Positions 1 through 64,000 of a stretch of 64,000 bases of DNA are shown piece by piece. Positions within the stretch are counted from its first letter, which is position 1; each line of letters starts with the position of its first letter. The notes under the pieces were generated by a model, which was not told the origin of the DNA, did not search any database, and saw only the letters and a list, made by a program, of their open reading frames with translations. Made by a program: the position numbers and the translations under genes. This stretch comes from an uncultured Gemmata sp. Its GTDB lineage: Bacteria > Planctomycetota > Planctomycetia > Gemmatales > Gemmataceae. The DNA lies in NCBI GenBank assembly GCA_937924775.1, contig CALDUT010000018.1:1-64000 (forward strand), read 5' to 3'.

Positions 1-1
1 T

Positions 2-184
2 AGGGGTTGGCGGGAGGCGATGTATCGGGTGTGTGTGGATGAGGAGTGGTGGCGGGGTTTGCGTGCGGGGTCGTTGGGGTTGGCGGCTCGTTACACGTGG
101 CAGCGGTGTGCTGAACAGACCCTCGCCGCCTACCGAAAAACCCTAGGGATCGATACCGCCGCACCGCGAATAGCCGCGGCTTGA
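2..184 (+). CDS. Glycosyltransferase family 4 (group 1), C-terminal end only
   Basis: An open frame enters from the left edge and ends with TGA at 182-184, so only the last 60 residues are visible. The tail RYTWQRCAEQTLAAYR is the typical final helix of GT4 (group 1) glycosyltransferases, where an aromatic-W-x-x-x-A-x-x-T-L pattern closes the second Rossmann domain. Such enzymes move sugars from nucleotide donors onto lipids or polysaccharides. Donor and acceptor cannot be inferred from this fragment. The family call rests only on the C-terminal helix. Confidence 0.6.
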   Translation, partial: RGWREAMYRVCVDEEWWRGLRAGSLGLAARYTWQRCAEQTLAAYRKTLGIDTAAPRIAAA

Positions 185-305
185 GGCCGGAGCAGGCGGT
201 CCGAGGGACGGTGTACACAGCCGGGTTTGGGCTACATGTTCCGGAGCCTCCCAGAGAATGGCTGGGTCGGATGAGGGCTTTCAGGGGTGGGTGCGAAGGG
301 CTGGT

Positions 306-1931
306 TCAGTTGGGTTGGGGGTTGTCGTTGACGGAACACATCAGCGGTTCGGCGGGGTGTTCGTAGGTGCGGCCGTCGGCACCCCCTTGGGCATAGTGGC
401 GCAACGAAAGCTGATACATCTGCTCGCCGGCGGGGGTGGGATATTCCCCGGTGATGCAGGCGCGGCAGAGCCGTTCGGCGGGCAAGTCGATACAGCGGGC
501 CACGGCATCCACCGGCAAGTAGAACAGCGAATCGGCACCGAGGGCTTGGGCCATGGCATCCTGTTCGGCCACGGTGGGCACTTTGCCGTGCATGAATTTC
601 GGGGCGAAGAGTTCCTTGACCGTGCTCATGTCAATCCCGTAGAAGCACGGCGCCAGGATCGGTGGGCAGGCGACGCGGACATGGACTTCAGCGGCCCCGC
701 CCTGCTCGCGCAGATGCTTGAGCAGGCTTTGCAGCGTGGTGCTGCGGACGATGGAATCTTCCACCAGCAACACCTTCTTTCCCTGCAGCACTTCGCGCAG
801 GGGAGTGAATTTCAGCCGGACTTTATCAGCCCGGTTGTTGCCTTCGATGAAAGTTCGGCCGATGTAGCGGTTGCGGATGAGACCCTCCACACTGGGGATG
901 CCGAGGGTGAAGGCCATGGCATCGGCGCTGGCTTTGCCGGTATCCGGCACCGGCACGACCACAGTCTGTTCGGGGTCGAGGGGGACGCGGCCCAAAGTGC
1001 GTTCCTGCTTGGCCAATTCTTGGCCTAGCCGTGAGCGGCTCAGGTAAACGCTGCGATTATCGAGGGTGCTGGCGACATTGGCGAAGTAAATCCATTCGAA
1101 GAAACAATGCGCCACCCGAGGGCTTTCGGCGAAGCGGTGGAGGCTCAGTTCGCCATTTTGGATGAGGATCAGTTGGCCTGGTTCGAGCGATTGAATGGCG
1201 GTGGCGCGGAAGCCGAGGTTCTGCAACGCCACGCTTTCGCTAGCCGCGGCGAAAACCGGACCATCGACGGCATAAACCAGGGGGCGAATGCCGACCGGAT
1301 CGCGGAGAACGACCATATCGCCCATCGCGTTGAGGAAGACGAGGTTGTACGCGCCGTCGAACTTGGTGGCCAGGCGGCGGAAAACTTCGACCAGATCGGG
1401 GCGGGCATCGCCCCGAATCTCGTGGGCGATGTAGTGCATGATCACTTCGGTGTCGTTGTCGCGGGTCAGATGGTAGTCGTGGTTTTTCAGGAGTTGTTCG
1501 CGCAGTGTGGCGAAGTTGGTGAGTTGGCCGTTGAAGGCGAAGGCGAACCATTTCCATTTGCGGCCATGCCGGAATTGGAAGGGCTGGGCATAGCTGCGGC
1601 TTTGCCCGCCGCAGGTGGCGTAGCGGGTGTGGCCGATGGTGGCACACCCAGCGAAATCTTCCATGATGCTGGCGTATTTTGCCGGATCGTTGATGCGGAA
1701 GGCCTCAATAACCGTGCCGGTATCTTTATAGGTATCGACGAGTTTATCGCGTTCGGGGTTGTAGGTGGCCATACCGGCGGCGAGTTGCCCGCGGTTTTGC
1801 AGGTCCAACAGCATCCGGGGCATCAACCGCGATACCTGATCGGGCGCCCCGCTCCAGACTGCGGATTTCTCTGCCCGGCCCGGCAGATAGTATAGCGCGG
1901 CCACGCCGCATTCGTGGTGCAACTCGTCCAT
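306..1931 (-). CDS. purF: Amidophosphoribosyltransferase (PurF), divergent
   Basis: Catalyses the first committed step of purine synthesis: PRPP plus glutamine gives phosphoribosylamine. With the ATG at 1931 the protein is 541 residues and the nucleophile Cys follows a short propeptide (MDELHHEC), as in self-processed PurF. An in-frame GTG at 1937 is the alternative start. Seen: a class II glutamine amidotransferase domain (HTRYAT, FNGQL, RDPVGIRPL) and a phosphoribosyltransferase domain with PVPDTG, RNRYIGRTFI and the PRPP loop LLVEDSIVRSTT. Cysteines matching the Bacillus-type 4Fe-4S ligands occur at AHCFFEW, RVACPPI and LCRAC. It is longer than the usual 470-510 residues, and RGQLAAG replaces the common RGQESAG. 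It is transcribed away from the secreted protein at 2122. Confidence 0.88.
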   Translation of the reverse strand: MDELHHECGVAALYYLPGRAEKSAVWSGAPDQVSRLMPRMLLDLQNRGQLAAGMATYNPERDKLVDTYKDTGTVIEAFRINDPAKYASIMEDFAGCATIGHTRYATCGGQSRSYAQPFQFRHGRKWKWFAFAFNGQLTNFATLREQLLKNHDYHLTRDNDTEVIMHYIAHEIRGDARPDLVEVFRRLATKFDGAYNLVFLNAMGDMVVLRDPVGIRPLVYAVDGPVFAAASESVALQNLGFRATAIQSLEPGQLILIQNGELSLHRFAESPRVAHCFFEWIYFANVASTLDNRSVYLSRSRLGQELAKQERTLGRVPLDPEQTVVVPVPDTGKASADAMAFTLGIPSVEGLIRNRYIGRTFIEGNNRADKVRLKFTPLREVLQGKKVLLVEDSIVRSTTLQSLLKHLREQGGAAEVHVRVACPPILAPCFYGIDMSTVKELFAPKFMHGKVPTVAEQDAMAQALGADSLFYLPVDAVARCIDLPAERLCRACITGEYPTPAGEQMYQLSLRHYAQGGADGRTYEHPAEPLMCSVNDNPQPN

Positions 1932-1986
1932 GGTCACCGCCGCTGTGGGGGAATCAATCGCCTATCCGCAACCGCCTGCTGTTCAC

Positions 1987-2016
1987 AATATAGGTCGGTT
2001 GCCGTTTTGGGAACAA
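1987..2016 (-). promoter_or_regulatory. Candidate sigma-70 promoter for purF
   Basis: On the minus strand TTGTTC (2016-2011) and TATATT (1992-1987) are separated by 18 bases and lie about 55 bases upstream of the purF ATG. Spacing and hexamers fit a housekeeping promoter. No transcript evidence is available. Confidence 0.4.
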
Positions 2017-2121
2017 TCGCAACCACCGTATTCATCGTCGGAATCTAGACTGGTCTGTCGGGGCCAGTGACGAGGAGAACGCCCTCGGCGATTTTTTTTC
2101 TACCACGCACGGAGTCACCGC

Positions 2122-2757
2122 ATGAAGTCAGGTCTGGTCAAAATTGTGCCAATTTTGTTCATCAGTGCGATACTGCCGGGTTTACGGGGCGACGACAAAC
2201 CCGCGAAACCCCAAGCCGATCCCCCCTCCACCCCGCTGGAAATGACCATCACCGGGAAGGTCACGAAATACACTCTCGATTTGGGGGGGCGCTCGGCGGC
2301 GGAATTCAAACAAGCTGTGCAAGCGGCGGCCCAGAACGGGGAACGACCGCCGGCGGCGCCCGCGGTCGATCTGACAATCCGCATCAAAAATACCTCCGAC
2401 AAACCCCTGCAACTGTGGACCGGGGGCGACCCAGTGGTTCTCACCCTCACGCTCAAAGGCCCCGGCGCGGTGAACGTGGCCCCACTGTTGGCGTTCACCC
2501 AAGAATTCCGCGAGCCGACGGCCACCGCAGTGGGCCCGGGCAAAACCTTCGAAATTCCCGTGCATGCCCTCGTCAGCGGCTTCCGGGGAGCCGCCCATTG
2601 GGCGTATTGGACGGAGCCGGGCGAGTACGAACTGATCGCCACATTCAAAACCGGTGTCAGCCCGGCACCGAAAGGTTCCGCCGAAGGGATGGAGGGCTTC
2701 GGCATCGTCACACTCACCAGTTCGCCACTGAAGTTAACTGTCGTAGCCCAGAAATGA
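2122..2757 (+). CDS. Secreted protein of unknown function
   Basis: A 211-residue protein with an N-terminal signal sequence (MKSGLVKIVPILFISAILPG), followed by a proline/lysine-rich linker and a mostly beta domain. The segment VDLTIRIKNTSDKPLQLW suggests an Ig-like or copper-chaperone-like fold in which a secreted domain is compared with standard ligands, but I see no conserved catalytic residues. GGAG lies just before the ATG. A weak hairpin (2071-2087) followed by eight T residues lies 20-50 bases upstream and could attenuate or insulate this gene. Function not recognised. Confidence 0.7.
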   Translation: MKSGLVKIVPILFISAILPGLRGDDKPAKPQADPPSTPLEMTITGKVTKYTLDLGGRSAAEFKQAVQAAAQNGERPPAAPAVDLTIRIKNTSDKPLQLWTGGDPVVLTLTLKGPGAVNVAPLLAFTQEFREPTATAVGPGKTFEIPVHALVSGFRGAAHWAYWTEPGEYELIATFKTGVSPAPKGSAEGMEGFGIVTLTSSPLKLTVVAQK

Positions 2758-2887
2758 CCCGCGGGGGGGCGAGGGGGGCCACGACCGCCACTGGCGGCCT
2801 TTCGGCCCCGCCCTCCGCAGTCCCAAAGGATTTGCTGGCTGCCCCAGGCGTTCGCCGATCATATCCTGAAAACAACGGCTTTCCGGT

Positions 2888-3376
2888 ATGGCGAACGTCA
2901 TCATGCTCTACGAAGGCGATTTTTCGTCTCCCACAGGCCGGTTCGCGATTGTCGCGGCCCGATTCAATGGGATGGTGGTCGAACAACTGACCGCCGGCGC
3001 CATCGACGCCCTGCGGCGTCATGGGGTGGGCGACGAGCATATTGACGTGGTGCGGGTTCCCGGCTCGTTCGAGATTCCGCTGGTGGCCCAAAAACTCGGC
3101 CAAAGCGGGCACTATGCCGCGGTCATCTGTCTGGGGTGTATCATCCGCGGCGATACCGACCACTACGACCATGTGGCCAGTGCGGCCACCAGCGGCATCG
3201 CGCAAGCGGCTCTCCAGAGCGGCGTTCCGGTGATTTTTGGCGTGTTAACGTGTGAAACGCTAGAACAAGCCTTTCACCGCGCCGGGGCCAAAGCCGGGAA
3301 CAAAGGGGCCGAAGCCGCTCTGACCGCGATTGAAATGGTCAATCTGCTGGCCCGGCTCAACCGCACCAGTGGCTAA
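2888..3376 (+). CDS. ribH: 6,7-dimethyl-8-ribityllumazine synthase
   Basis: Penultimate enzyme of riboflavin synthesis; it condenses 5-amino-6-ribitylaminouracil with 3,4-dihydroxybutanone 4-phosphate. At 162 residues it has the normal family length. Diagnostic sites: F26-N27 at the ring-binding pocket, VPGSFEIP (58-64), GDTDHYDHV with the likely catalytic His92, and [10 protein letters not shown] with Arg131 for the substrate phosphate. No other riboflavin gene lies in the window, so the pathway is dispersed here. Family identity is very secure. Confidence 0.96.
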
Positions 3377-3796
3377 GCCACGCAACATCGCACAGCACCC
3401 CTAACATTCTCTCAAGGACCTCGCCGCGGGGAAGAAGCCAGGGGGACCGAAGGGCAACTCCTGGTCCCACACGCGACATGCACCCCGGCCGTGGAAGAAC
3501 CCACTCGGAACTCCGGGGGCCACTGCAGTTTTTCCCCCTCCGGCGGCCCACCCATGGCCTTTGGACTTCCCGGCCCGCCTCGCTTTCCGAAAGAGGGACT
3601 TGTACGGCAAAATCGGTCTTTACATTTCCGGGGTGGCTTGGCATATGCCCCCGGCAGGCCCTATCACCCTCCGACGGAGCGGGGAGGGGAACCCGCGGCC
3701 GGGGCCGATCGGCCCGCCGACCGGCTGAGAAGAACGCCGATGGGGGTGGTGGGGATCGCCAAACGAGTCGGCACAAGGGGTCAGACGGGGGGAACC
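3377..3796. other. Intergenic region, no gene seen
   Basis: 420 bases between ribH and the secreted protein at 3797. A frame continuous with the downstream gene extends back to 3491, but its residues are low-complexity and rich in Gly, Pro and Arg, lacking any fold signature. The downstream signal peptide and its GGGGGGAA ribosome site place the real start at 3797. I see no convincing RNA, repeat or terminator. Confidence 0.5.
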
Positions 3797-4363
3797 ATGA
3801 GCCACTTTCGGGCTTGGGCGATCGCTGCGGCGCTGAGTGGGGTCGGCAACGGGCCGGCCATTGCCGCCAATCCGCCCATTACCGCGATGGATACTCGGCC
3901 GTGGTATCAACGGCTATTTGTCGCACCCAAACCGGCCGGGCCGGTTGTTCGTCAGGGTGCGGTCGCGGCACCACCGGGGCAACCACCGCTCAGCCGGCCA
4001 TTGTCGCCGGAGGCTATCCATGCCGCTTTCCAAGCGGAAAGTGAAGCGTTTCTCCGACGGCTCGATGTCTGCGTGAAGCTGCGGCAAATCGCCCTCGAAC
4101 GCCACGACGATGCGCTTCTGCGGCAAGTGGATGAACTCGAACGGCAAGCCAAAGCCCTTTACGATCAACGACTGGCCGCATTGGGGATTTCCAAATCGGT
4201 GCGAGCGCCGCTGCCGGCGACGAATAAGGGCAGCTTCGCGGCGTCGCTGGATTTGGCACCCGAGAAACCGACGGATCCGAAGGAAAACGCGGCGCGGCTG
4301 GTGGCTCCGGCGGCTCCAGTTCCGGTCAGCGGAACCGCCGAAGTGCGGGAGGTACAACCATGA
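3797..4363 (+). CDS. Small secreted protein, unknown function
   Basis: With the ATG at 3797 the product is 188 residues and begins with a signal peptide (MSHFRAWAIAAALSGVGNG, probable cleavage near AIAA). GGGGGGAA lies six bases upstream. The middle (about residues 75-130) is a charged helix, probably a coiled coil, with Leu/Arg-rich heptads around RQIALERHDDALLRQVDEL. The C-terminus is proline/alanine-rich. Its stop overlaps the start of the next lipoprotein gene (ATGA), so the two are translationally coupled and probably act together at the cell envelope. No known family recognised. Confidence 0.65.
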   Translation: MSHFRAWAIAAALSGVGNGPAIAANPPITAMDTRPWYQRLFVAPKPAGPVVRQGAVAAPPGQPPLSRPLSPEAIHAAFQAESEAFLRRLDVCVKLRQIALERHDDALLRQVDELERQAKALYDQRLAALGISKSVRAPLPATNKGSFAASLDLAPEKPTDPKENAARLVAPAAPVPVSGTAEVREVQP

Positions 4364-4677
4364 GAATCGTTGTTTTCGCCATGGCGGCATTGTCTGTGAT
4401 GGGGTGTACAACCTTCAAACCGGTCGGTCCGCTGGTCAAGGAAGTGCCGATCACACAACAGGGTCAGCCGTTGCCGGCGGCGGCATACCCGACGACCGCG
4501 GCCCGGCCACCGGCTGTTAAACCCACACCGCCGACGTTATTAGTCACCCCCGAAGAAGTCGACCCGAGCAATGCCCGGGCTATCGCCGCCAAACTCGCCA
4601 ACGAGCTGGAAACCGATAGGAAGGCCTCGGTGAATGCCCCGGTCACGGTCGAAGTATCCCGGCCCCAAGTGAAGTAA
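4360..4677 (+). CDS. Small lipoprotein
   Basis: 105 residues with a clear type II signal peptide: MRIVVFAMAALSVMGCTTF, lipobox SVMGC with Cys16 as the lipidated residue. The mature part is proline-rich (residues 40-65), followed by a short helical segment (NARAIAAKLANELETDRK). The ATG overlaps the preceding stop in ATGA, so the pair forms one transcription unit. Function unknown; a linker or periplasmic tether is possible. Confidence 0.7.
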   Translation: MRIVVFAMAALSVMGCTTFKPVGPLVKEVPITQQGQPLPAAAYPTTAARPPAVKPTPPTLLVTPEEVDPSNARAIAAKLANELETDRKASVNAPVTVEVSRPQVK

Positions 4678-4778
4678 CGGGCCATCCGCCAACGATTGCC
4701 GTGTGGTGGCCCGCTGGCGTGTGGGCCATTCCGGCGTCCTAGCGAGCAGCCAATACCAAATAGCAGATGTGTCGCCTA

Positions 4779-4957
4779 ATGTCTACTTATGTATATTTTT
4801 GTATAGTTAGAATGGTCATTTCTGGCTAATTTCTGCCAGACATGAAAATTGTGGCTTTACGATAAATATTCGTAGACTCAATGCAGCCAAGACCTTCGGC
4901 GCGATATTCTAACAATCGCCGACGTTCCACGTGGAACACTTCGCCAAAAATAGACAT
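4779..4957 (+). repeat. MITE-like dispersed repeat, copy 1, with parS-like palindrome
   Basis: A 179-bp element bounded by ATGTCTA at the left and TAGACAT at the right, a perfect 7-base terminal inverted repeat that continues imperfectly to about 13 bases. Its right third (4887-4941) matches copies 2 and 3 strongly and contains the perfect palindrome GTTCCACGTGGAAC at 4924-4937. Copy 2 has exactly the same length. No transposase is encoded and no clear target duplication is visible. The call as one family comes from direct comparison of the three copies; the mobility mechanism is inference. Confidence 0.72.
4924..4937. promoter_or_regulatory. parS-like palindrome (copy 1)
   Basis: GTTCCACGTGGAAC is a perfect 14-base palindrome; with flanks it reads CGTTCCACGTGGAACA. 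The known ParB site consensus is TGTTNCACGTGNAACA, so 15 of 16 positions agree. ParB binding is inferred from sequence only. It could equally be a recognition site of another dimeric regulator. Confidence 0.45.
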
Positions 4958-5252
4958 CTCCCAGCGAGAAGATCGCACAGGTGAAAGTTTGTTGGTGAAA
5001 GAAGGAAAAAAAGCCGCAACGACGGAAGGTGCCAGACGTGCCGTTGGTGGCGAACCGTACCACCCGAGGTGGGGTTCACACCCATTCATAACCACATCCG
5101 CCAAGGGCATTTGCCGGGAATTTGCCGAGCGGTCCATTTCCTCAGGTTGAGAACCTCGGCCCAGTAGCCTGCCGTTGAACCATCGGCACCGGCTGTAGCG
5201 GCTGTAGCGATCGGCGAAGCTTTGTGCCAGCCCCCGCCAAGATAGTACTCGC

Positions 5253-5258
5253 TATAAT
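5253..5258 (+). promoter_or_regulatory. Consensus -10 box upstream of the DUF3307-like gene
   Basis: A perfect TATAAT, 48 bases before the ATG at 5306. No good -35 hexamer is found at normal spacing, so this is a partial promoter call. Confidence 0.3.
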
Positions 5259-5305
5259 CGAATCCCAAACCGTGTTAGAATTTCGCACCACGATTGGGTT
5301 GCGGA

Positions 5306-5683
5306 ATGTTATTCGCACTCTTTTTTTTCCTTCTGGCCGGCCATGCTCTCATGGATTACTCGTTGCAAAACGATTCCATGGCGGTTTGTAAATGCCGGAA
5401 ATCGAAAGCCCCGCTGGCTATCAGTGTCCCGTGGTATTACTGGCTGACGGCTCATGCACTATTACATGGTGCAGCGGTGGGCTTCATCTTCCGGTGGATG
5501 GGCTTTGAGTGGCATATCGTGGTCCTGTTTGCGGCTGCAGAAACCGTCGTCCATTGGTTCGTCGATTTCGGGAAATGCGAAAATTGGTATTCTTTACTTG
5601 TCGATCAGGCGATTCACATTCTGTGTAAAATCGCTTGGTGGGCATTGGTCGCCACGGAAGTGGTCAAGCCCATCGGGGAATAG
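5306..5683 (+). CDS. DUF3307-like small membrane protein
   Basis: A 125-residue protein of several hydrophobic helices. Conserved polar residues sit inside them: GHALMDYSLQN near the N-terminus, AHALLHG in the middle, and HWFVDFGKCEN and DQAIHI near the end. This pattern (H-x3-D-x2-LQ, H-x3-H, D-x2-K, DQ-x2-H) resembles DUF3307 proteins, found in phages and bacteria with unknown function; the His/Asp pairs suggest metal binding within the membrane. The ATG at 5306 is preferred over an in-frame TTG at 5294. Repeat copy 1 lies directly upstream, so recent acquisition is possible. Confidence 0.6.
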   Translation: MLFALFFFLLAGHALMDYSLQNDSMAVCKCRKSKAPLAISVPWYYWLTAHALLHGAAVGFIFRWMGFEWHIVVLFAAAETVVHWFVDFGKCENWYSLLVDQAIHILCKIAWWALVATEVVKPIGE

Positions 5684-5718
5684 TTGGTCGCCCGCAATCA
5701 CGAGGTTGACGCAGACGC

Positions 5719-6927
5719 GTGAAACGCTACAGTTTGCCACGATCGGGTCGAACCCTCACCACGGTACTGCTGGTCTTGTTCGCCGCGGCCGTGGCGGGCG
5801 CAGCCGGCTATTGGCTGGGTCGGCAGACCGAAGCGGAAACGGCTCGGATGCCGGTGGCCGATCGCCCGTTCCTAACGAAGGACCGTATCACCGCGCTGGG
5901 GCGGATCCAACCAGAAGGTGGGGTGGTACCAGTGTATGGCCCCCCGGGCGATCGGCTGGCCCAACTCGAACCGCTGGCTCCCGGCCAGCTACTGAAAGTC
6001 GGTGACAAGATCGGCGAACTGGCCAGTCGCAAAGACCGCCTTCTGGAAGTTCAAGTCGCCGAGACGCAACTGAACGAAGCCCGCGCGGCCCGGGCCGCCG
6101 CTGAACGCGCTGGCCAGCAGAAGATTCGCGCCGCGGAGGCCGAACTCAACCAGGCCCGGGCCAACAAAGCCAGCGACCTCGCCGCGCTGGCGGCGAAGCT
6201 CGATTATCTCGAACTGCAAGTGAAAGCCGCGGCCAAACACGTCGATCGGCTCAAACAACTCAATTCCCGCCTGGCCAAAATCAACGAACGAGTGGCTCCT
6301 GAAGACCTGGAAAAAGCCGAATTGCTCTTGGCCCAGGCCGAGGCCGAGTGGGCTGCCACCAAGGCGCTGCGCACCAAAACCGAGACCACCTACGAAGAAT
6401 CAGAAACCGCAGCGCGAGCTAAACTCGATGCCGCGAAAGCCGAACTGGAAGAAGCTTTGGCCCGGGCACCGATTCAATCGTCCGAAGAGAAGCTCGCCTT
6501 AGCCCGCCAACTGGCCGAACGCACGATCATCACCGCCCCCATCAGCGGCACTGTACTGAAGGTGATCGGTCGCGAAGGCCAACCGACCGGGATTGAGCCG
6601 ATTTTGCACATGGCCGACTTGAGTCAGATGACCGTGGTCGCGGAGGTGTACGAAAGCGATGTGGCACAACTTTCGGCCTGGGCCAAAGCCGGGACGGTGA
6701 GGGTGGAAGCCACCAACCCGGCGCTGGCGAACCCCCTGCGGGGGACGGTTCGCGGCGAAGCGGCCATTGCCCGCATGATCGCCCGCAACCAGATCTTCGC
6801 TCTCGGACCGCGGGAAGATGCCGATCGCCGCGTGGTCGAGGTGATTGTTCACCTCGACGCTGCCAGTACCGCCTCGGCGGCCCGCTTCGTAGGCTTGCAA
6901 GTGACCGTCGCATTTGCTCCGCAGTAA
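5719..6927 (+). CDS. HlyD/DevB-type periplasmic adaptor of an ABC exporter
   Basis: 402 residues from a GTG start: one N-terminal membrane anchor (about 13-33), a lipoyl/barrel-sandwich half (about 55-115), a long Ala/Glu-rich coiled coil (about 115-270), the second lipoyl half (ITAPISGTVLKV) and a beta-barrel domain with VVAEVYESDVAQL. This is the usual membrane-fusion-protein plan, closest to DevB of the DevBCA exporters. It should bridge the inner-membrane pump to an outer-membrane channel. Two permeases and the ATPase follow directly, and a TolC-like lipoprotein gene converges on the operon. Cargo unknown; DevBCA relatives export glycolipids or peptides. Confidence 0.85.
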   Translation: MKRYSLPRSGRTLTTVLLVLFAAAVAGAAGYWLGRQTEAETARMPVADRPFLTKDRITALGRIQPEGGVVPVYGPPGDRLAQLEPLAPGQLLKVGDKIGELASRKDRLLEVQVAETQLNEARAARAAAERAGQQKIRAAEAELNQARANKASDLAALAAKLDYLELQVKAAAKHVDRLKQLNSRLAKINERVAPEDLEKAELLLAQAEAEWAATKALRTKTETTYEESETAARAKLDAAKAELEEALARAPIQSSEEKLALARQLAERTIITAPISGTVLKVIGREGQPTGIEPILHMADLSQMTVVAEVYESDVAQLSAWAKAGTVRVEATNPALANPLRGTVRGEAAIARMIARNQIFALGPREDADRRVVEVIVHLDAASTASAARFVGLQVTVAFAPQ

Positions 6928-6963
6928 GCCGTCGCTTCGTCCTACTCCCGCACACACAAATTC

Positions 6964-8184
6964 ATGACGCCGTTGCAACTCGCGTGGGCCAATCTGATCC
7001 ACAAACGCACGCGGACCTTCATTGCCGCTGCTGGCGTGGCCTTTGCCGTCACACTTATCTTCATGGAATTGGGGCTTTTGGGCGGGGTGGGCCGGACCGC
7101 CACCATGCTCTTCGACAAATTGCAATTCGACTTACTCCTCACTTCGTCGGAATATCTCGACCTGAGCCGACCCGGGCAGGTCCCACGCTTGCGGCTGGCG
7201 CAGGCCCACATCGAGGGCGTGGAACGGGTGTTACCGCTATCGTTTGGGGCTGCTAACTGGCGCGCTCCGGCACGCCGATCGCTTCTGGGCCAGCCCATTC
7301 CCGCTGGTGAACAAATGAGTATCAACATCGTCGCAGCCCCGCCGGAACAACTCGAACGCATCTTCACCATCGGCCCCGGGGAAGTTTTTCCCACGCCGGA
7401 AGCGGCCCACGCAGCCGGACGCGAACTGACCCAGCGCGGTACCTTCCTGATGGATGAACGCTCCAAACCCGAGTTTGGTGATGTGGACTATCTCCAGAGG
7501 CTTCCGCCTGATGGCCGCGACGGCGACTTGATCCGTGTCAACGGTCGACGGGCCCGCATCGTGGGCCGCTTCGCCATCGGCACCGGCTTCAGTTGGAACG
7601 GACTGCTCCTGACCAGTGAAACCACCTACGAAGAGTTCACGTTTCAACCCTCCCGGGTGGTCACCTTCGGGCTGGTGACGCTCCAACCCGGTGCTGATCC
7701 TGTGGCCGTGCAACGCCGGCTGTATGACCTTCTGCCGCCTGATGTGCAAGTTTTCACCCGAGCGGAAATCAACCAGGCTGAACGCAACTACTGGCTGCGT
7801 CTCACCTCCGTGGGGCAGTTCCTGGTGGTGGCGGTGGTTCTGGCCGTCGTGGTCGGCATCATCTTCGTGTACCAGATGATGGCGGCCGACATTCGCAACA
7901 TGCTGCCAGAGTATGCCACCGTCAAAGCCTTGGGCTATCGGTCGTCGTATCTGACAGCGGTCGTGCTGTGGCAAGCGGTGTTGTTGGCGGGGTTTGGCTA
8001 TGTTCCAGGGTTTGTCGCGGCGCTGGGCTTCTACGCCATCGCCACACGCTATGGTGGGATCCCCACCGGCATGACGGCAGAAATCGCTCTGGGCGTACTG
8101 CTACTGACCGGTGGCATGTGCCTAGTGTCAGGTGTGTTGGCTCTGCGGAAGGTTCATACCGCCGATCCGGCTGATTTGTTTTAA
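6964..8184 (+). CDS. DevC-type ABC transporter permease 1
   Basis: 406 residues with the MacB/FtsX-like plan: one N-terminal transmembrane helix (about 17-38), a large periplasmic domain (about 45-275) and three C-terminal helices (about 280-305, 330-355, 370-395). It starts MTPLQLAWANLIHKRTRTF and ends with the typical RKVHTADPADLF. The cytoplasmic motif PEYATVKALGYRSSYL is the coupling region of DevC permeases. It lies 36 bases after the adaptor gene and 23 bases before a paralogous permease, suggesting a heterodimeric pore. Confidence 0.85.
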   Translation: MTPLQLAWANLIHKRTRTFIAAAGVAFAVTLIFMELGLLGGVGRTATMLFDKLQFDLLLTSSEYLDLSRPGQVPRLRLAQAHIEGVERVLPLSFGAANWRAPARRSLLGQPIPAGEQMSINIVAAPPEQLERIFTIGPGEVFPTPEAAHAAGRELTQRGTFLMDERSKPEFGDVDYLQRLPPDGRDGDLIRVNGRRARIVGRFAIGTGFSWNGLLLTSETTYEEFTFQPSRVVTFGLVTLQPGADPVAVQRRLYDLLPPDVQVFTRAEINQAERNYWLRLTSVGQFLVVAVVLAVVVGIIFVYQMMAADIRNMLPEYATVKALGYRSSYLTAVVLWQAVLLAGFGYVPGFVAALGFYAIATRYGGIPTGMTAEIALGVLLLTGGMCLVSGVLALRKVHTADPADLF

Positions 8185-8207
8185 GACAAGCCAGGGAACG
8201 ATCGCTT

Positions 8208-9422
8208 ATGCGTCCAGCGCCGGTTCCGCTTGCGTGGTGCAACCTGACGCACGACAAAGTGCGTTTTGGTCTTTTTGCCGCCGGCATTGGCTTTGCCGTG
8301 GTGCTGATGGGCGTGCAATACGGCATCATGAACGCTATGCTCGATAGCAATACCGTGCTGATCGAGCGGCTCAAATGCGATCTGATTCTGGTGAACCCGA
8401 ACCGGGCTTCGTTGATTTTCCGCGACGCGGTGTCGTCACGCCGGGTGGAACAAGCCAAAGGTGTGGCCGGCGTGCGGCAGGTTCACCCGGTGTATTTGGA
8501 GTATCAAACCGCCGGGTTACGACACACAGCCGCCGATCCTGCCCAGCGCACGCACACCCGCCGCGTACGCGTCATCGGGGTTGACCCGGCTGCCGATTTG
8601 CTCGATTTGCCAGAAGTTTCGCCCGCGGATTGGCAGCGGCTGAATCTGCCCGGAACTGCGCTTTTTGATCGGCAAAGTCGGCCTCACCCGGATCAGAAGA
8701 ACTACCCCGGCCAATCGGTATTTGGGCCGCTCGAACCCGGAATCCGCACCGAACTGGCTGGGCGGGCCATAACACTCATCGCCGGCTTCGATATGGGCTT
8801 CGACTTCGGCACCGATGGCAGCCTGATCGTCAGCGATCGGACCTTCGCGGAGTGGGTGCGCGCTCCGCTATTTCCCGTCAACCCGCTGGCGGAAGCCGAC
8901 CTTGTCGCGATCCAGCTCGAAGCTGGGGCCAATGTGCGGGCTGTTCAAGAGTCGCTGCAAGCCCGGTTTCCCGAAGGGGATGTTCTGGTTCTGACACGGG
9001 CTGAGATGATCGCGCGCGAGAAGGCGTTTTGGTGGCAGAACACTCCCATTGGCTTTGCCTTCGGCGCGGGGGTACTGTTGGGCTTCATCGTCGGTATGGT
9101 GATCTGCTATCAGATTCTCGCCAGTGATGTGGCCGATCACCTGCCCCAATATGCCACGCTCAAAGCGATCGGCTACACCAATGGCTATCTGAGTTGGGTG
9201 GTACTGCAAGAAGCACTGATTCTGGCCAGCGCGGGCTTCGTGTTGGGAATGGTCGTCACGCTGGGAACGTATCGGTTGCTGACCGACCTGACCGGCCTGC
9301 CGATGCGGCTTACGCCAGAACGTGGTCTGCTGATCGGCGGACTGACGGTTCTGATGTGTGCGGCCTCTGGATGGCTGGCTGTTCGCAAAGTCAAGAAGGT
9401 GGACCCTGCCGATGTCTTCTAA
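8208..9422 (+). CDS. DevC-type ABC transporter permease 2
   Basis: 404 residues, same architecture as the preceding permease: N-terminal helix (about 20-42), periplasmic domain, three C-terminal helices, the coupling motif PQYATLKAIGYTNGYL and the terminal RKVKKVDPADVF. The two genes are tandem paralogues that have clearly diverged, so the transporter probably uses two different subunits. Its stop lies inside the ATPase gene (11-base overlap), which makes coupled translation likely. Confidence 0.85.
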   Translation: MRPAPVPLAWCNLTHDKVRFGLFAAGIGFAVVLMGVQYGIMNAMLDSNTVLIERLKCDLILVNPNRASLIFRDAVSSRRVEQAKGVAGVRQVHPVYLEYQTAGLRHTAADPAQRTHTRRVRVIGVDPAADLLDLPEVSPADWQRLNLPGTALFDRQSRPHPDQKNYPGQSVFGPLEPGIRTELAGRAITLIAGFDMGFDFGTDGSLIVSDRTFAEWVRAPLFPVNPLAEADLVAIQLEAGANVRAVQESLQARFPEGDVLVLTRAEMIAREKAFWWQNTPIGFAFGAGVLLGFIVGMVICYQILASDVADHLPQYATLKAIGYTNGYLSWVVLQEALILASAGFVLGMVVTLGTYRLLTDLTGLPMRLTPERGLLIGGLTVLMCAASGWLAVRKVKKVDPADVF

Positions 9423-10776
9423 GTTACCCCCTCCTGGCGAACCGGTATTGCGTGTGCGTGGAGTCAATCACTACTTCGGCACAGGGGAAACGCGCACCCA
9501 GGTACTATTCGATAACACACTCGAAGTCATGCCGGGTGAAATGGTCATCATGAGCGGGCCCAGTGGTTCTGGCAAAACCACCATTCTCACCCTTATCGGC
9601 GGCTTACGCACACTCCAGGAGGGGGAAATCGAAGTGTGGGACGCTGACCGCGGCGATTACCGGCGGCTGCGCGGCGTCGGTGAAGATGAACGCGTCAGCA
9701 TTCGCCGGCTCATCGGTTTCATCTTTCAGCGACACAATCTCTTCGATGCGCTCACCGCGTTACAAAACATCCGCATGGCGCAGCGGTTGAAGCCGCAGGC
9801 CACGCCTGATCCCGACGTCTGCGCCCGCGAAATGCTCACGTACCTGCTCATGGGCGAAACCGATCTCGACGGCCGCAAACAAAAATCGCGATTCGATTAC
9901 AAACCCGCGGCCCTCTCCGGGGGCCAACGGCAACGCGTGGCCATTGCCCGAGCCCTGGTGAACCGGCCCAAGCTCGTGTTGGCCGATGAACCTACCGCCG
10001 CCCTCGATGCCAATAGCGGCCTGGCCGTGGTTACGCTCTTGCAGGAGCTGGCCCGTGCCCGCCCGGAAGCGGAACTGCGCGAACGGGTCCGCACGGCGGT
10101 CCAAGCCGGTGAGAACGGCCGCCTCGCCGAGTGGCAAATCGCCCTCCTCAAAACCATCGCCAGCGAACACGGCACGACCAGCCTTATCGTCACTCATGAT
10201 GCCCGCATCATGAACCTCGCGGATCGGATCGTTCACATGGAACGCGGGCGGATCGAATCGAACGTGGTGGTCGCGGAGCGGTTGTTCGTGCGGGAAGGTT
10301 TGCGGCAAAGCCCGGCGTTCGCCGCGATTCTGCCCGAAGAGCAAGAAAAGCTCGCCGATTCCTTGCTGATTGGCGTTCATCCCAACGATCCCGTTCGCCC
10401 CGACCAGCTCGCCGCCCGGCCGGGTCGCTTGGAAGTGTACAAACCAGGCGAACGCATCATCCGCGAAGGCGATCCGGTGAACGACCACAGCAAGTTCTAC
10501 CTGATTCGCCGCGGTACTGTCGAAGTGTTGCGTGAAACCGGCACCGCCACGCAAAAACTCACGGAAATGGGGCCGGGCCGCTACTTTGGCGAAGTGGCCC
10601 TGCTCCTGAATCAACCGCGCAATGCCACCGTGCGTGCTCTCACGCCGGTAGAAGTTTACACCATCGACCGGGCCACCTTCGACCGCTACCGCTCGGTGAG
10701 CAAACCGTTCATTGATCGTGTGTTGCAGAACTTCCGCGTCTTTGAAACACCCAGAGCGGTGGAAGGCCAAGCCTAG
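9412..10776 (+). CDS. DevA-type ABC ATPase fused to a cyclic-nucleotide-binding domain
   Basis: 454 residues from the ATG at 9412. The N-terminal half is an ABC ATPase: Walker A GPSGSGKT (49-56), Q-loop Gln106, LSGGQ (169-173), Walker B LVLADEP (188-194) and H-loop His262. About 30 extra residues (roughly 218-246) sit between Walker B and the H-loop compared with ordinary DevA. After a linker (about 290-340), residues 342-430 form a CRP/PKA-type cNMP-binding domain with FGEVALL (392-398) and PRNATV (402-407). The Glu for ribose and Arg for phosphate are present, so nucleotide binding is plausible. The fusion suggests second-messenger gating of the exporter. An upstream in-frame start lies inside the permease gene and is less likely. 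Confidence 0.88.
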   Translation: MSSKLPPPGEPVLRVRGVNHYFGTGETRTQVLFDNTLEVMPGEMVIMSGPSGSGKTTILTLIGGLRTLQEGEIEVWDADRGDYRRLRGVGEDERVSIRRLIGFIFQRHNLFDALTALQNIRMAQRLKPQATPDPDVCAREMLTYLLMGETDLDGRKQKSRFDYKPAALSGGQRQRVAIARALVNRPKLVLADEPTAALDANSGLAVVTLLQELARARPEAELRERVRTAVQAGENGRLAEWQIALLKTIASEHGTTSLIVTHDARIMNLADRIVHMERGRIESNVVVAERLFVREGLRQSPAFAAILPEEQEKLADSLLIGVHPNDPVRPDQLAARPGRLEVYKPGERIIREGDPVNDHSKFYLIRRGTVEVLRETGTATQKLTEMGPGRYFGEVALLLNQPRNATVRALTPVEVYTIDRATFDRYRSVSKPFIDRVLQNFRVFETPRAVEGQA

Positions 10777-10944
10777 ATTATGGAGCCCACCTCCGGCCAG
10801 TGGCGGTGCGTTTCGCGTCGTTCTCGTGGGGCAGCTCGCCGCGCGATGGGCTGCGTCACCATCTCCACCCACACAACGATCCGCGCCCCCTCAACGTAGC
10901 ACGCTCGACCCCCAAGCTTGCGAACAATTCCTTTCCGAAAGTAG

Positions 10945-12177
10945 CTATTCCCGGATGAGCAGCCCCATGGCTTGCCGCAGCTTCACCTCGGTGGTGTGCC
11001 AGTCGATGACGGCGCTGAGCAATTCACCCTGGGCCTTGAGCCGATCAAGCCGAGCGGTGGTCAATTCCTCACTGACGTTGAGACCGGATTGCTGTCGAGC
11101 TTCGAGTTCCGCGATCCGTCGCTCGAGTTGCCGAACCTCCTCAGCACGGGCGGCGATGCTGGCCCGGTGGCCCCGCAGCAGCACCGCGGCGGCGCGAATC
11201 TCGGCTTCGGCTTGCCGTTCGCGAGCCGCCAACGCACTGCGCACACGGGCGTTGGCTTCCGCTTGCTGCCGCTGCGGTTCTTTCAGGAGGGGAGTGAAAA
11301 TCGGCGCCAGGAGTGCTGTTAACGGGTTATTCGATTTCGTGCTGGCCAGCAGCGGGCTGACGGTTTGCAACACGGCGTTGGTCAATTCGCCGGCGGTGCC
11401 ATCAGCGAGAATCCGCAACAGGTTCAGGTCAGGCCGGTAGTGCAGGCCGATGAGGATCGCCTGGTCGATGTCGATATCTTCGGGTTTCACACGCAGCGGA
11501 TCGCGCGGCCACAGTGGCAGGGGATCGTTGGCGAGCAGGCCGAGCCGGGCACGCAGACTGGCGTTGAGCGCGGCCATGGTGGCTTCCAATTGGGATTGTT
11601 GCGCGGCGAGATCCAGCAGGCGGCGCCGTAGACCGGGTATGTCGGCCCGATCTTTGAAGCCGGTGGCTTCAGCTTTCTCAGCGGCGGCCAGTTGGGTGCG
11701 GAGTTCGCGATCTGCGGCCTGCAGCTGGTCGAATTGACCTTCGGCGAGAAGCAGTTGGTAGAACTCAGTGAGAGCGTCGGCCGCGGCGCGATTGCGGAGT
11801 TCGTCGGCGGCATATCCGCGCACCAGCCGGCTGATTTCGGCTTGGCGGGCCGCGGTCTTCTGCCAATGCGGATGAAACGGTGGCGCGTTGTCGGAATGTT
11901 GATCGAGATCGTGGGCGAAGGGGGCGTGAAAGACCGCTAAGCGGCGGCACTCCGCTGCGGTGAGCTGGCGGTAATGTTCCGGCCGTTGGAGGGGCGAAAC
12001 GGATTCCGTGGGAAGAGCGGAAATATCGGGGTCCACCGGTGTGCGGCCCACGATCGGCAATTCCACCGGGGCCGGGCCCACGCGTACCGGAACATGGGCT
12101 GGTCCCCGGCAGCCGGCAAGAACAAGCGCTGCGACCATACTCACAGCGCCCCACGATTTCACAGCGCGTTCGTCCAC
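10945..12177 (-). CDS. TolC-like outer-membrane lipoprotein
   Basis: 410 residues from a GTG, with a lipoprotein signal peptide (SMVAALVLAGC, lipid Cys about residue 23). The mature protein is dominated by long Ala/Leu/Arg-rich helices (about 130-235 and 305-405), with two related helical halves such as RRRLLDLAAQQSQLEA and RRIAELEARQQSGL. This is the pattern of outer-membrane efflux proteins. It is shorter in the beta-strand regions than classical TolC. It converges on the DevBCCA operon and is the natural candidate for its outer channel, though not co-transcribed. The start is uncertain; later GTG and ATG codons at residues 6 and 14 would still keep the lipobox. Confidence 0.65.
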   Translation of the reverse strand: MDERAVKSWGAVSMVAALVLAGCRGPAHVPVRVGPAPVELPIVGRTPVDPDISALPTESVSPLQRPEHYRQLTAAECRRLAVFHAPFAHDLDQHSDNAPPFHPHWQKTAARQAEISRLVRGYAADELRNRAAADALTEFYQLLLAEGQFDQLQAADRELRTQLAAAEKAEATGFKDRADIPGLRRRLLDLAAQQSQLEATMAALNASLRARLGLLANDPLPLWPRDPLRVKPEDIDIDQAILIGLHYRPDLNLLRILADGTAGELTNAVLQTVSPLLASTKSNNPLTALLAPIFTPLLKEPQRQQAEANARVRSALAARERQAEAEIRAAAVLLRGHRASIAARAEEVRQLERRIAELEARQQSGLNVSEELTTARLDRLKAQGELLSAVIDWHTTEVKLRQAMGLLIRE

Positions 12178-12239
12178 AGCGAAATAATCGGCACAATCGC
12201 TGCAACGTCTTCAAAAGAAGTACCGGGATGTTCGCATTC

Positions 12240-13361
12240 TCAGACGCTCAAGACACGATCGCGGGCTGCGACCACCCAACGGCCGACAATCCGGCCTTCC
12301 TCAGCCACCAGAACATCTTTGTGGAGTGCCACGGTGGGGCAGATGTGCCCCGGTAGCGCGTAGACGACATCACCCGGACGATAGGCCGCAGCCCCCGCGG
12401 TTTCAACGATCAAATGCTCCTCATTGTGGCCAACGGTGGTGTATTCGGGGAAGTCCAATAGTTGCACTCGTTTCTCCAGAACCGGGTCGGCGGCGACGGC
12501 TTTATTCCCCACATCGAGCGTTACGCGGGTCGCTGTCGGCCGGCTGACGACGCGGCTGACCAGCACCGCGGCCGGAGTGATCCCGCTCAGGTCGGCATAC
12601 TTGGAGCCGTAGCCGGCGTCGTGCAGGACGAAAGTCCCAGGCGAGCATTCGATACCAGGAATATCGGTACGGGCGGCATACACCGGGAAACTGGGGGTTC
12701 CGCCGCAGACCAACCGCGGCACTGGCAGCCCTTTCGCTTCGGCTTGCGCTCGCAGTTGCAGTACCGGTTGCAAGAACTGCTGTACCGCCTGTTCGCGGAC
12801 CGCCCGATCAGGTTGGTTATTGTGGCCGTCGTACAGTTGGAAGCCGGCGAGCGTCAGCCCGGGTAGTCGCCCCGCCAGTTCGTAGAGCGCCAAAGCCTCT
12901 TCACCCACGGGTATTCCGGTGCGGTGCTGGCCCACGTCAAGATCGAGCAGAACGCCGGCCCGCACCCCGGCGGCGGCCAGCCCGGCCGACAGTGCCCGGG
13001 CCGCCTCGGGGTGGTCGATGAGCGTGGAGAATGCCGTTGGGGGGAACTTGCGGATCAGTTGCGCCAGGCGGCCGACGTTCGGCCCCACCAGGGGGTAGGC
13101 GATCAGCACATCAGGGACCCCGACTTCCGCGAGCATCTCCGCTTCGGCAATGGTTGCGCACTTGTGCCGCGTGATGCCAGCCTCGAGCAACATCCGCGTA
13201 ATTTCGCGGGTTTTGTGCGTCTTCACATGGGGCCGCAACCGTTCTGGGCCACCGGCCATCGCCACGACGCGGGCAATGTTCTGGCGAATCAACCGCGGGA
13301 AGAACACCAACGCCGGGCTATAGACCGACGCGACATCGGATAACGCATACGCCGGGTGCAT
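12240..13361 (-). CDS. D-threonine aldolase / D-serine dehydratase family PLP enzyme
   Basis: 373 residues of the fold-type III PLP family (alanine-racemase-like N-terminal barrel). RPHVKTHKT carries the Schiff-base Lys47, and LDLDVGQHRTGI and YDGHNN follow as expected. The C-terminal PGHICPT supplies His339 and Cys341, which match the metal ligands of eukaryotic-type D-serine dehydratase and D-threonine aldolase. The reaction is cleavage of a D-beta-hydroxy-amino acid or loss of water from it; substrate cannot be decided from sequence. It is transcribed in the same direction as the TolC-like gene with 62 bases between them, likely without functional link. Confidence 0.82.
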   Translation of the reverse strand: MHPAYALSDVASVYSPALVFFPRLIRQNIARVVAMAGGPERLRPHVKTHKTREITRMLLEAGITRHKCATIAEAEMLAEVGVPDVLIAYPLVGPNVGRLAQLIRKFPPTAFSTLIDHPEAARALSAGLAAAGVRAGVLLDLDVGQHRTGIPVGEEALALYELAGRLPGLTLAGFQLYDGHNNQPDRAVREQAVQQFLQPVLQLRAQAEAKGLPVPRLVCGGTPSFPVYAARTDIPGIECSPGTFVLHDAGYGSKYADLSGITPAAVLVSRVVSRPTATRVTLDVGNKAVAADPVLEKRVQLLDFPEYTTVGHNEEHLIVETAGAAAYRPGDVVYALPGHICPTVALHKDVLVAEEGRIVGRWVVAARDRVLSV

Positions 13362-13709
13362 CGCAACCCCCTCGGAAGGCCCCCCCAGGTGCGAGAATTG
13401 CTGTCAATGTAGGCATTCCAGGGCAAAAGCGTGAACGAACCGCGGGAATTTCCTCTAGCCAAGGGCTGCACGGCCGGGGTGTGGGAGCCCGGCCAGTGGG
13501 TCTGCACGGGGCCAGCAGCTAGGGGCGTGTCGGGGGGCGCTGGGCGTGGCCGTTGGTAGGAAGCTTCGCGTTTTTTTCGCCTCTTGCCATCTGGTCAAGA
13601 TGCGATAAAGTGCATAAATGCATAAGTTGTGTGGTGATTTACGTCGTTTCGTAACTGATTGGCAGGAGTGCGACGCGGCGGAGGGTCAGCGGAGACGGAG
13701 ACGGACGCA
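13362..13709. other. Intergenic region with rpsO leader
   Basis: 348 bases between the divergent aldolase-family gene and rpsO. No gene seen. The part nearest rpsO is AT-rich (around 13568-13640), includes seven consecutive T residues at 13571-13577 and a short near-repeat GCATAAATGCATAAG at 13612-13626, and should contain the rpsO-pnp promoter and the untranslated leader. TTGCCA (13584-13589) could be a -35 box, but no matching -10 lies at normal distance. Confidence 0.4.
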
Positions 13710-13979
13710 ATGTCGATGACCAAAGAAGAAAAGTCCGAACTCATTACGCAATTCCGCCGGAGCGAAAACGATACCGGTTCGCCGGAAGTGCAAATCGCGC
13801 TGCTCACCAAGCGGATCAACTCCCTCACCGAGCATATGCGGGCACACAAGAAGGACTTTTCCAGCCGTCGGGGGCTACTCAAACTCGTAAGCCAGCGGGC
13901 TGACCTTCTGAAGTACCTGCGGCAAACCGATCGCGACCGTTATCTGTCGGTCATCGGCAAACTCGGCCTGCGGAAGTAG
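13710..13979 (+). CDS. rpsO: 30S ribosomal protein S15
   Basis: 89 residues, the standard size. Typical motifs are visible: [21 protein letters not shown] at the N-terminus, [11 protein letters not shown], the RNA-binding [20 protein letters not shown], and [12 protein letters not shown] at the end. S15 binds the 16S rRNA central domain early in small-subunit assembly. The ATG at 13710 fits the family start; an in-frame extension upstream is non-conserved. Followed 96 bases later by pnp, the classic bacterial gene order in which S15 and PNPase share regulation by mRNA processing. Confidence 0.97.
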
Positions 13980-14075
13980 CAGGTCATGGAGCTGTGTGGG
14001 ATGATTTGAGCAGCGGTTGCCGAAGCTCTTGCACCGTCTGATTCCTGCTGGCTATCAACGGAAAGGGTCTTATCC

Positions 14076-16310
14076 GTGCCGGTTCAACCTGCTCGTGTGG
14101 AATGTCAATTTGGTGGTCGACGGCTGATTCTCGAAACAGGGAAGCTCGCAAAGCAAGCGCACGGGGCGGTGCTGGTCACCTATGGTGATACCTCCGTGCT
14201 GTGTGCGGTGGTTGAAGGCACCGCCCTGCCGGGCCGCGACTTCTTCCCGCTGCAAGTTGAATACCGCGAACGCACATACGCCGCGGGCAAATTCCCCGGC
14301 GGATTCATCAAACGCGAAACCCGGCCCACCATCAAAGAAACCCTCACCTCCCGCCTCATCGACCGCCCCACCCGCCCCCTCTTTCCCCCCGATTATTTCA
14401 ACGAAGTTCAGATTCACGCGACGGTCCTCTCCGCCGATCGCGACAACGACCCGGACATGCTCGCCCTGATCGGGGCCAGCGCCGCTTTGCATGTCTCCCC
14501 GATTCCCTTCCTCAAACCCTACGGCGGGGTCCGCATTGGCCGCGTTAACGGGCAGCTGATCGTCATGCCGACCCACGCCCAAATGGAAGAAAGCGACCTC
14601 GATTTGGTTGTGGCCGCGACGCGCGACGCGGTCTGCATGATCGAAGGCTTCGCCCGCGAGATTCCCGAACAGGAAATGGGCGATGCCATTCTCTTCGCCC
14701 ACGACCAATGCCGGGAACTGATCGACATTATCGAGAAACTGCGGACCGAAGCCGGTCTAGAAGCCAAGGTGCTGCCGCCGCCGCCGCCGCCCAATCCGCT
14801 GGTCGATGAAATTTACGAAAAATACGGGGCCGACTTCCGTAAACGCTACCTCACCAAAGGCAAAAAAGAACGCAACGCGGCCCTCGACGAATTCAAGGAA
14901 GAAATCAAAAAGGTCTACTTACCCGAGGGGGAAGCCGCCGCCAGTGAAACCACCCCCACCTACACCCCGGTGCAAGTGGCCGCGGCCCTCGCCGCCCTGC
15001 GGGAGCGAGTCTTCCGCGACATCACCCTCACCGGTGTCCGCATCGATGGCCGCGGCTGCAAAGACCTCCGGCCCATCAGCTGCGAGGTGGGTGTTCTGCC
15101 CCGCACTCACGGTACAGCCGTGTTCCAACGCGGCGAAACGCAAGCGATGGTGGTCGCCACACTGGGCACAGTGGCCGATGAGCAGAAGATCGACGGCCTG
15201 CAGGACGAATATTCCAAAAAATTCATGCTTGATTACAACTTCCCACCGTTTTCGGTCGGGGAGTGCAAGCCGATTCGCGCCCCGGGTCGCCGCGAAATCG
15301 GCCACGGTATGCTCGCCGAACGCTCGCTCAAAGCCGTCATTCCGCCCCCGGCACGCTTCCCGTACACTATCCGCCTGGTGTCCGAAATTCTCGAATCCAA
15401 CGGTTCGTCCAGCATGGCCACTGTTTGCGGTGGCACCCTGGCGCTGATGGATGCCGGCGTGCCGATCAAACGCCCGGTGGCGGGAATTTCCATCGGCCTT
15501 GTCACCCGCGGCGACGACTACCTGTTGCTGACCGACATTCAGGGCGATGAAGACCACTACGGCGACATGGATTTCAAAGTCGCCGGGACGCAAAAGGGCA
15601 TCACCGGGATTCAGCTCGACATCAAAATCGACGGTATCACCGAGCCGATCATCCGTGGAGCCTTAGAACAGGCCCGGGAAGCCCGCATGCAGATTCTCAA
15701 AATCATGCTGGCCACGCTCCAAGCCCCTCGGCGCGACATCAGCCCCTACGCTCCGCGGCTCATTCAGCTGAAGATCAACCCCGAGATGATCGGCAAGCTC
15801 ATCGGCCCTGGCGGCAAGACCATCCGCTCCATCCAGGATGAAACCGGAGCCAAGATCGAGGTGGAAGACGACGGCACGGTGTCAATCGCGTCCACCGATG
15901 CTGCCAGCGTGCAAGCGGCCCGGCGTATTGTCGAAGGGCTGACGGCCGAAGTCAAAATCGGGGCCGTCTACGAGGGCAAAGTCGTTTCCATCAAGGAATT
16001 CGGAGCGTTCATCGAGCTGGTCCCCGGTCGGGAGGGGCTGTGCCACGTCTCCGAACTCGACACCAGCTTCGTGCAACGGCCCGAAGATGTGGTTCAAGTC
16101 GGCGATCGGGTGGCAGTGAAAGTTATTGCCATCGACGATCAGGGCCGCGTTAAACTGTCGCGGAAAGCCCTGCTGGCTTCCTATGAAGGTAGCGACAATG
16201 ATCGCGGCAATGGTGGCTACGGTGATCGGTCTCGCGGGGCGGGACCACGCGGTGGCAGTGGCGGCGGTGGACCGCGTGGCGGTGGCCGTGGCTACGACCG
16301 CCGCGATTGA
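14076..16310 (+). CDS. pnp: Polyribonucleotide nucleotidyltransferase (PNPase)
   Basis: 744 residues from a GTG start. It degrades RNA 3' to 5' with phosphate. Two RNase PH-like domains (about 10-225 and 320-555) are joined by a helical domain. FFPLQVEY, GGFIKRE and RPTRPLF mark the first; the second holds the catalytic-type GDEDHYGDMDFKVAGT. A KH domain (about 562-625, IGPGGKTIR) and an S1 domain (about 630-700, EGKVVSIKEFGAF) follow. Unusual points are a run of six prolines in the linker (around residue 233) and a C-terminal tail rich in Gly and Arg (RGG-like), which may add RNA affinity. Directly downstream of rpsO. Confidence 0.97.
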   Translation: MPVQPARVECQFGGRRLILETGKLAKQAHGAVLVTYGDTSVLCAVVEGTALPGRDFFPLQVEYRERTYAAGKFPGGFIKRETRPTIKETLTSRLIDRPTRPLFPPDYFNEVQIHATVLSADRDNDPDMLALIGASAALHVSPIPFLKPYGGVRIGRVNGQLIVMPTHAQMEESDLDLVVAATRDAVCMIEGFAREIPEQEMGDAILFAHDQCRELIDIIEKLRTEAGLEAKVLPPPPPPNPLVDEIYEKYGADFRKRYLTKGKKERNAALDEFKEEIKKVYLPEGEAAASETTPTYTPVQVAAALAALRERVFRDITLTGVRIDGRGCKDLRPISCEVGVLPRTHGTAVFQRGETQAMVVATLGTVADEQKIDGLQDEYSKKFMLDYNFPPFSVGECKPIRAPGRREIGHGMLAERSLKAVIPPPARFPYTIRLVSEILESNGSSSMATVCGGTLALMDAGVPIKRPVAGISIGLVTRGDDYLLLTDIQGDEDHYGDMDFKVAGTQKGITGIQLDIKIDGITEPIIRGALEQAREARMQILKIMLATLQAPRRDISPYAPRLIQLKINPEMIGKLIGPGGKTIRSIQDETGAKIEVEDDGTVSIASTDAASVQAARRIVEGLTAEVKIGAVYEGKVVSIKEFGAFIELVPGREGLCHVSELDTSFVQRPEDVVQVGDRVAVKVIAIDDQGRVKLSRKALLASYEGSDNDRGNGGYGDRSRGAGPRGGSGGGGPRGGGRGYDRRD

Positions 16311-16388
16311 CCCTCACCCCACTGTCGTTGGAACCGGTTCTCCGCGGATTCGCTCACTCCGCGTGCGGGCTCTGCAGGTACGCCCGTT

Positions 16389-17456
16389 TCAGGGGCCGCC
16401 GGTGGGCCGCAAGGGTTCCCGAGCACTGGTCTGCTGCGACCGGTAGAATGCGGCGACCACGCGGACCGTGGGGTGCGGGTCAGCCTCGGCGATCCGCGAG
16501 ACCCACGCAGGGCACGGCTGAAAGCGATGCCGCGATAATTCCACGGCCACCCGGGCTGCCCCGGCCCGGACCGCCGGCTCCGCATCGCGACTGAGCCGCT
16601 CCAGCCAGGGTTCAGGATCGGTCACGTCGTCGTCGTAACGCAAATCGAGAAGCAATTTCAGCCGTTCGTTCGCATCGGGATGGGTCAGCCGCCGCCCGAG
16701 AGTGATTTCGGCTTCCGAGCGTTCCCGCGTCACAAGAAGGTCGTGACAGATCTTACGCACGGTGGCATCGGGATCGTGTAGCCAGCGGAAGAGTTCTTCG
16801 TCGTTCATCGCCGGTTCATCCGGACCGGGGCTGGCAACGGCAAAAAGGGCCGCGCCGCGAACACGGGCATCCGCGGAACTCAATAGTGGCAGTACCTCGG
16901 CCCGGAGGCGTATGTCGGGATGCACCGCCAACCGGGCCGCCACGAATTGCGTCGCCGGGTCGTCCTGCTTCAGAGCTTCCGCCACCACACCGCGGCAGCG
17001 CATCAAGAACGCGCTGCCAGTTCGCTCCAGAATAGTGGGTACCAACTGCAGCACGGCCTGCTGTCCGTTCGGCGAAGCATGGACGAACTGATCGAAAATC
17101 GCCGCGGCGGCCGCCAACGAACGGGGATCGTGCGGGGGCTGCATGGTCAGATACTTCTTGAAAGCGTCCACGGCGACGCGACGCAGGGCTTCGTTGGCAG
17201 AATCGAGGCAGCTCACGAGTTCCCCCACGCCGGCATCGCCGTAGCGGAGGAGTTTTTCGGCATATTCGGCCCGCTGGGCGTCGTTGTCGGCCCGGGCCAG
17301 TTGGCGAGCGGTCCATTGGGCGGCCAGCCAGTCGGTGTTGAAGGCGGCCCAAGTGCTGAACATCACCAGGAGGAACACCGCGGCACGACCGAGCTGTTTG
17401 AGCCAACCGTGGGTCGTTTGCGGTTCGGGATGTAAGTTCGCGGGTGCGGGGTTCAT
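16389..17456 (-). CDS. HEAT-repeat protein with N-terminal membrane anchor
   Basis: 355 residues: a short cytoplasmic lead, one transmembrane helix (about 24-42, AAVFLLVMFSTWAAF) and a series of alpha-helical HEAT-like repeats (about 65-335) with the D-x-x-V/A-R pattern, for example SANEALRRVAVDAF, SADARVRGAALFAV, DPDATVRKICHDLL and DAEPAVRAGAARVA. No enzymatic motif. Such proteins act as scaffolds; planctomycetes encode very many. Transcribed convergently with pnp. Confidence 0.72.
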   Translation of the reverse strand: MNPAPANLHPEPQTTHGWLKQLGRAAVFLLVMFSTWAAFNTDWLAAQWTARQLARADNDAQRAEYAEKLLRYGDAGVGELVSCLDSANEALRRVAVDAFKKYLTMQPPHDPRSLAAAAAIFDQFVHASPNGQQAVLQLVPTILERTGSAFLMRCRGVVAEALKQDDPATQFVAARLAVHPDIRLRAEVLPLLSSADARVRGAALFAVASPGPDEPAMNDEELFRWLHDPDATVRKICHDLLVTRERSEAEITLGRRLTHPDANERLKLLLDLRYDDDVTDPEPWLERLSRDAEPAVRAGAARVAVELSRHRFQPCPAWVSRIAEADPHPTVRVVAAFYRSQQTSAREPLRPTGGP

Positions 17457-17663
17457 GGCCCAGCCCTCCGGTCTCGGATATCGTGAAGCTGCGCAGGATG
17501 GGAGAATTTACTCCGGTTGGCGCGAACGCGGCAAGATCAACCCGATGCGGCAAGCAGAATTCCTCATGCCTGCGGCCCAGGCCGTTCGATGGATACCGTG
17601 CTGGTGGTGTGAAGGGTTTCTCTCGGTCACCCCATTGCCCCAACCTCACGGACGAGGTGCTGC

Positions 17664-18419
17664 ATGAGCCGATTGCGACGGGCCTGGAAGCGGCTGTTGG
17701 GTGGTTTGGTGGCGCTGCCGCTATCGTGGACGGCAGCGACTGCGGCCGACCCACTGCCAGTGGGAGTAACCCCAGGGATTCCCTCTGCATTGACAACTCT
17801 GCCCAATACTGCGGGCGCTGCCCGGATCAACCTGGCCAATGTGGTGCCCGCGGATTACCGGGATGCCGTTCTGAAGGTGGTGAAATCCCCCACGCTCTCG
17901 ACCAAAGCCACAGCTCCAGACGTGGTCTGCACCATTGCCATGTACGAATGGCTCTTCGATCATCCGGATCGGGTCGCCGTGGCCTGGCAGCGGCTCAACG
18001 TCCCGGCGGTTCCGATTACCGATTTGGGGGACGGCCGCTTCCTGTGGACCGATGAGAACGGCAGCGAAGTGACGTGGCGGGTCGTTGGTACTTTCCCGGA
18101 TGGTTTAGTGTGGTACGCCACTGGCAAAGTGAAGGTGGCGCGGGCGACACCCGGTGTACCCGTGAAAGCCGTGGCAATTCTCCATCGCAAGCAGAAAGCG
18201 GCTCAAGATGGTGTGGCGGTGTTCAGCACCAGTGTGCAAGTTTATGTACAAAGCGACAGTAAAGCCGCTGCCCTGGCTCTCCGCATCCTTGGACCTTCCG
18301 CCCCGCAAATCGCTGAGCAGGGCGCAGAACAATTCCTCGAATTCTTCAACGGTATCGCCAATTATGTTCAGAAAAACCCCAGCAAAGCCGAAGCCCTGCT
18401 AGCTCCCAAACGGAAATAA
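17664..18419 (+). CDS. Secreted protein of unknown function
   Basis: 251 residues with a signal peptide rich in Arg at the start (MSRLRRAWKRLLGGLVALPLSW, cleavage near TAADP). The mature part (about 55-235) looks like a compact alpha/beta domain with segments DYRDAVLKVVKSPTLSTKA, YEWLFDHPDRVAVAW and RFLWTDENGSEVTWRVVGTF. GAGG precedes the ATG. I do not recognise the family; it resembles conserved planctomycete hypothetical proteins with an MYEWLFDHPD-like motif. No operon partner is obvious. Confidence 0.65.
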   Translation: MSRLRRAWKRLLGGLVALPLSWTAATAADPLPVGVTPGIPSALTTLPNTAGAARINLANVVPADYRDAVLKVVKSPTLSTKATAPDVVCTIAMYEWLFDHPDRVAVAWQRLNVPAVPITDLGDGRFLWTDENGSEVTWRVVGTFPDGLVWYATGKVKVARATPGVPVKAVAILHRKQKAAQDGVAVFSTSVQVYVQSDSKAAALALRILGPSAPQIAEQGAEQFLEFFNGIANYVQKNPSKAEALLAPKRK

Positions 18420-18552
18420 CACTGATTCACCCAGCAGTGATAGCCCTGCCTCCCCCCGGCGAAACCGGCGTTTCTGCGGAAGGGGGGGAAATGCTTGGCC
18501 ATTTCGGCAGGCGTTGCTGCGATCCCCTCCTGAACGGAAACGCCGGTGGCAG

Positions 18553-18870
18553 TTACAGCTTTGGCCGAGATTTCGGCAGGGGGGGTCGCCCGGTGGCAAT
18601 CAGTTGCTCTTTGGCAGAACGCGAGAGTTTCTTGATTGCGGCCTCGCGACGCACAGCGGCCCCCTGATCGGTAACATGTTCGCGATAGACCAACACCACC
18701 GGGCGGCGGCTGCGCGTGTAGCGGGAGGCCGTCCCGGCGTTGTGCTGCTGCACGCGGCGCACGCAATCGGTGGTAATACCGGTGTACAGCGTGCCATCGC
18801 GGCAGCGGAGGATGTAGACGAACCAGTGCGGGGTCGGTTCCGCAGCGGGAATGGGCTTCTGGGGCGGCAT
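18553..18870 (-). CDS. GIY-YIG domain protein (UPF0213/YhbQ-like)
   Basis: 105 residues forming a single GIY-YIG domain: FVYILRCRDGTLYTGITTDCVRR gives the VYIL/YTGIT pair and the catalytic Arg region, HNAG-x-ASRYT follows, and the C-terminal helix contains REAAIKKLSRSAKEQLI. Stand-alone proteins of this size belong to the YhbQ/UPF0213 group, putative nucleases of unclear physiological role. Its ATG lies six bases after the stop of the glycosyltransferase at 18877, so both are probably on one mRNA. Confidence 0.85.
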   Translation of the reverse strand: MPPQKPIPAAEPTPHWFVYILRCRDGTLYTGITTDCVRRVQQHNAGTASRYTRSRRPVVLVYREHVTDQGAAVRREAAIKKLSRSAKEQLIATGRPPLPKSRPKL

Positions 18871-18876
18871 TGTGAG

Positions 18877-20733
18877 CTATTCCCCGGCAGGGGGGCGGGG
18901 GACTGGCGGGCCGTCGCCGCGAGTGACCAACTGATGGACAATGTAACGCCCGGTACCTTGCCGCGAGCGGAACAATGTGGGTTGGTTGAAGGGAAACAGT
19001 GACTTGTATGGTGTGAAGGCGGGAAGTAGATCGTGGGGCGGATTGCCGGCCGGACCTTGTAGAGCCGCGACCTGATCCGGATCGTGTTCATGGAACAAGG
19101 CTGACCATTCCAGATCGTTCACCACAAAACGAGCCCGGTGCTGTCGGGCCAAGTCGGCCATTACCGGACACTCGCCCTGCGCTGTGCGGACCCCGCGGGA
19201 AGCAATCGTCAACGCGGTGTAAACGTGCATGTAACGGAAGCCCGGTTCGATGTCGAGCAGCGAATACACCGCGTGGGGCGAATCGAACCACGCGATCACC
19301 TCGCCATCCCTCACTCCTTGCTGGCGAAGATAATCGGCCACTTCCCCCAGTTCTTGCCAACTGATCACCGCCTCATGCGGCGGATGCAAGCGGAGTTGAT
19401 CCCACAGAATCAAGCGTTCCTCCTCACTCCGATCGCCCCGCCAGCAACGGGGCCACAGCGCCAGCCGAGCGGGCATGGCCAGCGGGTGTCGCGGCCAATA
19501 CCGGGCCCGGCTGCGCTCATGGAGCCGTTCCAGTTGTTCTCTCACCGCCGCCTGATAATCCGCGATCAACCACACGCTGCTGGTGAACACGAGCCACACC
19601 CAACCGATCAGCACCCACGCCCAGCCGTGAGCCGCCCACAAGGCGAACATGAGCAGCGTTTCCACCACATGGACATATTGAAAACCGCGCTGGAGGAAGA
19701 AGGCCTGCGTGATCCACACCAGATACAAGCCAGCGACAATCCCCCGAACCCAGCGACACTCCGCCGACGCCCCCGTATCCCACAGCCACCGCGGCAGCCA
19801 GGCCCCCAGGGGCCCCGGAGCCGCGGCCGCGGCCTCCCGGCTCCGCCACGGGGCGGCATCGATGACCGACGCGATGGCCAACGGCACCGTTAGCACCAAA
19901 CCCAGGCTCCAGGGTGGGAACCAAAACAATTGCTGGGCCACGCGATCGTCGAATTCCAGCCACACCAGTTCGAGATATTTCGGGTTCCACCGGGTGAAGA
20001 CGTCGATAAATGCTGCCCACGCCCCACTGGCCACCAACCCGGCGATCCCAGCTAGCCCAACGATCCCCCCCCCCCCCAGATTCCCCAAGAAATCCGCGGC
20101 AACCTTCCGCCAACCGCTACGGCCCCCACCGCACAGATAGCGAATGCTCAACAGCCACACCACCGCAGCCATCAGAATGACGTGGGGTTTCAGCCACACG
20201 GCCACGCCCCACAAAAGCCCCTCTACGCCCGCGGCGCGGAAATGGCCGAATGCTGTCTCCTGTCGCGTAGCACGGCGGACGCGCAGCAGCACGGCCGCAA
20301 GCGCCGGCAGGGCCATCCAGATATCGCGTTGGGCGTGAACCATTTCGACGGCAAACAGGTAAAACAGCGCCGCGGTGGCGATCGTCCACCACCGCAGAGC
20401 GGGGGTCGCCCCTCCGCGTTGCTCCAAGCGATCCAAAATGAGAACAACCCCCGTGACGATGCCAAAATCCACCACCCGCACCGCGAGTGTGCTGTCCCCG
20501 AAGAGAGCGTACAGCCCCGTGATGATCCACACATACCCCGGCAGATTCGTATCGAACACATCCTGGTAATGAATCCCGCCGTGCAGGATATTCCGCGCGG
20601 CCAATTGATAAAGCGTGACATCGCACCACGGCGGCATCCGCAAGAAGAGGGGAAGCCCGATGAGCAATAGCAAAACAGTAATGATGCGTGGAAGTGTCAC
20701 CGAACGCCACGGCATCCCCGGAAAACCCGCCAT
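18877..20733 (-). CDS. GT39/ArnT-like integral membrane glycosyltransferase
   Basis: With the ATG at 20733 the protein is 618 residues; another ATG at 20715 is equally possible. About ten hydrophobic helices fill residues 13-420, beginning with ITVLLLLIGLPLFL. The first periplasmic loop holds the PMT/ArnT-like pattern (CDVTLYQLAARNILHGG...YQDVFDTNLPGY), where the Asp residues serve as catalytic base. The soluble C-terminal domain is unrecognised. Members transfer sugars from polyprenyl phosphates. The in-frame extension to 21102 is low-complexity and probably untranslated. Confidence 0.7.
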   Translation of the reverse strand: MAGFPGMPWRSVTLPRIITVLLLLIGLPLFLRMPPWCDVTLYQLAARNILHGGIHYQDVFDTNLPGYVWIITGLYALFGDSTLAVRVVDFGIVTGVVLILDRLEQRGGATPALRWWTIATAALFYLFAVEMVHAQRDIWMALPALAAVLLRVRRATRQETAFGHFRAAGVEGLLWGVAVWLKPHVILMAAVVWLLSIRYLCGGGRSGWRKVAADFLGNLGGGGIVGLAGIAGLVASGAWAAFIDVFTRWNPKYLELVWLEFDDRVAQQLFWFPPWSLGLVLTVPLAIASVIDAAPWRSREAAAAAPGPLGAWLPRWLWDTGASAECRWVRGIVAGLYLVWITQAFFLQRGFQYVHVVETLLMFALWAAHGWAWVLIGWVWLVFTSSVWLIADYQAAVREQLERLHERSRARYWPRHPLAMPARLALWPRCWRGDRSEEERLILWDQLRLHPPHEAVISWQELGEVADYLRQQGVRDGEVIAWFDSPHAVYSLLDIEPGFRYMHVYTALTIASRGVRTAQGECPVMADLARQHRARFVVNDLEWSALFHEHDPDQVAALQGPAGNPPHDLLPAFTPYKSLFPFNQPTLFRSRQGTGRYIVHQLVTRGDGPPVPRPPAGE

Positions 20734-21542
20734 ACAGTCATTTGCTGGAAACGGCCAATGAACCCGCCCGACAATCATTGGCTGGAACACGTGGGCACGA
20801 GGGGCTTTGGGCAAGATATTCAGCGTCGGGCAAGAAGTCCAACAATTCGTTCGGGGGCTCGGGGGGAATAGCGGGAAGCCGAACGTGGGTTCGCCTGACC
20901 AACGGCCCTGGCCCGGTGAGATTGTGGGGCGTATTCGCATCAACCGATTGTGTTGTAGCGGTCGGCGAATCTCGGTAAGACAGGAAGAGGTGGCATATCC
21001 CGGTTTCTGCTTTTGTGGGACCCGAACAGCTGATGGTAGCGGTGAGGGAAATTGGGCAAGCCAAAACCCGTTAACGGCAGTTAACAACCCCTCTGTTGTC
21101 AACGCAATTCTGCTGTGAGGATTCGAACCAAGTCGCGATCTGCCCCGCTTGTCGCCACAATCTGTGTTGCCGGCACTCTTCTCACATTTGACATAGGCCT
21201 GAAACTTGTCCTAGAGATTCTTGTCGTCACGGTGAGGCGCACGCGGAGCTACTCCCCGCTCAGCACCAACGCGTAGGAGGCGCTGGCCGATTTGGCTGGC
21301 CCCTGTGCCCCGCAACCGATGGCGCAGCCGCGGCCGGTGTTCTCCTGACAGGTGGAACGAACCTCCGCCGGTCCTGACGACCGTCCGCTGCGACCCTTCC
21401 AGCGGATTCATCACGGCTTACCTCCTCCCGGCTCTTCGATCCGCGCACGAACCGGCGTTCGTGGCCGCGTGGGGCCGCGGCCTGGAGTAACGCCACCGGG
21501 AGTAGCTGGCTTCCTCGACCCGACCAGCCTTGAGTCGCACTC
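20734..21542. other. Long intergenic region between divergent genes
   Basis: 809 bases with no convincing gene on either strand. It should contain the divergent promoters of the GT39-like gene and the metalloprotease gene. The string GATTCGAACC near 21120 resembles a tRNA T-loop, but no cloverleaf can be drawn. A direct or inverted element matching the dispersed repeat of this window is not present. Confidence 0.45.
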
Positions 21543-23594
21543 ATGTGGAATTCGCGGACCCCTCGCCCGGCTTCGCCACCGTCTCAGCGGGCCTTCCTGA
21601 TTCTGGAATGCCTGGAAGATCGAGAAGTTCCCGCGGTGGTGATTCAGGTCGATTACACCTACGACACGGGCTTTTTCACCAACAACCCGAATGCTCGAGC
21701 CGTGATCGAGCGCGTGGCCAGTGAATTGGGCAACAGTATTTCCGCCAACCTGGCAGCGATCGCGCCGAGCGGCAGCAATACCTGGTCGGCCCGCTTCTTC
21801 AACCCGGCCACCGGTTCGCAGACGTCGGTGAGCAATGTGACAATCCCGGCAAACACGCTGCGGGTCTTTGTCGGGGCGCGAACACTATCCGGGACGCAAG
21901 CCGCGGTCGGCGGGTTCGGCGGTTATAGTGTGTCGGGTTCACCGGCGTGGATCAACACGGTGCAAACCCGCGGCTGGAGCGGCTTTGCCACCTGGGGCGG
22001 CAGCATCAGCTTCGATACCCGTGTCAACTGGCATTTCGGCCAAACGACGGACGGTTTGACGTCGGGCAAGCTCGACTTTTACTCGGTCGCCGTTCATGAA
22101 TTCGGTCATGTGTTGGGGATTGGTACGGCCAATCAATGGTATGCGAACGTATCGAGCGGTGCGTTTCACGGGACACATGCTCGTAGTGTGTACGGCGGCC
22201 CGGTTCCGCTCACTTCCGATGGCGCGCACTGGGCGAACAACGTGACGTTGAACGGCCAGCCGGTCAGCCTCGATCCGACCATTTCCTTCGGGCAGCGTGT
22301 GGGCTGGACGGCCTTGGATGCCGCAGCATTGCGGGATCTGGGCTGGGGCGCGGTTAGCCCGCCGCCGGCCCCCCCTCCGTCGCCGCCGCCGCCGTTGGCC
22401 CGTGTACCGCTCGCCAGCACCCGCCCGGTCGCCTTCACCGGCAGCACCAACGGTGTGGTGACCATGTACACCGTCGCCAACGGGCAACTCGTTCCCACCG
22501 GGCAGCAACTGATCCCGTTTGTGGGTTACCAGGGTGCTATCCGCGTGGCCAGCGGTGACTTCAACGGTGATGGAATTCTCGACTATGCCTTCACCGTCGG
22601 GGCCGGGCCGCAGTCGGTCGTGCAGATCATGGATGGTCGCGACGGCAGCATCATGGTGGGGCAAACGGCGATTTTCCCGGGCTTTCGCGGGGGATTGTTC
22701 GTGGCCGCCGCCGATATCGACCGCGATGGCCGGGCAGAGCTGGTGGTTTCCGCCGATGCCGGAGCCGGGCCGCATATCCAAACCTTCCGTGTGGTCGATG
22801 GCCAACTGCAATTACAATCGAGTTTCTTCGCCTTCGACAATCCCCACTATCGCGGGGGGGCTCGGGTGGCCGCGGGCGATTTGAACCGGGATGGCTTTGC
22901 GGATGTCGTCGTCACCACCGGCGGGTTGGCCGAAGGCCGTGTGGCCATCTACAACGGTGCCGAGCTGGCCCGGGGGGTGGCCACGCGGTTGTACCCGGAC
23001 TTCCACCCGTTCGTTGGGCTGATGGCCGGTTTGAACGCCGCGGTGGGCGATATGGATGGCGATGGATTCGGCGAGCTGGCCGTCGTGCCCGATCGTGGCG
23101 CACCGGGACATGTGAAGATTTGGTCGGGGGCGACACTGGCCAGTGGCGGCCACCCCAGCGGTCTTCCGCTGGTCGCGAGCTTCTACGCCTTCCCGCCTAA
23201 CGATCCCGGCGGCGGGCGAATCGTACTGCGTGATCTCGACGGCAACGGCCGTGCCGATCTGGTCGTCGCCAGCGGCAACCCCAACAACGGTGTGGCCCGT
23301 GTGTTCGACATCACGCAGGCTGTCGCTGGCGGCGGCGGTGCGCCGAGCTTCTTGCCGCTGGGCACTCCCAACACCTTCGACGGTGTCTATGCCGGTTCTC
23401 AAGCCGGCACTACCAACCGCGATTCCACCCTCGGCGAGGCCCGCATGGACGACGACAGCCCCACCAACAACCGATTCACCGCCATGGCTGATCCGGTTTC
23501 CCACCAGTGCAATTGCGTCGGCTGCCGCGCCTTGGCCGAATTGGTCGCAAGCGGTGACGAACTCGATTGGCTTGGGGCGATTGTGGTCCCGTGA
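21543..23594 (+). CDS. Secreted metzincin-like metalloprotease with FG-GAP repeats
   Basis: 683 residues. The N-terminus carries LECLEDREVPA (21-31), the planctomycete sorting motif (LExLExRxxPA). A catalytic domain (about 32-270) contains HEFGHVLGIGT with zinc ligands His185 and His189 and Glu186; the third ligand is probably His229 in DGAHW, as in leishmanolysin-like bacterial matrixins, because the usual third His of the metzincin helix is missing. A proline-rich linker (275-290) leads to at least five FG-GAP/VCBS repeats with Ca-binding cores (DFNGDGILD, DIDRDGRAE, DLNRDGFAD, DMDGDGFGE, DLDGNGRAD). A cysteine pair, CNCVGC, lies near the end. A surface or exported protease is likely. Confidence 0.8.
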   Translation: MWNSRTPRPASPPSQRAFLILECLEDREVPAVVIQVDYTYDTGFFTNNPNARAVIERVASELGNSISANLAAIAPSGSNTWSARFFNPATGSQTSVSNVTIPANTLRVFVGARTLSGTQAAVGGFGGYSVSGSPAWINTVQTRGWSGFATWGGSISFDTRVNWHFGQTTDGLTSGKLDFYSVAVHEFGHVLGIGTANQWYANVSSGAFHGTHARSVYGGPVPLTSDGAHWANNVTLNGQPVSLDPTISFGQRVGWTALDAAALRDLGWGAVSPPPAPPPSPPPPLARVPLASTRPVAFTGSTNGVVTMYTVANGQLVPTGQQLIPFVGYQGAIRVASGDFNGDGILDYAFTVGAGPQSVVQIMDGRDGSIMVGQTAIFPGFRGGLFVAAADIDRDGRAELVVSADAGAGPHIQTFRVVDGQLQLQSSFFAFDNPHYRGGARVAAGDLNRDGFADVVVTTGGLAEGRVAIYNGAELARGVATRLYPDFHPFVGLMAGLNAAVGDMDGDGFGELAVVPDRGAPGHVKIWSGATLASGGHPSGLPLVASFYAFPPNDPGGGRIVLRDLDGNGRADLVVASGNPNNGVARVFDITQAVAGGGGAPSFLPLGTPNTFDGVYAGSQAGTTNRDSTLGEARMDDDSPTNNRFTAMADPVSHQCNCVGCRALAELVASGDELDWLGAIVVP

Positions 23595-23660
23595 GAGGTT
23601 GGACCCGCAGGCTGCGGTTGTCAGCGAATCCCTCTCGGACAACCACCGGTCACCAGATGT

Positions 23661-23690
23661 CTACTTTTGTCTACTTTTGTCTACTTTTGT
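23661..23690 (+). repeat. 10-bp tandem repeat x3
   Basis: CTACTTTTGT repeated three times without change at the left end of dispersed repeat copy 2. It extends the terminal inverted repeat outward/inward and probably arose by slippage. Confidence 0.85.
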
Positions 23691-23801
23691 ATAGTTAAGA
23701 TAGCGCATTCATCTCTGGCGCGAAAATTGCGATGAAGCAATAAATAGTCGTATGTCCATATTTGACAAGAATTTCAGCACGACATTCTAACAATCGCTGA
23801 C

Positions 23802-23815
23802 GTTCCACGTGGAAC
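23802..23815. promoter_or_regulatory. parS-like palindrome (copy 2)
   Basis: Second perfect GTTCCACGTGGAAC, in the same position of the element and with the same flanks (C before, A after) as the site at 4924. Agreement with the ParB-site consensus is 15 of 16. Binding is inferred only. Confidence 0.45.
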
Positions 23816-24014
23816 ACTTCGCCAAAAATAGACATTCCTCCGGGAACCGGATGGACAGGGAAGGCCCAAGCCGTGATCGCCAGGGGGTGTCGATTCCGTG
23901 AACCTCACCCGCTGGGTGGTCGGGGCTTGGGGCGGCCTTCCGAGGGCCGCGCCGTGAACGATGGGCGATTGTAGGGGCGTGCCGGCCAAGTCAATGGCTG
24001 CACCGGTTGGCGGC

Positions 24015-24824
24015 TTACAACTGCACTTCGGGCAACGCGGTCGCGGTGGAACGGTTGGCGGCCGCCGCCACGGTTTGTGACAACGCCATGTACGCTTGGG
24101 CTACCGGCGAATCGGGATACTTCCGCACAATCGGTTCGCCTGAATCGCCGCATTCGGCAACCCGCGGATCCATGGGCAGCTCGCCCAAAAACGGTACCCC
24201 GCTTTCACTGGCCAGTTTCTGACCACCGCCAACACCGAAAATCGGCGTCTTGTTCCCGACGGAATCCACAAAGTAGCTCATATTCTCGACGATCCCCAGG
24301 ATCGGTACGCGCACTTCACTGAACATTTTAACACCTTTGCGGGCATCGATGAGGCTGACTTCGCCCGGGGTCGTGACAATCACAGCGCCGGTGAGTGGGG
24401 CGCTTTGGCTGAGTGTCAGTTGGGCGTCGCCAGTACCTGGCGGCAGGTCGATGATGAGATAGTCGAGCTGGCCCCAGTCGATCTGACCGAGGAACGATTG
24501 CACCGCCTGAGCCACTTTCGGCCCGCGCCAAATGACCGCGGCTTCTGGTGGCACGAGAAAGCCCATGCTCATCAGCCGGATACCGTATTTTTCGATGGGA
24601 AACGGGGTGGTCTTGGAATCGACGGTGCCCAATCCGAACATGATTGGTACCGAAGGGCCATAAATGTCGGCATCCATCAAACCCACACGGTGGCCCTGCA
24701 TGTGCAACGCCATCGCGAGATTCGCAGCGACGGTCGATTTACCGACACCGCCTTTCCCACTGGCCACTGCGATCACCTGTTGAACACCGGGTAACGATAG
24801 CTTCGGCGGCATTTGCGGATTCAT
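24015..24824 (-). CDS. Mrp/NBP35-type P-loop ATPase
   Basis: 269 residues of the ApbC/Mrp family, which load or carry Fe-S clusters. Seen: deviant Walker A GKGGVGKST (23-31), DADIYGPS, IWRGPKV, LDYLIIDLPPGTGD and VENMSY. Two features differ from the textbook form. The N-terminal DUF59 domain is absent, and the usual CPxC after ENMSYF is replaced by DSVGNK, so the cysteines that bridge a cluster between monomers are missing. Some alphaproteobacterial Mrp proteins show a similar loss. The RBS AAGGAG is well placed. Stands alone, convergent with the protease gene. Confidence 0.88.
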   Translation of the reverse strand: MNPQMPPKLSLPGVQQVIAVASGKGGVGKSTVAANLAMALHMQGHRVGLMDADIYGPSVPIMFGLGTVDSKTTPFPIEKYGIRLMSMGFLVPPEAAVIWRGPKVAQAVQSFLGQIDWGQLDYLIIDLPPGTGDAQLTLSQSAPLTGAVIVTTPGEVSLIDARKGVKMFSEVRVPILGIVENMSYFVDSVGNKTPIFGVGGGQKLASESGVPFLGELPMDPRVAECGDSGEPIVRKYPDSPVAQAYMALSQTVAAAANRSTATALPEVQL

Positions 24825-25274
24825 ATCGTGAACTCCTTGAGGGGATTCGGAGGGATCAACGAGACGAGCCGGAGATTCGCGGGGCGAAGCGAAGGTCGAT
24901 GCAGCCGGGAGAAATCACCGGATGGATCACCTGTTATTACTACTACGGTTCTGGATAACGGCGGCGAGCATTCAGCCTCAACGTATTTGGCTGAAGAGCC
25001 AACGCCGGTGGTAACGGCCGTTGAGATCGGCCGTCGGTACGGTTTCTACGCGGTCTGGCGGCAGAATCGTGGTTAGGCCTGTGGAATCCGTGTTGGCACG
25101 ATCCGCCGTCGGGATGTGGGGGGTTGCCAGGGCATCGGTCCGCAGCGCGACGGACGATGCCACAAACGGATGATCCCATCCGTCGGTTCGCTTGCTGGAT
25201 CATGGAAACTTCCAGCAAAGCGGCATTCCCCCTGAACTTCAGATGGTGTTGGTCCGTACTATTAGCTGCATCCA
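24825..25274. other. Intergenic region between divergent genes
   Basis: 450 bases between mrp and the large membrane protein. No gene, repeat or hairpin with a T-tract was found. Divergent promoters are expected here. Small open frames on both strands have no start context or recognisable residues. Confidence 0.4.
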
Positions 25275-28200
25275 ATGCTAGGCCGTTTGCGTTCGGCATT
25301 GCGCCGAGCTGCTTTAGCCGCTGAGGTCGTCGTGAAACTGACCGCCCCTCCACCACCACCGCCGCCGCCAAGTGGCGAGGATCCCTCGGGAACTCCACCC
25401 GGTACGCCGAACGATCCGAACGCTCTTCCTGCCACGGGGCTGGACGCCGGTCCGGTATCAGAAGCGCCGGCAGAGCCGGCGCCCAGTGGTCCTCCGGCCA
25501 AGCCGATGGTCTGGCCGGGGTGGTATCCCGCGATCGATTCGGCCATCGCCGCGTTGGTTGTGGTGTTGGCATTTGCGAGTGCGTCGTTTGTTGCCCGCAA
25601 TTCGGACCTGTGGCTTCATCTGGCCGCCGGGCAGCGACTATTGGCGGGCGCTTATTGGCCTGGCAGCGATCCGTTCAGCTACACCGGGACGGAACGGGCG
25701 TGGGTCAATCACGCCTGGCTGACCGATGTGGTGTTTTACCTGCTTTATGGGGGCCAAGGGCAAATCGTGGTCATGGTCAAGGCGTTGATCGTGGCCTTGG
25801 CCTTTGCGGTGATGCTGGCGATTCGCCGCCCGGGGTGGCCACTGTGGCCATGGGCGGTGGTCACGGGGTTGGCTGTTCTGGCCAGTGCGCCACAATTCAC
25901 GTTGCGGCCTTATGTGGTGTCGATGTTGTTTTTGGCGGTCACACTCTTGGCGCTTTTCCGTGGGCTGCCGGGAGTTGCTCCGAGGCGGTTGCCGCTGGTT
26001 GTGGCGGGGGTGTTCTGGTTGTGGGCCAATAGCGATGCATGGTTCTTCTTGGGACCGCTGACGCTGGTTTTGCTGATCGTTGGCGAACTGATTCACGCGA
26101 AATGGCTCAATAGTCCCAATGAAGCGGGGGCCGCCGACAACGAACCGCTGGGGCGGCTGCCGAACGTAGCCACGCTGGCCAAGGCGCTGGGACTTGGCGT
26201 CGTGGCGTGCATGCTGAATCCGCATCACATTCGCGTTTGGGAACTTCCGTTTGAATTGACGGGTAGCACCGTTGCAGAAGCCGATCCGCGGTTCCGGGCC
26301 TTTCTCCTCTCGCCGCTCAACGATTTGTACATGCGCGAAGCCGGATTGGGCTACAACCTCAACGGTCTGGCCTATCTGATTCTCTTGGTGGGTGGCGCGG
26401 CGCTGTTAGGCTTTGGCTATGGTCGAATTCGCGGCTCGCATGTGGCTTTGTGGGTCGGGTTTGCGGCGCTGAGCCTCAAGAGCATCTACGCGATCCCGTT
26501 TTTCGCGATCGTGGCGGTGCCGCTGGTCGCCGCGCAACTGAACGCCTTCAGTGCCCGGGCCCAACTGCGTTCCGGAAACGACCCGACAAGTCGGTTACTG
26601 CTGTTGGGGTCGTCGTTGGGCCGCGTGGTGTCGCTGGTGGTGGTGGTGCTGTTGTGTGTGGCGACGTATCCGGGCTGGGTTCATCCGGAGGCGGCGAACC
26701 CCGCCTACATGCGGCGTTTGGCGTGGGGGGTGGAAGCCGATCCGCTGCTGGTGAAAGCGGCCCAACAACTGCAAGCGTGGCGCGAAGCTGAGAAGCTGCC
26801 GGCCGCGGCGCGTGGCGTCGTCACCAATATGGAATTGGCCAACTATATCGCCTGGTTTGCACCCAACGAGCAAGTGTTCTTCAACGCGCGGTTGAATCAT
26901 CATCGGCCCGAATTGGCCGATTTTGTGAGGTTACGGCAGGGCTTGGGGCTGATCGCCAGACCCGACCAGAAGGCCGATCTCCAGGAAGCCCGGGACGTGT
27001 TGCGGAAGGTCAAGGCCGATTACCTGGCGGTGTCGTCGTCGCCGTTGATTGATGGGGGAGGATTGCATGCCCGGGCCACGGAATTGACCGCGCGGCTCTA
27101 CAAAAACTGGACGGAGTGGTCGCCATGGTATCTCGATGGCCGCACGGTGGTTTTCGGCTGGCGGCCGTCGGCCGAAGCGGCCACGCCTGTGTTCACCCAA
27201 CTGCGGGTCGATCCGGTGGCTCTGGCCTTCACGCCGCGAACACCGTTGAGGGAACCTGAGCTGAAACAACCGCTGGTGGCTCACAGTTGGGCCGATACAT
27301 TCGTGAATCCGGTCGGTTTAGCGCCACCGGGAGTTGCGGAGGCGTTGGGGTGGTTGCTCTACCGCGAAGCTCCACAGCAGCGGCAATTGATTCGGGCGAA
27401 TCTGACCGGGCCGCTGGTCCGCCTGGCAGGGGAAAATACCTCACCGCTTCATCAATTCATCCATAATCTGACTTGGCAAGTTCCGCCGGTAGATCCCAGC
27501 GCCAGTAACGACGCCATCGACCGCCGCGCCATTCCTCTTTTGGCATTCTGGGCAGCCCGGCAAGCGATTGTGGAGAACTCCGATCATCCCGACCCGTACT
27601 GGGCGTTGGCTTTGGCGCTCGACGAGCCGCAGTTGCCCCTGAGCGAAAGTGAGCGCACGCTGGGCCGGGTTATCGCTTTGCGGCAATGCCTCAGCCGCAT
27701 GCCACCACCAGAATACTACCGCCCGGGGCAGTTCCAGGCCTCGCCTATCGAAGTGGCGTTGCGCTTAGCGGAAACGTACCTCGGCCCGCCACTGACGCGG
27801 ACCAACCCGGCCACCAAGAAGACCGAGATCGCAGGCTTCGGGGGCATGTTGTTGGGCGTGGAAGGATTGGCCGAGTTGGTGGGGCAAGTTTACGTTCCCG
27901 ATAAGCAAGGGAACCTGTCGCGGGTGTTACTGTCCCGCGTCGGGCGGGTGCAAGGCGATGTGCGTTTCCTGGCTGCCGATGCCGCCCACGACATCATGAA
28001 GCTGGCCGCGGCCTACGGCGCGGTCACGGTGGGCAATGAAAGTGCCGAGGATACCAAAAAACGCGTCGAGGAATTGAACCGGTTGGTGAAAATCGCGGAA
28101 GACGAACGCCTCCGGGCCCAGCGGCAGTTCGATCAGGCCGCGGCCCGCAGTTCGAAACTGCCGGATTTGGTAAGTGCGGCACTAACCGCCGGCCTGCCCG

Positions 28201-28916
28201 CTCAGGCATTGGCGCTTCTGACCAAAGAAAACACGGATTTGGTCAAGGAATACGAGAAAAACGACGCCCTGGCGATTCTCACCATCATCGCTTTGCAACT
28301 GGCTTTGGGGCAGATCGAAAATGCCAACGACCTGATCGCCAATAACGACAAACCAGAAAGCCTCAAAACGCTGGAAGCCCGCGGCTGGCTGGGGTTGTGG
28401 CAACAATTGAAGTACCACCAACACTTGCACGCTGGCCAATTCCAGCAAGCCGGGCAGTTGTGGGAAACGATAGCTGGAATCGGCATCGGCGAAGTGGCCA
28501 AACTGCAACCCTTGGGGCCTGACTTCGACAAGGACACGATCCTTCAGGTGATCGCTCAGGTATTCCAAACGCCCGACCCGGCCCGGCGGTTGGAATACAT
28601 GCTCCGCCCGGCAATTCCCCTGGTCCGTTCGCCGCTGCAACCGCTGTTGCTGTCTCAATGGTATGGTGAGTGGTTGTTGATCATCAACGTGATCCGCAAC
28701 AGTATTGCGGCGCAGTTGCAACGGGAAGCAGAATTTTTCTTCCGCCGGGGGATTGTGTCGCTGTTGGCAGCCGACATCCCCGCGGCCCAACGGCGGTTCG
28801 AGCAAACCCGCCGCAGCCCGCCGCCGGGGTGGGGCTTGTCCGAAATCGCCGCCACCGACGCCTTGGGTTATTTGGAACTGATGCAATTGGCTGAAACGCG
28901 AACGCGCCCCAAATGA
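25275..28916 (+). CDS. Very large polytopic membrane protein with helical-repeat C-terminus
   Basis: 1213 residues. A proline-rich N-terminal stretch with eight consecutive Pro (about 25-32) is followed by about ten membrane helices (about 85-455), beginning IAALVVVLAFASASFVA. The loop SDLWLHLAAGQRLLAG...YWPGSDPFSYTG resembles the first loop of GT-C-type membrane glycosyltransferases, but the acidic catalytic pair is not secure. The region after about 460 is soluble and mainly helical, with TPR-like stretches near 930-1200. It may couple an envelope polymer or lipid-sugar step to protein partners. A nitrilase gene follows 42 bases downstream, likely co-transcribed. Exact function unknown. Confidence 0.6.
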   Translation: MLGRLRSALRRAALAAEVVVKLTAPPPPPPPPSGEDPSGTPPGTPNDPNALPATGLDAGPVSEAPAEPAPSGPPAKPMVWPGWYPAIDSAIAALVVVLAFASASFVARNSDLWLHLAAGQRLLAGAYWPGSDPFSYTGTERAWVNHAWLTDVVFYLLYGGQGQIVVMVKALIVALAFAVMLAIRRPGWPLWPWAVVTGLAVLASAPQFTLRPYVVSMLFLAVTLLALFRGLPGVAPRRLPLVVAGVFWLWANSDAWFFLGPLTLVLLIVGELIHAKWLNSPNEAGAADNEPLGRLPNVATLAKALGLGVVACMLNPHHIRVWELPFELTGSTVAEADPRFRAFLLSPLNDLYMREAGLGYNLNGLAYLILLVGGAALLGFGYGRIRGSHVALWVGFAALSLKSIYAIPFFAIVAVPLVAAQLNAFSARAQLRSGNDPTSRLLLLGSSLGRVVSLVVVVLLCVATYPGWVHPEAANPAYMRRLAWGVEADPLLVKAAQQLQAWREAEKLPAAARGVVTNMELANYIAWFAPNEQVFFNARLNHHRPELADFVRLRQGLGLIARPDQKADLQEARDVLRKVKADYLAVSSSPLIDGGGLHARATELTARLYKNWTEWSPWYLDGRTVVFGWRPSAEAATPVFTQLRVDPVALAFTPRTPLREPELKQPLVAHSWADTFVNPVGLAPPGVAEALGWLLYREAPQQRQLIRANLTGPLVRLAGENTSPLHQFIHNLTWQVPPVDPSASNDAIDRRAIPLLAFWAARQAIVENSDHPDPYWALALALDEPQLPLSESERTLGRVIALRQCLSRMPPPEYYRPGQFQASPIEVALRLAETYLGPPLTRTNPATKKTEIAGFGGMLLGVEGLAELVGQVYVPDKQGNLSRVLLSRVGRVQGDVRFLAADAAHDIMKLAAAYGAVTVGNESAEDTKKRVEELNRLVKIAEDERLRAQRQFDQAAARSSKLPDLVSAALTAGLPAQALALLTKENTDLVKEYEKNDALAILTIIALQLALGQIENANDLIANNDKPESLKTLEARGWLGLWQQLKYHQHLHAGQFQQAGQLWETIAGIGIGEVAKLQPLGPDFDKDTILQVIAQVFQTPDPARRLEYMLRPAIPLVRSPLQPLLLSQWYGEWLLIINVIRNSIAAQLQREAEFFFRRGIVSLLAADIPAAQRRFEQTRRSPPPGWGLSEIAATDALGYLELMQLAETRTRPK

Positions 28917-28958
28917 ATGGGGGTAGAATCGCGAACTCAGCCGGGATGAGGGTTTTCG

Positions 28959-29822
28959 ATGGCAACGTGGACTGTGGCCGGCGTGCAGATGGATTGCACC
29001 CTCGGCGACATCGCTGGCAACCGGACGGCCATCATTCGCCGATTGCACGAATGTGCTGATCGCGGGGCGAAATTGGCTGTGTTCCCCGAGTGCATTCTGA
29101 CCGGCTATGGCTTCGCCTCGCGCGCCGCCGCACAGGCAGTGGCCGAACCCCTGCCCGGCCCCAGTACCGATGCCATTGCCACCGAATGCGCCCGCCTTGG
29201 CATCTGGACGGTCTTCGGGTTGCTGGAATCGGCCCCTGGGGATCAGTTGTTCAATGCGTGTGCCTTAGTGGGTCCTTCGGGTTTTGTGGCCGGGTATCGC
29301 AAGCTGCATCTGCCGTGCTTGGGGGCCGACCGCTTCACCGATCCTGGGGACCGGCCTTTCGCGGTTCACGATCTGGGCGGTTTGAAGCTCGGTATGAACA
29401 TCTGTTTTGATGGGAGTTTCCCGGAATCGGCCCGGATTCTCACATTGTTGGGAGCGGAATTGGTCGTCTTGCCAACGAATTGGGCCACGCCGGCACGGAC
29501 CATGGCTGAGTTGGTCTCCGCGGCCCGGGCGTGGGAGAACCACATCTACTATGTCGCGGTCAATCGCATTGGCGATGAAAGCGGGTTCCACTACATCGGC
29601 CTCAGCTCCGCCGCGGACTATTTGGGCCGTCTGCTGCACCGCTCGCCGGAAGATCGTGAAGACATTTTCTTTGTGGACGTGGACCCGGTGGCCGCTGCCA
29701 ACAAGCGGGTGGTTACTTGCGCCGGTGAATACGAGATCGACCGGGTGAATTGGCGGCGCCCGGAGTTCTATGGCCCGCTCACGGCCAATCCCGGCCTCTT
29801 CAAAGGCCATCGGAAGACCTGA
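28959..29822 (+). CDS. Carbon-nitrogen hydrolase (nitrilase superfamily)
   Basis: 287 residues, the normal size. The catalytic triad is visible: Glu44 in VFPEC, Lys115 in YRKLHLP and Cys149 in GMNICFDGSFPE. The family hydrolyses amide or nitrile C-N bonds by a Cys-acyl intermediate. The middle sequence PTNWATPARTMAELVSAARAWEN is typical of the amidase branches rather than of true nitrilases. Substrate not predictable. A TAGAAT box lies 30 bases before the ATG, so it could also have its own promoter. Confidence 0.85.
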   Translation: MATWTVAGVQMDCTLGDIAGNRTAIIRRLHECADRGAKLAVFPECILTGYGFASRAAAQAVAEPLPGPSTDAIATECARLGIWTVFGLLESAPGDQLFNACALVGPSGFVAGYRKLHLPCLGADRFTDPGDRPFAVHDLGGLKLGMNICFDGSFPESARILTLLGAELVVLPTNWATPARTMAELVSAARAWENHIYYVAVNRIGDESGFHYIGLSSAADYLGRLLHRSPEDREDIFFVDVDPVAAANKRVVTCAGEYEIDRVNWRRPEFYGPLTANPGLFKGHRKT

Positions 29823-29917
29823 CAATGCGCTGCCCTGAGCGTTCGCGAAAGGCTTGCGTGAGGAGTCTCGCGGCGAGGGTTTGTGAGTATTTGTTGCCGC
29901 GTGATTCCCGGCGCGAG

Positions 29918-30376
29918 CTATGATGCCGGTTGGCAGTGGGCTTTCTCGTAAGCGGCGACTTTCTCTGTCCGCCGGGTGTGGCGGCCGCCTTCAAATTCCG
30001 TCGATAGCCAGACCCGGATCATGCGTTCAATCTGTTCAGGACCGATCAGTTCGGCTCCCAGGCACAAGACGTTGGCATCGTTGTGGCGGCGGCACAGTTC
30101 GGCATCGAGAACGTCGCGGCAGTTGGCGGCGCGGACCCCGCAAACTTTGTTGGCAGCAATGCACATCCCATGCCCGGTGGCGCAGATGAGAATACCCCGT
30201 TGGACCTGCCCGCGGCTGACCGCTTCGGCCACCGGAATGGCATAATCGGGGAAATCGACGCCCGCGGGCGTGTTAGCCCCCAAATCGATCACTTCATGAC
30301 CCAGTTCCGTCAGAAGTGTGACGATCCGCTGCTTGACCGGTAAGCCGCGGTGATCGTTTCCGACCGCAACCTTCAT
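29918..30376 (-). CDS. rpiB: Ribose-5-phosphate isomerase B
   Basis: 152 residues with the ATG at 30376. Interconverts ribose 5-phosphate and ribulose 5-phosphate. Seen: MKVAVGNDHRG at the start with Asp8-His9, the phosphate-binding loop GILICATGHGMCIAANK with the catalytic Cys65, RAANCRD, and RRHNDANVLCLG with His99. The more usual loop is CGTGIGMSIAAN; the changes here are mild. Its ATG overlaps the stop of the upstream YrdC/phosphatase fusion (ATGA), so expression is coupled. Confidence 0.93.
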   Translation of the reverse strand: MKVAVGNDHRGLPVKQRIVTLLTELGHEVIDLGANTPAGVDFPDYAIPVAEAVSRGQVQRGILICATGHGMCIAANKVCGVRAANCRDVLDAELCRRHNDANVLCLGAELIGPEQIERMIRVWLSTEFEGGRHTRRTEKVAAYEKAHCQPAS

Positions 30377-31398
30377 GATGATTCTACCCATTCAGGTAAC
30401 AACCGCTCCAGATGGCGGAGGATGGTTTGGGCGCACTGGCGATAAACCGCCTGATCGGCGCCGATGGGGTCGTCGAGATCGCTCTGCTCGCACAACAGCC
30501 GCGGCGGCGGCCCCATGTTCGGATACCGCCGGGCCAGTGCGTGTAAATGGCTGTGCGTCATCACGATCACATCGTCGGCGGCCATCAACAATTGGGGATT
30601 GACCGGGCGGCTGCGATGGCCGCGCAGGTCGGCTCCGAACTCGGCGGCGGCGGCGATGGATTCCTCCGAAGCCGGGCTGCCGGCCAACGCCGCGACACCG
30701 GCGGAGAGAATCCAGAAACCGCGGGCCGGCAGTTCCTCCACGCGGCAGTGAAGCCGTTCGGCCAACAGCTTCTTGGCTAGCGCTTCTGCCAGAGGGCTGC
30801 GGCAGGTGTTTCCTGTGCAAACAAACAAAATAATCCGGGCGGCCAGTCGTTCGATTTCGGCCACGTCGAACACCCCAGGTTGCAGCAACTGCCAACCGCG
30901 GTCGTCGACACGAATCACAGTGGCCCCGGCGTCGAGTGGCCGTTGGCCAGCGTCAACCACCAATTCCGCCTGGTGGCCCAGCTTCTCCGCGGCGATGGCG
31001 GCCTGCGGGCAGTGCGTATCAGCGACCCACACCGAGCCCAGTTCCAGAAGCGCGGGGATAACCCCATCCAACAGCGGATGATCGGGGCAGCGGAACCGAT
31101 GCCAACCACGCGGGACACTCGGCAAAGGCAGTTCGAGAATAAGCGGAGCCGGCCAGGCACGCAGTATCAGTCGTTGGGCCGTGTGGGAAACGGTTGCCCC
31201 GGTGGCGGCAATGTCGTCGGGCCCCCACGCTAACTGGGCCGATTCTGGCAAATCCACCGCGACCCCAGCCTTCCACAACGCCAGATAGCCGTTATCCCCT
31301 GGCAGCACGGCCACGGCACCCGCCGTGAGGGTTTGCCGTGTCTGCGCTACCACTTCAGACGGATCGACGGTCGGGTTCCAGTCGATAACCGTCGGCAT
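30373..31398 (-). CDS. Fusion: degenerate YrdC/Sua5-like domain plus low-molecular-weight protein phosphatase
   Basis: 341 residues. The N-terminal half (about 1-183) follows the YrdC/Sua5 outline: AGAVAVLPGDNGY, WPAPLILELP, and GATVIRVDDRGWQLLQPG in place of the S-T-V-V segment. It lacks the Lys/Arg motif needed for threonylcarbamoyl-AMP synthesis and is shorter, so it is probably not catalytic. The C-terminal half (about 188-341) is a low-molecular-weight phosphatase with CTGNTCRS (Cys194, Arg200) and an acid loop DDPIG. In Bacillus, ywlC (Sua5), ywlE (protein-arginine phosphatase) and ywlF (RpiB) are adjacent genes; here the first two are fused and next to rpiB. Which phospho-residue it removes is unknown. 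Confidence 0.78.
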   Translation of the reverse strand: MPTVIDWNPTVDPSEVVAQTRQTLTAGAVAVLPGDNGYLALWKAGVAVDLPESAQLAWGPDDIAATGATVSHTAQRLILRAWPAPLILELPLPSVPRGWHRFRCPDHPLLDGVIPALLELGSVWVADTHCPQAAIAAEKLGHQAELVVDAGQRPLDAGATVIRVDDRGWQLLQPGVFDVAEIERLAARIILFVCTGNTCRSPLAEALAKKLLAERLHCRVEELPARGFWILSAGVAALAGSPASEESIAAAAEFGADLRGHRSRPVNPQLLMAADDVIVMTHSHLHALARRYPNMGPPPRLLCEQSDLDDPIGADQAVYRQCAQTILRHLERLLPEWVESS

Positions 31399-31588
31399 GG
31401 TGTGCGGTCTCCGTCACCGAGTGTTACAACACTAGCAATTTACGGGAAAGCCGCGATAAGAAACAGGGGCGAAGTGCCGAAGAACAAGCCCGGGAAACAC
31501 GGGCGCCAATGCGGTTACTCCTCAATTTCTCCCTCTCCGCCGTGGTCGTGAGGGAGCAGCCGCAGATAGAGAGGGTGAGGCGGTGTTG

Positions 31589-33820
31589 TCAGGGAATGCG
31601 GGTGAGTTTGCGTTTCACTTCCTCGAGGCGGCCGTCGCGGCGACCGCGTGACGACAGGCGGGCGTCGGCTTCGTACAGGGCGAGGGCTTTCTCCCAAGCG
31701 GCCTTAGCTTGGGCTTTGTCATCGAGGCGGAAGAGAACATCGCCGAGGTGGTCCCATACGACTGGATCGATGGCTCCACTGGGCAGAGCGGCGGCCCGTT
31801 CCAGCTGTACGCGAGCCTCGGCCAGTCGGCCGCGGCGGAACAACACCCAGCCGAGGCTATCGATGTAGGCAGCATTTTCCAGTTCCGCGCTGCCTGCTTT
31901 CCGGCGTTCGATGCGGTCGAGGGTGATGGCATGGCGAATGAGCCGTTCGGCTTCGTCGAGATGGCGGCCTTGATCGGCCAGATGGTAGCCCAGATCGTTG
32001 CAGGCGGCGGCATGGTCGGGGTCGTCGTCGAGGATGGCCCGTAGGAGTTTCTCGGCTTCCGCGTTCTTTTGGGCTCCCCAGTAGGCTCCTGCCTGAGCGT
32101 AGCGGAGGCGTTGCCGTTCTTCGAGCGTGTCGAATTCCTCCAGGAGTTTGTGGCCGTACTCGATGGCTTCGGACCAACGGCCCAGGACGCACAAGACCCG
32201 GTGTTTGCGCAAGCGCACGATCAGCCGGTTGGGATCGCCGGATTGGCGGATGGCCTGCTCGGCGGCTTCGAGAGCGGCCTGCGCGTGACCCTGTTCGGCC
32301 AGCGCCAACGCCAAGTGGTAGTGGAAGAGCAATTCGCCCACCGCCCGGGTAATGGCGCGGCTGCTCAGCGCTTCGCGGCAGGCCGCTTCGACTTCGCCGG
32401 GCTGCCCCCGTCGCCACAGAGCATCGAACAGGGCACTGTAGGCTTCGTAGAGGGAATTGTCCGGGGCGGTGCGGGTGGCTTGGCGGAATTGGAGAACGGC
32501 CAGTTCCAATTGCTGATGCCGCGCGGCGAGCGAACCGAGGAAGTAGTAGGTGGCGTGGTCGCGGCGGGTCCCATTTTTCAGATCATCGGCGGCCGCCCGG
32601 AGCAGTTCGGCAACACCGTGGGGTTCGTTTTCGAGGGCCACGGCGATGGCGCGGGCTTTCTCAGCGGCAAATTTCTTGGCGGCCGCGGTTTGTGGTGTTT
32701 CGGGCTTCTCTTTGTCCTTGTCTTTATCGTCCTTGAGAAGGACGAACGACCGATCGAGGTCTTTGATGATTTCCAAAGCGCGGCGATTGTCCAGATGGGA
32801 GCGGACGATAATCCCCAGCACGACCGGGTCGGTGGACACGGTGGTGAGGGTGGCGAACAATTCATCGGCGTGGCGGCGAGTGGTCGGTTCGCGGGCCATC
32901 TCGGAGGCGAGGACAGCAGCGAGCGGGTAGTTGGTTTTGTCCCGCAGGGCGTAGGTTTGCAAGGTGGGGATGATTTCTTCGTCGCGTTTGGCAGCTCGCA
33001 GTAAGCGGGCGAGTTGCTGATACGGTTCTGGGAACCGCGGTTGGAGCTTGAGGTAGGCTTCGAGTTGGCGAAGGGCCTCGGGAATGTCGCCTTGGGCTTC
33101 CCGGGCCGCGGCGCGGTGCCAGCTAAGCCGGGCGGCGCTGGCCGGATCGGCCACGGTCGGGCTAGCGTAGAGTTTGGCGGCGGCATCGAGGGCCTGGATG
33201 GAGTCGTTGGGTTTTTGGCGTTTGAGGAGGATACGGCCGAGCTGTTCGAGGCATTCCGCGGCGTGGGTATCGGCTTGTTTGGGGGTGAAGGCGAACGCAG
33301 CGATCACGGCGGCCCGCTGGGCCACAACGAGTTCTATGGCCTGGCGGACAGCGCGTTCGGCGGTGGCGAGGTCGCCGGCTTTCTCGCAGAGCCGGGCAAG
33401 GTCGCGGTAAATGGCGACCGCCTGCGCGGGTTGGACTTTCAGCGATGAACGTTTCACTAGGGATTGTGTGACGGCCAGGGCCTCGTGGGTGTCTCCCACA
33501 TCGAACAGCAACCGGGCCAGAAGAAGCGCGTTTTCGGCATCGTCGGGTTGCCGCTCCCAAACCTGGCGTGCTAGCCGCAGGGCCTGCGGTTCCCGGCCCA
33601 ATTGAACGTAGAGTTTCGCCAGTTCCTTCGGGGGGGCCGTGGCGTGCGGTTCCGTTTGCATAGCCGCTTCGAGCTGTTGCGCGGCACTCAGCCATCGGTC
33701 ACGCCGGAGGTTCCACAACGCAGTGCCGAATTGGGTGAGGGCGTGTTTGTGCGTTTCCGCGGCGCGGGCCGGTTCCGCGGATGGGCTCAGCAGCACGCTG
33801 ATGAACAATCCCGCGAACAT
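31589..33820 (-). CDS. Secreted TPR-repeat protein
   Basis: 743 residues from the ATG at 33820, chosen because it starts a signal peptide (MFAGLFISVLLSPSAEPARA). The mature protein consists of about ten or more TPR-like helical pairs. Clear examples are ALRLARQVWERQPDDAENAL, EALRQLEAYLKLQPRFPEPY, QLELAVLQFRQATRTAPDNS and EKLLRAILDDDPDHAAACND, the last followed by a Sel1/TPR-like LGYHLADQGRHLDEAERL. A Lys/Asp/Glu-rich low-complexity insert (KDDKDKDKEKPE) lies near residue 370. A periplasmic scaffold is likely. An in-frame 30-residue extension upstream has no signal character. Confidence 0.78.
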   Translation of the reverse strand: MFAGLFISVLLSPSAEPARAAETHKHALTQFGTALWNLRRDRWLSAAQQLEAAMQTEPHATAPPKELAKLYVQLGREPQALRLARQVWERQPDDAENALLLARLLFDVGDTHEALAVTQSLVKRSSLKVQPAQAVAIYRDLARLCEKAGDLATAERAVRQAIELVVAQRAAVIAAFAFTPKQADTHAAECLEQLGRILLKRQKPNDSIQALDAAAKLYASPTVADPASAARLSWHRAAAREAQGDIPEALRQLEAYLKLQPRFPEPYQQLARLLRAAKRDEEIIPTLQTYALRDKTNYPLAAVLASEMAREPTTRRHADELFATLTTVSTDPVVLGIIVRSHLDNRRALEIIKDLDRSFVLLKDDKDKDKEKPETPQTAAAKKFAAEKARAIAVALENEPHGVAELLRAAADDLKNGTRRDHATYYFLGSLAARHQQLELAVLQFRQATRTAPDNSLYEAYSALFDALWRRGQPGEVEAACREALSSRAITRAVGELLFHYHLALALAEQGHAQAALEAAEQAIRQSGDPNRLIVRLRKHRVLCVLGRWSEAIEYGHKLLEEFDTLEERQRLRYAQAGAYWGAQKNAEAEKLLRAILDDDPDHAAACNDLGYHLADQGRHLDEAERLIRHAITLDRIERRKAGSAELENAAYIDSLGWVLFRRGRLAEARVQLERAAALPSGAIDPVVWDHLGDVLFRLDDKAQAKAAWEKALALYEADARLSSRGRRDGRLEEVKRKLTRIP

Positions 33821-33965
33821 ACGGCCTCCCAAATTTCCAGCTACGGACAGTTGGCCCGATGATAGCGACCCGGGCTCCGGCTGCCAACGCGAAGATACAA
33901 CCTCTGCCACTCGCCATCTCGCCGGCCCACCAGCTGCGGTTGTCGCCCGGCCGCCATCGGCGTTG

Positions 33966-34466
33966 TCAGGCGGCGGCTTTCGCTAATAAGGCTTCAATCT
34001 CCTTCGCGAGACTTTCAGGTTTTGTCGAGCTGCCGTAACGGCCGACGACGTTTCCCTGGCGATCGACCAGAAACTTTGTGAAGTTCCATTTGATGCTGGT
34101 GGTGCCCAACGAACCAGGCGCGGCTTGTTTGAGATAGCGGTACAGGGGGTGAGTGTTCGACCCGTTGACGTCGATTTTCGCAAACAGGGGGAAGGTGACG
34201 TTGTATTTCGTGGTGCAAAAGGATCGGATTTCGTCGGCGGTACCCGGTTCTTGCCACAAAAACTGGTTGCAGGGGAACCCCAAGACGACAAAGCCGCGGT
34301 CTTTGTAGCGGCGGTAGAGTTCTTCCAGCCCGGCGTATTGCGGCGTGAAGCCGCATTTACTCGCAACATTGACAATCAGCATCACCTGGCCACGGTAGGG
34401 GGCCAGCGTGGTGGGGGTGCCGTCGAGGCAGACCACCGGGATGTCGTAGATGCTGGGAGCTTCCAT
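33966..34466 (-). CDS. Cys-type glutathione/thioredoxin peroxidase (GPx family)
   Basis: 166 residues. Reduces peroxides. The catalytic tetrad is complete: Cys38 in ASKCGFTPQY, Gln72 in LWQEPG, Trp127 and Asn128 in KWNF. Cys84 in SFCTTKYNVTFP is the resolving cysteine of the two-cysteine, thioredoxin-dependent subgroup, so thioredoxin is the probable reductant in spite of the name. It lacks a signal peptide and should be cytoplasmic. Downstream of the SAM hydrolase in the same direction (66 bases apart). Confidence 0.92.
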   Translation of the reverse strand: MEAPSIYDIPVVCLDGTPTTLAPYRGQVMLIVNVASKCGFTPQYAGLEELYRRYKDRGFVVLGFPCNQFLWQEPGTADEIRSFCTTKYNVTFPLFAKIDVNGSNTHPLYRYLKQAAPGSLGTTSIKWNFTKFLVDRQGNVVGRYGSSTKPESLAKEIEALLAKAAA

Positions 34467-34532
34467 GGACGTAACTCCTTGTTGCAGGGCGTGTTTATTG
34501 CTCGTCGGGCAGGCCGCTGGTGCCGGGCGGGA

Positions 34533-35312
34533 TCATTGCCATTCCCATTCTACGGTGGCTCCTTCGTCCACACCAATGGAACGGGCCGCATGGCCACTGA
34601 CTTCCGCAATTTCACAAAAGCCATCGCTGCTGGCCAGCCCCAGCCACTGGCCCGGCAGCCCCTCGGAATACGTGCGCACCCAGCGGACTACGCCCACGGG
34701 TTTGTTGTTGATAACCACTTTCACCAGGGTCGATGGCAGCGGCAATGCCGGGATATTCGTGATAATATTGCCGAAATCGTCGATGAATTGCACACTTCCC
34801 CGCCATAATCGTCCGTTGTTAACCGCATCGGCCAGGGGCAGCATAACGGGGTGGCTCAAAGCGGGCCCCATCTCCGCGGGGCGGACTCCGCGGCTCAGAT
34901 GAGCGGCCACCGGGGCGAAGATGTCGCGGCCGTGGAAGGTGGCGGAGGGAGTCGCAGTGCGCCAAAACCGCGGATCGGTGAGCTGATGGATAGTCGCTGG
35001 CCCCTGCCGTAGCACATGGGTGAAGATGCCGTTATCGGGGCCGACGAAATAGCGGCCGGCTTGTTCGATACATACGGCTGCCCGCGACGAACCAACGCCC
35101 GGATCGACCACGCACAGATGAATCGTTCCGGCCGGAAAGTATGGTGCCGCGGTACCCAGAAAGTAGCTGGCGTGTTGCAGATTCTGGGGGCGAATTTCGT
35201 GAGACAGGTCGATCAGGGTCGCGTGCGGATGGATCGACAGAATCACCCCTTTCATCACGGCAACGTAAGGAGCCGTGCGGCCAAAGTCCGTGGTGAGTGT
35301 GATGAGTGGCAT
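34533..35312 (-). CDS. DUF62 S-adenosyl-L-methionine hydrolase (adenosine-forming)
   Basis: 259 residues from the ATG at 35312; upstream in-frame sequence is not family-like. MPLITLTTDFG, CVVDPGVGSSR and TFHGRDIFAP define the DUF62/SAM hydroxide adenosyltransferase family, related to fluorinase. The water-activating triad Asp70, Arg77 and His127 is present at nearly the same numbering as in the Pyrococcus enzyme. The residues needed for halide in fluorinase are not apparent. Product would be adenosine and methionine. The physiological role of this family is poorly known. Confidence 0.87.
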   Translation of the reverse strand: MPLITLTTDFGRTAPYVAVMKGVILSIHPHATLIDLSHEIRPQNLQHASYFLGTAAPYFPAGTIHLCVVDPGVGSSRAAVCIEQAGRYFVGPDNGIFTHVLRQGPATIHQLTDPRFWRTATPSATFHGRDIFAPVAAHLSRGVRPAEMGPALSHPVMLPLADAVNNGRLWRGSVQFIDDFGNIITNIPALPLPSTLVKVVINNKPVGVVRWVRTYSEGLPGQWLGLASSDGFCEIAEVSGHAARSIGVDEGATVEWEWQ

Positions 35313-35526
35313 GAGCAAGTGGCAGGCCCCGGAGTTGCTATCGGCAGCGATCGAGGGGGGAACGAGCAGGGAATCCCGAGGTTCGCCCTCCCGCGGTCGC
35401 TTGGGCACAGTTACCGCGGCGAGGTCCAACGCACAATCGGGATGGCTGGCCGCCGCGGCGGCAACAACCTGTCAGGTGGCGGGCCAAGCCGGGTCGCCGA
35501 GTGAACCCCCGGTCTATTTGTCGGTT

Positions 35527-36849
35527 TTAGGGTTTTTTGGGCAGTTCTTTGTCTTTGGGGCGTTCTTTCGCTTCTTCGAGGTATTTGATGGCCCCGTCGA
35601 GCAGTCGGACCATCTCCTCAAGAGCGGTTTTTTCCGCGGTCAGGCGGATTTCGTCCTCTTTTTTGGCTTTGGCGAGTTCTAACTCTTTGGCCGCTAACTC
35701 TTTCTTGCGGGCATCGCGCATTTTCACCAAATGGGGAATGGCCGGCTTACCGGCGACGTTAAAGGATGTGATCACCTGAACGCAAGCAGCCACCTGCCCG
35801 AAGGGGGCATTCTCTTCTTCCATGACGCGGATGACGTCGGACAATTTGCGGGCGGCCAACTCGCCGATCAGACCAATCGCGGTCAGGGCTTGAATTTTGG
35901 CCGCGGGGTCGTTGCCGGTCAGGTAGTTGCTCAGAGCATCCAGATTGTCGTCATTGATTTCGCTGGGATCGAAGCGCATCAGCACCAGGCGAGCCCAGAT
36001 TTCCACCTGTTTGTCTCGTTCGGCACCGGGTTTTTTGCTCTTTGGATCGCCGACCCGGGCTTTCATGAAATCGACGATGGTTTTGGCGGATTTGGTGTCG
36101 ATGGCCGGCGGCGGACCATCGGGTGGCCGTTCCCCCTCCCACGGCGGGCCGAGGATCACCAGCGATTGCAACGCTTCGAGGCGTACCGCGGCGCTGACAT
36201 CTTTGGCCAGAATATCGGCCAGTGCGGTCAGCGCCCGCATGTTGGGACCTTTGGTTTCGTTCATGCCGATGCGGCCGAGAGCTTGGGCGATGCTGCGGCG
36301 AATTTCATACGATGGATCGCGGAGCGGTTCGCCAGTCAGTACGGTGATGGCCCCGCTGCCTTTGGGGCCGAACATGCCAATCGCTTGGACCGCGTGCATG
36401 CGGGTCGGACTGCCAGGTTGTCCTTTGCTGACGAAATCCACCAGCAGGCGGAGGGCTTCCTTGTTGTCGGCTTCTTTCTCGAACTGAATTTGCGCGACCG
36501 TGTTGATCACGGCGATACGCACGCCGGGGTCTTTTTCCGCGGTGAGCCGTTTGAGGAGCAATTGGCTGGCTTTTTCCTTCTGCGCCGGGGGGCCGAACAT
36601 CGGCAACGTCCGCACGGCGAATTCGCGGACCGTCGGGTCGCTATCTTCCATATCTTTCATCACGGCGTTGATATCTTTGCCGTTGATTTCCGTGGGCCAT
36701 TTGAATTCCGGCTGTTTGGGGGGTTGTTTGGACCCTGGGTCGGAAGAGCCGGGTTGTTGCGACTGGGTGGCATTCACCACAGCCACGGCTAAAAGCACGG
36801 CGGCCAAGCTGCGGGCGATGGTGGGCCGTCGAAGATCCAGCGGTTGCAT
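35527..36849 (-). CDS. Secreted HEAT-repeat protein with C-terminal coiled coil
   Basis: 440 residues: signal peptide (about 1-28, SLAAVLLAVAVVNATQ), Pro/Lys linker (30-50) and HEAT repeats (about 60-360) with DPTVREFAVRTL, DPGVRIAVINTV, DPSYEIRRSIAQALGRIG, SAAVRLEALQSLVILG and PAAKIQALTAIGLIGEL. The last 70 residues are Lys/Glu/Ala-rich (KKELAAKELELAKAKKEDE) and should form a coiled coil. Second of three HEAT proteins in this window, all different. Scaffold role inferred; no catalytic residues. Possibly co-transcribed with the SAM hydrolase 214 bases downstream. Confidence 0.75.
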   Translation of the reverse strand: MQPLDLRRPTIARSLAAVLLAVAVVNATQSQQPGSSDPGSKQPPKQPEFKWPTEINGKDINAVMKDMEDSDPTVREFAVRTLPMFGPPAQKEKASQLLLKRLTAEKDPGVRIAVINTVAQIQFEKEADNKEALRLLVDFVSKGQPGSPTRMHAVQAIGMFGPKGSGAITVLTGEPLRDPSYEIRRSIAQALGRIGMNETKGPNMRALTALADILAKDVSAAVRLEALQSLVILGPPWEGERPPDGPPPAIDTKSAKTIVDFMKARVGDPKSKKPGAERDKQVEIWARLVLMRFDPSEINDDNLDALSNYLTGNDPAAKIQALTAIGLIGELAARKLSDVIRVMEEENAPFGQVAACVQVITSFNVAGKPAIPHLVKMRDARKKELAAKELELAKAKKEDEIRLTAEKTALEEMVRLLDGAIKYLEEAKERPKDKELPKKP

Positions 36850-37013
36850 AGGAAATTCCTCGCGAATTCTGCCCTAATATCGCATAACGTTCAGCATAAC
36901 CGGAGTGTTGGCGCAGGAGCAACCCGGATTGGGCAACGGGATTCTTACCGCCTTCGGGGGTATAGGTCGGTAACATACCTATGCGGAGTTCCTACGCGGG
37001 TTGAGGAAAGGAA

Positions 37014-38006
37014 ATGACGATGGAGTTCGAGTGCCCCACCTGCCACGGGGTGCTACAAGTGGACGACGAAATGGCCGGGCGGGTGATCCGCTGTGGGGGG
37101 TGCTTATCCACGCTGCGGGTGCCTGCGGTTGCGGCGGAAACATGGATTCCTGCGATACCTGCGGAGGACAGCCCGCCGCGACCCCGGGCGCAACGCCCCG
37201 AATGGACCGCCGCGGAATCGCCCTCCACCGCTCGCGAAAAGCCCCCGGAACGGCCTCCCCCCGAGATACCCACCCGACGCCGGGCGGAGGATGCCACGGA
37301 TTTCGACGAGCCATTCCCCCGCGACGACCGCTTCCGCCGCTGGCGGAACGAACCGCCAACCACCGCAACCAACGGTCGCGGGATCTTCTTCTGGTTGGTG
37401 GTTCTGGGCTTCATCCTGTCAATTCTGGTTATCGGTTGTTGTGGTGGAATTCTCTTCCTGTTGCCCGAGGCCGATTGGCAATGGCACGAATCCCGCGTGG
37501 GAGGGTTCAAAGTCAAACTCCCCGGCCCGCCCCAGGCCAATGTCGAAGACGCGGTGGGCCTCCGCCTCGATAAAGGCACCTACGCCGAAGGGACGGTCTA
37601 CCTCAAACGGGCCGAAACCTTCATGGTGATCTACCGCGACATTCCCAGTACCAACGAGCGGCGGCAGCGCAACAAAACCGATGAAGACGAACTGGCCGAA
37701 ACCATCGACCGGCTCCTCAAAGCCACCGCCGACGGGAAACAACCCCGGCGGAAACCGATCACGGTCAACGGCTTCCCCGGTTACGATCTGAGCTACCAGG
37801 GCCGTTCCGGTTGGTACACCGCCCGGGTGGTGGTCGCGGATACCCGCCGCTATATCGTGCTGGCCGTGGGGCCGCGCCCCAACAGCTCCCACGCCCGGGA
37901 ATTCATCAATTCCTTCGCGATCACCGATCCGCAATTGGTCGCCGAAGGCCAACGCCGCCAAAACCAGGCCCCTCCCGATACTGACGACAACAACCCCAAC
38001 CGCTGA
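37014..38006 (+). CDS. Zinc-ribbon membrane protein, type 1
   Basis: 330 residues. An N-terminal MJ0042-like zinc ribbon has four cysteines (CPTCHGVLQVDDEMAG...RCGGC, at about residues 7, 10, 27 and 30). A long Pro/Arg-rich disordered linker (40-120) leads to one transmembrane helix (about 125-149, FFWLVVLGFILSILVIG). A C-terminal domain (about 155-310) contains GFKVKLPGPPQ, LKRAETFMVIYRD and RSGWYTARVVVAD. AGGAAAGGAA precedes the ATG. The same zinc-ribbon plus membrane design recurs at 42318. Function unknown; the topology suggests linking a cytoplasmic ribbon to a periplasmic domain. Confidence 0.72.
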   Translation: MTMEFECPTCHGVLQVDDEMAGRVIRCGGCLSTLRVPAVAAETWIPAIPAEDSPPRPRAQRPEWTAAESPSTAREKPPERPPPEIPTRRRAEDATDFDEPFPRDDRFRRWRNEPPTTATNGRGIFFWLVVLGFILSILVIGCCGGILFLLPEADWQWHESRVGGFKVKLPGPPQANVEDAVGLRLDKGTYAEGTVYLKRAETFMVIYRDIPSTNERRQRNKTDEDELAETIDRLLKATADGKQPRRKPITVNGFPGYDLSYQGRSGWYTARVVVADTRRYIVLAVGPRPNSSHAREFINSFAITDPQLVAEGQRRQNQAPPDTDDNNPNR

Positions 38007-38070
38007 TGCCCCCCGGCCATGCAGCCCCTGAGGAATTTCATGATCCTGATCGGCTCTGAGGTATCCCGTT

Positions 38071-39084
38071 ATGCCAGCATCCTTGAATCCCGAAAAAGTA
38101 TTGCAGTACTCCTATGGCTACGCACCGCCGCTGATGATCGAAGCCGCAGTCAAACTCGGGCTGTTCGATGCCCTGGCCAGCGGTGAAAAATCCGCGGATG
38201 ACCTGGCGGAATTGACCAAAACCAGCGTTCGCGGGGTGCGGATTCTGCTCAATGGGCTGGTGGGCTTGCAACTGCTGACCCACCCCAAGCCGGGACACTA
38301 CCAACTGACCCCGGAGGCGGAGGAATTCCTCGTCCGCGGTCGTCCGGCGTATCTGGGTGGCTTTTTCACCCACACCAGTACACACTTGCTGCCCCGATGG
38401 CTCCAACTGACCGAAATCGTTCGCACTGGGAAACCGGCTCAAGCCGTTAACGTGGAGGGGGAAGGCGCGGCGTTCTTCCAGCAATTCGTGGAAGACATTT
38501 TCCCTCTTAGCCGCCAGGCGGCTCTGGGGTTGGCCGAGTACCTGAAACTCGCGGATGCCATCGCTCCGGTTTCGGTCCTCGATTTGGCCGCCGGCTCGGG
38601 CGTGTGGGGCGTCACATTAGCCGAAAAAAGCCCACAAGTTCGCGTGACCGCTGTCGATTGGGAAGCGGTCTTACCGGTGACCAAACGGGTGGCCGATCGC
38701 CACGGTGTCGGCGATCGCTTCACCTACGTCGCCGGCGATCTGGCCACGGCCGATTTCGGCACCGGCCATCATATCGCCACTCTGGGCCATATTTTGCACA
38801 GCGAAGGGATTGAACGGAGCAAAGCCCTCCTCAAAAAGACGTACGCGGCGATGGCGCCTGGCGGTACCATTGCTATTGCGGAGTGGCTGGTCCAGGATGA
38901 TCGGAGCGGTCCGCCGCCGGCGTTGATTTTCGCCGTGAATATGCTGGTGAACACCGAACGTGGCGATACCTTCAGCTTTGGGGAAATCTCCCGCTGGCTG
39001 GCCGCGGCCGGCTTCACTCAGCCGCGTCTGCTGGAAGACCTCCCCTGCCCCTCCCCGCTGATCGTGGCCACCAAACCCCACTGA
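38071..39084 (+). CDS. SAM-dependent O-methyltransferase (winged-helix dimerisation type)
   Basis: 337 residues with the two-part plan of plant-type/antibiotic O-methyltransferases: an N-terminal winged-helix dimerisation domain (about 10-95, KLGLFDALASGEKSADDLAEL, QLLTHPKPGHYQLT) and a Rossmann domain (about 165-335) with SVLDLAAGSGVWG as the SAM site, AVDWEAV, and HILHSEGIERSKALLKK including the likely catalytic-region His. The substrate is probably a small phenolic or polyketide-like molecule. No biosynthetic partner is adjacent. It begins 64 bases after the zinc-ribbon gene. Confidence 0.85.
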   Translation: MPASLNPEKVLQYSYGYAPPLMIEAAVKLGLFDALASGEKSADDLAELTKTSVRGVRILLNGLVGLQLLTHPKPGHYQLTPEAEEFLVRGRPAYLGGFFTHTSTHLLPRWLQLTEIVRTGKPAQAVNVEGEGAAFFQQFVEDIFPLSRQAALGLAEYLKLADAIAPVSVLDLAAGSGVWGVTLAEKSPQVRVTAVDWEAVLPVTKRVADRHGVGDRFTYVAGDLATADFGTGHHIATLGHILHSEGIERSKALLKKTYAAMAPGGTIAIAEWLVQDDRSGPPPALIFAVNMLVNTERGDTFSFGEISRWLAAAGFTQPRLLEDLPCPSPLIVATKPH

Positions 39085-39366
39085 CCTGGGCCGTTGCCCA
39101 AACTCCTCAGTCATGAGGGCCCCACCACCCCACGCTGGGTCTGCGGTCCGCAGCCGAGGATTCGGAACTTGCCAGCCGCAGGAAAGCACCGCGGGCCGCC
39201 AAAGGGTCACTGAAGCCAACGTCTGATAACCCATCGAACCGCCGCCGCGGGAGCCACGGGGGCTGCAACCAACGGGGGCACGGGGCATCCCGGATTGGGG
39301 GTTCCCCGCGACTTTAGGCGGTTGTTTCGCTCGACCGGCGAGCCGCAGAAGGTCGCGTAGGCACGC

Positions 39367-40419
39367 TCACGGACGATCGCCGCGACCACCCAAAACCGCA
39401 TCGGTCGCGTTAATGCCCGCGGCGATGTGCCCGAAGACGTTGTGGTAAATGTCGTCGCCCTGCGGGCCAATGTGCGGAGAGGTGGTGACGCGGACATGGC
39501 CGCTGACAAAGAGAACATTCATCACCCGGCCATGGGGGGAAGCAGCCTGGCCATTGGCGGTCGTGACGAAACTGGGCAGATCCGCGGCAATCGGCAGGAT
39601 GACGCTTTCGTCATCGCCGCTCTGGCGGCCCGGGTGGCGCAAACCGATGATTTGGTTGTTGGGCCCCCGGAAGCCCAGGGTGTAGGTGTAGGGCGGCACG
39701 TCCTCGGCGGCGGGGCAGCCGGGGCGGTAACCGACAGGTAAATGCCCCAGATCGACTAAAACGGTGGCGAAACGATCCGCGGTGGGTAGCTGTTCGGTGC
39801 CCACCTGGGGGTAACGGCCGTGGGGGTCGCAATTGGCGTAGCTGTTCAACCCGCGGTGAAGTGTCTGTAAACTCTTTTGGCAGTTGTAGATACTCTGTTG
39901 ATGCCGGGCTTTGGTGATTCCCGAAACCACCAGTCCCAAGCTCATCAACGCGATGCAGGCGGCCACCAAGGCATCGGCCCGGAAACGGCTGGACGACCGG
40001 TAGTCGGGCCGGTCGGTCGGCGGCGGGGCGGGGGTTGGAACGATCGGTGGCGCGGCACAAGCGGCTGTTTCGACGGAATCGGCCCGGGCCGAACGCAGAT
40101 GCGAAGGATCGTCGGCTTCATCCACCGGCTCGAACAACAGGGCGGCCAAGCGGGGATCGAGGGCCGGGGGTTGGGGCGGCCGTGGTTCGTGTTCCACGAT
40201 GTGGCGGGCGATTCGTTCAATGGTCCGAAGGGCCAGCCCGGGTGGCGGTTCGGGGCTGTGGTCGCGTTCCAGCTCCAGAGCCGTCACGAGGGGAGCCAGG
40301 CGGAGTTGCTCAGCGCGTTGGGCCCATTCACCGTCGTGATGCATGCGTTCGGCGGTGGCGGCCCGCTCTGGCTCGTCCACAAGATTCAATAGATAGCTCA
40401 ACAGTTCTACGTCCGCCAT
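39367..40419 (-). CDS. Probable anti-sigma factor with pseudopilin-like (DUF1559-type) periplasmic domain
   Basis: 350 residues. The cytoplasmic part (1-145) is helical and starts MADVELLSYLLNLVDEPER, like zinc-less anti-sigma N-termini. One transmembrane helix spans about 147-168. The outer part begins NCQKSLQTLHRGLNSYANCDPHGRYP, resembling the C-x-NNLKQ-x-ALHNYH start of DUF1559 proteins. It ends with H296-x9-S306-G307, a near match to their H-x9-DG signature. It follows the ECF sigma gene (40530) in the same direction with 110 bases between. Binding of the sigma factor is inferred from position. Proteins of this hybrid kind are otherwise not familiar to me. Confidence 0.62.
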   Translation of the reverse strand: MADVELLSYLLNLVDEPERAATAERMHHDGEWAQRAEQLRLAPLVTALELERDHSPEPPPGLALRTIERIARHIVEHEPRPPQPPALDPRLAALLFEPVDEADDPSHLRSARADSVETAACAAPPIVPTPAPPPTDRPDYRSSSRFRADALVAACIALMSLGLVVSGITKARHQQSIYNCQKSLQTLHRGLNSYANCDPHGRYPQVGTEQLPTADRFATVLVDLGHLPVGYRPGCPAAEDVPPYTYTLGFRGPNNQIIGLRHPGRQSGDDESVILPIAADLPSFVTTANGQAASPHGRVMNVLFVSGHVRVTTSPHIGPQGDDIYHNVFGHIAAGINATDAVLGGRGDRP

Positions 40420-40529
40420 AGCTGGGCCGGCTTCCCTTGACGGGTTACCGTTCCATCATCGCTCCTCACCCCCGGGGGGAGGAGCGTTCGTGGTGCGGTC
40501 GGGCCGACGATCCCCGGAGCGTCGCACCA

Positions 40530-41174
40530 TCATACCTCGGAGATAAAGGCCGACGGATGCAGTTCCGATCCTTCCTCCGCGGCTTTCCATTCTTCGGTGA
40601 GTCGGGTCAAGGCTGCGTGCAGCCGCGATTTGACCGTGCCCACAGGAATTCCGAGCACCTCGGCCACATCCCGGTACTTCAGGCCTTGAAAATACGCCAG
40701 AATCACCACCTGCCGCAATAGTTCTGGGAGCCGATCGACAATCGCCCGAATGCGCTGGCGTTGTTCGTCGCGTTCGGCGGTTTCCGGCGGTTCTTCACCG
40801 GGGGCCGGTAGCAGTTCGAACAAGGGTCGCGGTTGGCCTTCGTCGTCGATGGTGGTGGCCGCATCGACACGGGCATCGACCCGGCGGCCCCGGCGGCGCA
40901 GCGCATCGATCGCCTGATTGGTGGCGATGGCATACAACCAGGGCCGGGCGGGCCGCCCCGGTTCATACTGCTGGATTTTCAAATACACCTGCACGAAGGT
41001 GTTTTGAAAAACATCCTCGGCGAGGTCGTCGTCGCCTAAATAGCGCCGCAGATAACCGAAAAGTTCCCGTTCGTACCGGCGAATGAGGGTGCCGAGCCAG
41101 TCGCGTTCGCCGGCACGCAGCCGTTCGAGCAACTGTTCGTCCGTCTCTGCGAGCTGGCGATTCGGTTCTCGCAC
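40530..41174 (-). CDS. ECF-type RNA polymerase sigma factor
   Basis: 214 residues with region 2 (about 28-98: LFGYLRRYLGDDDLAEDVFQNTFVQVY and RPWLYAIATNQAIDALRR) and region 4 (about 140-200: LPELLRQVVILAYFQGLKYRDVAEVLGIPVGTVKSR). The linker between the regions is acidic and proline-rich. Regions 1.1 and 3 are absent, as in ECF sigmas. The downstream gene, a membrane protein, is its likely anti-sigma partner. Target genes cannot be assigned from the window. Confidence 0.93.
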   Translation of the reverse strand: MREPNRQLAETDEQLLERLRAGERDWLGTLIRRYERELFGYLRRYLGDDDLAEDVFQNTFVQVYLKIQQYEPGRPARPWLYAIATNQAIDALRRRGRRVDARVDAATTIDDEGQPRPLFELLPAPGEEPPETAERDEQRQRIRAIVDRLPELLRQVVILAYFQGLKYRDVAEVLGIPVGTVKSRLHAALTRLTEEWKAAEEGSELHPSAFISEV

Positions 41175-41305
41175 GCCCTACTTCCTCTACGCCGGTTGGC
41201 CACGCGGGGTTCACGCTTGCCCAGCCCGATTCCCCACGAGCCTCTTTGGTGGCTGCATGCCCCAACCCCTGTTTTAGTGTATCACAGGGGAAACGATGAA
41301 AAGCA

Positions 41306-42121
41306 TCAAACCCGACGACGCGATTCTTCTAAGCCGAACAGATTCCGCAACCCCAAATACAGCAGGTTGCTCATCGAGCGAACGGCTTCCATCCAGTTCA
41401 CTTTACTGGCTCCGGCGCGGCGATTCTCGAAAAGAATCGGGAATTCCCCCAACCGACAACCGGCTTTGTAACAGCGGAACAGCATTTCTTGCTGAAACGA
41501 ATAGCCGCGGGAGCGAATCCGATCCAGGTTCACTTCCCGTAGCTTGCTGACGCGGTAGCAACGATAGGCTCCGCTGGCGTCCTTCACCGGCATGCGTAGC
41601 AACAACCGCACCATCCAGTTGACAGCCTGGCTGATCATCCGCCGGGTCAGCGGCCAATTTTCCGTACCACCACCGCGAACATAGCGGGAACCGATCATGA
41701 CATCGTAGCGGCTCATGCCCGCCAGAATCCCCGGCAGATACCGCGGCGGATGGCTGAAGTCGGCATCCATATTCAGCAAATAGTCGTAGTTATTGGCGAT
41801 GGCGTAACGCATAGCCGCAACCAACGCCGTACCCAGCCCCAGCTTGCCGGGCCGGGCCAAAAGGCGAATCCGTGCATCTTTCTGGGAAAGCTCCGCGACC
41901 AACGCCCCGGTGCCATCGGGGGAGTTGTCGTCGATGACCAGAATATCCGCGTGGGGCACGATTTTGTGAATTTCGTGAATCAACGATGTGATGTTTCCCG
42001 CTTCGTTGTAAGTGGCCAGCGAGACGAGCAGACGCGGTTCGCGGGTTGGGCCGCCGGCCGCGGTTTCCACGGCGATTGAGGACGCTGAGGCAGTAGGTGG
42101 AAGGTCGCGGGAAAGGTTCAC
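41306..42121 (-). CDS. Polyprenol monophosphomannose synthase-like GT2 glycosyltransferase
   Basis: 271 residues from a GTG. Family 2 glycosyltransferase of the dolichol-phosphate mannose synthase type: VSLATYNEAGNI, DDNSPDGTG for nucleotide binding, NMDADFSHPPRY with the metal-binding DxD, IGSRYVRGGGTENW and ENRRAGASKVNW. There are no C-terminal membrane helices or GtrA domain. It would make lipid-linked mannose or glucose, the donor used by GT39-type enzymes such as the one at 18877. Transcribed away from the zinc-ribbon protein at 42318. Confidence 0.9.
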   Translation of the reverse strand: MNLSRDLPPTASASSIAVETAAGGPTREPRLLVSLATYNEAGNITSLIHEIHKIVPHADILVIDDNSPDGTGALVAELSQKDARIRLLARPGKLGLGTALVAAMRYAIANNYDYLLNMDADFSHPPRYLPGILAGMSRYDVMIGSRYVRGGGTENWPLTRRMISQAVNWMVRLLLRMPVKDASGAYRCYRVSKLREVNLDRIRSRGYSFQQEMLFRCYKAGCRLGEFPILFENRRAGASKVNWMEAVRSMSNLLYLGLRNLFGLEESRRRV

Positions 42122-42317
42122 AGGTGGCTCAGGTCGGGCAGATACGACGCCGCGCGGGCCCGAATTCCCACAGCGGCCACTAGGCGACAGCCAAGCGAAT
42201 ACGGTATTTTTACGATACGGATCCCCTCACGGCCGATTTTATGCCCAACCGCGGCGGGGATTTCCCCCTCCCCGGCAGAACAATCGCACCCCGGATCAAA
42301 CCAACGAGGCTCCGCTC

Positions 42318-43070
42318 ATGGCAACCGTCTTCGAACTGCCGTGCCCCAATTGCGACACGGTGCTGAAAGTTCCGGAAACCGCCTTCGGCAAGAAAATCCA
42401 ATGCAAACGCTGCGGCGAAATCATCACGGTCAATGAATCCACCATCCCATCGCGGAAAAAAAGCCCAGCGAAGCCGGTGACCGTTTCCAAACCCCAAGCC
42501 CCGGCCAAAAAGCCCCAAGCCGTGGCCCCCCCCCCACCGCCCACACCCTCCGCAGCGGCCCCGGCCAACCCCGGCTACAAAAAATTCCTCGACGACGATA
42601 GCGAAGAAGATACTGCCAAACCCACCCCCCTGGGGGTGATCGACGAAGGGCAAGACATTCCCCGTTGTCCCTTCTGTGCCAAAGAACTCGAACCGCCAAC
42701 GGCGATTGTCTGCATCCACTGCGGTTTCAACAACCTCACCCGCACCCGGGCCGATTCCAAAAAAGTCTGGGCCCCGGACCTCAGCGATTGGATTCACCAC
42801 CTTGGCCCGGGTATTCTCGCCCTGCTATTGGCCATCGGCTTAATCGTTCTCAACGTCATTTGCTTTTTGAATATGCGCGATTGGATGACCGACACCTTCC
42901 TCCAAAAAGATGAGAAAGGCGCCGATGGCGAAATTGCCTTCTACATCAAACCCGGGGCCTTCATCACCTTCATTTTGGCCGCAACTATCTTGCCGCTGCT
43001 GAAAGCCGCCCAATTCGGGATCAAACGTTGCTTCATCCATTACCGGCCTGAGGAGAAAGTGAAGGTCTAA
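42318..43070 (+). CDS. Zinc-ribbon membrane protein, type 2
   Basis: 250 residues from the ATG at 42318; the in-frame sequence upstream overlaps the divergent gene and is not conserved-looking. There are two cysteine modules. The first (CPNCDTVLKVPE...CKRCGE) is an MJ0042-like ribbon at the N-terminus; the second (RCPFCAKELEPP...CIHCGF) lies near residue 120. A Lys/Pro/Ala-rich linker separates them. Two membrane helices follow (about 164-187, ILALLLAIGLIVLNVICFL, and 212-232). Same concept as the protein at 37014. Role unknown; possibly sensing or assembling envelope partners. Confidence 0.72.
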   Translation: MATVFELPCPNCDTVLKVPETAFGKKIQCKRCGEIITVNESTIPSRKKSPAKPVTVSKPQAPAKKPQAVAPPPPPTPSAAAPANPGYKKFLDDDSEEDTAKPTPLGVIDEGQDIPRCPFCAKELEPPTAIVCIHCGFNNLTRTRADSKKVWAPDLSDWIHHLGPGILALLLAIGLIVLNVICFLNMRDWMTDTFLQKDEKGADGEIAFYIKPGAFITFILAATILPLLKAAQFGIKRCFIHYRPEEKVKV

Positions 43071-43075
43071 CGACT

Positions 43076-43106
43076 GACCGTGGCGGCCGTCCGGGTGGCC
43101 ACGGTC
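43076..43106. terminator. Hairpin between convergent genes
   Basis: GACCGTGGC and GCCACGGTC form a perfect nine-base stem around a 13-base GC-rich loop, between the stop of the zinc-ribbon gene and the convergent MATE gene. It lacks a T-tract on either strand, so termination efficiency is uncertain. Confidence 0.45.
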
Positions 43107-43123
43107 ATAAATTCTGTTCTTAT

Positions 43124-44548
43124 TTACACTTGGATGATTTTCCACCGCCCGCTGGCAAACCGGAGAGTGAAGAACACACCGCGAATCCAAATGTCGGCAC
43201 TCATGGCCATCCAAGCACCGAGAAGCCCCAGGTCGGTACTCGGCAGTTCCCCCAGCCCGCCGAGCGAAACCCGTGTGCCGGTGAGCAAGTAGGCCAAGGG
43301 GATCCGCACGCCCAGAAAGCCCAGCCAACTGATCAATACCGGCAGCCGGGCATCGCCGGCCCCGCGAAGAGCCGCGGTGAAGATGATCTGTGCGGCCAAA
43401 GCGGGCATAGCCACCGCGATGAGGCGCAAGACCGGCACGCCCGCCTCCACCACCGGCTGCAACTCGGGTTCGGGGCAAAACAGGCGAAACATCCCCTCGG
43501 CGCTGAAGACAAAGAGCAATCCCATCGCACACATCACACCGCCGCCGATGGCGTAGGCCGTCCAGCCGCTGCGAGCCGCCTGCACAGGATTCTGCGCTCC
43601 CAGATTCTGCCCGACCAATGTCATCGCGGCTGTGCCAAAGGCCCCCCCGGCCAGATAGGCCAAAGCTTCCCACCGGAGGGCGATTCCGTGGGCAGATGCC
43701 GCGGTGTCGCCCAACTGGTTCACCAAACTGAGAAACCACAATTGGAAAAAGGCGACCGATAAGCTATCCGCGGCCGCTGGTACACTCACCCACAACAACC
43801 GGCGGATCAACGGCCCATTGGGCCACCCATGGCCCCTCCGCAATTTCAACCCCGATTGACCCCGGGCCAGCAGCACCAACAACCAGAGGCAACCGACCAC
43901 ATGGCTCAGCCCCGTGCCCCATGCAATCCCCACAAACCCCAGACCCGGCCACGGCCCGACCCCAAAGCACAAGCCCCACGCCAGCGGAATGTTCACGATC
44001 GCGACAAAACCGAGTACCTTCAGCCCAGTCCGCGTATCGCCCGCTCCGGCCAGACATGCCACACACGCCGATTCTGTGATCTGAAAGACCAACAGAGCGG
44101 CCAGTGGCGTCAGAAAGCGGCGGCAATAATCGGCGGCGTCGCCGGTCAGCTGCAAGGCGGCAATGAGCGTGGGCAAGCCGATCACCGCCGCGATGGCCCC
44201 CACCGTGCCCAAAACGACAGCCAACAGGACCGATTGACCCGTGGCGTGCTGGGCCATCGCCCGGTCGCCTGCACCAATCAAGCGAGCTACCAAGGCCGTA
44301 CTGCCAACACTGACCAGGACGCTATAGCTAGAAACGAACCAATAGAGGTAGCCGGCCGTGTTCAGGGCCGACAGGTAGCGTTCGCGGGCACTCGGGTCGG
44401 GTAAAGGAAAGCGGCCCGCGAGAAATTGATCCGATAACTGAACGAGTAGATGCAGGTACTGCTGCGCTAACGCCGGTAAGGCGAGGGCCAGGACCTGTCG
44501 CCACAGCGGCCCTGCCAAGCGGTCCGGCGGCCCCGTTCCACCACTCAT
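43124..44548 (-). CDS. MATE-family multidrug efflux transporter
   Basis: 474 residues with about twelve membrane helices in two related bundles. The start (RQVLALALPALAQQYLHLLVQLSDQFLAG) and the segment LIGAGDRAMAQHATGQS are typical MATE sequences, as is VGQNLGAQNPVQAARSGW in the second half. These antiporters export cationic drugs or metabolites using sodium or protons. An ArsR-type regulator gene lies just upstream (31 bases), so efflux is probably controlled by that repressor. Confidence 0.92.
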   Translation of the reverse strand: MSGGTGPPDRLAGPLWRQVLALALPALAQQYLHLLVQLSDQFLAGRFPLPDPSARERYLSALNTAGYLYWFVSSYSVLVSVGSTALVARLIGAGDRAMAQHATGQSVLLAVVLGTVGAIAAVIGLPTLIAALQLTGDAADYCRRFLTPLAALLVFQITESACVACLAGAGDTRTGLKVLGFVAIVNIPLAWGLCFGVGPWPGLGFVGIAWGTGLSHVVGCLWLLVLLARGQSGLKLRRGHGWPNGPLIRRLLWVSVPAAADSLSVAFFQLWFLSLVNQLGDTAASAHGIALRWEALAYLAGGAFGTAAMTLVGQNLGAQNPVQAARSGWTAYAIGGGVMCAMGLLFVFSAEGMFRLFCPEPELQPVVEAGVPVLRLIAVAMPALAAQIIFTAALRGAGDARLPVLISWLGFLGVRIPLAYLLTGTRVSLGGLGELPSTDLGLLGAWMAMSADIWIRGVFFTLRFASGRWKIIQV

Positions 44549-44579
44549 TCGCTGGGTTCAACCGTAACCGTGGATGGAT

Positions 44580-44960
44580 TCACTTTTTGGTGCTTTTGCT
44601 GCGTCGCGATTTATTGCTGGTGCCGACGGGCGGAGGCAAGGTTTTCGTCCACAAGGTCACGCGGACATGGCCCATCGTCAACGTTCCCAACACTTCGGGA
44701 GTAGTTCCCGGGGTGAAGACGTCCGGCCGTAAGGAATAAATCACTTTGCGGCCTTCTTTGTGGTCTTCAAGAAGGCGTGCTTGCCGCATCACACCCAAAT
44801 GGTGCGACATATTCACCATTTCAATACCGATGGTGCGGGCGAGAGTACCCACATTCATCGGACCGTTTTTCGCCAATTGCCACACCACACACAATCGTGT
44901 CGGCTCGGCAATCGCAGCAAGCAAAGTCGCGACTTTGCGAGCTTCAGAAAACTCCGTCAT
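44580..44960 (-). CDS. ArsR-family transcriptional regulator
   Basis: 126 residues from the ATG at 44960. A winged-helix DNA-binding domain spans about 5-90: KVATLLAAIAEPTRLCVVWQLAK, MNVGTLARTIGIEMVNMSHHLGVMRQARLLEDHKEGRK, VIYSL. The As/Cd ligand motif ELCVCDL is absent, and the only Cys (Cys24) is in helix 1, so metal sensing by the classical site is unlikely. The C-terminal 35 residues include a Lys/Ser/Arg-rich tail. It precedes the MATE gene on the same strand and probably represses the operon. In-frame upstream sequence is dismissed as it lacks homology. Confidence 0.88.
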   Translation of the reverse strand: MTEFSEARKVATLLAAIAEPTRLCVVWQLAKNGPMNVGTLARTIGIEMVNMSHHLGVMRQARLLEDHKEGRKVIYSLRPDVFTPGTTPEVLGTLTMGHVRVTLWTKTLPPPVGTSNKSRRSKSTKK

Positions 44961-45300
44961 AGTCAACACCACTGTGATCCAGCCGCAACCGGCGGCGTCG
45001 GGGCGGGAACATGAGGAGAAGAAATCATACAAATCGCCGCGGACAGGTTCCACCATCCATGGCGGAAAGTCGTTCGTTTGTCTTTCAGGCCCTCCCGAAA
45101 ATCGGTAGCCGTTCCCACTACAGAAGAAATTGAGAGCAAAATATGTCTCCTCGATCAAATTGTATTTTTAGCGTATTGTAAACCTACTGAGATGGCGGGA
45201 GTTGAGGAAATACGGAAAAGCTGCGCAAGTTCGCACCCGGGCCGCGTTCCGCCAGCGCCAGCGACGGCACAACCTCAACCCCTGACGGAGAACCGCACCC

Positions 45301-45774
45301 ATGACGCCCCTCTTGCTCACCCTGACTCTGACAACCCCGGCTCAACCGCCGCTTTTCCGCCAACCGGCGTCTCCGGCTCCGCCAGCGGTTACCCTCTGGG
45401 CAGCCCCCAATATTCGCACGTTGCCGCAAGTCAGCGGTTCGCCCTACCGCCAACCGGGGATTGGACCAAGCCCCGTGCTACCCGCGGTGCCGGTGGTGGT
45501 TCCCGTTCAGCCGATTCAACCGATCGTGCCTGGGCCCCAAGCCCTGACCTTGGCTGAGTTTTCGCGGTTCTTCACCCCAACACCCGGCCCACATAGCGTA
45601 TGGCTGATTCACCCGGTGACGCAACAGCCGGTACTGGTGAACTTTACGCTGCCGAATGGCAAACTGCGGGAATTTCGTGTCGATCGCCGCGCCATCCGCT
45701 TCGAGTTCAACTGCGGTGATGTCGAAATCCTGTTCCGCACTAACGGCACGGTCCGGATCGATTACTTCTACTGA
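45301..45774 (+). CDS. Small secreted protein with proline-rich N-terminus
   Basis: 157 residues. A short hydrophobic N-terminus (MTPLLLTLTLTTPAQ) may be a signal sequence. Residues 20-75 are rich in Pro and Val. The C-terminal 80 residues form a distinct domain with LTLAEFSRFFTPTPGPHSVWLIHP, a strand-rich core and FRTNGTVRIDYFY at the end. I do not recognise it; planctomycete genomes contain similar short proteins with an F-P-G-H-V-W-L-HP motif. A strong intrinsic terminator follows 60 bases after the stop. Confidence 0.62.
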   Translation: MTPLLLTLTLTTPAQPPLFRQPASPAPPAVTLWAAPNIRTLPQVSGSPYRQPGIGPSPVLPAVPVVVPVQPIQPIVPGPQALTLAEFSRFFTPTPGPHSVWLIHPVTQQPVLVNFTLPNGKLREFRVDRRAIRFEFNCGDVEILFRTNGTVRIDYFY

Positions 45775-45834
45775 ACGGGTGATTGGTAGAATCGCCCGGG
45801 CAAAGCCATCGGACCGATTGAGGAAACTGGACAC

Positions 45835-45871
45835 GCGAGCCGAAGGGCCCCTTCGGCTCGCATTCGTTTTT
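45835..45871 (+). terminator. Intrinsic terminator
   Basis: GCGAGCCGAAGG and CCTTCGGCTCGC form a perfect 12-base stem with a three-base loop, followed by ATTCG and five T residues. It lies 60 bases after the stop of the secreted protein at 45301. The best Rho-independent terminator in the window. Confidence 0.85.
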
Positions 45872-45934
45872 GATTCTTCTGGTATGGTGGAATGCTAATC
45901 TTCCTGGCCGCGGGCCCATCAGTCCGGCCACGAC

Positions 45935-48895
45935 TTATCGCGGCGAACCCCCAGCCGGTGGGCGGGGCGGGGAATTGGGGCGGGCAGCCGTATTCGACGC
46001 CCCCGTGGCGGCCACGGGAATAAGAGGTTCGATCCGCAGATCGTCGAAGTAGGCCACGCCAGCCCCGGTCAGGGCGACTGTCAGCGACAGCACTCCACTG
46101 GCCGGGACGCGGCGGTAGAGGTGGTATTTCTTCCACCGGTTGGCGGTGCTGGTGAGGCGAACCCCCAGGGCTTCGCCGCCGATGTCGTCGTAAAACAAAG
46201 CTCCATCAGCGGTTAGGCTAATGGAACCGTCGATTTTCACCCAACCACTGATGCGGACCAGGGAGCCGGGGGGCAGGCGGACGACCGGGCTTTCCACCGC
46301 GAGGAAGGTACGTTCGAGAGGGTGGGTTCGGAGTGGCAGCGGTTGGCCGTGGCGGTCGGTTTCGAGGCGGGGCCGCACTTCGAGTTTCAGCACGCCGCGG
46401 CCCAATTCGGGTTGTGGCGGAACGTAGTTGTCGCCGGGGCGGCGGATGGGGCGGCTGGGGGCGAACATCTTCGGTTCGGGCGGGGGGAGTTTCACTTCTG
46501 GGGCGTCTGCGAGTTGGGTTGCTGGTACGATCCCGGCTGCAACATCGACCCGATCGCTGGGCAAAGTGCCGTAGTGGGCGCTCCAGCCTGGCAGTTGATC
46601 GACAGGGATTCCCTCCGGGGGAATGACCCCAGGGAACTCGAACGCCCCCCCGGGCAGCACATTGACTGCGGGCCGGGAGGTTTGCACTTCCTGGGCCAAC
46701 CGCCAGTGTTTTGGCAAGCTGAAATAGCTGACCGCGTAGGGGCTGGCGGTGGGAACGTCGAGCGTCGCGGTGGCCTGGTTCCAATGATCCCGCATGATGA
46801 CCCGCAAAGGGCGTAACGCCCGGTGAGCGTCGGCGAAGGCTTTGTCGTACAGTTCGTGGGCGAAGTGGCGGCGGGCGTCTTCGTGGTATTTGGCCGCGGT
46901 TTCGAACAGCTTGTCGGCGCCGCGGACCGTCACTCCCAGTTCGGTCAGTTGCGTGTGAATGGCAAGGGTTTTCTCATACTGCTCGGCGGCCAGATCGAGG
47001 GCCCAACGGGCCGCGAGTTTACCGTATTTGCGGTTGTAATCTTGCCACCACGCCACCAGGCCATGGGGGTTTTGGTCGTTGGTGAAGACAATCGGTGTGA
47101 CCAGGTCGAATTCGTGAATGGTCAGTTCGGTCCCGCCGGTGACTTTGCGGACATGCTGGCGCAGGCATTCGGCCCCGGCCGGGGTGATCCGCCACGGGTC
47201 GGCACCATCTTCCACTAGCGGTACCACCACCTGGAGCGAATTCAAAGCTCCTTGTTCAGGTACATACTGGCTGCCAGAACCCATCCAGATCGGCAACAGG
47301 ATGGTTCCGCGGCTGGTTCGCAGACACGCGGCCTGCACGTTGGGATCGCTCGTGGGCAGCCACTGCGGATCGCGATCCCGCGGCGCGGTCAGAAGCGGAG
47401 CGAGCATTTCCAATTCGGAATTGAGAATGGCCATCCCCTGTAAGCGGGCCCGGCCATGGTGGCTATCGGCCAGAAAGCGATCCGACCAGAAGCCCAAGCC
47501 GCGGCAGTTGCAGGCGATGGCGATGTACGCCAATAACCGTACCTGCTCCGGTTGGGGGCCCACCGGTTGGATGAACGGATCCGCCGGTTGCTGTTCGAGA
47601 ACGGTGCGGATGTACCAATCGGGCAGGTGATTCTGAATCCACGTCCAGAAAAGAGCGCGGCGGGAGGTCAGTTCGTTGCGTTGTTTGAGCCAGTCGCGGT
47701 AAGTGGGGAGTTCGAGGCTCGTGAATAGCGGCCAGCGGTGCGTACCGACCACATCGAGGAAAGTGGAGTAGGTTTGTAAGCCATCCCAAACATCGGCTCC
47801 GAAGGGGCGTTTCGGGTCGAATTCGCGAATGACGTTTTTGGTCCGTTCGACGGCGAAATCCTGTTCCGCCACGCGACCGCCGCCCAGGTCCCAGAATAGC
47901 ACGTTAGTACTGGCGAATTTGCGATAGTAGTTGTGCAGTGCTTCCCGAGCTGCGTGGACGGCGGCGGTATCGTTGGTGGTGGGCGCCAGCGGGGCCGACG
48001 GAATCACCAGCCAGCCTTCGCGGTTCGCTTCCGCCAAGACTTCGGGGGCGACCTCTGCCGGCAGCCACAAGGCATCGAAGCCCGCCTGGCGGAGGACATA
48101 CAAGGGCGTACCGGTGTGGCGAATAGCCCGGAAGAAGAACGGTTTGTTATCGACACGCAATTCGCCCAGGTGGTATTCCGCAACACGGCTACGCGTCCGG
48201 GCGACGGTTTCCACCCGCTTGGCCGGCGTTCCGGTGGTGGAGGCCGTGGAAGGCTCCAGTGGTTTGACCGGGCCGATATCGAGATCATCGATCCAAATAT
48301 CGGCGGAACCGGGCCCGGTGTAGACGTTGAGGACCAACCGGTCGATAAAGGCCCCCGAACTGTTGAGCGCCCGTCCGTATTTGGTTTGCAGAACTTGCAG
48401 ATGCTTGGCGACCAGTTGCGGAACGTCAGTGAGCGTCAGTTTCTGCCATTGCCGGGTTTTGGTGTAGGTATCGCCGACAATGAGCATGGTCAGCGGAGTT
48501 TCTGGGCGGTGCGGATGCGGTTCTTTCGGCAAAACCACCTGCGCCCGCAGTTGCACCCCGGGTTTGGTCGCTTTCACCCAAACTCCCGCAAAAAGTGCGT
48601 CAGTGACCGGAGCCGGTGGCGTTTCGTAGGTGTAGTGGATGAACGCGGAATCCCCGGTCGCCGCTCCGGCCACCAACCGCAAGTGTTCGCTGGTCGGTTG
48701 GCTTTTGAACGATTGATCGGTGATGTTGTGCTCCTTCACTTCCACCGCGACATTGGCATCCCCGCGGACCCAAGCCACGCTCTTGCCACCAAAACCGTAG
48801 CGGTAAATCGGATTGCCCCGTACCGGGACCAGAACCCAGCTCGTGGCTGCCAGGAGCGTCAGTCCGAATATCACCACCCCGACCCGTTTGCGCAT
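45935..48895 (-). CDS. Large exported glycosidase-like protein with flanking jelly-roll domains
   Basis: 986 residues from the ATG at 48895 (MRKRVGVVIFGLTLLAATSW, signal or anchor). Domains by inspection: a beta-rich carbohydrate-binding-like module (about 30-215, ending GSADIWIDDLDIGP); a region with TIM-barrel-like phrases (about 250-560: ALWLPAEVAPEVLAEANREGWLVIP, NVLFWDLGGGRV); a helical segment (about 650-720); and a second jelly-roll module at the end (GVLSLTVALTGAGVAYFDDLRIEPL). The YFDDL/WIDDL ends are typical of CBM4/9-like folds. Catalytic residues are not certain. Probably a polysaccharide-acting or polysaccharide-binding surface protein. Confidence 0.55.
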   Translation of the reverse strand: MRKRVGVVIFGLTLLAATSWVLVPVRGNPIYRYGFGGKSVAWVRGDANVAVEVKEHNITDQSFKSQPTSEHLRLVAGAATGDSAFIHYTYETPPAPVTDALFAGVWVKATKPGVQLRAQVVLPKEPHPHRPETPLTMLIVGDTYTKTRQWQKLTLTDVPQLVAKHLQVLQTKYGRALNSSGAFIDRLVLNVYTGPGSADIWIDDLDIGPVKPLEPSTASTTGTPAKRVETVARTRSRVAEYHLGELRVDNKPFFFRAIRHTGTPLYVLRQAGFDALWLPAEVAPEVLAEANREGWLVIPSAPLAPTTNDTAAVHAAREALHNYYRKFASTNVLFWDLGGGRVAEQDFAVERTKNVIREFDPKRPFGADVWDGLQTYSTFLDVVGTHRWPLFTSLELPTYRDWLKQRNELTSRRALFWTWIQNHLPDWYIRTVLEQQPADPFIQPVGPQPEQVRLLAYIAIACNCRGLGFWSDRFLADSHHGRARLQGMAILNSELEMLAPLLTAPRDRDPQWLPTSDPNVQAACLRTSRGTILLPIWMGSGSQYVPEQGALNSLQVVVPLVEDGADPWRITPAGAECLRQHVRKVTGGTELTIHEFDLVTPIVFTNDQNPHGLVAWWQDYNRKYGKLAARWALDLAAEQYEKTLAIHTQLTELGVTVRGADKLFETAAKYHEDARRHFAHELYDKAFADAHRALRPLRVIMRDHWNQATATLDVPTASPYAVSYFSLPKHWRLAQEVQTSRPAVNVLPGGAFEFPGVIPPEGIPVDQLPGWSAHYGTLPSDRVDVAAGIVPATQLADAPEVKLPPPEPKMFAPSRPIRRPGDNYVPPQPELGRGVLKLEVRPRLETDRHGQPLPLRTHPLERTFLAVESPVVRLPPGSLVRISGWVKIDGSISLTADGALFYDDIGGEALGVRLTSTANRWKKYHLYRRVPASGVLSLTVALTGAGVAYFDDLRIEPLIPVAATGASNTAARPNSPPRPPAGGSPR

Positions 48896-49121
48896 GATGG
48901 GCCTACACTTCCGTTCCACATTTTCAAGGACCGCCTATAGCCGCCGCGGGTCTGTTGCGGAAGAGCAATTGGCCCGCAGTCAAAACCGGCACTTGTGGCC
49001 GGGAAGGGTGCAAATGCCCGCGAATTCCCCCACGCCCGGTGGGCAAACCCTCGCGTGGTTGCTACTCTTCTCCGCGACAGGCTCGGGCCTGTTCATCCCA
49101 TTCACCGGTAGGAGGAAGCGT

Positions 49122-49529
49122 ATGAATCGTCTGGTCATCGGCGGTTGGGTCACGCTGGTGCTGGCCATCGGTACGACACCGGCTCTTGCGGACGACAAGC
49201 AGGTCATATGGATTCGCGAACTCGATAACGTCGATTTGTTCTTCAAAGTAGGTCCGGGCACCGCGACGTTCGAAGCGCAAGTGGGTGACAATAGCATCAT
49301 TGTGAAAGGTAAACTCACTCCTGTGAAAGATAAGAAGGATTTCGTCACCTTCGAAGTGGTTGACGTGATCGAAAAGGGTGAATTCCCCACCAAACCGACC
49401 AAAGGCGACAAATTCTCCTTCAAATGGGTGGTGAAGGACGACAAAGCCACCATTTCCGACATCGAAGGCACACTCGACGACGAAGCGAAGCCGGTCGTCG
49501 CGGGAGAGTACCGGAAGAAGAAACAGTAA
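49122..49529 (+). CDS. Small secreted protein of unknown function
   Basis: 135 residues beginning at an ATG with AGGAGG eight bases upstream. The signal peptide is MNRLVIGGWVTLVLAIGTTP, cleaved near ALADD. The mature protein alternates charged and hydrophobic residues (GDNSIIVKGKLTPVKDKKDFVTFEVVD), consistent with an all-beta domain rich in Lys and Asp. No known family recognised. A hairpin downstream serves as probable terminator. In-frame sequence upstream overlaps the divergent gene and is not used. Confidence 0.75.
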   Translation: MNRLVIGGWVTLVLAIGTTPALADDKQVIWIRELDNVDLFFKVGPGTATFEAQVGDNSIIVKGKLTPVKDKKDFVTFEVVDVIEKGEFPTKPTKGDKFSFKWVVKDDKATISDIEGTLDDEAKPVVAGEYRKKKQ

Positions 49530-49579
49530 AACCTAATCGTCATTCATCCCCCAGCGCAACCAGGCGCATCGTGGACCGC

Positions 49580-49602
49580 AACCGCCGGACCTACCGGCGG
49601 TT
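49580..49602 (+). terminator. Hairpin, probable terminator
   Basis: AACCGCCGG and CCGGCGGTT form a perfect nine-base stem with loop ACCTA, 50 bases after the small secreted protein; only a weak ATTTC follows. Confidence 0.6.
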
Positions 49603-49708
49603 ATTTCATGTTCCCTACGCCGCGGGGGACCATGCATGGCCAGCCCCCCGCGCGGTGGCCGGCCATGCCCTGAGCGGGGTAAGCGTTCGCGGATAACCCT
49701 TCGCGGTA

Positions 49709-50722
49709 TTACGGTTGTCGGTTTTGTTGGCGGGGCGGCAGGGTGGCGGGAATCGCCGGCCACTTTGGTGAGGGTAACGAGGGTTGGTCGTTCAGTTGCG
49801 AGGGGGCTGCGGGGTCGGGTACCACCGGGGGCAGATCGGTCGGTTCCCATTGCAACGGGGGCAGTTGAGGAATGTAATCCCACCGCGGCAGTTCCGGCAA
49901 TTGGGGAATGACGGGGATTGTGGGCGGCGGGACAACCAACACCGGTTCGGACACTGGCCGGCGCAGGACGATCGGAGGTGGGGCCAGCGGCGGTTCATGC
50001 GTCAGGTTCAGCACCGGTGGCGGGCCCGGAACAGAAACCGTCGTGGCTGAGGGGGTTCGAGCTGTTGAGCGGACGCCTAAAACCAGTTCACTCCAGAGTG
50101 AGCGGATCAACCGCGGACCTACCGGTGGCGTGACGAGCGGCACCGATGGCGTGGCGACCGCACGTTCCGGCAAGGGGGGGATACGCGGTTCGGGGGGGCG
50201 GGCCACGGGGGCGGAGACCCGCACCACCGCGGCCCCATTCCGTGGCCCGGTGGGGCTAGCCAACGGCGGTTCCTCCGTCTGAGTGAGTCCGGGGTCGGCT
50301 GGTTGGGCGCTGCGATACCCCATCAAGTGGTATTCCCATAGCGTCCGTTTGGCGGCGAAACGCACGGCGAAGGAGGAATCGCGGTCAGCGGCTTCTTCCA
50401 GAGCTTGTCCGGCGATGGCAAAAACGTGTCTCAATTGTCCCAGTGCATAAGCGGCTTCGGCCCGGACCGCGGCGGCAGTGTCTTTCTGCAACGCCACCAC
50501 CAAGGCAGTGGCCACTTCCGGGTACAGACGCGAATCGGCGTGGCCCAATTCTTCCGCGGCCGCTTTCCGCTTCTTCTCATCGGGGTCGCTGTGAAGAGTT
50601 TCCATCAGGGTGGGAATCCGGGTCGCATCCGGGCGCTTTTTCAACAATCCCGGACCGGCCCACGCTTCCCCGAGAGCGACCAGCAGCACTCCCCCCGCGA
50701 GCAGCAACACGATGTGTGGCAC
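49709..50722 (-). CDS. Exported HEAT-repeat protein with proline-rich tail
   Basis: With the GTG at 50722 (GGGAG seven bases upstream) the product is 337 residues and begins with a signal peptide (PHIVLLLAGGVLLVALGEAWA). Two or three HEAT-like repeats follow (about 35-130: DPDEKKRKAAAEELGHAD, TAAAVRAEAAYALGQLRH, SSFAVRFAAKRTLWEY). The remaining two thirds are almost entirely Pro/Val/Ala-rich with PxxP motifs, suggesting an extended, possibly wall- or envelope-spanning stretch. The in-frame 50-residue extension to 50872 lacks signal character. Third HEAT protein in this window. Confidence 0.68.
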   Translation of the reverse strand: MPHIVLLLAGGVLLVALGEAWAGPGLLKKRPDATRIPTLMETLHSDPDEKKRKAAAEELGHADSRLYPEVATALVVALQKDTAAAVRAEAAYALGQLRHVFAIAGQALEEAADRDSSFAVRFAAKRTLWEYHLMGYRSAQPADPGLTQTEEPPLASPTGPRNGAAVVRVSAPVARPPEPRIPPLPERAVATPSVPLVTPPVGPRLIRSLWSELVLGVRSTARTPSATTVSVPGPPPVLNLTHEPPLAPPPIVLRRPVSEPVLVVPPPTIPVIPQLPELPRWDYIPQLPPLQWEPTDLPPVVPDPAAPSQLNDQPSLPSPKWPAIPATLPPRQQNRQP

Positions 50723-50928
50723 AACGATGCTCCCAACAAGTGGCTGACGCTTGGTTGACGCCCCGCCGACGCGGTGTAGTCTCTTTGTCCATCGTCGCCA
50801 GAGAGCAGAAGTTGGGGGGGATTTGGCGGAAGAGTGCCGTTGCCGGGCGTAGGCGAACCCTACGCGCGCCACAGTAAACAGAACCGGCGCGTCGCGATGC
50901 CGATGCGATCAATAGAACACTCATAATC

Positions 50929-51138
50929 GTGGCGACCGGCAGATCCGGTCAGCTCGCCGGGTTCGCACTTTTGGGACTAGTGGGATGCTGTCTTTTCAAG
51001 AGCCATGATTATAACCCGCCGATACCCCCGGCGGGGGGGATTGGGCCGGTCGGTCCGCCGCGGGCGCGGTTCATGAGCGTATCTTCCGGCTTGGGTTTGG
51101 GGGGAGCGCGGAAGGTAGCTGTTTCGGGCAGATTGTAG
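50929..51138 (+). CDS. Doubtful small lipoprotein frame, antisense to the lipoprotein at 51009
   Basis: 69 residues from a GTG. The start MATGRSGQLAGFALLGLVGCC looks like a lipoprotein signal with Cys at about 20, followed by PPIPPAGGIGPVGPP. There is no good ribosome site. It overlaps the lipoprotein at 51009-51254 on the other strand by 130 bases. Because the shared region is GC-rich and both strands read Pro/Gly repeats, coding on this strand may be fortuitous. Confidence 0.25.
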   Translation: MATGRSGQLAGFALLGLVGCCLFKSHDYNPPIPPAGGIGPVGPPRARFMSVSSGLGLGGARKVAVSGRL

Positions 51139-51254
51139 CGGGGTTCATCCGGTGGCAGAACGTACTCGTCTTTGGGCGGTTCGTACAAACCGTATTTATC
51201 GTGATAGCAGCCAGCGGCTGCCCCGACTGCGAGCAGTGCGAGAAGAGCCCGCAT
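51009..51254 (-). CDS. Small lipoprotein
   Basis: 81 residues from the ATG at 51254. The type II signal peptide is MRALLALLAVGAAAGC, lipobox GAAAGC, lipid Cys16. The mature chain is short, rich in Pro, Glu and Lys (DKYGLYEPPKDEYVLPPDEP) and ends PTGPIPPAGGIGGL. Disordered in appearance; a structural or spacing role is possible. Upstream in-frame sequence lacks signal features. It is preferred over the opposite-strand frame because of the compact signal peptide. Confidence 0.68.
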   Translation of the reverse strand: MRALLALLAVGAAAGCYHDKYGLYEPPKDEYVLPPDEPRYNLPETATFRAPPKPKPEDTLMNRARGGPTGPIPPAGGIGGL

Positions 51255-51422
51255 CGTTGTGGCCCCCAGGGTTGGTGCGACGTCTTGGGCGGGTGTATAC
51301 CGCGGCGCAACCGCCATGCAAGGGGAATTGTGCCGTTGGTGCACAACCGGATGGTCGGGGCGTGGGACTTGAGGGGGCTGCGAGAGGCGACCCTGGCTAT
51401 CCGGGGCGATCAACTGGTGGCT

Positions 51423-52160
51423 TCAGTGGGCTGCCGATCCGTTGGTGTGGCCATTTTTTAACCAGCGGGTGGGCAAACAGCCAGTGCGGAACACATCGCC
51501 GAGCATCTGCCGGGCCACGGCGTCGGGTGTGACGGCTTCCATGGCGCGCAGAGTGTCTTCCACCGGGTAGGGGGTGCGTTTGAGTTGCACATCGTCGCCA
51601 TCGATTATTGCATAGGCGGCGCGGGGGTCGTTATCGCGACTCAACCCGACACTGCCGGGGTTGATGACGAGCGTTCCGTTGACCGGCAGTGTGTAGGGGA
51701 TGTGGGTGTGACCAACAATCAGGTAATCGACATTCAATCCAGCTAACCGGGGTTTCCAAAATTCCGGGTCCGGCGGGCCGTATTCATCCATCGGGTCACG
51801 CGGGGTGGCGTGAACTAGAAGATAGCGTTTCCCACCGAGTAAGAACATCCGGGACGTTGGCAAATCGGCCAGGAAGCGGCGCTGTTGCGGCGTGGTCGCG
51901 GCGATCGAGAGGGGCCGCGTGACCGACGTCAGATAGCGGAACCCACCCTGGCCGTGGATTTCCACATTCTGGGCGACACCATGATCGTGGTTGCCGCGTA
52001 CGGCGTAGGTGGCATGGGCCTTGACCCAGTCGATGCAGGCGGCCGGTTCAGGGCCGTAATCGACGATGTCGCCAACACACAAACAGGCATCAAACGGTTC
52101 ACGAATGGCTTCGAGCGCCGCACGATTCCCGTGAATGTCGGCGACGACTAACACACGCAT
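51423..52160 (-). CDS. Calcineurin-like metallophosphoesterase (YfcE/MJ0936-like)
   Basis: 245 residues. All metal-binding motifs of the small bacterial phosphoesterases are present: ADIHGN (Asp8, His10), GDIVDYGP, GNHDHG, LVHATP and GHTHIP. The first 180 residues form the catalytic domain; the last 60 are a helical extension with DTLRAMEAVTPDAVARQML. Such enzymes hydrolyse phosphodiesters with two metal ions; the natural substrate is unknown. It lies alone, 65 bases after the BON-domain gene on the same strand. Confidence 0.9.
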   Translation of the reverse strand: MRVLVVADIHGNRAALEAIREPFDACLCVGDIVDYGPEPAACIDWVKAHATYAVRGNHDHGVAQNVEIHGQGGFRYLTSVTRPLSIAATTPQQRRFLADLPTSRMFLLGGKRYLLVHATPRDPMDEYGPPDPEFWKPRLAGLNVDYLIVGHTHIPYTLPVNGTLVINPGSVGLSRDNDPRAAYAIIDGDDVQLKRTPYPVEDTLRAMEAVTPDAVARQMLGDVFRTGCLPTRWLKNGHTNGSAAH

Positions 52161-52225
52161 ACGGCGGCCTCCTGCCGATGATTGTACATCCGGAAACGGC
52201 GGTGTCAGCTAGGGGCCGGAGAGAA

Positions 52226-53125
52226 TTACTTGACCAATTCTGGATCGACCGCAATTTGCGTAACTCCCGGAATTTTCCGGAGCTCGGCGGCGAAATCCCA
52301 CACGTCGGCGGGCTTGGCGCTCCAGCCGCGGATGAACAAGCGGCCGTCGGGTTGTTGTTCGACCGTCAGATGGGCAAAGCGGGGCTGCGATTGACGCAGG
52401 GCCTGAATCGTCGCGGCGACATCGGCCGGCCGGGCGGGCGGCGCACTGGTGAGCGAACCCGGCACGGGTGCCGCCGTGGGCGCTACCGGCGGAGCAGTCG
52501 TCGGATGCGGGGCCACTGGCGCTCCCAATAGACCCACGACGGGTCCGGCGGGCAGGGCGGGTTTTTGCACCACCACGGTTTGGGGCGCCGTCGCTTCTGC
52601 GACCGCGTCGGGGGCAACCCCCGGCGGCGCGGTGGGGTCTAGGGCTACACCCGGCAACGGGGGCGATTCGCCACGGGGGGCATCGGGGTTCAGCCGCGTC
52701 GTGACCGCACGCAACAACCGATCGGGTTCACTATGAACAAAACAGGTGTTACGTACTGAGGCGATCCCGGGAATTTCGCGGACCAACTCTTCCAGCCGCT
52801 TCTTGATGCTGTCGCTGGCGACCGGGCCGCCCAAAACCACGCCGCGATCCACCACACTGACCACCACGTTGACATCTTTCAACACCGGGTCGGCATCCAT
52901 GGCGTGCAAGATCGCATGAGCGAGGGTCACATCGGAGATGGTCACCGCGGCAGTCGTGGGCGGCGGTTCCTCGGCCGCCCGGCGATCTTCCGAACGCCCG
53001 GCGGGGAGGATGTGCGGTTGCGCGGCCAAAAGCCAGCCCGCCGCTGCTGAAAAGGCCAATAACGCTGCTCCGAGAACCCAGCGAAAGCCAAGGGGGTGGG
53101 AAAGCCGTGACAGGTGCGTGACCAT
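52226..53125 (-). CDS. BON-domain protein with N-terminal membrane anchor or signal
   Basis: 299 residues from the ATG at 53125 (GAGG seven bases before it; a GTG at 53137 is the alternative). A hydrophobic helix (about 17-36, VLGAALLAFSAAAGWLLAA) is followed by a BON domain (about 65-135: LAHAILHAMDADPVLKDVNVVVSVVDRGVVLGGPVASDSIKKRLEELV). A long Pro/Ala/Val-rich linker (145-225) leads to a second BON-like module at the end (LRQSQPRFAHLTVEQQPDGRLFIRGW...IPGVTQIAVDPELV). BON domains bind membranes or peptidoglycan-linked ligands in the periplasm. No enzymatic function is expected. Confidence 0.78.
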   Translation of the reverse strand: MVTHLSRLSHPLGFRWVLGAALLAFSAAAGWLLAAQPHILPAGRSEDRRAAEEPPPTTAAVTISDVTLAHAILHAMDADPVLKDVNVVVSVVDRGVVLGGPVASDSIKKRLEELVREIPGIASVRNTCFVHSEPDRLLRAVTTRLNPDAPRGESPPLPGVALDPTAPPGVAPDAVAEATAPQTVVVQKPALPAGPVVGLLGAPVAPHPTTAPPVAPTAAPVPGSLTSAPPARPADVAATIQALRQSQPRFAHLTVEQQPDGRLFIRGWSAKPADVWDFAAELRKIPGVTQIAVDPELVK

Positions 53126-53674
53126 GAAGAACCTCACCGGTGTCGCGTGCGGCCGCCGCGGATCGCGAACGTGTGTCTCTATTGTTGGTCACGTCAGATC
53201 AGGAAGAAATTGCGCCTTGTCATTTTTACAACCCGGTTGCGAAGAATTGTTCCGGCAGCAGCAGGTGGCGAAGCCGTTCGGTCTGGGCAAACTGTAATGG
53301 CCTCGCCGCTCTGGGGTCGGCGGGAAGGATTCGGCCAAGGGCGGCATTGCGGGTCTGTGCTGTCGGTCGTTATTCAGGCCAACGTCTGGTTGTACTGTCG
53401 TTGTCGGGCTGGTCCCGTTGGCCATAGGGTGTTGCGTGGGATGGCGACTTGTGGTGAAAAGTGGTCCCCGTGGAACGTCGGCGATTGTGAGAATGTCGCA
53501 CCGAAGTCCTTGGTGATAGAGGATATACGAATATCCATCAAATTTTCATCATTTTTCTGACCGCATTGGCAGGCTGTTCTAGCGCGACAAAAGTCGACAT
53601 CGATCCGCTGCTGGGGTAGACTCGGAGCTAGCTGGGAAACGCCGTTTCCACTGCCCCTGCCGGCACAGGATCGA
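53126..53674. other. Intergenic region holding dispersed repeat copy 3
   Basis: 549 bases between the BON-domain gene and the histidine kinase gene, both on the minus strand, so it contains the BON promoter and the end of the kinase mRNA. The repeat lies at 53441-53600. No gene, T-tract hairpin or RNA was recognised in the remainder. Confidence 0.5.
53441..53600 (-). repeat. MITE-like dispersed repeat, copy 3 (inverted, diverged)
   Basis: 160 bp in the opposite orientation to copies 1 and 2. Over 55 bases (copy 1, 4887-4941) 48 positions are identical, including ACAATCGCCGACGTTCCACG. The palindrome has two changes (53463-53476, GGTCCCCGTGGAAC on the plus strand). The termini read ATGTCGACTTTTG and, inverted, ATGGCGACTTGTG, so they still match each other although they differ from the ends of copies 1 and 2. 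About 20 bases are missing from the middle. Confidence 0.65.
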
Positions 53675-55408
53675 CTACGGCTCAGAGGGTGGCGAGGCCT
53701 CTGAGGGCGGTAGCGTGGCGTGCAGACCGGTGATATCGGGAGCAAAGGCGTTTTTCATCGGCAGGCGGATGATGAACTTGCTGCCCTTCTCCGGAATGCT
53801 TTGCACGAGAATGTCGCCCCCGTGTTCGCGAACAATCTTGCGGCTGACCGGCAGTCCCAAGCCAGTGCCGCGGCTGCCTTTGGTACTGACAAACGGCTTG
53901 AAAATATCGTCGATTTTTTCGGCCGCGATGCCGGGGCCATTGTCGAGAACGATGATCTTCACCCAGGCCCCATCGGGTTCTACGAGGGTTTGGACCGCGA
54001 GTTGGGCGTGCGGCTGGCCTTCGAGGGCATCGAGCGCGTTGGTCACCAGATTCAGGACCGCCCGATGAATCCCTTCAGGGTCGCACGGAACCGCGGCCAC
54101 TCCGGTTCCGGGGTGCCATTCCACGGCGATGTTTTGCTCCACGGCCCGCCCGCGGACCATCTCCAGAACATCTTCGCACAGCTTGTTGAGGTCGGTCGGT
54201 TCCAGAGCCGGTTCCCGTTCCTTCGAGTAACTGAGCATATCGAGAATCAGTTCGTCGATGCGGGCTTGATTGCGCTCGACCAGCTTCCAACCTTTCAGCA
54301 GCAGTTCGTGGTCGTTCTCTTTGAGGCCGCTGCGAACCATGTCGGACCCGAAGCGAACCGCTTGCATGATGTTCTTAATATGGTGCGAGAGTGCCGCGAT
54401 CGTCTGGCCGACCGCGGCCAGGCGTTCAGCGTTGACCAAAGCCTGGTGGTAGCGGCTTTCTTCGACCGCGATGGCCGCCTGGTGGGCGATGGCACTGGCC
54501 AGGTGCAGATGATCCTCGGTGAACTTGCCGCTCTCCAGCCCGCGGCTGACCACTTGCTTGAGGGTCGATTGCGTATCCAGAAACAACACGCCGACCACTT
54601 CCCGGCGGCCTTTCATCGGTACACAGATCACTTCGCGGATATTGTGCCGGTACAGGCTATCGACCTGGCGAAAACGGTTATCCGAATGAACATCCGACAA
54701 CAGCACCCCTTGCTTTTCGTGCAATACATACTCCACCACGGTGCGGCTGACAGCCAATTCCTCGTGGCGGTTGATACCGTCGCGGTAACGCACAGCTTTG
54801 GGGCTCAGTTTGCCGTCGTCGTTGCGGAGCATGAAGCAGCCGTGATCCGCTTCAATTGACTTGAAGACCAGGTCCATCACGGTGTTCAATAATTGGTCAA
54901 CATCAAGAATGTGGCTGACGGCTTCAGCGGTTTCATAGAGGGCGGCGAGGCTGGCCAGGCGGGTGCGGAGCCAATCGGTGGCCGCGGCGGGGCGAGCCAG
55001 AATCTGGCTGCCGGCATCGGCGGCCACCGTGCGAACAATCGCCGAGGCGAGGTCTTGCTCGGGCCGGGTGTGCAGCCGGACCCGTTCGGTCAGATCATTG
55101 GTGGCCTCGGCGGATTCGTGCCGACCCCATGTGAACATCAGCACCGTTTGGCCGATGCTGATGTTATCGCCGCTACGAATCGGGGCCGATTGCACCGGGC
55201 GGCCGTTGAGCAAAGTCCCGTTGCCGCTGCCCAAATCGTGCAACTCGTAGCCGGTAGGGGTGGCCCGCAGTTCCAGATGCCGCCGCGATACTTGCGTGTC
55301 GTGCAGGGAAACCGCGTTGCTCGAATGCCGACCAATCGTAATCACCGGGCCGTTGATGTCGAACTGCTTCCCTTCATCGACACCGCGAATAACAATCAAC
55401 CGGGGCAC
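53675..55408 (-). CDS. FHA-GAF sensor histidine kinase
   Basis: 577 residues. An FHA domain (1-95) with ITIGRHSSN and SRRHLEL can bind phosphothreonine (Arg27, Ser41, Arg42). A GAF domain (about 155-320) follows, then a HisKA region whose phospho-acceptor is His342 in LSHHIKN, where the usual acidic next residue is His343. The ATPase domain (about 435-560) has LVTNALDAL, LDNGPGI and GTGLGLPVSRKI. No membrane segment is seen, so it is cytoplasmic. No response regulator gene is in the window, making it an orphan kinase. FHA fusion suggests cross-talk with Ser/Thr kinases, which planctomycetes have in large number. Confidence 0.92.
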   Translation of the reverse strand: MPRLIVIRGVDEGKQFDINGPVITIGRHSSNAVSLHDTQVSRRHLELRATPTGYELHDLGSGNGTLLNGRPVQSAPIRSGDNISIGQTVLMFTWGRHESAEATNDLTERVRLHTRPEQDLASAIVRTVAADAGSQILARPAAATDWLRTRLASLAALYETAEAVSHILDVDQLLNTVMDLVFKSIEADHGCFMLRNDDGKLSPKAVRYRDGINRHEELAVSRTVVEYVLHEKQGVLLSDVHSDNRFRQVDSLYRHNIREVICVPMKGRREVVGVLFLDTQSTLKQVVSRGLESGKFTEDHLHLASAIAHQAAIAVEESRYHQALVNAERLAAVGQTIAALSHHIKNIMQAVRFGSDMVRSGLKENDHELLLKGWKLVERNQARIDELILDMLSYSKEREPALEPTDLNKLCEDVLEMVRGRAVEQNIAVEWHPGTGVAAVPCDPEGIHRAVLNLVTNALDALEGQPHAQLAVQTLVEPDGAWVKIIVLDNGPGIAAEKIDDIFKPFVSTKGSRGTGLGLPVSRKIVREHGGDILVQSIPEKGSKFIIRLPMKNAFAPDITGLHATLPPSEASPPSEP

Positions 55409-55752
55409 GTCCTTCTCCTGAGGTCAGTCGTCTCTACCTTACCACGCCAGGCCGCGAAGAACAATCGTCGCGGTGATGACCAGGGCCCCCGCCCGGGGCT
55501 GAATGGACCGCGGACGGAAGCGGTGGAATGCCCGCGAAACCGTGGGTGTCTGGGGAACGAGAATGGCCTGCCGAGGAGCCGGCGTTGGCGGTGACACCAT
55601 CGACCCAGAAACGCCGTGGTGTCTCCGAAAGCGGCTTGGAAGCGTTTCCCAGAATAACAGACGATGGCTTCCCGCCAGTCGGGTGGGCAGCTACACTGCG
55701 GGGGAAAAACGGCCACGTCCATCGGCCGGTTATCCGGAGAGGAGAAATTCTG
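55409..55752. other. Intergenic region between divergent genes
   Basis: 344 bases between the histidine kinase and the dioxygenase. Divergent promoters are expected. An in-frame extension of the dioxygenase frame back to 55528 lacks family features; the Tat signal fixes the start at 55753. No repeat or RNA recognised. Confidence 0.4.
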
Positions 55753-56427
55753 ATGAAAGGCCCTGGCCATCCGCAGGATCGTCGCTTGTTTTTGACGTCC
55801 ACCGCCTTCGCTCTGACATCCCCCTTCTGGACGGTGCGGGGGGCCTATGCTGAAGAACTGACGCGCACCCCGGCGCAAACGGAAGGCCCGTTCTATCCCA
55901 ACAAACTCCCCCTCGATACCGACAACGATCTGTTGATCATCAACGACACCATCACCCCCGCGGTCGGGGAGATCACGCACCTGACAGGAAAAGTCCTCGA
56001 TGCTAAAGGCCAGCCCTTCAACAACGCCGTGGTGGAAATCTGGCAATGCGATGCCAACGGTGTGTACCTGCACACCAACGATAGCGGCCCCAAAAAAGAC
56101 AAGCAAGATAAGAATTTCCAGGGGTTTGGCCGCTTCATCACCGGCCGCAGTGGGGAATATTATTTCCGTACCATCAAGCCGGTGCCGTATCCGGGGCGCA
56201 CACCGCACATTCACTTCAAAATCAAGCAGGGACGCAAGGCATTGCTCACCACGCAGTTGTACATCAAGGGCCACCCGGGCAATGAGAAGGACGGGATTTG
56301 GCGTAGCCTTCGCGACGAGAAGCAGCGGAACGCGGTAACGGTGGACTTCACCCCTGTGAAGAACTCCAAGGTGGGCGAATGGACTGCCCATTTCGTGATC
56401 GTTCTGGGCTTGACTCCCGCAGAGTAA
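55753..56427 (+). CDS. Tat-exported intradiol ring-cleavage dioxygenase
   Basis: 224 residues. The start MKGPGHPQDRRLFLTSTAFAL contains the twin-arginine pattern DRRLFL, so folded export is likely. The catalytic domain resembles protocatechuate 3,4-dioxygenase and the related exported proteins: all four Fe(III) ligands are present, Tyr105 (NGVYLH), Tyr146 (PYPGR), His152 and His154 (PHIHFK). It opens catechol-type rings between the hydroxyls. Being single-chain and exported, it is distinct from the heteromeric pathway enzyme; no other aromatic catabolism gene is nearby. GGAGAGGAG precedes the ATG. Confidence 0.88.
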   Translation: MKGPGHPQDRRLFLTSTAFALTSPFWTVRGAYAEELTRTPAQTEGPFYPNKLPLDTDNDLLIINDTITPAVGEITHLTGKVLDAKGQPFNNAVVEIWQCDANGVYLHTNDSGPKKDKQDKNFQGFGRFITGRSGEYYFRTIKPVPYPGRTPHIHFKIKQGRKALLTTQLYIKGHPGNEKDGIWRSLRDEKQRNAVTVDFTPVKNSKVGEWTAHFVIVLGLTPAE

Positions 56428-56472
56428 GTCGGTGCCGGCCTGAACTTGGGGGGACACTATCCCGGGCCGCCA

Positions 56473-56498
56473 GCCCAGCCGCGGAAAGGCCGCTGGGC
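56473..56498. terminator. Weak hairpin between convergent genes
   Basis: GCCCAGC and GCTGGGC form a seven-base stem with a twelve-base loop between the dioxygenase and the convergent gene at 56561. No T-tract follows on either strand. Confidence 0.3.
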
Positions 56499-56560
56499 GG
56501 AAACGGGTCGGGGGGGGCACACTCATGGTGAGCCCACCGGCGCGGACCTGGGCGCAGGTG

Positions 56561-57436
56561 TTACTTGATTTTTGTGGTGGCGTTGCCGCGGATCGGGCCG
56601 GCGAGCGTCATTTCCACGTCGATATCGTCCATTTTGACCGTCCCGGACATTTTGATCTTGCCGGTGAACTCTTCTTTGACGGAAACCCCGGTTTTCAGGG
56701 ATTTCCAGGTGGTGATTTTCATCTCCATTGCCACATCGACCGTGGGTTCGCCGTCTTCTTTCATTTTGGCGGTCAGTTGGGCGTCGGATTCGATGACCGC
56801 GACTTTCTCACCGTGGAGGTCTTCCACTTTAATGAACTTTTGTTTCACTTTGCCCTTGACATCGGTGAAGGAATTTCCTAATAATTTGTTCAGTGCGGCG
56901 GCATCCACGGTCCAGGTGTGACCGACGGGGACTTTTTCCGCCGGGTACAGATCGTCGTCATTTTCGATACCCAAGCGGTTATCGAGTTCTTTTTTCTGTT
57001 TGTCGTTGGGTTTGGTATCGAGGAGGGTATGTTTCCATTTGTTGTTCTTGCCGTCGCGTTCGCTGATAATAGTTTCTTTTTCGAGGGCCGTGGGTTCGGT
57101 TTGCTCTAACTTTTGTCCCATGAAGTTTGCGGTGACTTCGGCCCGTTCGGTGATGACTTTGGTTTTGCATTTGGTCACATTGCGGCCTTCGACCGCCAAC
57201 ACGGTGGCTTCTTCTTCACTGGTGACCACCAGATCGAGCTTCATGGCGATGCTTTGCCCCATGATTTTCATGGTGGTGTCGGCATCTTCGATTTTGAGAA
57301 CCGACTTACTGACGAAGACTTGTTTTTCTTGGGGCGCCGGGCCGCGCAGATCGTAGACTTCGTCGGCGGCGTGGCTGAACGTGGGCGTGGTGCCGGTGGC
57401 CACCAGCGCGACGAGGACCAGGGTGAATGTCCGCAT
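56561..57436 (-). CDS. Secreted protein of unknown function
   Basis: 291 residues from the ATG at 57436. A signal peptide (MRTFTLVLVALVATGTTPTF, cleaved near SHAAD) is followed by a Lys/Asp/Glu/Thr-rich, mostly beta protein: VSKSVLKIEDADTTMKIMGQ, SEEEATVLAVEGRNVTKCK, VPVGHTWTVDAAALNKLLG, KMSGTVKMDDIDVEMTLAGP. The general look resembles secreted DUF6263-like proteins that repeat a lipocalin-like strand pattern, but I cannot place it with certainty. It is upstream-adjacent to the Nudix gene at 57505 on the same strand. Confidence 0.65.
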   Translation of the reverse strand: MRTFTLVLVALVATGTTPTFSHAADEVYDLRGPAPQEKQVFVSKSVLKIEDADTTMKIMGQSIAMKLDLVVTSEEEATVLAVEGRNVTKCKTKVITERAEVTANFMGQKLEQTEPTALEKETIISERDGKNNKWKHTLLDTKPNDKQKKELDNRLGIENDDDLYPAEKVPVGHTWTVDAAALNKLLGNSFTDVKGKVKQKFIKVEDLHGEKVAVIESDAQLTAKMKEDGEPTVDVAMEMKITTWKSLKTGVSVKEEFTGKIKMSGTVKMDDIDVEMTLAGPIRGNATTKIK

Positions 57437-57504
57437 GAGTTTGCTCCTGTGGTGGTGAGTCGTTGCCCCCCTCATCATCGAGTTTCGTTGCGGCGAGGGC
57501 AAGA

Positions 57505-58038
57505 TTAACTCGGGGATTGTAATAACCGCAGAATTTCCGCGTGCGAAACCTGCATCGACGGGAACGCCAGTTCCGCCGGGTCAATTTCCGCCGGGAACTT
57601 CCAGACAATACCCGCGACACCATCCAGCGGTTTCGCACCATCCGCGGCCACGGCTTGGGCCAGGAAGATCAGATCGACCACCGGATAGGTCACATCGCGG
57701 TATACATACTGATTCGGGTACGACAGGACAAACGCCAGCCGGTCGATGTCCAGCCCGACTTCCTCACGGATTTCGCGACGCAGGCCGTTTTCGGCACTCT
57801 CGCCGATGTCGATGAAACCGCCGGGGATGGCGAATTTCCCCGCGGCCGGCTCCTGCGCCCGGCGGATAAGCAGGACGCGGCCATCGGCGGCCACCACCCA
57901 CGCCGCAGCGGCCACCGTGGGGTTGAAGTAGTAGGTGAGGTCGCACGCGAAACAGCGCAGCGGAATGTGCCCCCTGTTCGACTCCTGGCGGGGTTCACCA
58001 CATCGCGGACAGTAGCGAAAAAGTTCCGCCGGAGACAT
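57505..58038 (-). CDS. Nudix hydrolase with N-terminal zinc ribbon
   Basis: 177 residues from the ATG at 58038. A zinc ribbon (Cys10, Cys13, Cys29, Cys32: YCPRCG...RCFACD) is followed by the Nudix domain with a complete Nudix box at 74-96 (G-x5-E-x7-R-E-x2-E-E-x-G). This layout resembles NudC-type and related NAD/ADP-ribose pyrophosphatases, though the NudC SQPWPFPxS motif is missing. Substrate not predictable, and a role in nucleotide clean-up is likely. Same strand as the neighbours but with its own start context. Confidence 0.87.
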   Translation of the reverse strand: MSPAELFRYCPRCGEPRQESNRGHIPLRCFACDLTYYFNPTVAAAAWVVAADGRVLLIRRAQEPAAGKFAIPGGFIDIGESAENGLRREIREEVGLDIDRLAFVLSYPNQYVYRDVTYPVVDLIFLAQAVAADGAKPLDGVAGIVWKFPAEIDPAELAFPSMQVSHAEILRLLQSPS

Positions 58039-58222
58039 GACCCTGGCACCCCCCCTCGCCAATAGCGGAGGTTTCCAAAAAAGCGACGGCCGCCACCGCG
58101 GTGGCGTGCCTGGTCGGTATGCCCACAAGCGGACTACCACGGACCGGATGGCCCCACCGGATTCGTCGCCCTATTTCCTGAATTTAGCTGCTTTTCGGGT
58201 GGGATCCTTCCACACCAAACTT

Positions 58223-58243
58223 GCCCCAACGGCTGGTTGGGGC
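58223..58243 (-). terminator. Hairpin downstream of the secreted paralogue at 58270
   Basis: GCCCCAAC and GTTGGGGC pair perfectly (eight bases, five-base loop) 27 bases beyond the stop of the minus-strand gene. Only AAGTTT follows in the transcript, so it is a probable but imperfect terminator. Confidence 0.45.
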
Positions 58244-58269
58244 GAGACATTAGCGACCGATCCGAGAAC

Positions 58270-59148
58270 TCACTTTTTCTTCACCATTTTGGTGATTTGG
58301 TAGTTCTGGCCGACGCCGGCCAGCCAGTTGGTGAAGGCTTCCTTGGTCTTCTCGATGAAATCTTCCCCGGGTTTGACCATCGGGTACTTCCAGCCGTCTT
58401 TTTCGTTGAGCCCCAACAGGCTGAAGGCCATGAAGGCATTGGGCGCGTTGGGGTCGTTGGAATCGGGTTTCCAGTTGCCTTCGGCGACGGCCCGCAGCAG
58501 CAGTTGGTTTTCTTCCGCGGGGATTTTCACAGTCTCAATTTCTTGGGCCCCTTCGGGATAGGTGCGGTATTTGGTGATCAGCACGGTCGCGGCGAAGAGG
58601 CGATCGTCGGCTGTGTTGCTCTTGAGGGCTTTCATCGGGTCGGCCAGTGCGGCTGCCGCTTTTTTGGCCAATTCCAGTTCTTTGTCGTAGTTTTCCGCCT
58701 TAACTTCGGCGGGGGCCATCATCGGGTTGATGGTGTAGAACTGGCCGCTGTGATGCTTGGTGAGGTAGAACAGCCCCTCGACCCCCACGGCGATGTTGAC
58801 CGGTGGCAGGCCACCGCGCCCCGGCCGCCCCGGCGGAACCGCGGGATCCGCAGGCGGTGTCGGCGGCGGGGGAATGAAGCCGATTTTGATGTGCGTCAGA
58901 TTGTTGGCCCCCAGGATGGGCTCGTCCACCTTGAGCACCGCCACTTTGTATTCGACTTGGTTGGGGGCGCCGGGGTATTGCGACGCATTGACGGTGTCCT
59001 TCTCGATAGCGGTGATCTTGCCGACAACCACCGCATCGGCCCGGACCAGCTTTTGCACCGGGTTGAACGCCGGCATTACCCGCTTGGCTTCGGCCGGCGT
59101 TACCAGTACGGCGGCCGCCATTGCGGCAAGCATCCACGAACGAAACAT
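58270..59148 (-). CDS. Secreted protein, paralogue A
   Basis: 292 residues with a signal peptide (MFRSWMLAAMAAAVLVTP, cleaved near AEAK). The first mature segment contains ADAVVVGKITAIEKDTV and YKVAVLKVDEPILGANN, typical of an OB-like strand module; then comes a Pro-rich patch (FIPPPPTPPADPAVPPG) and a helical C-terminal part with DPMKALKS, AATVLITKYRTYP and FTNWLAGVGQNYQITKMVKKK. It closely parallels the next gene (59271): FIPPP, LADPMKAL, KYR.YP, EKDGW and TNWLAG..NY.I.K occur in both. Tandem duplication is therefore clear. Function unknown. Confidence 0.75.
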   Translation of the reverse strand: MFRSWMLAAMAAAVLVTPAEAKRVMPAFNPVQKLVRADAVVVGKITAIEKDTVNASQYPGAPNQVEYKVAVLKVDEPILGANNLTHIKIGFIPPPPTPPADPAVPPGRPGRGGLPPVNIAVGVEGLFYLTKHHSGQFYTINPMMAPAEVKAENYDKELELAKKAAAALADPMKALKSNTADDRLFAATVLITKYRTYPEGAQEIETVKIPAEENQLLLRAVAEGNWKPDSNDPNAPNAFMAFSLLGLNEKDGWKYPMVKPGEDFIEKTKEAFTNWLAGVGQNYQITKMVKKK

Positions 59149-59270
59149 CAGTTCATTCCTCCTTTTTGTAAAGAATCGGAGTAGAATTCAGAATCGGCGA
59201 TCTGCTTTGGGGCCAACGTTGCGGCGGGCAGTCGCCGTGGGAAACTCCTGACACGATCGGTGAACACGTT

Positions 59271-60176
59271 CTAGGGGTTGGCCGTTTTGGCGACGAACTT
59301 CTTGATCCGGTAGTTTTTCCCAGCTCCGGCGAGCCAGTTGGTGTAAGCGTCTTTCATGATCGCGTTGAAATCCGGGGCCGGTTGTCCGGGCACAACGGCA
59401 ATCATCGGCTGAATCCAACCGTCTTTTTCCGTCAGCCCCAGTTGGTAAAAGGCCTGCATGGGGCTGAGTTGGCCGAAGCGTTCATTTTTCCACTCGGCCT
59501 CGGCCAGTGCTTTGAGAATCCGTTGGCTTTCTTCGGCGTCGATAGCCACTTGATCGACTTCGCCACCCCAAAGCGGATAAGCCCGGTATTTCATCACCAG
59601 AATCGCGGCGGCCTGCCCGCGCACGTCGGCCTTGTCGCTGGTGAGGGCTTTCATCGGGTCGGCCAATACCGCCGTGACGGTCTTCACGTCCTCCAACTGT
59701 TTTTTCCCCTTGTCAGTGGTGATGTCGATGGGGTTGTACATAGGGGGAATGATATGGAAATCCGCGTGGGGGTGCTTGGCGAGGAAAAAGAGCATTTCTT
59801 GCCCTTCTTTCAATTCGGGCAGGCCGAAGCCGGGCCGACCGATTGGTGGCCGGGGCCGTACCGGTTGGTTCGGGTCCACTTTCGGTGGTGGAATGAACCC
59901 GATGCGGATTTCCGGCACGGGCTTGGCTCCGGCGAGCACAGTTTGGACCTTCACCACCGCGATTTTGTACTTCTGTTGATCTTTGGCTCCCAGACCCGGC
60001 GACGGGGCTGCGACCAGTTTCTCCTCAAGTTTCGTCACTTGACCGGTGAGAACCACCGGGGCTTGAACCGCCATCTGGCCTGGCGTGGGCAGCGCCACCA
60101 CCAACGCCTGCGCCGAAGGGGTTGCCGCCAGCAGGGCTGCCAACGTCAGCACTCCAACGCCCCCCAACCATCGCAT
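59271..60176 (-). CDS. Secreted protein, paralogue B
   Basis: 301 residues from the ATG at 60176 (GGAG eight bases before it; a TTG at 60191 is the alternative). The signal peptide is MRWLGGVGVLTLAALLAATP. The mature protein shows the same order of motifs as paralogue A: VVLTGQVTKLEEKLV, YKIAVVKVQTVLAG, FIPPP, a Pro/Arg patch, DPMKALTSDKADVRGQAAAILVMKYRAYP, LGLTEKDGW and YTNWLAGAGKNYRIKKF. The C-terminal TNWLAG.G.NYRI motif is the most conserved and may be the functional surface. Same strand, 122 bases upstream of paralogue A. Confidence 0.75.
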   Translation of the reverse strand: MRWLGGVGVLTLAALLAATPSAQALVVALPTPGQMAVQAPVVLTGQVTKLEEKLVAAPSPGLGAKDQQKYKIAVVKVQTVLAGAKPVPEIRIGFIPPPKVDPNQPVRPRPPIGRPGFGLPELKEGQEMLFFLAKHPHADFHIIPPMYNPIDITTDKGKKQLEDVKTVTAVLADPMKALTSDKADVRGQAAAILVMKYRAYPLWGGEVDQVAIDAEESQRILKALAEAEWKNERFGQLSPMQAFYQLGLTEKDGWIQPMIAVVPGQPAPDFNAIMKDAYTNWLAGAGKNYRIKKFVAKTANP

Positions 60177-60332
60177 GGTGAAACTCCGCAACAGGGTGAA
60201 GCAAACCCACCGGCCACAGCCGGCTTAGCCGCCGCCGGTGGCGTAACAAACGCCATGGGACTTACTTAAGACGAAAGAAAGGGGGACAAAGTTGGCCGGG
60301 GGCGAATTTTCTTACCTCGTTTAACCGCAACC

Positions 60333-60427
60333 CCAGTGCTTGGACGGGAAAAAGGCTCAGAAGCCGTGGATTCTTTCACTATGACGCCAGTGCTTGGACG
60401 GGAAAAAGGCTCGGAAGCTATTGATTC
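60333..60427 (+). repeat. Direct repeat pair, 41-bp units with 54-bp period
   Basis: Two 41-base units (60333-60373 and 60387-60427) share 37 positions, beginning with CCAGTGCTTGGACGGGAAAA, separated by 13 bases. The period is divisible by three, so the plus strand reads a repeated peptide (VLGREKGSEA twice) inside a 64-residue open frame. Each unit read on the minus strand has a tiny hairpin followed by five T residues. Coding or regulatory status is undecided. Confidence 0.7.
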
Positions 60428-60488
60428 CGCGTTTCCAAGCCTTTACGCTAAAACACAGATCGTATCCTGTGCGGGTCGATCTCCCCGT

Positions 60489-60528
60489 CGTCCGGCCGTG
60501 TCCCCGCGCGGCCGGACGAAGCTTTTTT
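60489..60528 (+). terminator. Intrinsic terminator without an obvious gene
   Basis: CGTCCGGCCG and CGGCCGGACG form a perfect ten-base stem with a ten-base loop, followed by AAGC and six T residues. The T-tract is on the plus strand, but no plus-strand gene lies within the preceding 3.7 kb. On the minus strand it lies about 65 bases beyond the prolyl isomerase stop but lacks a T-tract. Confidence 0.65.
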
Positions 60529-60592
60529 GATGCGGGTGTCCAGCATTCGGTCCAGCATTCGGCTGTTGGCATTCGTGCCGAGGTTTCCGTTC

Positions 60593-61522
60593 TCAAGGAA
60601 CCGTGATTTGAATGCGGGCTTCTTTCCGCAGCTGGGTGAGCAGTTCAGCCCGGAAATCGTCGGTGTAGGTGTCCAGGACGTCAGTGGCTGACTTTTCGTA
60701 AGTACTTGGTATACCGGGCTTTCTGTCAACGACTTGCAGCAAATGATAACCAAAGTCGGTTTCCACAATCTCGCTGAGTGCGTTGACCGGAAGGGCAAAG
60801 GCAGCACGGGCGAAGTTGTCATCGACCAGGCCGCCTTTACGCAGGATGTAGCCGATGTCCCCCCCCGCGGCAGCGCTGGGGCAGTGCGAAAACTTTTTCG
60901 CCGCGGTAGCAAAATCGAGCTTGCCGGCAGCAATCTCAGCCCGCAGAGCTTCGAGTTTGGCTCGGGCCGCGGCCCGTTCCGCCGAACTGGTCTTTTTCCC
61001 CGCCCGAATGACGATGTGCCGCACCTTCACTTCCACCCGGTCGAAGTGGTCCTTGTTCGCCTGGTAGTAGGCTTTCAGTTGCTCTTCGGTCACAAGACTC
61101 TTGACATAGCCGCTCAGTTGCATCGCGGTGGTCCAGGCTTCGCGGACTTGGGCCTCGGTTTGCCCGGTTTGCTTGTAGAACTCCTCCAGGGAACTGCCTT
61201 CGGCTTTCAGCTTCTGCCCGAAGGCACGCAGTTGCGCGTCGATCTCGGCGGGATCGACCTGCGGCCCATTTTTCCGGAGAAATTGCCGCAGTAGCAAATC
61301 ATCGACCATATCGGCCAGCACTTCGATCCGCATTTGCCGCTGTTGCGACGCGGTGAGAGGAGTCAGCGGCAGGGTGTGCTTCAACAGAGCATCCACTTCC
61401 GCCAGTGTGATCGTTTCCCCATTAACGGTCGCCGCCACAACCGACGTTTCCGGCGGCGTTTGCGCGCTGGCCCAGGTGGCAATAGCCAACCCCCCCAGCG
61501 CCAGCCCGATGGATCGCTTCAT
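60593..61522 (-). CDS. Periplasmic parvulin-type peptidyl-prolyl isomerase (SurA/PrsA-like)
   Basis: 309 residues with a signal peptide (MKRSIGLALGGLAIATWASA). An N-terminal helical chaperone part (about 25-165) with NGETITLAEVDALLK and VLADMVDDLLLRQFLRK is followed by one parvulin domain (about 170-270: VKVRHIVIRAG, FATAAKKFSHCPSAAAGGDIGYI, GYHLLQVVDR). It assists folding of exported proteins by proline isomerisation. The single parvulin domain makes it PrsA/PpiC-like rather than a two-domain SurA. Divergent from queE. Confidence 0.9.
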   Translation of the reverse strand: MKRSIGLALGGLAIATWASAQTPPETSVVAATVNGETITLAEVDALLKHTLPLTPLTASQQRQMRIEVLADMVDDLLLRQFLRKNGPQVDPAEIDAQLRAFGQKLKAEGSSLEEFYKQTGQTEAQVREAWTTAMQLSGYVKSLVTEEQLKAYYQANKDHFDRVEVKVRHIVIRAGKKTSSAERAAARAKLEALRAEIAAGKLDFATAAKKFSHCPSAAAGGDIGYILRKGGLVDDNFARAAFALPVNALSEIVETDFGYHLLQVVDRKPGIPSTYEKSATDVLDTYTDDFRAELLTQLRKEARIQITVP

Positions 61523-61605
61523 GGCCCATACCTCCTTGCTGAAGTGTTATCGGCCAAGGGGGCCACCCCGTTCGCAGAGAATTTCCGAGCTGCTAAGATG
61601 GGAGA

Positions 61606-62343
61606 ATGAGAGAATTTTCGCGATCATCGCCCCGGCCGCTGCGAGATGTGCCGCCAGAAGCGCGGCACCGGGTGGTCCTGTTGAATGACGTGCCCGCCGG
61701 CGAGCTTCTCATTCATGAGATTTATCAAAGCATTCAGGGAGAATCGACGTTCGCCGGGCGGCCATGCGTGTTTGTCCGAACCGCGGTCTGCGACAGCCGC
61801 TGCCGCTGGTGCGATACCCCCCACGCCTTCAACCAAGGTACGCGGATGTCCCGAGCCGCAGTCCGCGAGAAAACCCTCCACTTCGGCTGCCCGTTGGTGG
61901 AAGTCACCGGCGGCGAACCCTTGTTGCAGCCCGAGGTTCTCCCGCTCCTGAGCGAACTGTGCGACGCGGGGCGAACCGTACTCTTGGAAACCAGCGGCGC
62001 TCACGATGTGGCGCCTGTGGATCCGCGCGTTCATATCATCATGGACCTGAAATGCCCCGATAGCGGCGAAAGCCATCGCAACCGCTGGGCCAATCTGGAG
62101 GTGCTGAAACCGACCGACGAAATCAAATTCGTGATCGCCTCCCGAGCGGATTGGGAATGGACCGAACAGACCATCCGCCACTACCAGCTCGACACGCGGT
62201 TCACCTGTTTGGTCAGTTGTGTTTTTGGGGCGGTTCAACCTGTGGAGTTGGCCCGTTGGCTACTCGCTTCCCCGTTGCATCGGGTCCGGATGCAGTTGCA
62301 GATGCACAAATACATCTGGGACCCCAGCGCCCGCGGCGTTTAA
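61606..62343 (+). CDS. queE: 7-carboxy-7-deazaguanine synthase
   Basis: 245 residues. Radical-SAM enzyme that contracts the ring of carboxy-tetrahydropterin on the way to queuosine. Seen: EIYQSIQGESTFAGRPCVFVR, the cluster motif C62-x3-C66-x2-C69 (CDSRCRWC), VTGGEPLLQ, LLETSGAH, MDLKCPDSGE and a C-terminal LQMHKYIW. An N-terminal extension of about 30 residues precedes the family start; the first ATG is used since no better start with a ribosome site exists. No other queuosine gene is in the window. Confidence 0.9.
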   Translation: MREFSRSSPRPLRDVPPEARHRVVLLNDVPAGELLIHEIYQSIQGESTFAGRPCVFVRTAVCDSRCRWCDTPHAFNQGTRMSRAAVREKTLHFGCPLVEVTGGEPLLQPEVLPLLSELCDAGRTVLLETSGAHDVAPVDPRVHIIMDLKCPDSGESHRNRWANLEVLKPTDEIKFVIASRADWEWTEQTIRHYQLDTRFTCLVSCVFGAVQPVELARWLLASPLHRVRMQLQMHKYIWDPSARGV

Positions 62344-62702
62344 CCCCGCCGCCAGGCCTCCGGAGGGGGTGGTGATCACAGCCGCCGATGGCGTCCTGCG
62401 GTGTTGCGCTGCCGTGTGGAACGCGGGGGTGAAACCGTCGTTCACGGTGTTGGGCGGCGGGGCGAAGCCGGAGGCGTGGCCAGCGAACAGAAAGCGATCG
62501 CCCGCCGCACCGCCGGCGGGAGTTCACGTCCTTCTTATTTACTTCTTACTCAGCTATCACAAAACGGGTGTTACATCAGGACCCCAAGTGACGCATCACC
62601 CAAGCCCGCCGATTTTCCGTCCCATTCTTCCGGGTGCGCTTGGCGTGGCGAACCGCGCAATACTACGATAAGCACCAACATCTCAAGGGGGAGAACCACG
62701 CC
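62344..62702. other. Intergenic region before the HemL-like gene
   Basis: 359 bases. No gene seen. A possible promoter for the downstream gene is TTGGCG (62640-62645) and TACGAT (62664-62669) with an 18-base spacer, about 35 bases before the ATG. A GC-rich palindrome CCTCCGGAGG lies near 62357. Confidence 0.35.
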
Positions 62703-64000
62703 ATGGTGGTGGCTACGACAATGCGTCTGGTCGATCGTTACACGGCGGAATTTGCCGGGTCCAAACAGCGTTTCGAGATCGCAAAAGGATTGTTTCCCTG
62801 TGGCGTTACCCACGATGCCCGCATGATGGAACCGTTTCCCGTCTACATCACCCACGCCCAAGGGGCGTATAAGTGGGATGTCGATGGCCACCGGCTCACC
62901 GATTACTTCGTCGGTCACGGTTCGCACATTCTCGGCCACGGCCCCGAGGATGTCGTCGCCGCGGTGCAACAGCAGATGGCCAAGGGAACGCATTACGGGG
63001 CCTGTCACGATCTGGAAATCGCGTGGGGGCAATGGGTTCGTCAACTGATCCCCAGTGCGGAGCGGGTTCGCTTCACCGGCAGCGGCACGGAAGCCACCCT
63101 CATGGCCCTGCGGCTGGCGCGGCTCTACACCGGGCGGCCCAAGTTCCTCAAATTCCACGGGCACTTCCACGGCTGGCACGATTATGTCGCGATCAGTGCC
63201 GACTACCCCTACGACGCCCCCGGGGTGCCCGGCGTACCTGCCGATGTCGCCAAGCATTGCGTGGCCATTCCCCCCAACGACCTCAACCGCGTTGAAGCGA
63301 CGCTCAAAACCGACGTCGACATCGGTGCGGTGATTCTCGAACCCACCGGCGGCCACTGGGGGGCGGTCCCTATTCGCGGCGAATTTCTGAAAGGGCTCCG
63401 AGAAATCTGCAGCCGTTATCATCGAATTTTAATCTTTGACGAAGTGATCACGGGCTTCCGCGTCGCGCCCGGCGGGGCCCAAGCCTTCTACGGGGTCACT
63501 CCAGACCTCACCACCCTGGCAAAGATACTCGCCGGCGGCTTACCAGGGGGCTGTGTCGCGGGCCGAGCCGACATTCTCGCTTTCATCGAACCGCGACCGG
63601 GTCAACCGAAAATGCGCCATCCGGGCACCTACAACGCCAATCCTCTGTCGGCCTCGGCCGGAGTGGCGACACTCCAACGCATCGCCACCGGCCAACCCTG
63701 CGACCGGGCCAACGCGGCCGGCATCCGACTTCGTAACAAATTGAACACACTTTTCGAAAGCCGCGATTGGCCGTGGATCGCTTATGGCGACTTCAGCATG
63801 ATTCGCGTCATTCCTGGCTATCGCGGACCGCGGCCCAGCACCACCGCCGGCGTCAACGATGGCTTTATCCCCTTCAACGGGGATGTCAACCAACTCGATG
63901 GGCCGAAGAACTCCCAGCAGTTCCACGCTTTGCGTCAGGCGATGTTACTCCACGGTGTCGATTGGTGGGGGTTCGCCGGGATGACCAGTTGCGAACACAC
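62703..64000 (+). CDS. HemL-like class III aminotransferase (glutamate-1-semialdehyde aminomutase family), truncated by the window edge
   Basis: 432 residues are visible and the frame runs off the right edge. The ATG is preceded by AAGGGGGAG. Class III PLP motifs are clear: SGTEATLMALRLAR, KFHGHFHGWHD, LEPTGGHWGAVP, IFDEVITGFRVAPGGAQ with Asp246, and PLP-binding Lys274 in LTTLAKILAGGLPGG. The GGAQ and GFRV segments are those of HemL, which moves the amino group within glutamate-1-semialdehyde to give 5-aminolevulinate. The N-terminus differs from the usual HemL start, so a related aminotransferase of another pathway remains possible. Confidence 0.75.
   Translation, partial: MVVATTMRLVDRYTAEFAGSKQRFEIAKGLFPCGVTHDARMMEPFPVYITHAQGAYKWDVDGHRLTDYFVGHGSHILGHGPEDVVAAVQQQMAKGTHYGACHDLEIAWGQWVRQLIPSAERVRFTGSGTEATLMALRLARLYTGRPKFLKFHGHFHGWHDYVAISADYPYDAPGVPGVPADVAKHCVAIPPNDLNRVEATLKTDVDIGAVILEPTGGHWGAVPIRGEFLKGLREICSRYHRILIFDEVITGFRVAPGGAQAFYGVTPDLTTLAKILAGGLPGGCVAGRADILAFIEPRPGQPKMRHPGTYNANPLSASAGVATLQRIATGQPCDRANAAGIRLRNKLNTLFESRDWPWIAYGDFSMIRVIPGYRGPRPSTTAGVNDGFIPFNGDVNQLDGPKNSQQFHALRQAMLLHGVDWWGFAGMTSCEH

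Follow-up and report, generated by a model that had tools for sequence, protein, structure and literature searches.

What does a cyclic-nucleotide-binding (CNB) domain do at the C-terminus of an exporter ATPase? The control of tripartite efflux and envelope exporters is commonly ascribed to transcription and to their substrates. The locus described here, however, encodes a DevA-family ATPase with a built-in CNB domain, raising the question of whether such a pump responds to a ligand inside the cell. The gene lies within what we refer to as the window, that is, the whole 64,000-nucleotide stretch of an uncultured Gemmata sp. contig that was analysed, from a genome of 4.79 Mb. Judging from sequence, the encoded pump is probably switched by an intracellular chemical signal.

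The DevA-CNB protein and its operon

The gene for the fusion, devA-CNB (9412..10776, + strand; ATG at 9412, stop codon TAG at 10774-10776), encodes a protein of 454 aa, comprising a DevA-family ATPase followed by the CNB domain. It shares an operon with three further plus-strand genes. The first, devB (5719..6927), has a GTG start and encodes a periplasmic adaptor (membrane fusion protein) that matches TIGR02971 (292.0 bits, cut-off 129) and HlyD_3; the protein has a membrane anchor at its N-terminus and a long coiled hairpin. Then follow genes for two FtsX/MacB-type permeases: devC1 (6964..8184), with FtsX and MacB_PCD matches and a TIGR01185 score of 223 bits, under the cut-off of 290.35, and devC2 (8208..9422), which at 291.1 bits barely exceeds the same cut-off and whose end overlaps the start of devA-CNB by 11 nt. 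Where a DevBCA system has one DevC species, this operon contains two divergent DevC genes: it is a DevBCA-like variant with two permeases in place of one. Downstream of devA-CNB and convergent with the operon lies a gene for a TolC-like outer-membrane lipoprotein of the OEP family (10945..12177, − strand; PF02321, 32.5 bits, cut-off 22), the probable exit channel of the DevBCA-type exporter. A small DUF3307 membrane protein is encoded immediately upstream of devB (5294-5683, + strand).

The original prediction had read a CNB module with FGE and PRNATV motifs on DevA, encoded in an operon with an adaptor and two permeases. Its coordinates proved exact, and the profile scores agree with it. A chance or mis-joined reading frame was ruled out, because the same fusion was found at full length in numerous independent assemblies, including 17 of the 19 genomes of the genus (the window genome among them) and many other genera.

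The ATPase domain (9445..10257, + strand; residues 12-282) matches TIGR02982 with 334.8 bits, above the curated cut-off of 295.8. Its motifs are intact—Walker A, Q-loop, LSGGQ, Walker B with the catalytic Glu193, and the H-loop with His262—and the columns of the ATP-hydrolysis motifs are invariant in an alignment of 44 homologues. The alignment also places an insertion of ~36 residues (10054..10164, + strand; residues ~215-251) between the D-loop helix and the H-loop strand. This insertion is restricted to the Gemmata-side lineage and evolves fastest within the ATPase domain (54-76% identity inside the genus). A linker (10270..10416, + strand; residues 287-335), helical in both structure models, connects the ATPase to the CNB domain. 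Pairwise comparisons revealed an identity of 0.82-0.98 and a low dN for this linker, a conservation exceeding that of the CNB domain itself. This would be expected if the linker coupled both domains, and we propose it as the coupling element.

An AlphaFold2 model of DevA-CNB, based on 44 natural homologues, had a mean pLDDT of 91.8 and a pTM of 0.86. The nearest folds to its ATPase half were MJ0796, LolD, MacB and YbbA (Z ~27). As the ATPase half alone was represented among the matches listed in the whole-protein fold search, the C-terminal part was modelled separately (pLDDT 89.3). The fold search with the CNB domain returned the CNB domains of PKA and PKG first, with many ligand-bound structures among them.

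At the sequence level, the CNB domain (10432..10686, + strand; residues 341-425) matches PF00027 with 75.6 bits (E 3e-21; cut-off 27.5), and its best matches are again PKA/PKG domains (E ~1e-23 to 1e-26). The predicted phosphate-binding cassette, FGEVALLLNQPRNATVRA (10585..10638, + strand; residues 392-409), carries FGE at residues 392-394 and PRNATV at residues 402-407. Across 65 CNB-bearing DevA proteins, F392, G393 and G368 are invariant; E394 and R403 are present in the window protein, with Glu or Asp at position 394 in 61 of the 65 and Arg403 in 60. Within the genus, pairwise dN/dS values of ~0.1-0.2 place the domain under purifying selection. These counts contradict the scenario, raised along with the original prediction, of a CNB domain degenerate in all homologues. 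From its sequence, the domain is complete, conserved and ligand-competent-looking.

Degeneration of the CNB domain is ruled out for the lineage overall and holds for the cassette exceptions, namely four paralogues of the family-level group f3 and the protein of genome G501. In the f3 paralogues (L214, L216, L217, L218), the cassette is without the Glu and the Arg, yet both the domain and a pair of permeases are kept. In genome G414, a normal DevA-CNB copy is encoded along with a degenerate one.

Distribution, ancestry and neighbours of the fusion

Within the class, 106 of 297 genomes contained a DevA match, and the lengths of the corresponding frames fell mostly into two sets, of ~230-290 aa and of at least 380 aa. 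Of 100 DevA loci sampled in planctomycetes, 64 had a CNB domain and 36 were plain. CNB-bearing DevA spans ten family-level planctomycete groups, one genome outside the class (G169) included. The search for the same fusion beside devBC genes in other planctomycetes, as proposed in the original prediction, did find it. Its premise that DevA normally ends after the ATPase domain is correct for cyanobacterial DevA but not for planctomycetes, in which the CNB domain is common. The DevA-CNB fusion is an old one and is found widely among planctomycetes.

Beyond planctomycetes, four DevA proteins exceeded the cut-off in 299 genomes of the Nitrobacter phylum, one of them being a CNB fusion. This locus (L225:4348-8762, − strand, in genome G760) encodes DevA-CNB, two DevC and one DevB; the genome was binned to that phylum, and transfer and a binning error would look alike here. 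The Pyrinomonadaceae phylum (297 genomes) yielded three DevA proteins over the cut-off, two of them fused to GAF and none to CNB. A plasmid search returned 98 matching records, 0 of which covered 80% of the query.

A tree was built from ATPase domains, using outgroup sequences from cyanobacteria and alphaproteobacteria; in it, the CNB-bearing proteins formed one side of a branch (support 98/94). A larger tree required two changes of the CNB label, one of which was due to G533, whose contig stops just past the ATPase domain. When G760 and the GAF fusions were added, one change was needed, and the support of that branch dropped to 43/87. A single fusion event is therefore the simplest reading. 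The three DevA proteins with a C-terminal GAF domain (L132:274-4200 in G285, L227:5825-7432 in G1130 and L228:5605-7170 in G955; the frames quoted exceed the genes proper) formed one branch (96/82) separate from the CNB branch, implying that the same position in DevA accepts sensors.

Inspecting the neighbourhoods revealed marked differences between CNB and plain loci. One DevC was encoded at 32 of the 36 plain loci and none was detected on the same strand at three; the sole plain locus with two was the truncated G533. Wherever a neighbouring permease was detected on an uncut contig, plain loci had one permease (all 32). CNB loci, in contrast, had two adjacent permeases in 44 of 64 cases. Among the other 20, nine genomes encode a DevC1-like permease elsewhere, two loci (L172, L174) have both permeases on the strand opposite to devA-CNB, and further loci are cut by contig ends. 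A second permease was not found for G169, and none was seen for G493 and G531 within the stretch read.

TetR neighbours were present at 28 of the 36 plain loci and at none of the 64 CNB loci, as if transcriptional control had been replaced by a built-in sensor. Single-permease DevBCA operons (for example L121:3265-4107 and L097:10262-11044) mostly adjoin a TetR regulator, an arrangement typical of drug-efflux control. P0005-type TolC-like genes were nearby at 17 of 64 CNB loci and at 0 of 36 plain ones, a comparison biased toward CNB-side matches because the P0005 model was trained on CNB-side sequences. Clustering of the neighbourhoods returned no cyclase or other gene common to the CNB loci beyond the exporter genes.

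Fisher tests gave p values of 4e-13 for the link to permeases and 2e-4 for that to the outer-membrane factor; these are invalid as independent tests, as they reflect about one branch. Since the permease, TetR and outer-membrane-factor associations trace to about one split, they describe one lineage and not repeated events. Three traits set the CNB lineage apart from plain DevBCA: two permease types, no TetR neighbour, and an outer-membrane factor gene nearby in 17 loci. It is possible, though we would put it at somewhat less than even, that these loci represent a widespread class of type VII (MacB/Lol-like) exporters of planctomycetes, and that a heteromeric duplicated permease and a cyclic-nucleotide sensor on the ATPase arose together in it, replacing TetR control. 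Such a class would perform cyclic-nucleotide-gated tripartite envelope export.

Candidate ligands and proposed gating of the exporter

We consider it fairly likely that the operon encodes a tripartite exporter of DevBCA type with two permeases, in which the ATPase has its own ligand sensor that gates export. Beyond a binding-competent domain, the steps of this mechanism are ones that we infer. Two DevA-CNB copies would serve the DevC1/DevC2 pair, as LolD2 serves LolC/LolE, while DevB and the TolC-like lipoprotein would carry the substrate outward. The ligand, a nucleotide of the cytoplasm and most probably a 3',5'-cyclic mononucleotide, would occupy the phosphate-binding cassette, and the C-terminal helix would close over it. 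The resulting movement may be transmitted via the linker (residues 287-335) to the ATPase domain, altering ATPase activity and hence export. With the sign guessed from PKA, Epac and CNB-gated channels, the empty CNB domain would restrain the ATPase and the ligand would free it. Counted against a sensor-gated exporter are the Arg-less f3 paralogues and G501, the HetC ligand not being cAMP, the cyclases of the window genome, and genomes G169, G493 and G531.

With respect to the source of a signal, class III cyclase domains were found in 20 of 20 genomes searched. In class III cyclases, a Lys and an Asp among the substrate residues mark adenylate cyclases. Four fusion-bearing genomes (G045, G066, G091 and G104) encode class III cyclases with both. 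The two class III cyclase-like proteins found in the window genome (L140:2370-4289 and L141:2193-4400, both − strand) have retained their metal Asp residues as well as the Asn/Arg pair, and the usual substrate Lys/Asp are absent. A source of cAMP in this genome is therefore uncertain, and cAMP is a plausible ligand for the fusion lineage as a whole and a candidate for this organism.

In total, three PF00027 proteins were found in the window genome. One frame (L142:2022-3188, − strand), located in a redox gene cluster, combines a hydrogenase maturation protease (HycI) with a cNMP-binding domain in which the binding Arg appears absent. A 917-aa iron-sulfur oxidoreductase-like protein (L143:2159-4912, − strand), adjoining an NADH-dehydrogenase-like gene, contains an embedded cNMP-binding-type sequence (PRTATV, YFGETALL).

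The CNB domain might sense a ligand of another kind, with gating unchanged: a cyclic dinucleotide, 2-oxoglutarate as sensed by NtcA or, following HetC, ppGpp or GTP. At the position after the binding Arg, PKA, CRP and PKG have Ala, Ser or Thr; residue 404 of the DevA-CNB proteins, which follows Arg403, is Asn in 49 of 65. Such a ligand would also fit the window genome, in which the substrate residues mark neither cyclase as a canonical adenylate cyclase, and the CNB domain of HetC from Nostoc, which in vitro bound ppGpp best, as well as GTP and GDP, but not cAMP (PMC10986499). Nevertheless, in its canonical Glu and Arg the cassette agrees with proteins that bind cAMP or cGMP, and adenylate-type class III cyclases occur in the four fusion-bearing genomes named above. 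Overall, we regard a different ligand as unlikely, albeit as an alternative to be taken seriously.

Alternatively, the domain could be a structural or assembly part, serving dimerisation or the docking of a partner, for which a ligand is not needed. KCNH channels contain CNB-fold domains without a ligand, and since the domain persists in four f3 paralogues and in the G501 protein although their binding Arg is gone, a ligand-free role would apply in part of the lineage. As a general explanation this is improbable, given that Arg and Glu/Asp are kept in >90% of homologues from ten families and that the domain is under purifying selection. Quite improbable, finally, is a Lol-like system that pulls lipoproteins or lipid out of the inner membrane under regulation by the CNB domain and is not a tripartite exporter: one ATPase with two unlike permeases is the LolCDE layout, and the ATPase fold is equally close to LolD and MacB, but Lol systems are without both DevB, here encoded in the operon, and the TolC-like lipoprotein found near 17 of 64 loci.

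If the exporter is indeed gated by its sensor, so that a soluble second messenger switches the ATPase, a MacB/Lol-type machine could be turned on or off within seconds, and the soluble ligand would provide an in-vitro handle for controlling a type VII transporter. To our knowledge, hardly any cyclic-nucleotide targets are known in planctomycetes; DevA-CNB is a concrete candidate receptor.

Comparison with known systems

The closest described relatives are the heterocyst glycolipid exporter DevBCA-HgdD and its cyanobacterial paralogues, which belong to the same DevA, DevB and DevC families (TIGR02982, TIGR02971 and TIGR01185). DevBCA-HgdD has in common with the window system the adaptor-permease-ATPase operon and, probably, a TolC-type exit channel (PMC8277102). 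However, cyanobacterial DevA stops after the ATPase domain and works with one DevC, whereas the window system has a fused CNB domain and two permeases. Review passages on DevBCA and MacB describe single-DevC systems and leave the CNB domain unmentioned (PMC8277102, PMC5985334). In the open-access papers searched, we found no account of a CNB fusion in a DevBCA or type VII system, in planctomycetes or in Gemmata. The suggestion that this mode of regulation had not been described accordingly stands for DevBCA within these papers, but a CNB-bearing ABC exporter has a precedent in HetC (PMC10986499).

HetC resembles DevA-CNB in having a CNB domain on an ABC exporter, and this domain is required in vivo (PMC10986499). 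It differs in belonging to another, peptidase-containing exporter class, in the N-terminal position of its CNB domain and in having no adaptor gene nearby. Ligand-binding domains on ATPase subunits that modulate transport are known from OpuA (CBS domains, c-di-AMP) and MetNI (C2 domain), and CNB fusions to MFS transporters are on record (PMC10710835). Unlike DevA-CNB, OpuA and MetNI are importers, and their sensor folds are unrelated. The DevA-GAF proteins likewise carry a C-terminal sensor domain on DevA, but have GAF in place of CNB, occupy a separate branch of the tree and were seen with one permease. Among type VII ABC transporters, LolCDE and MacAB resemble the window system in the fold of the ATPase (Z ~27 to LolD and MacB) and in a LolC/LolE-like permease pair, whereas LolD has no C-terminal sensor and LolCDE has no TolC or adaptor partner.
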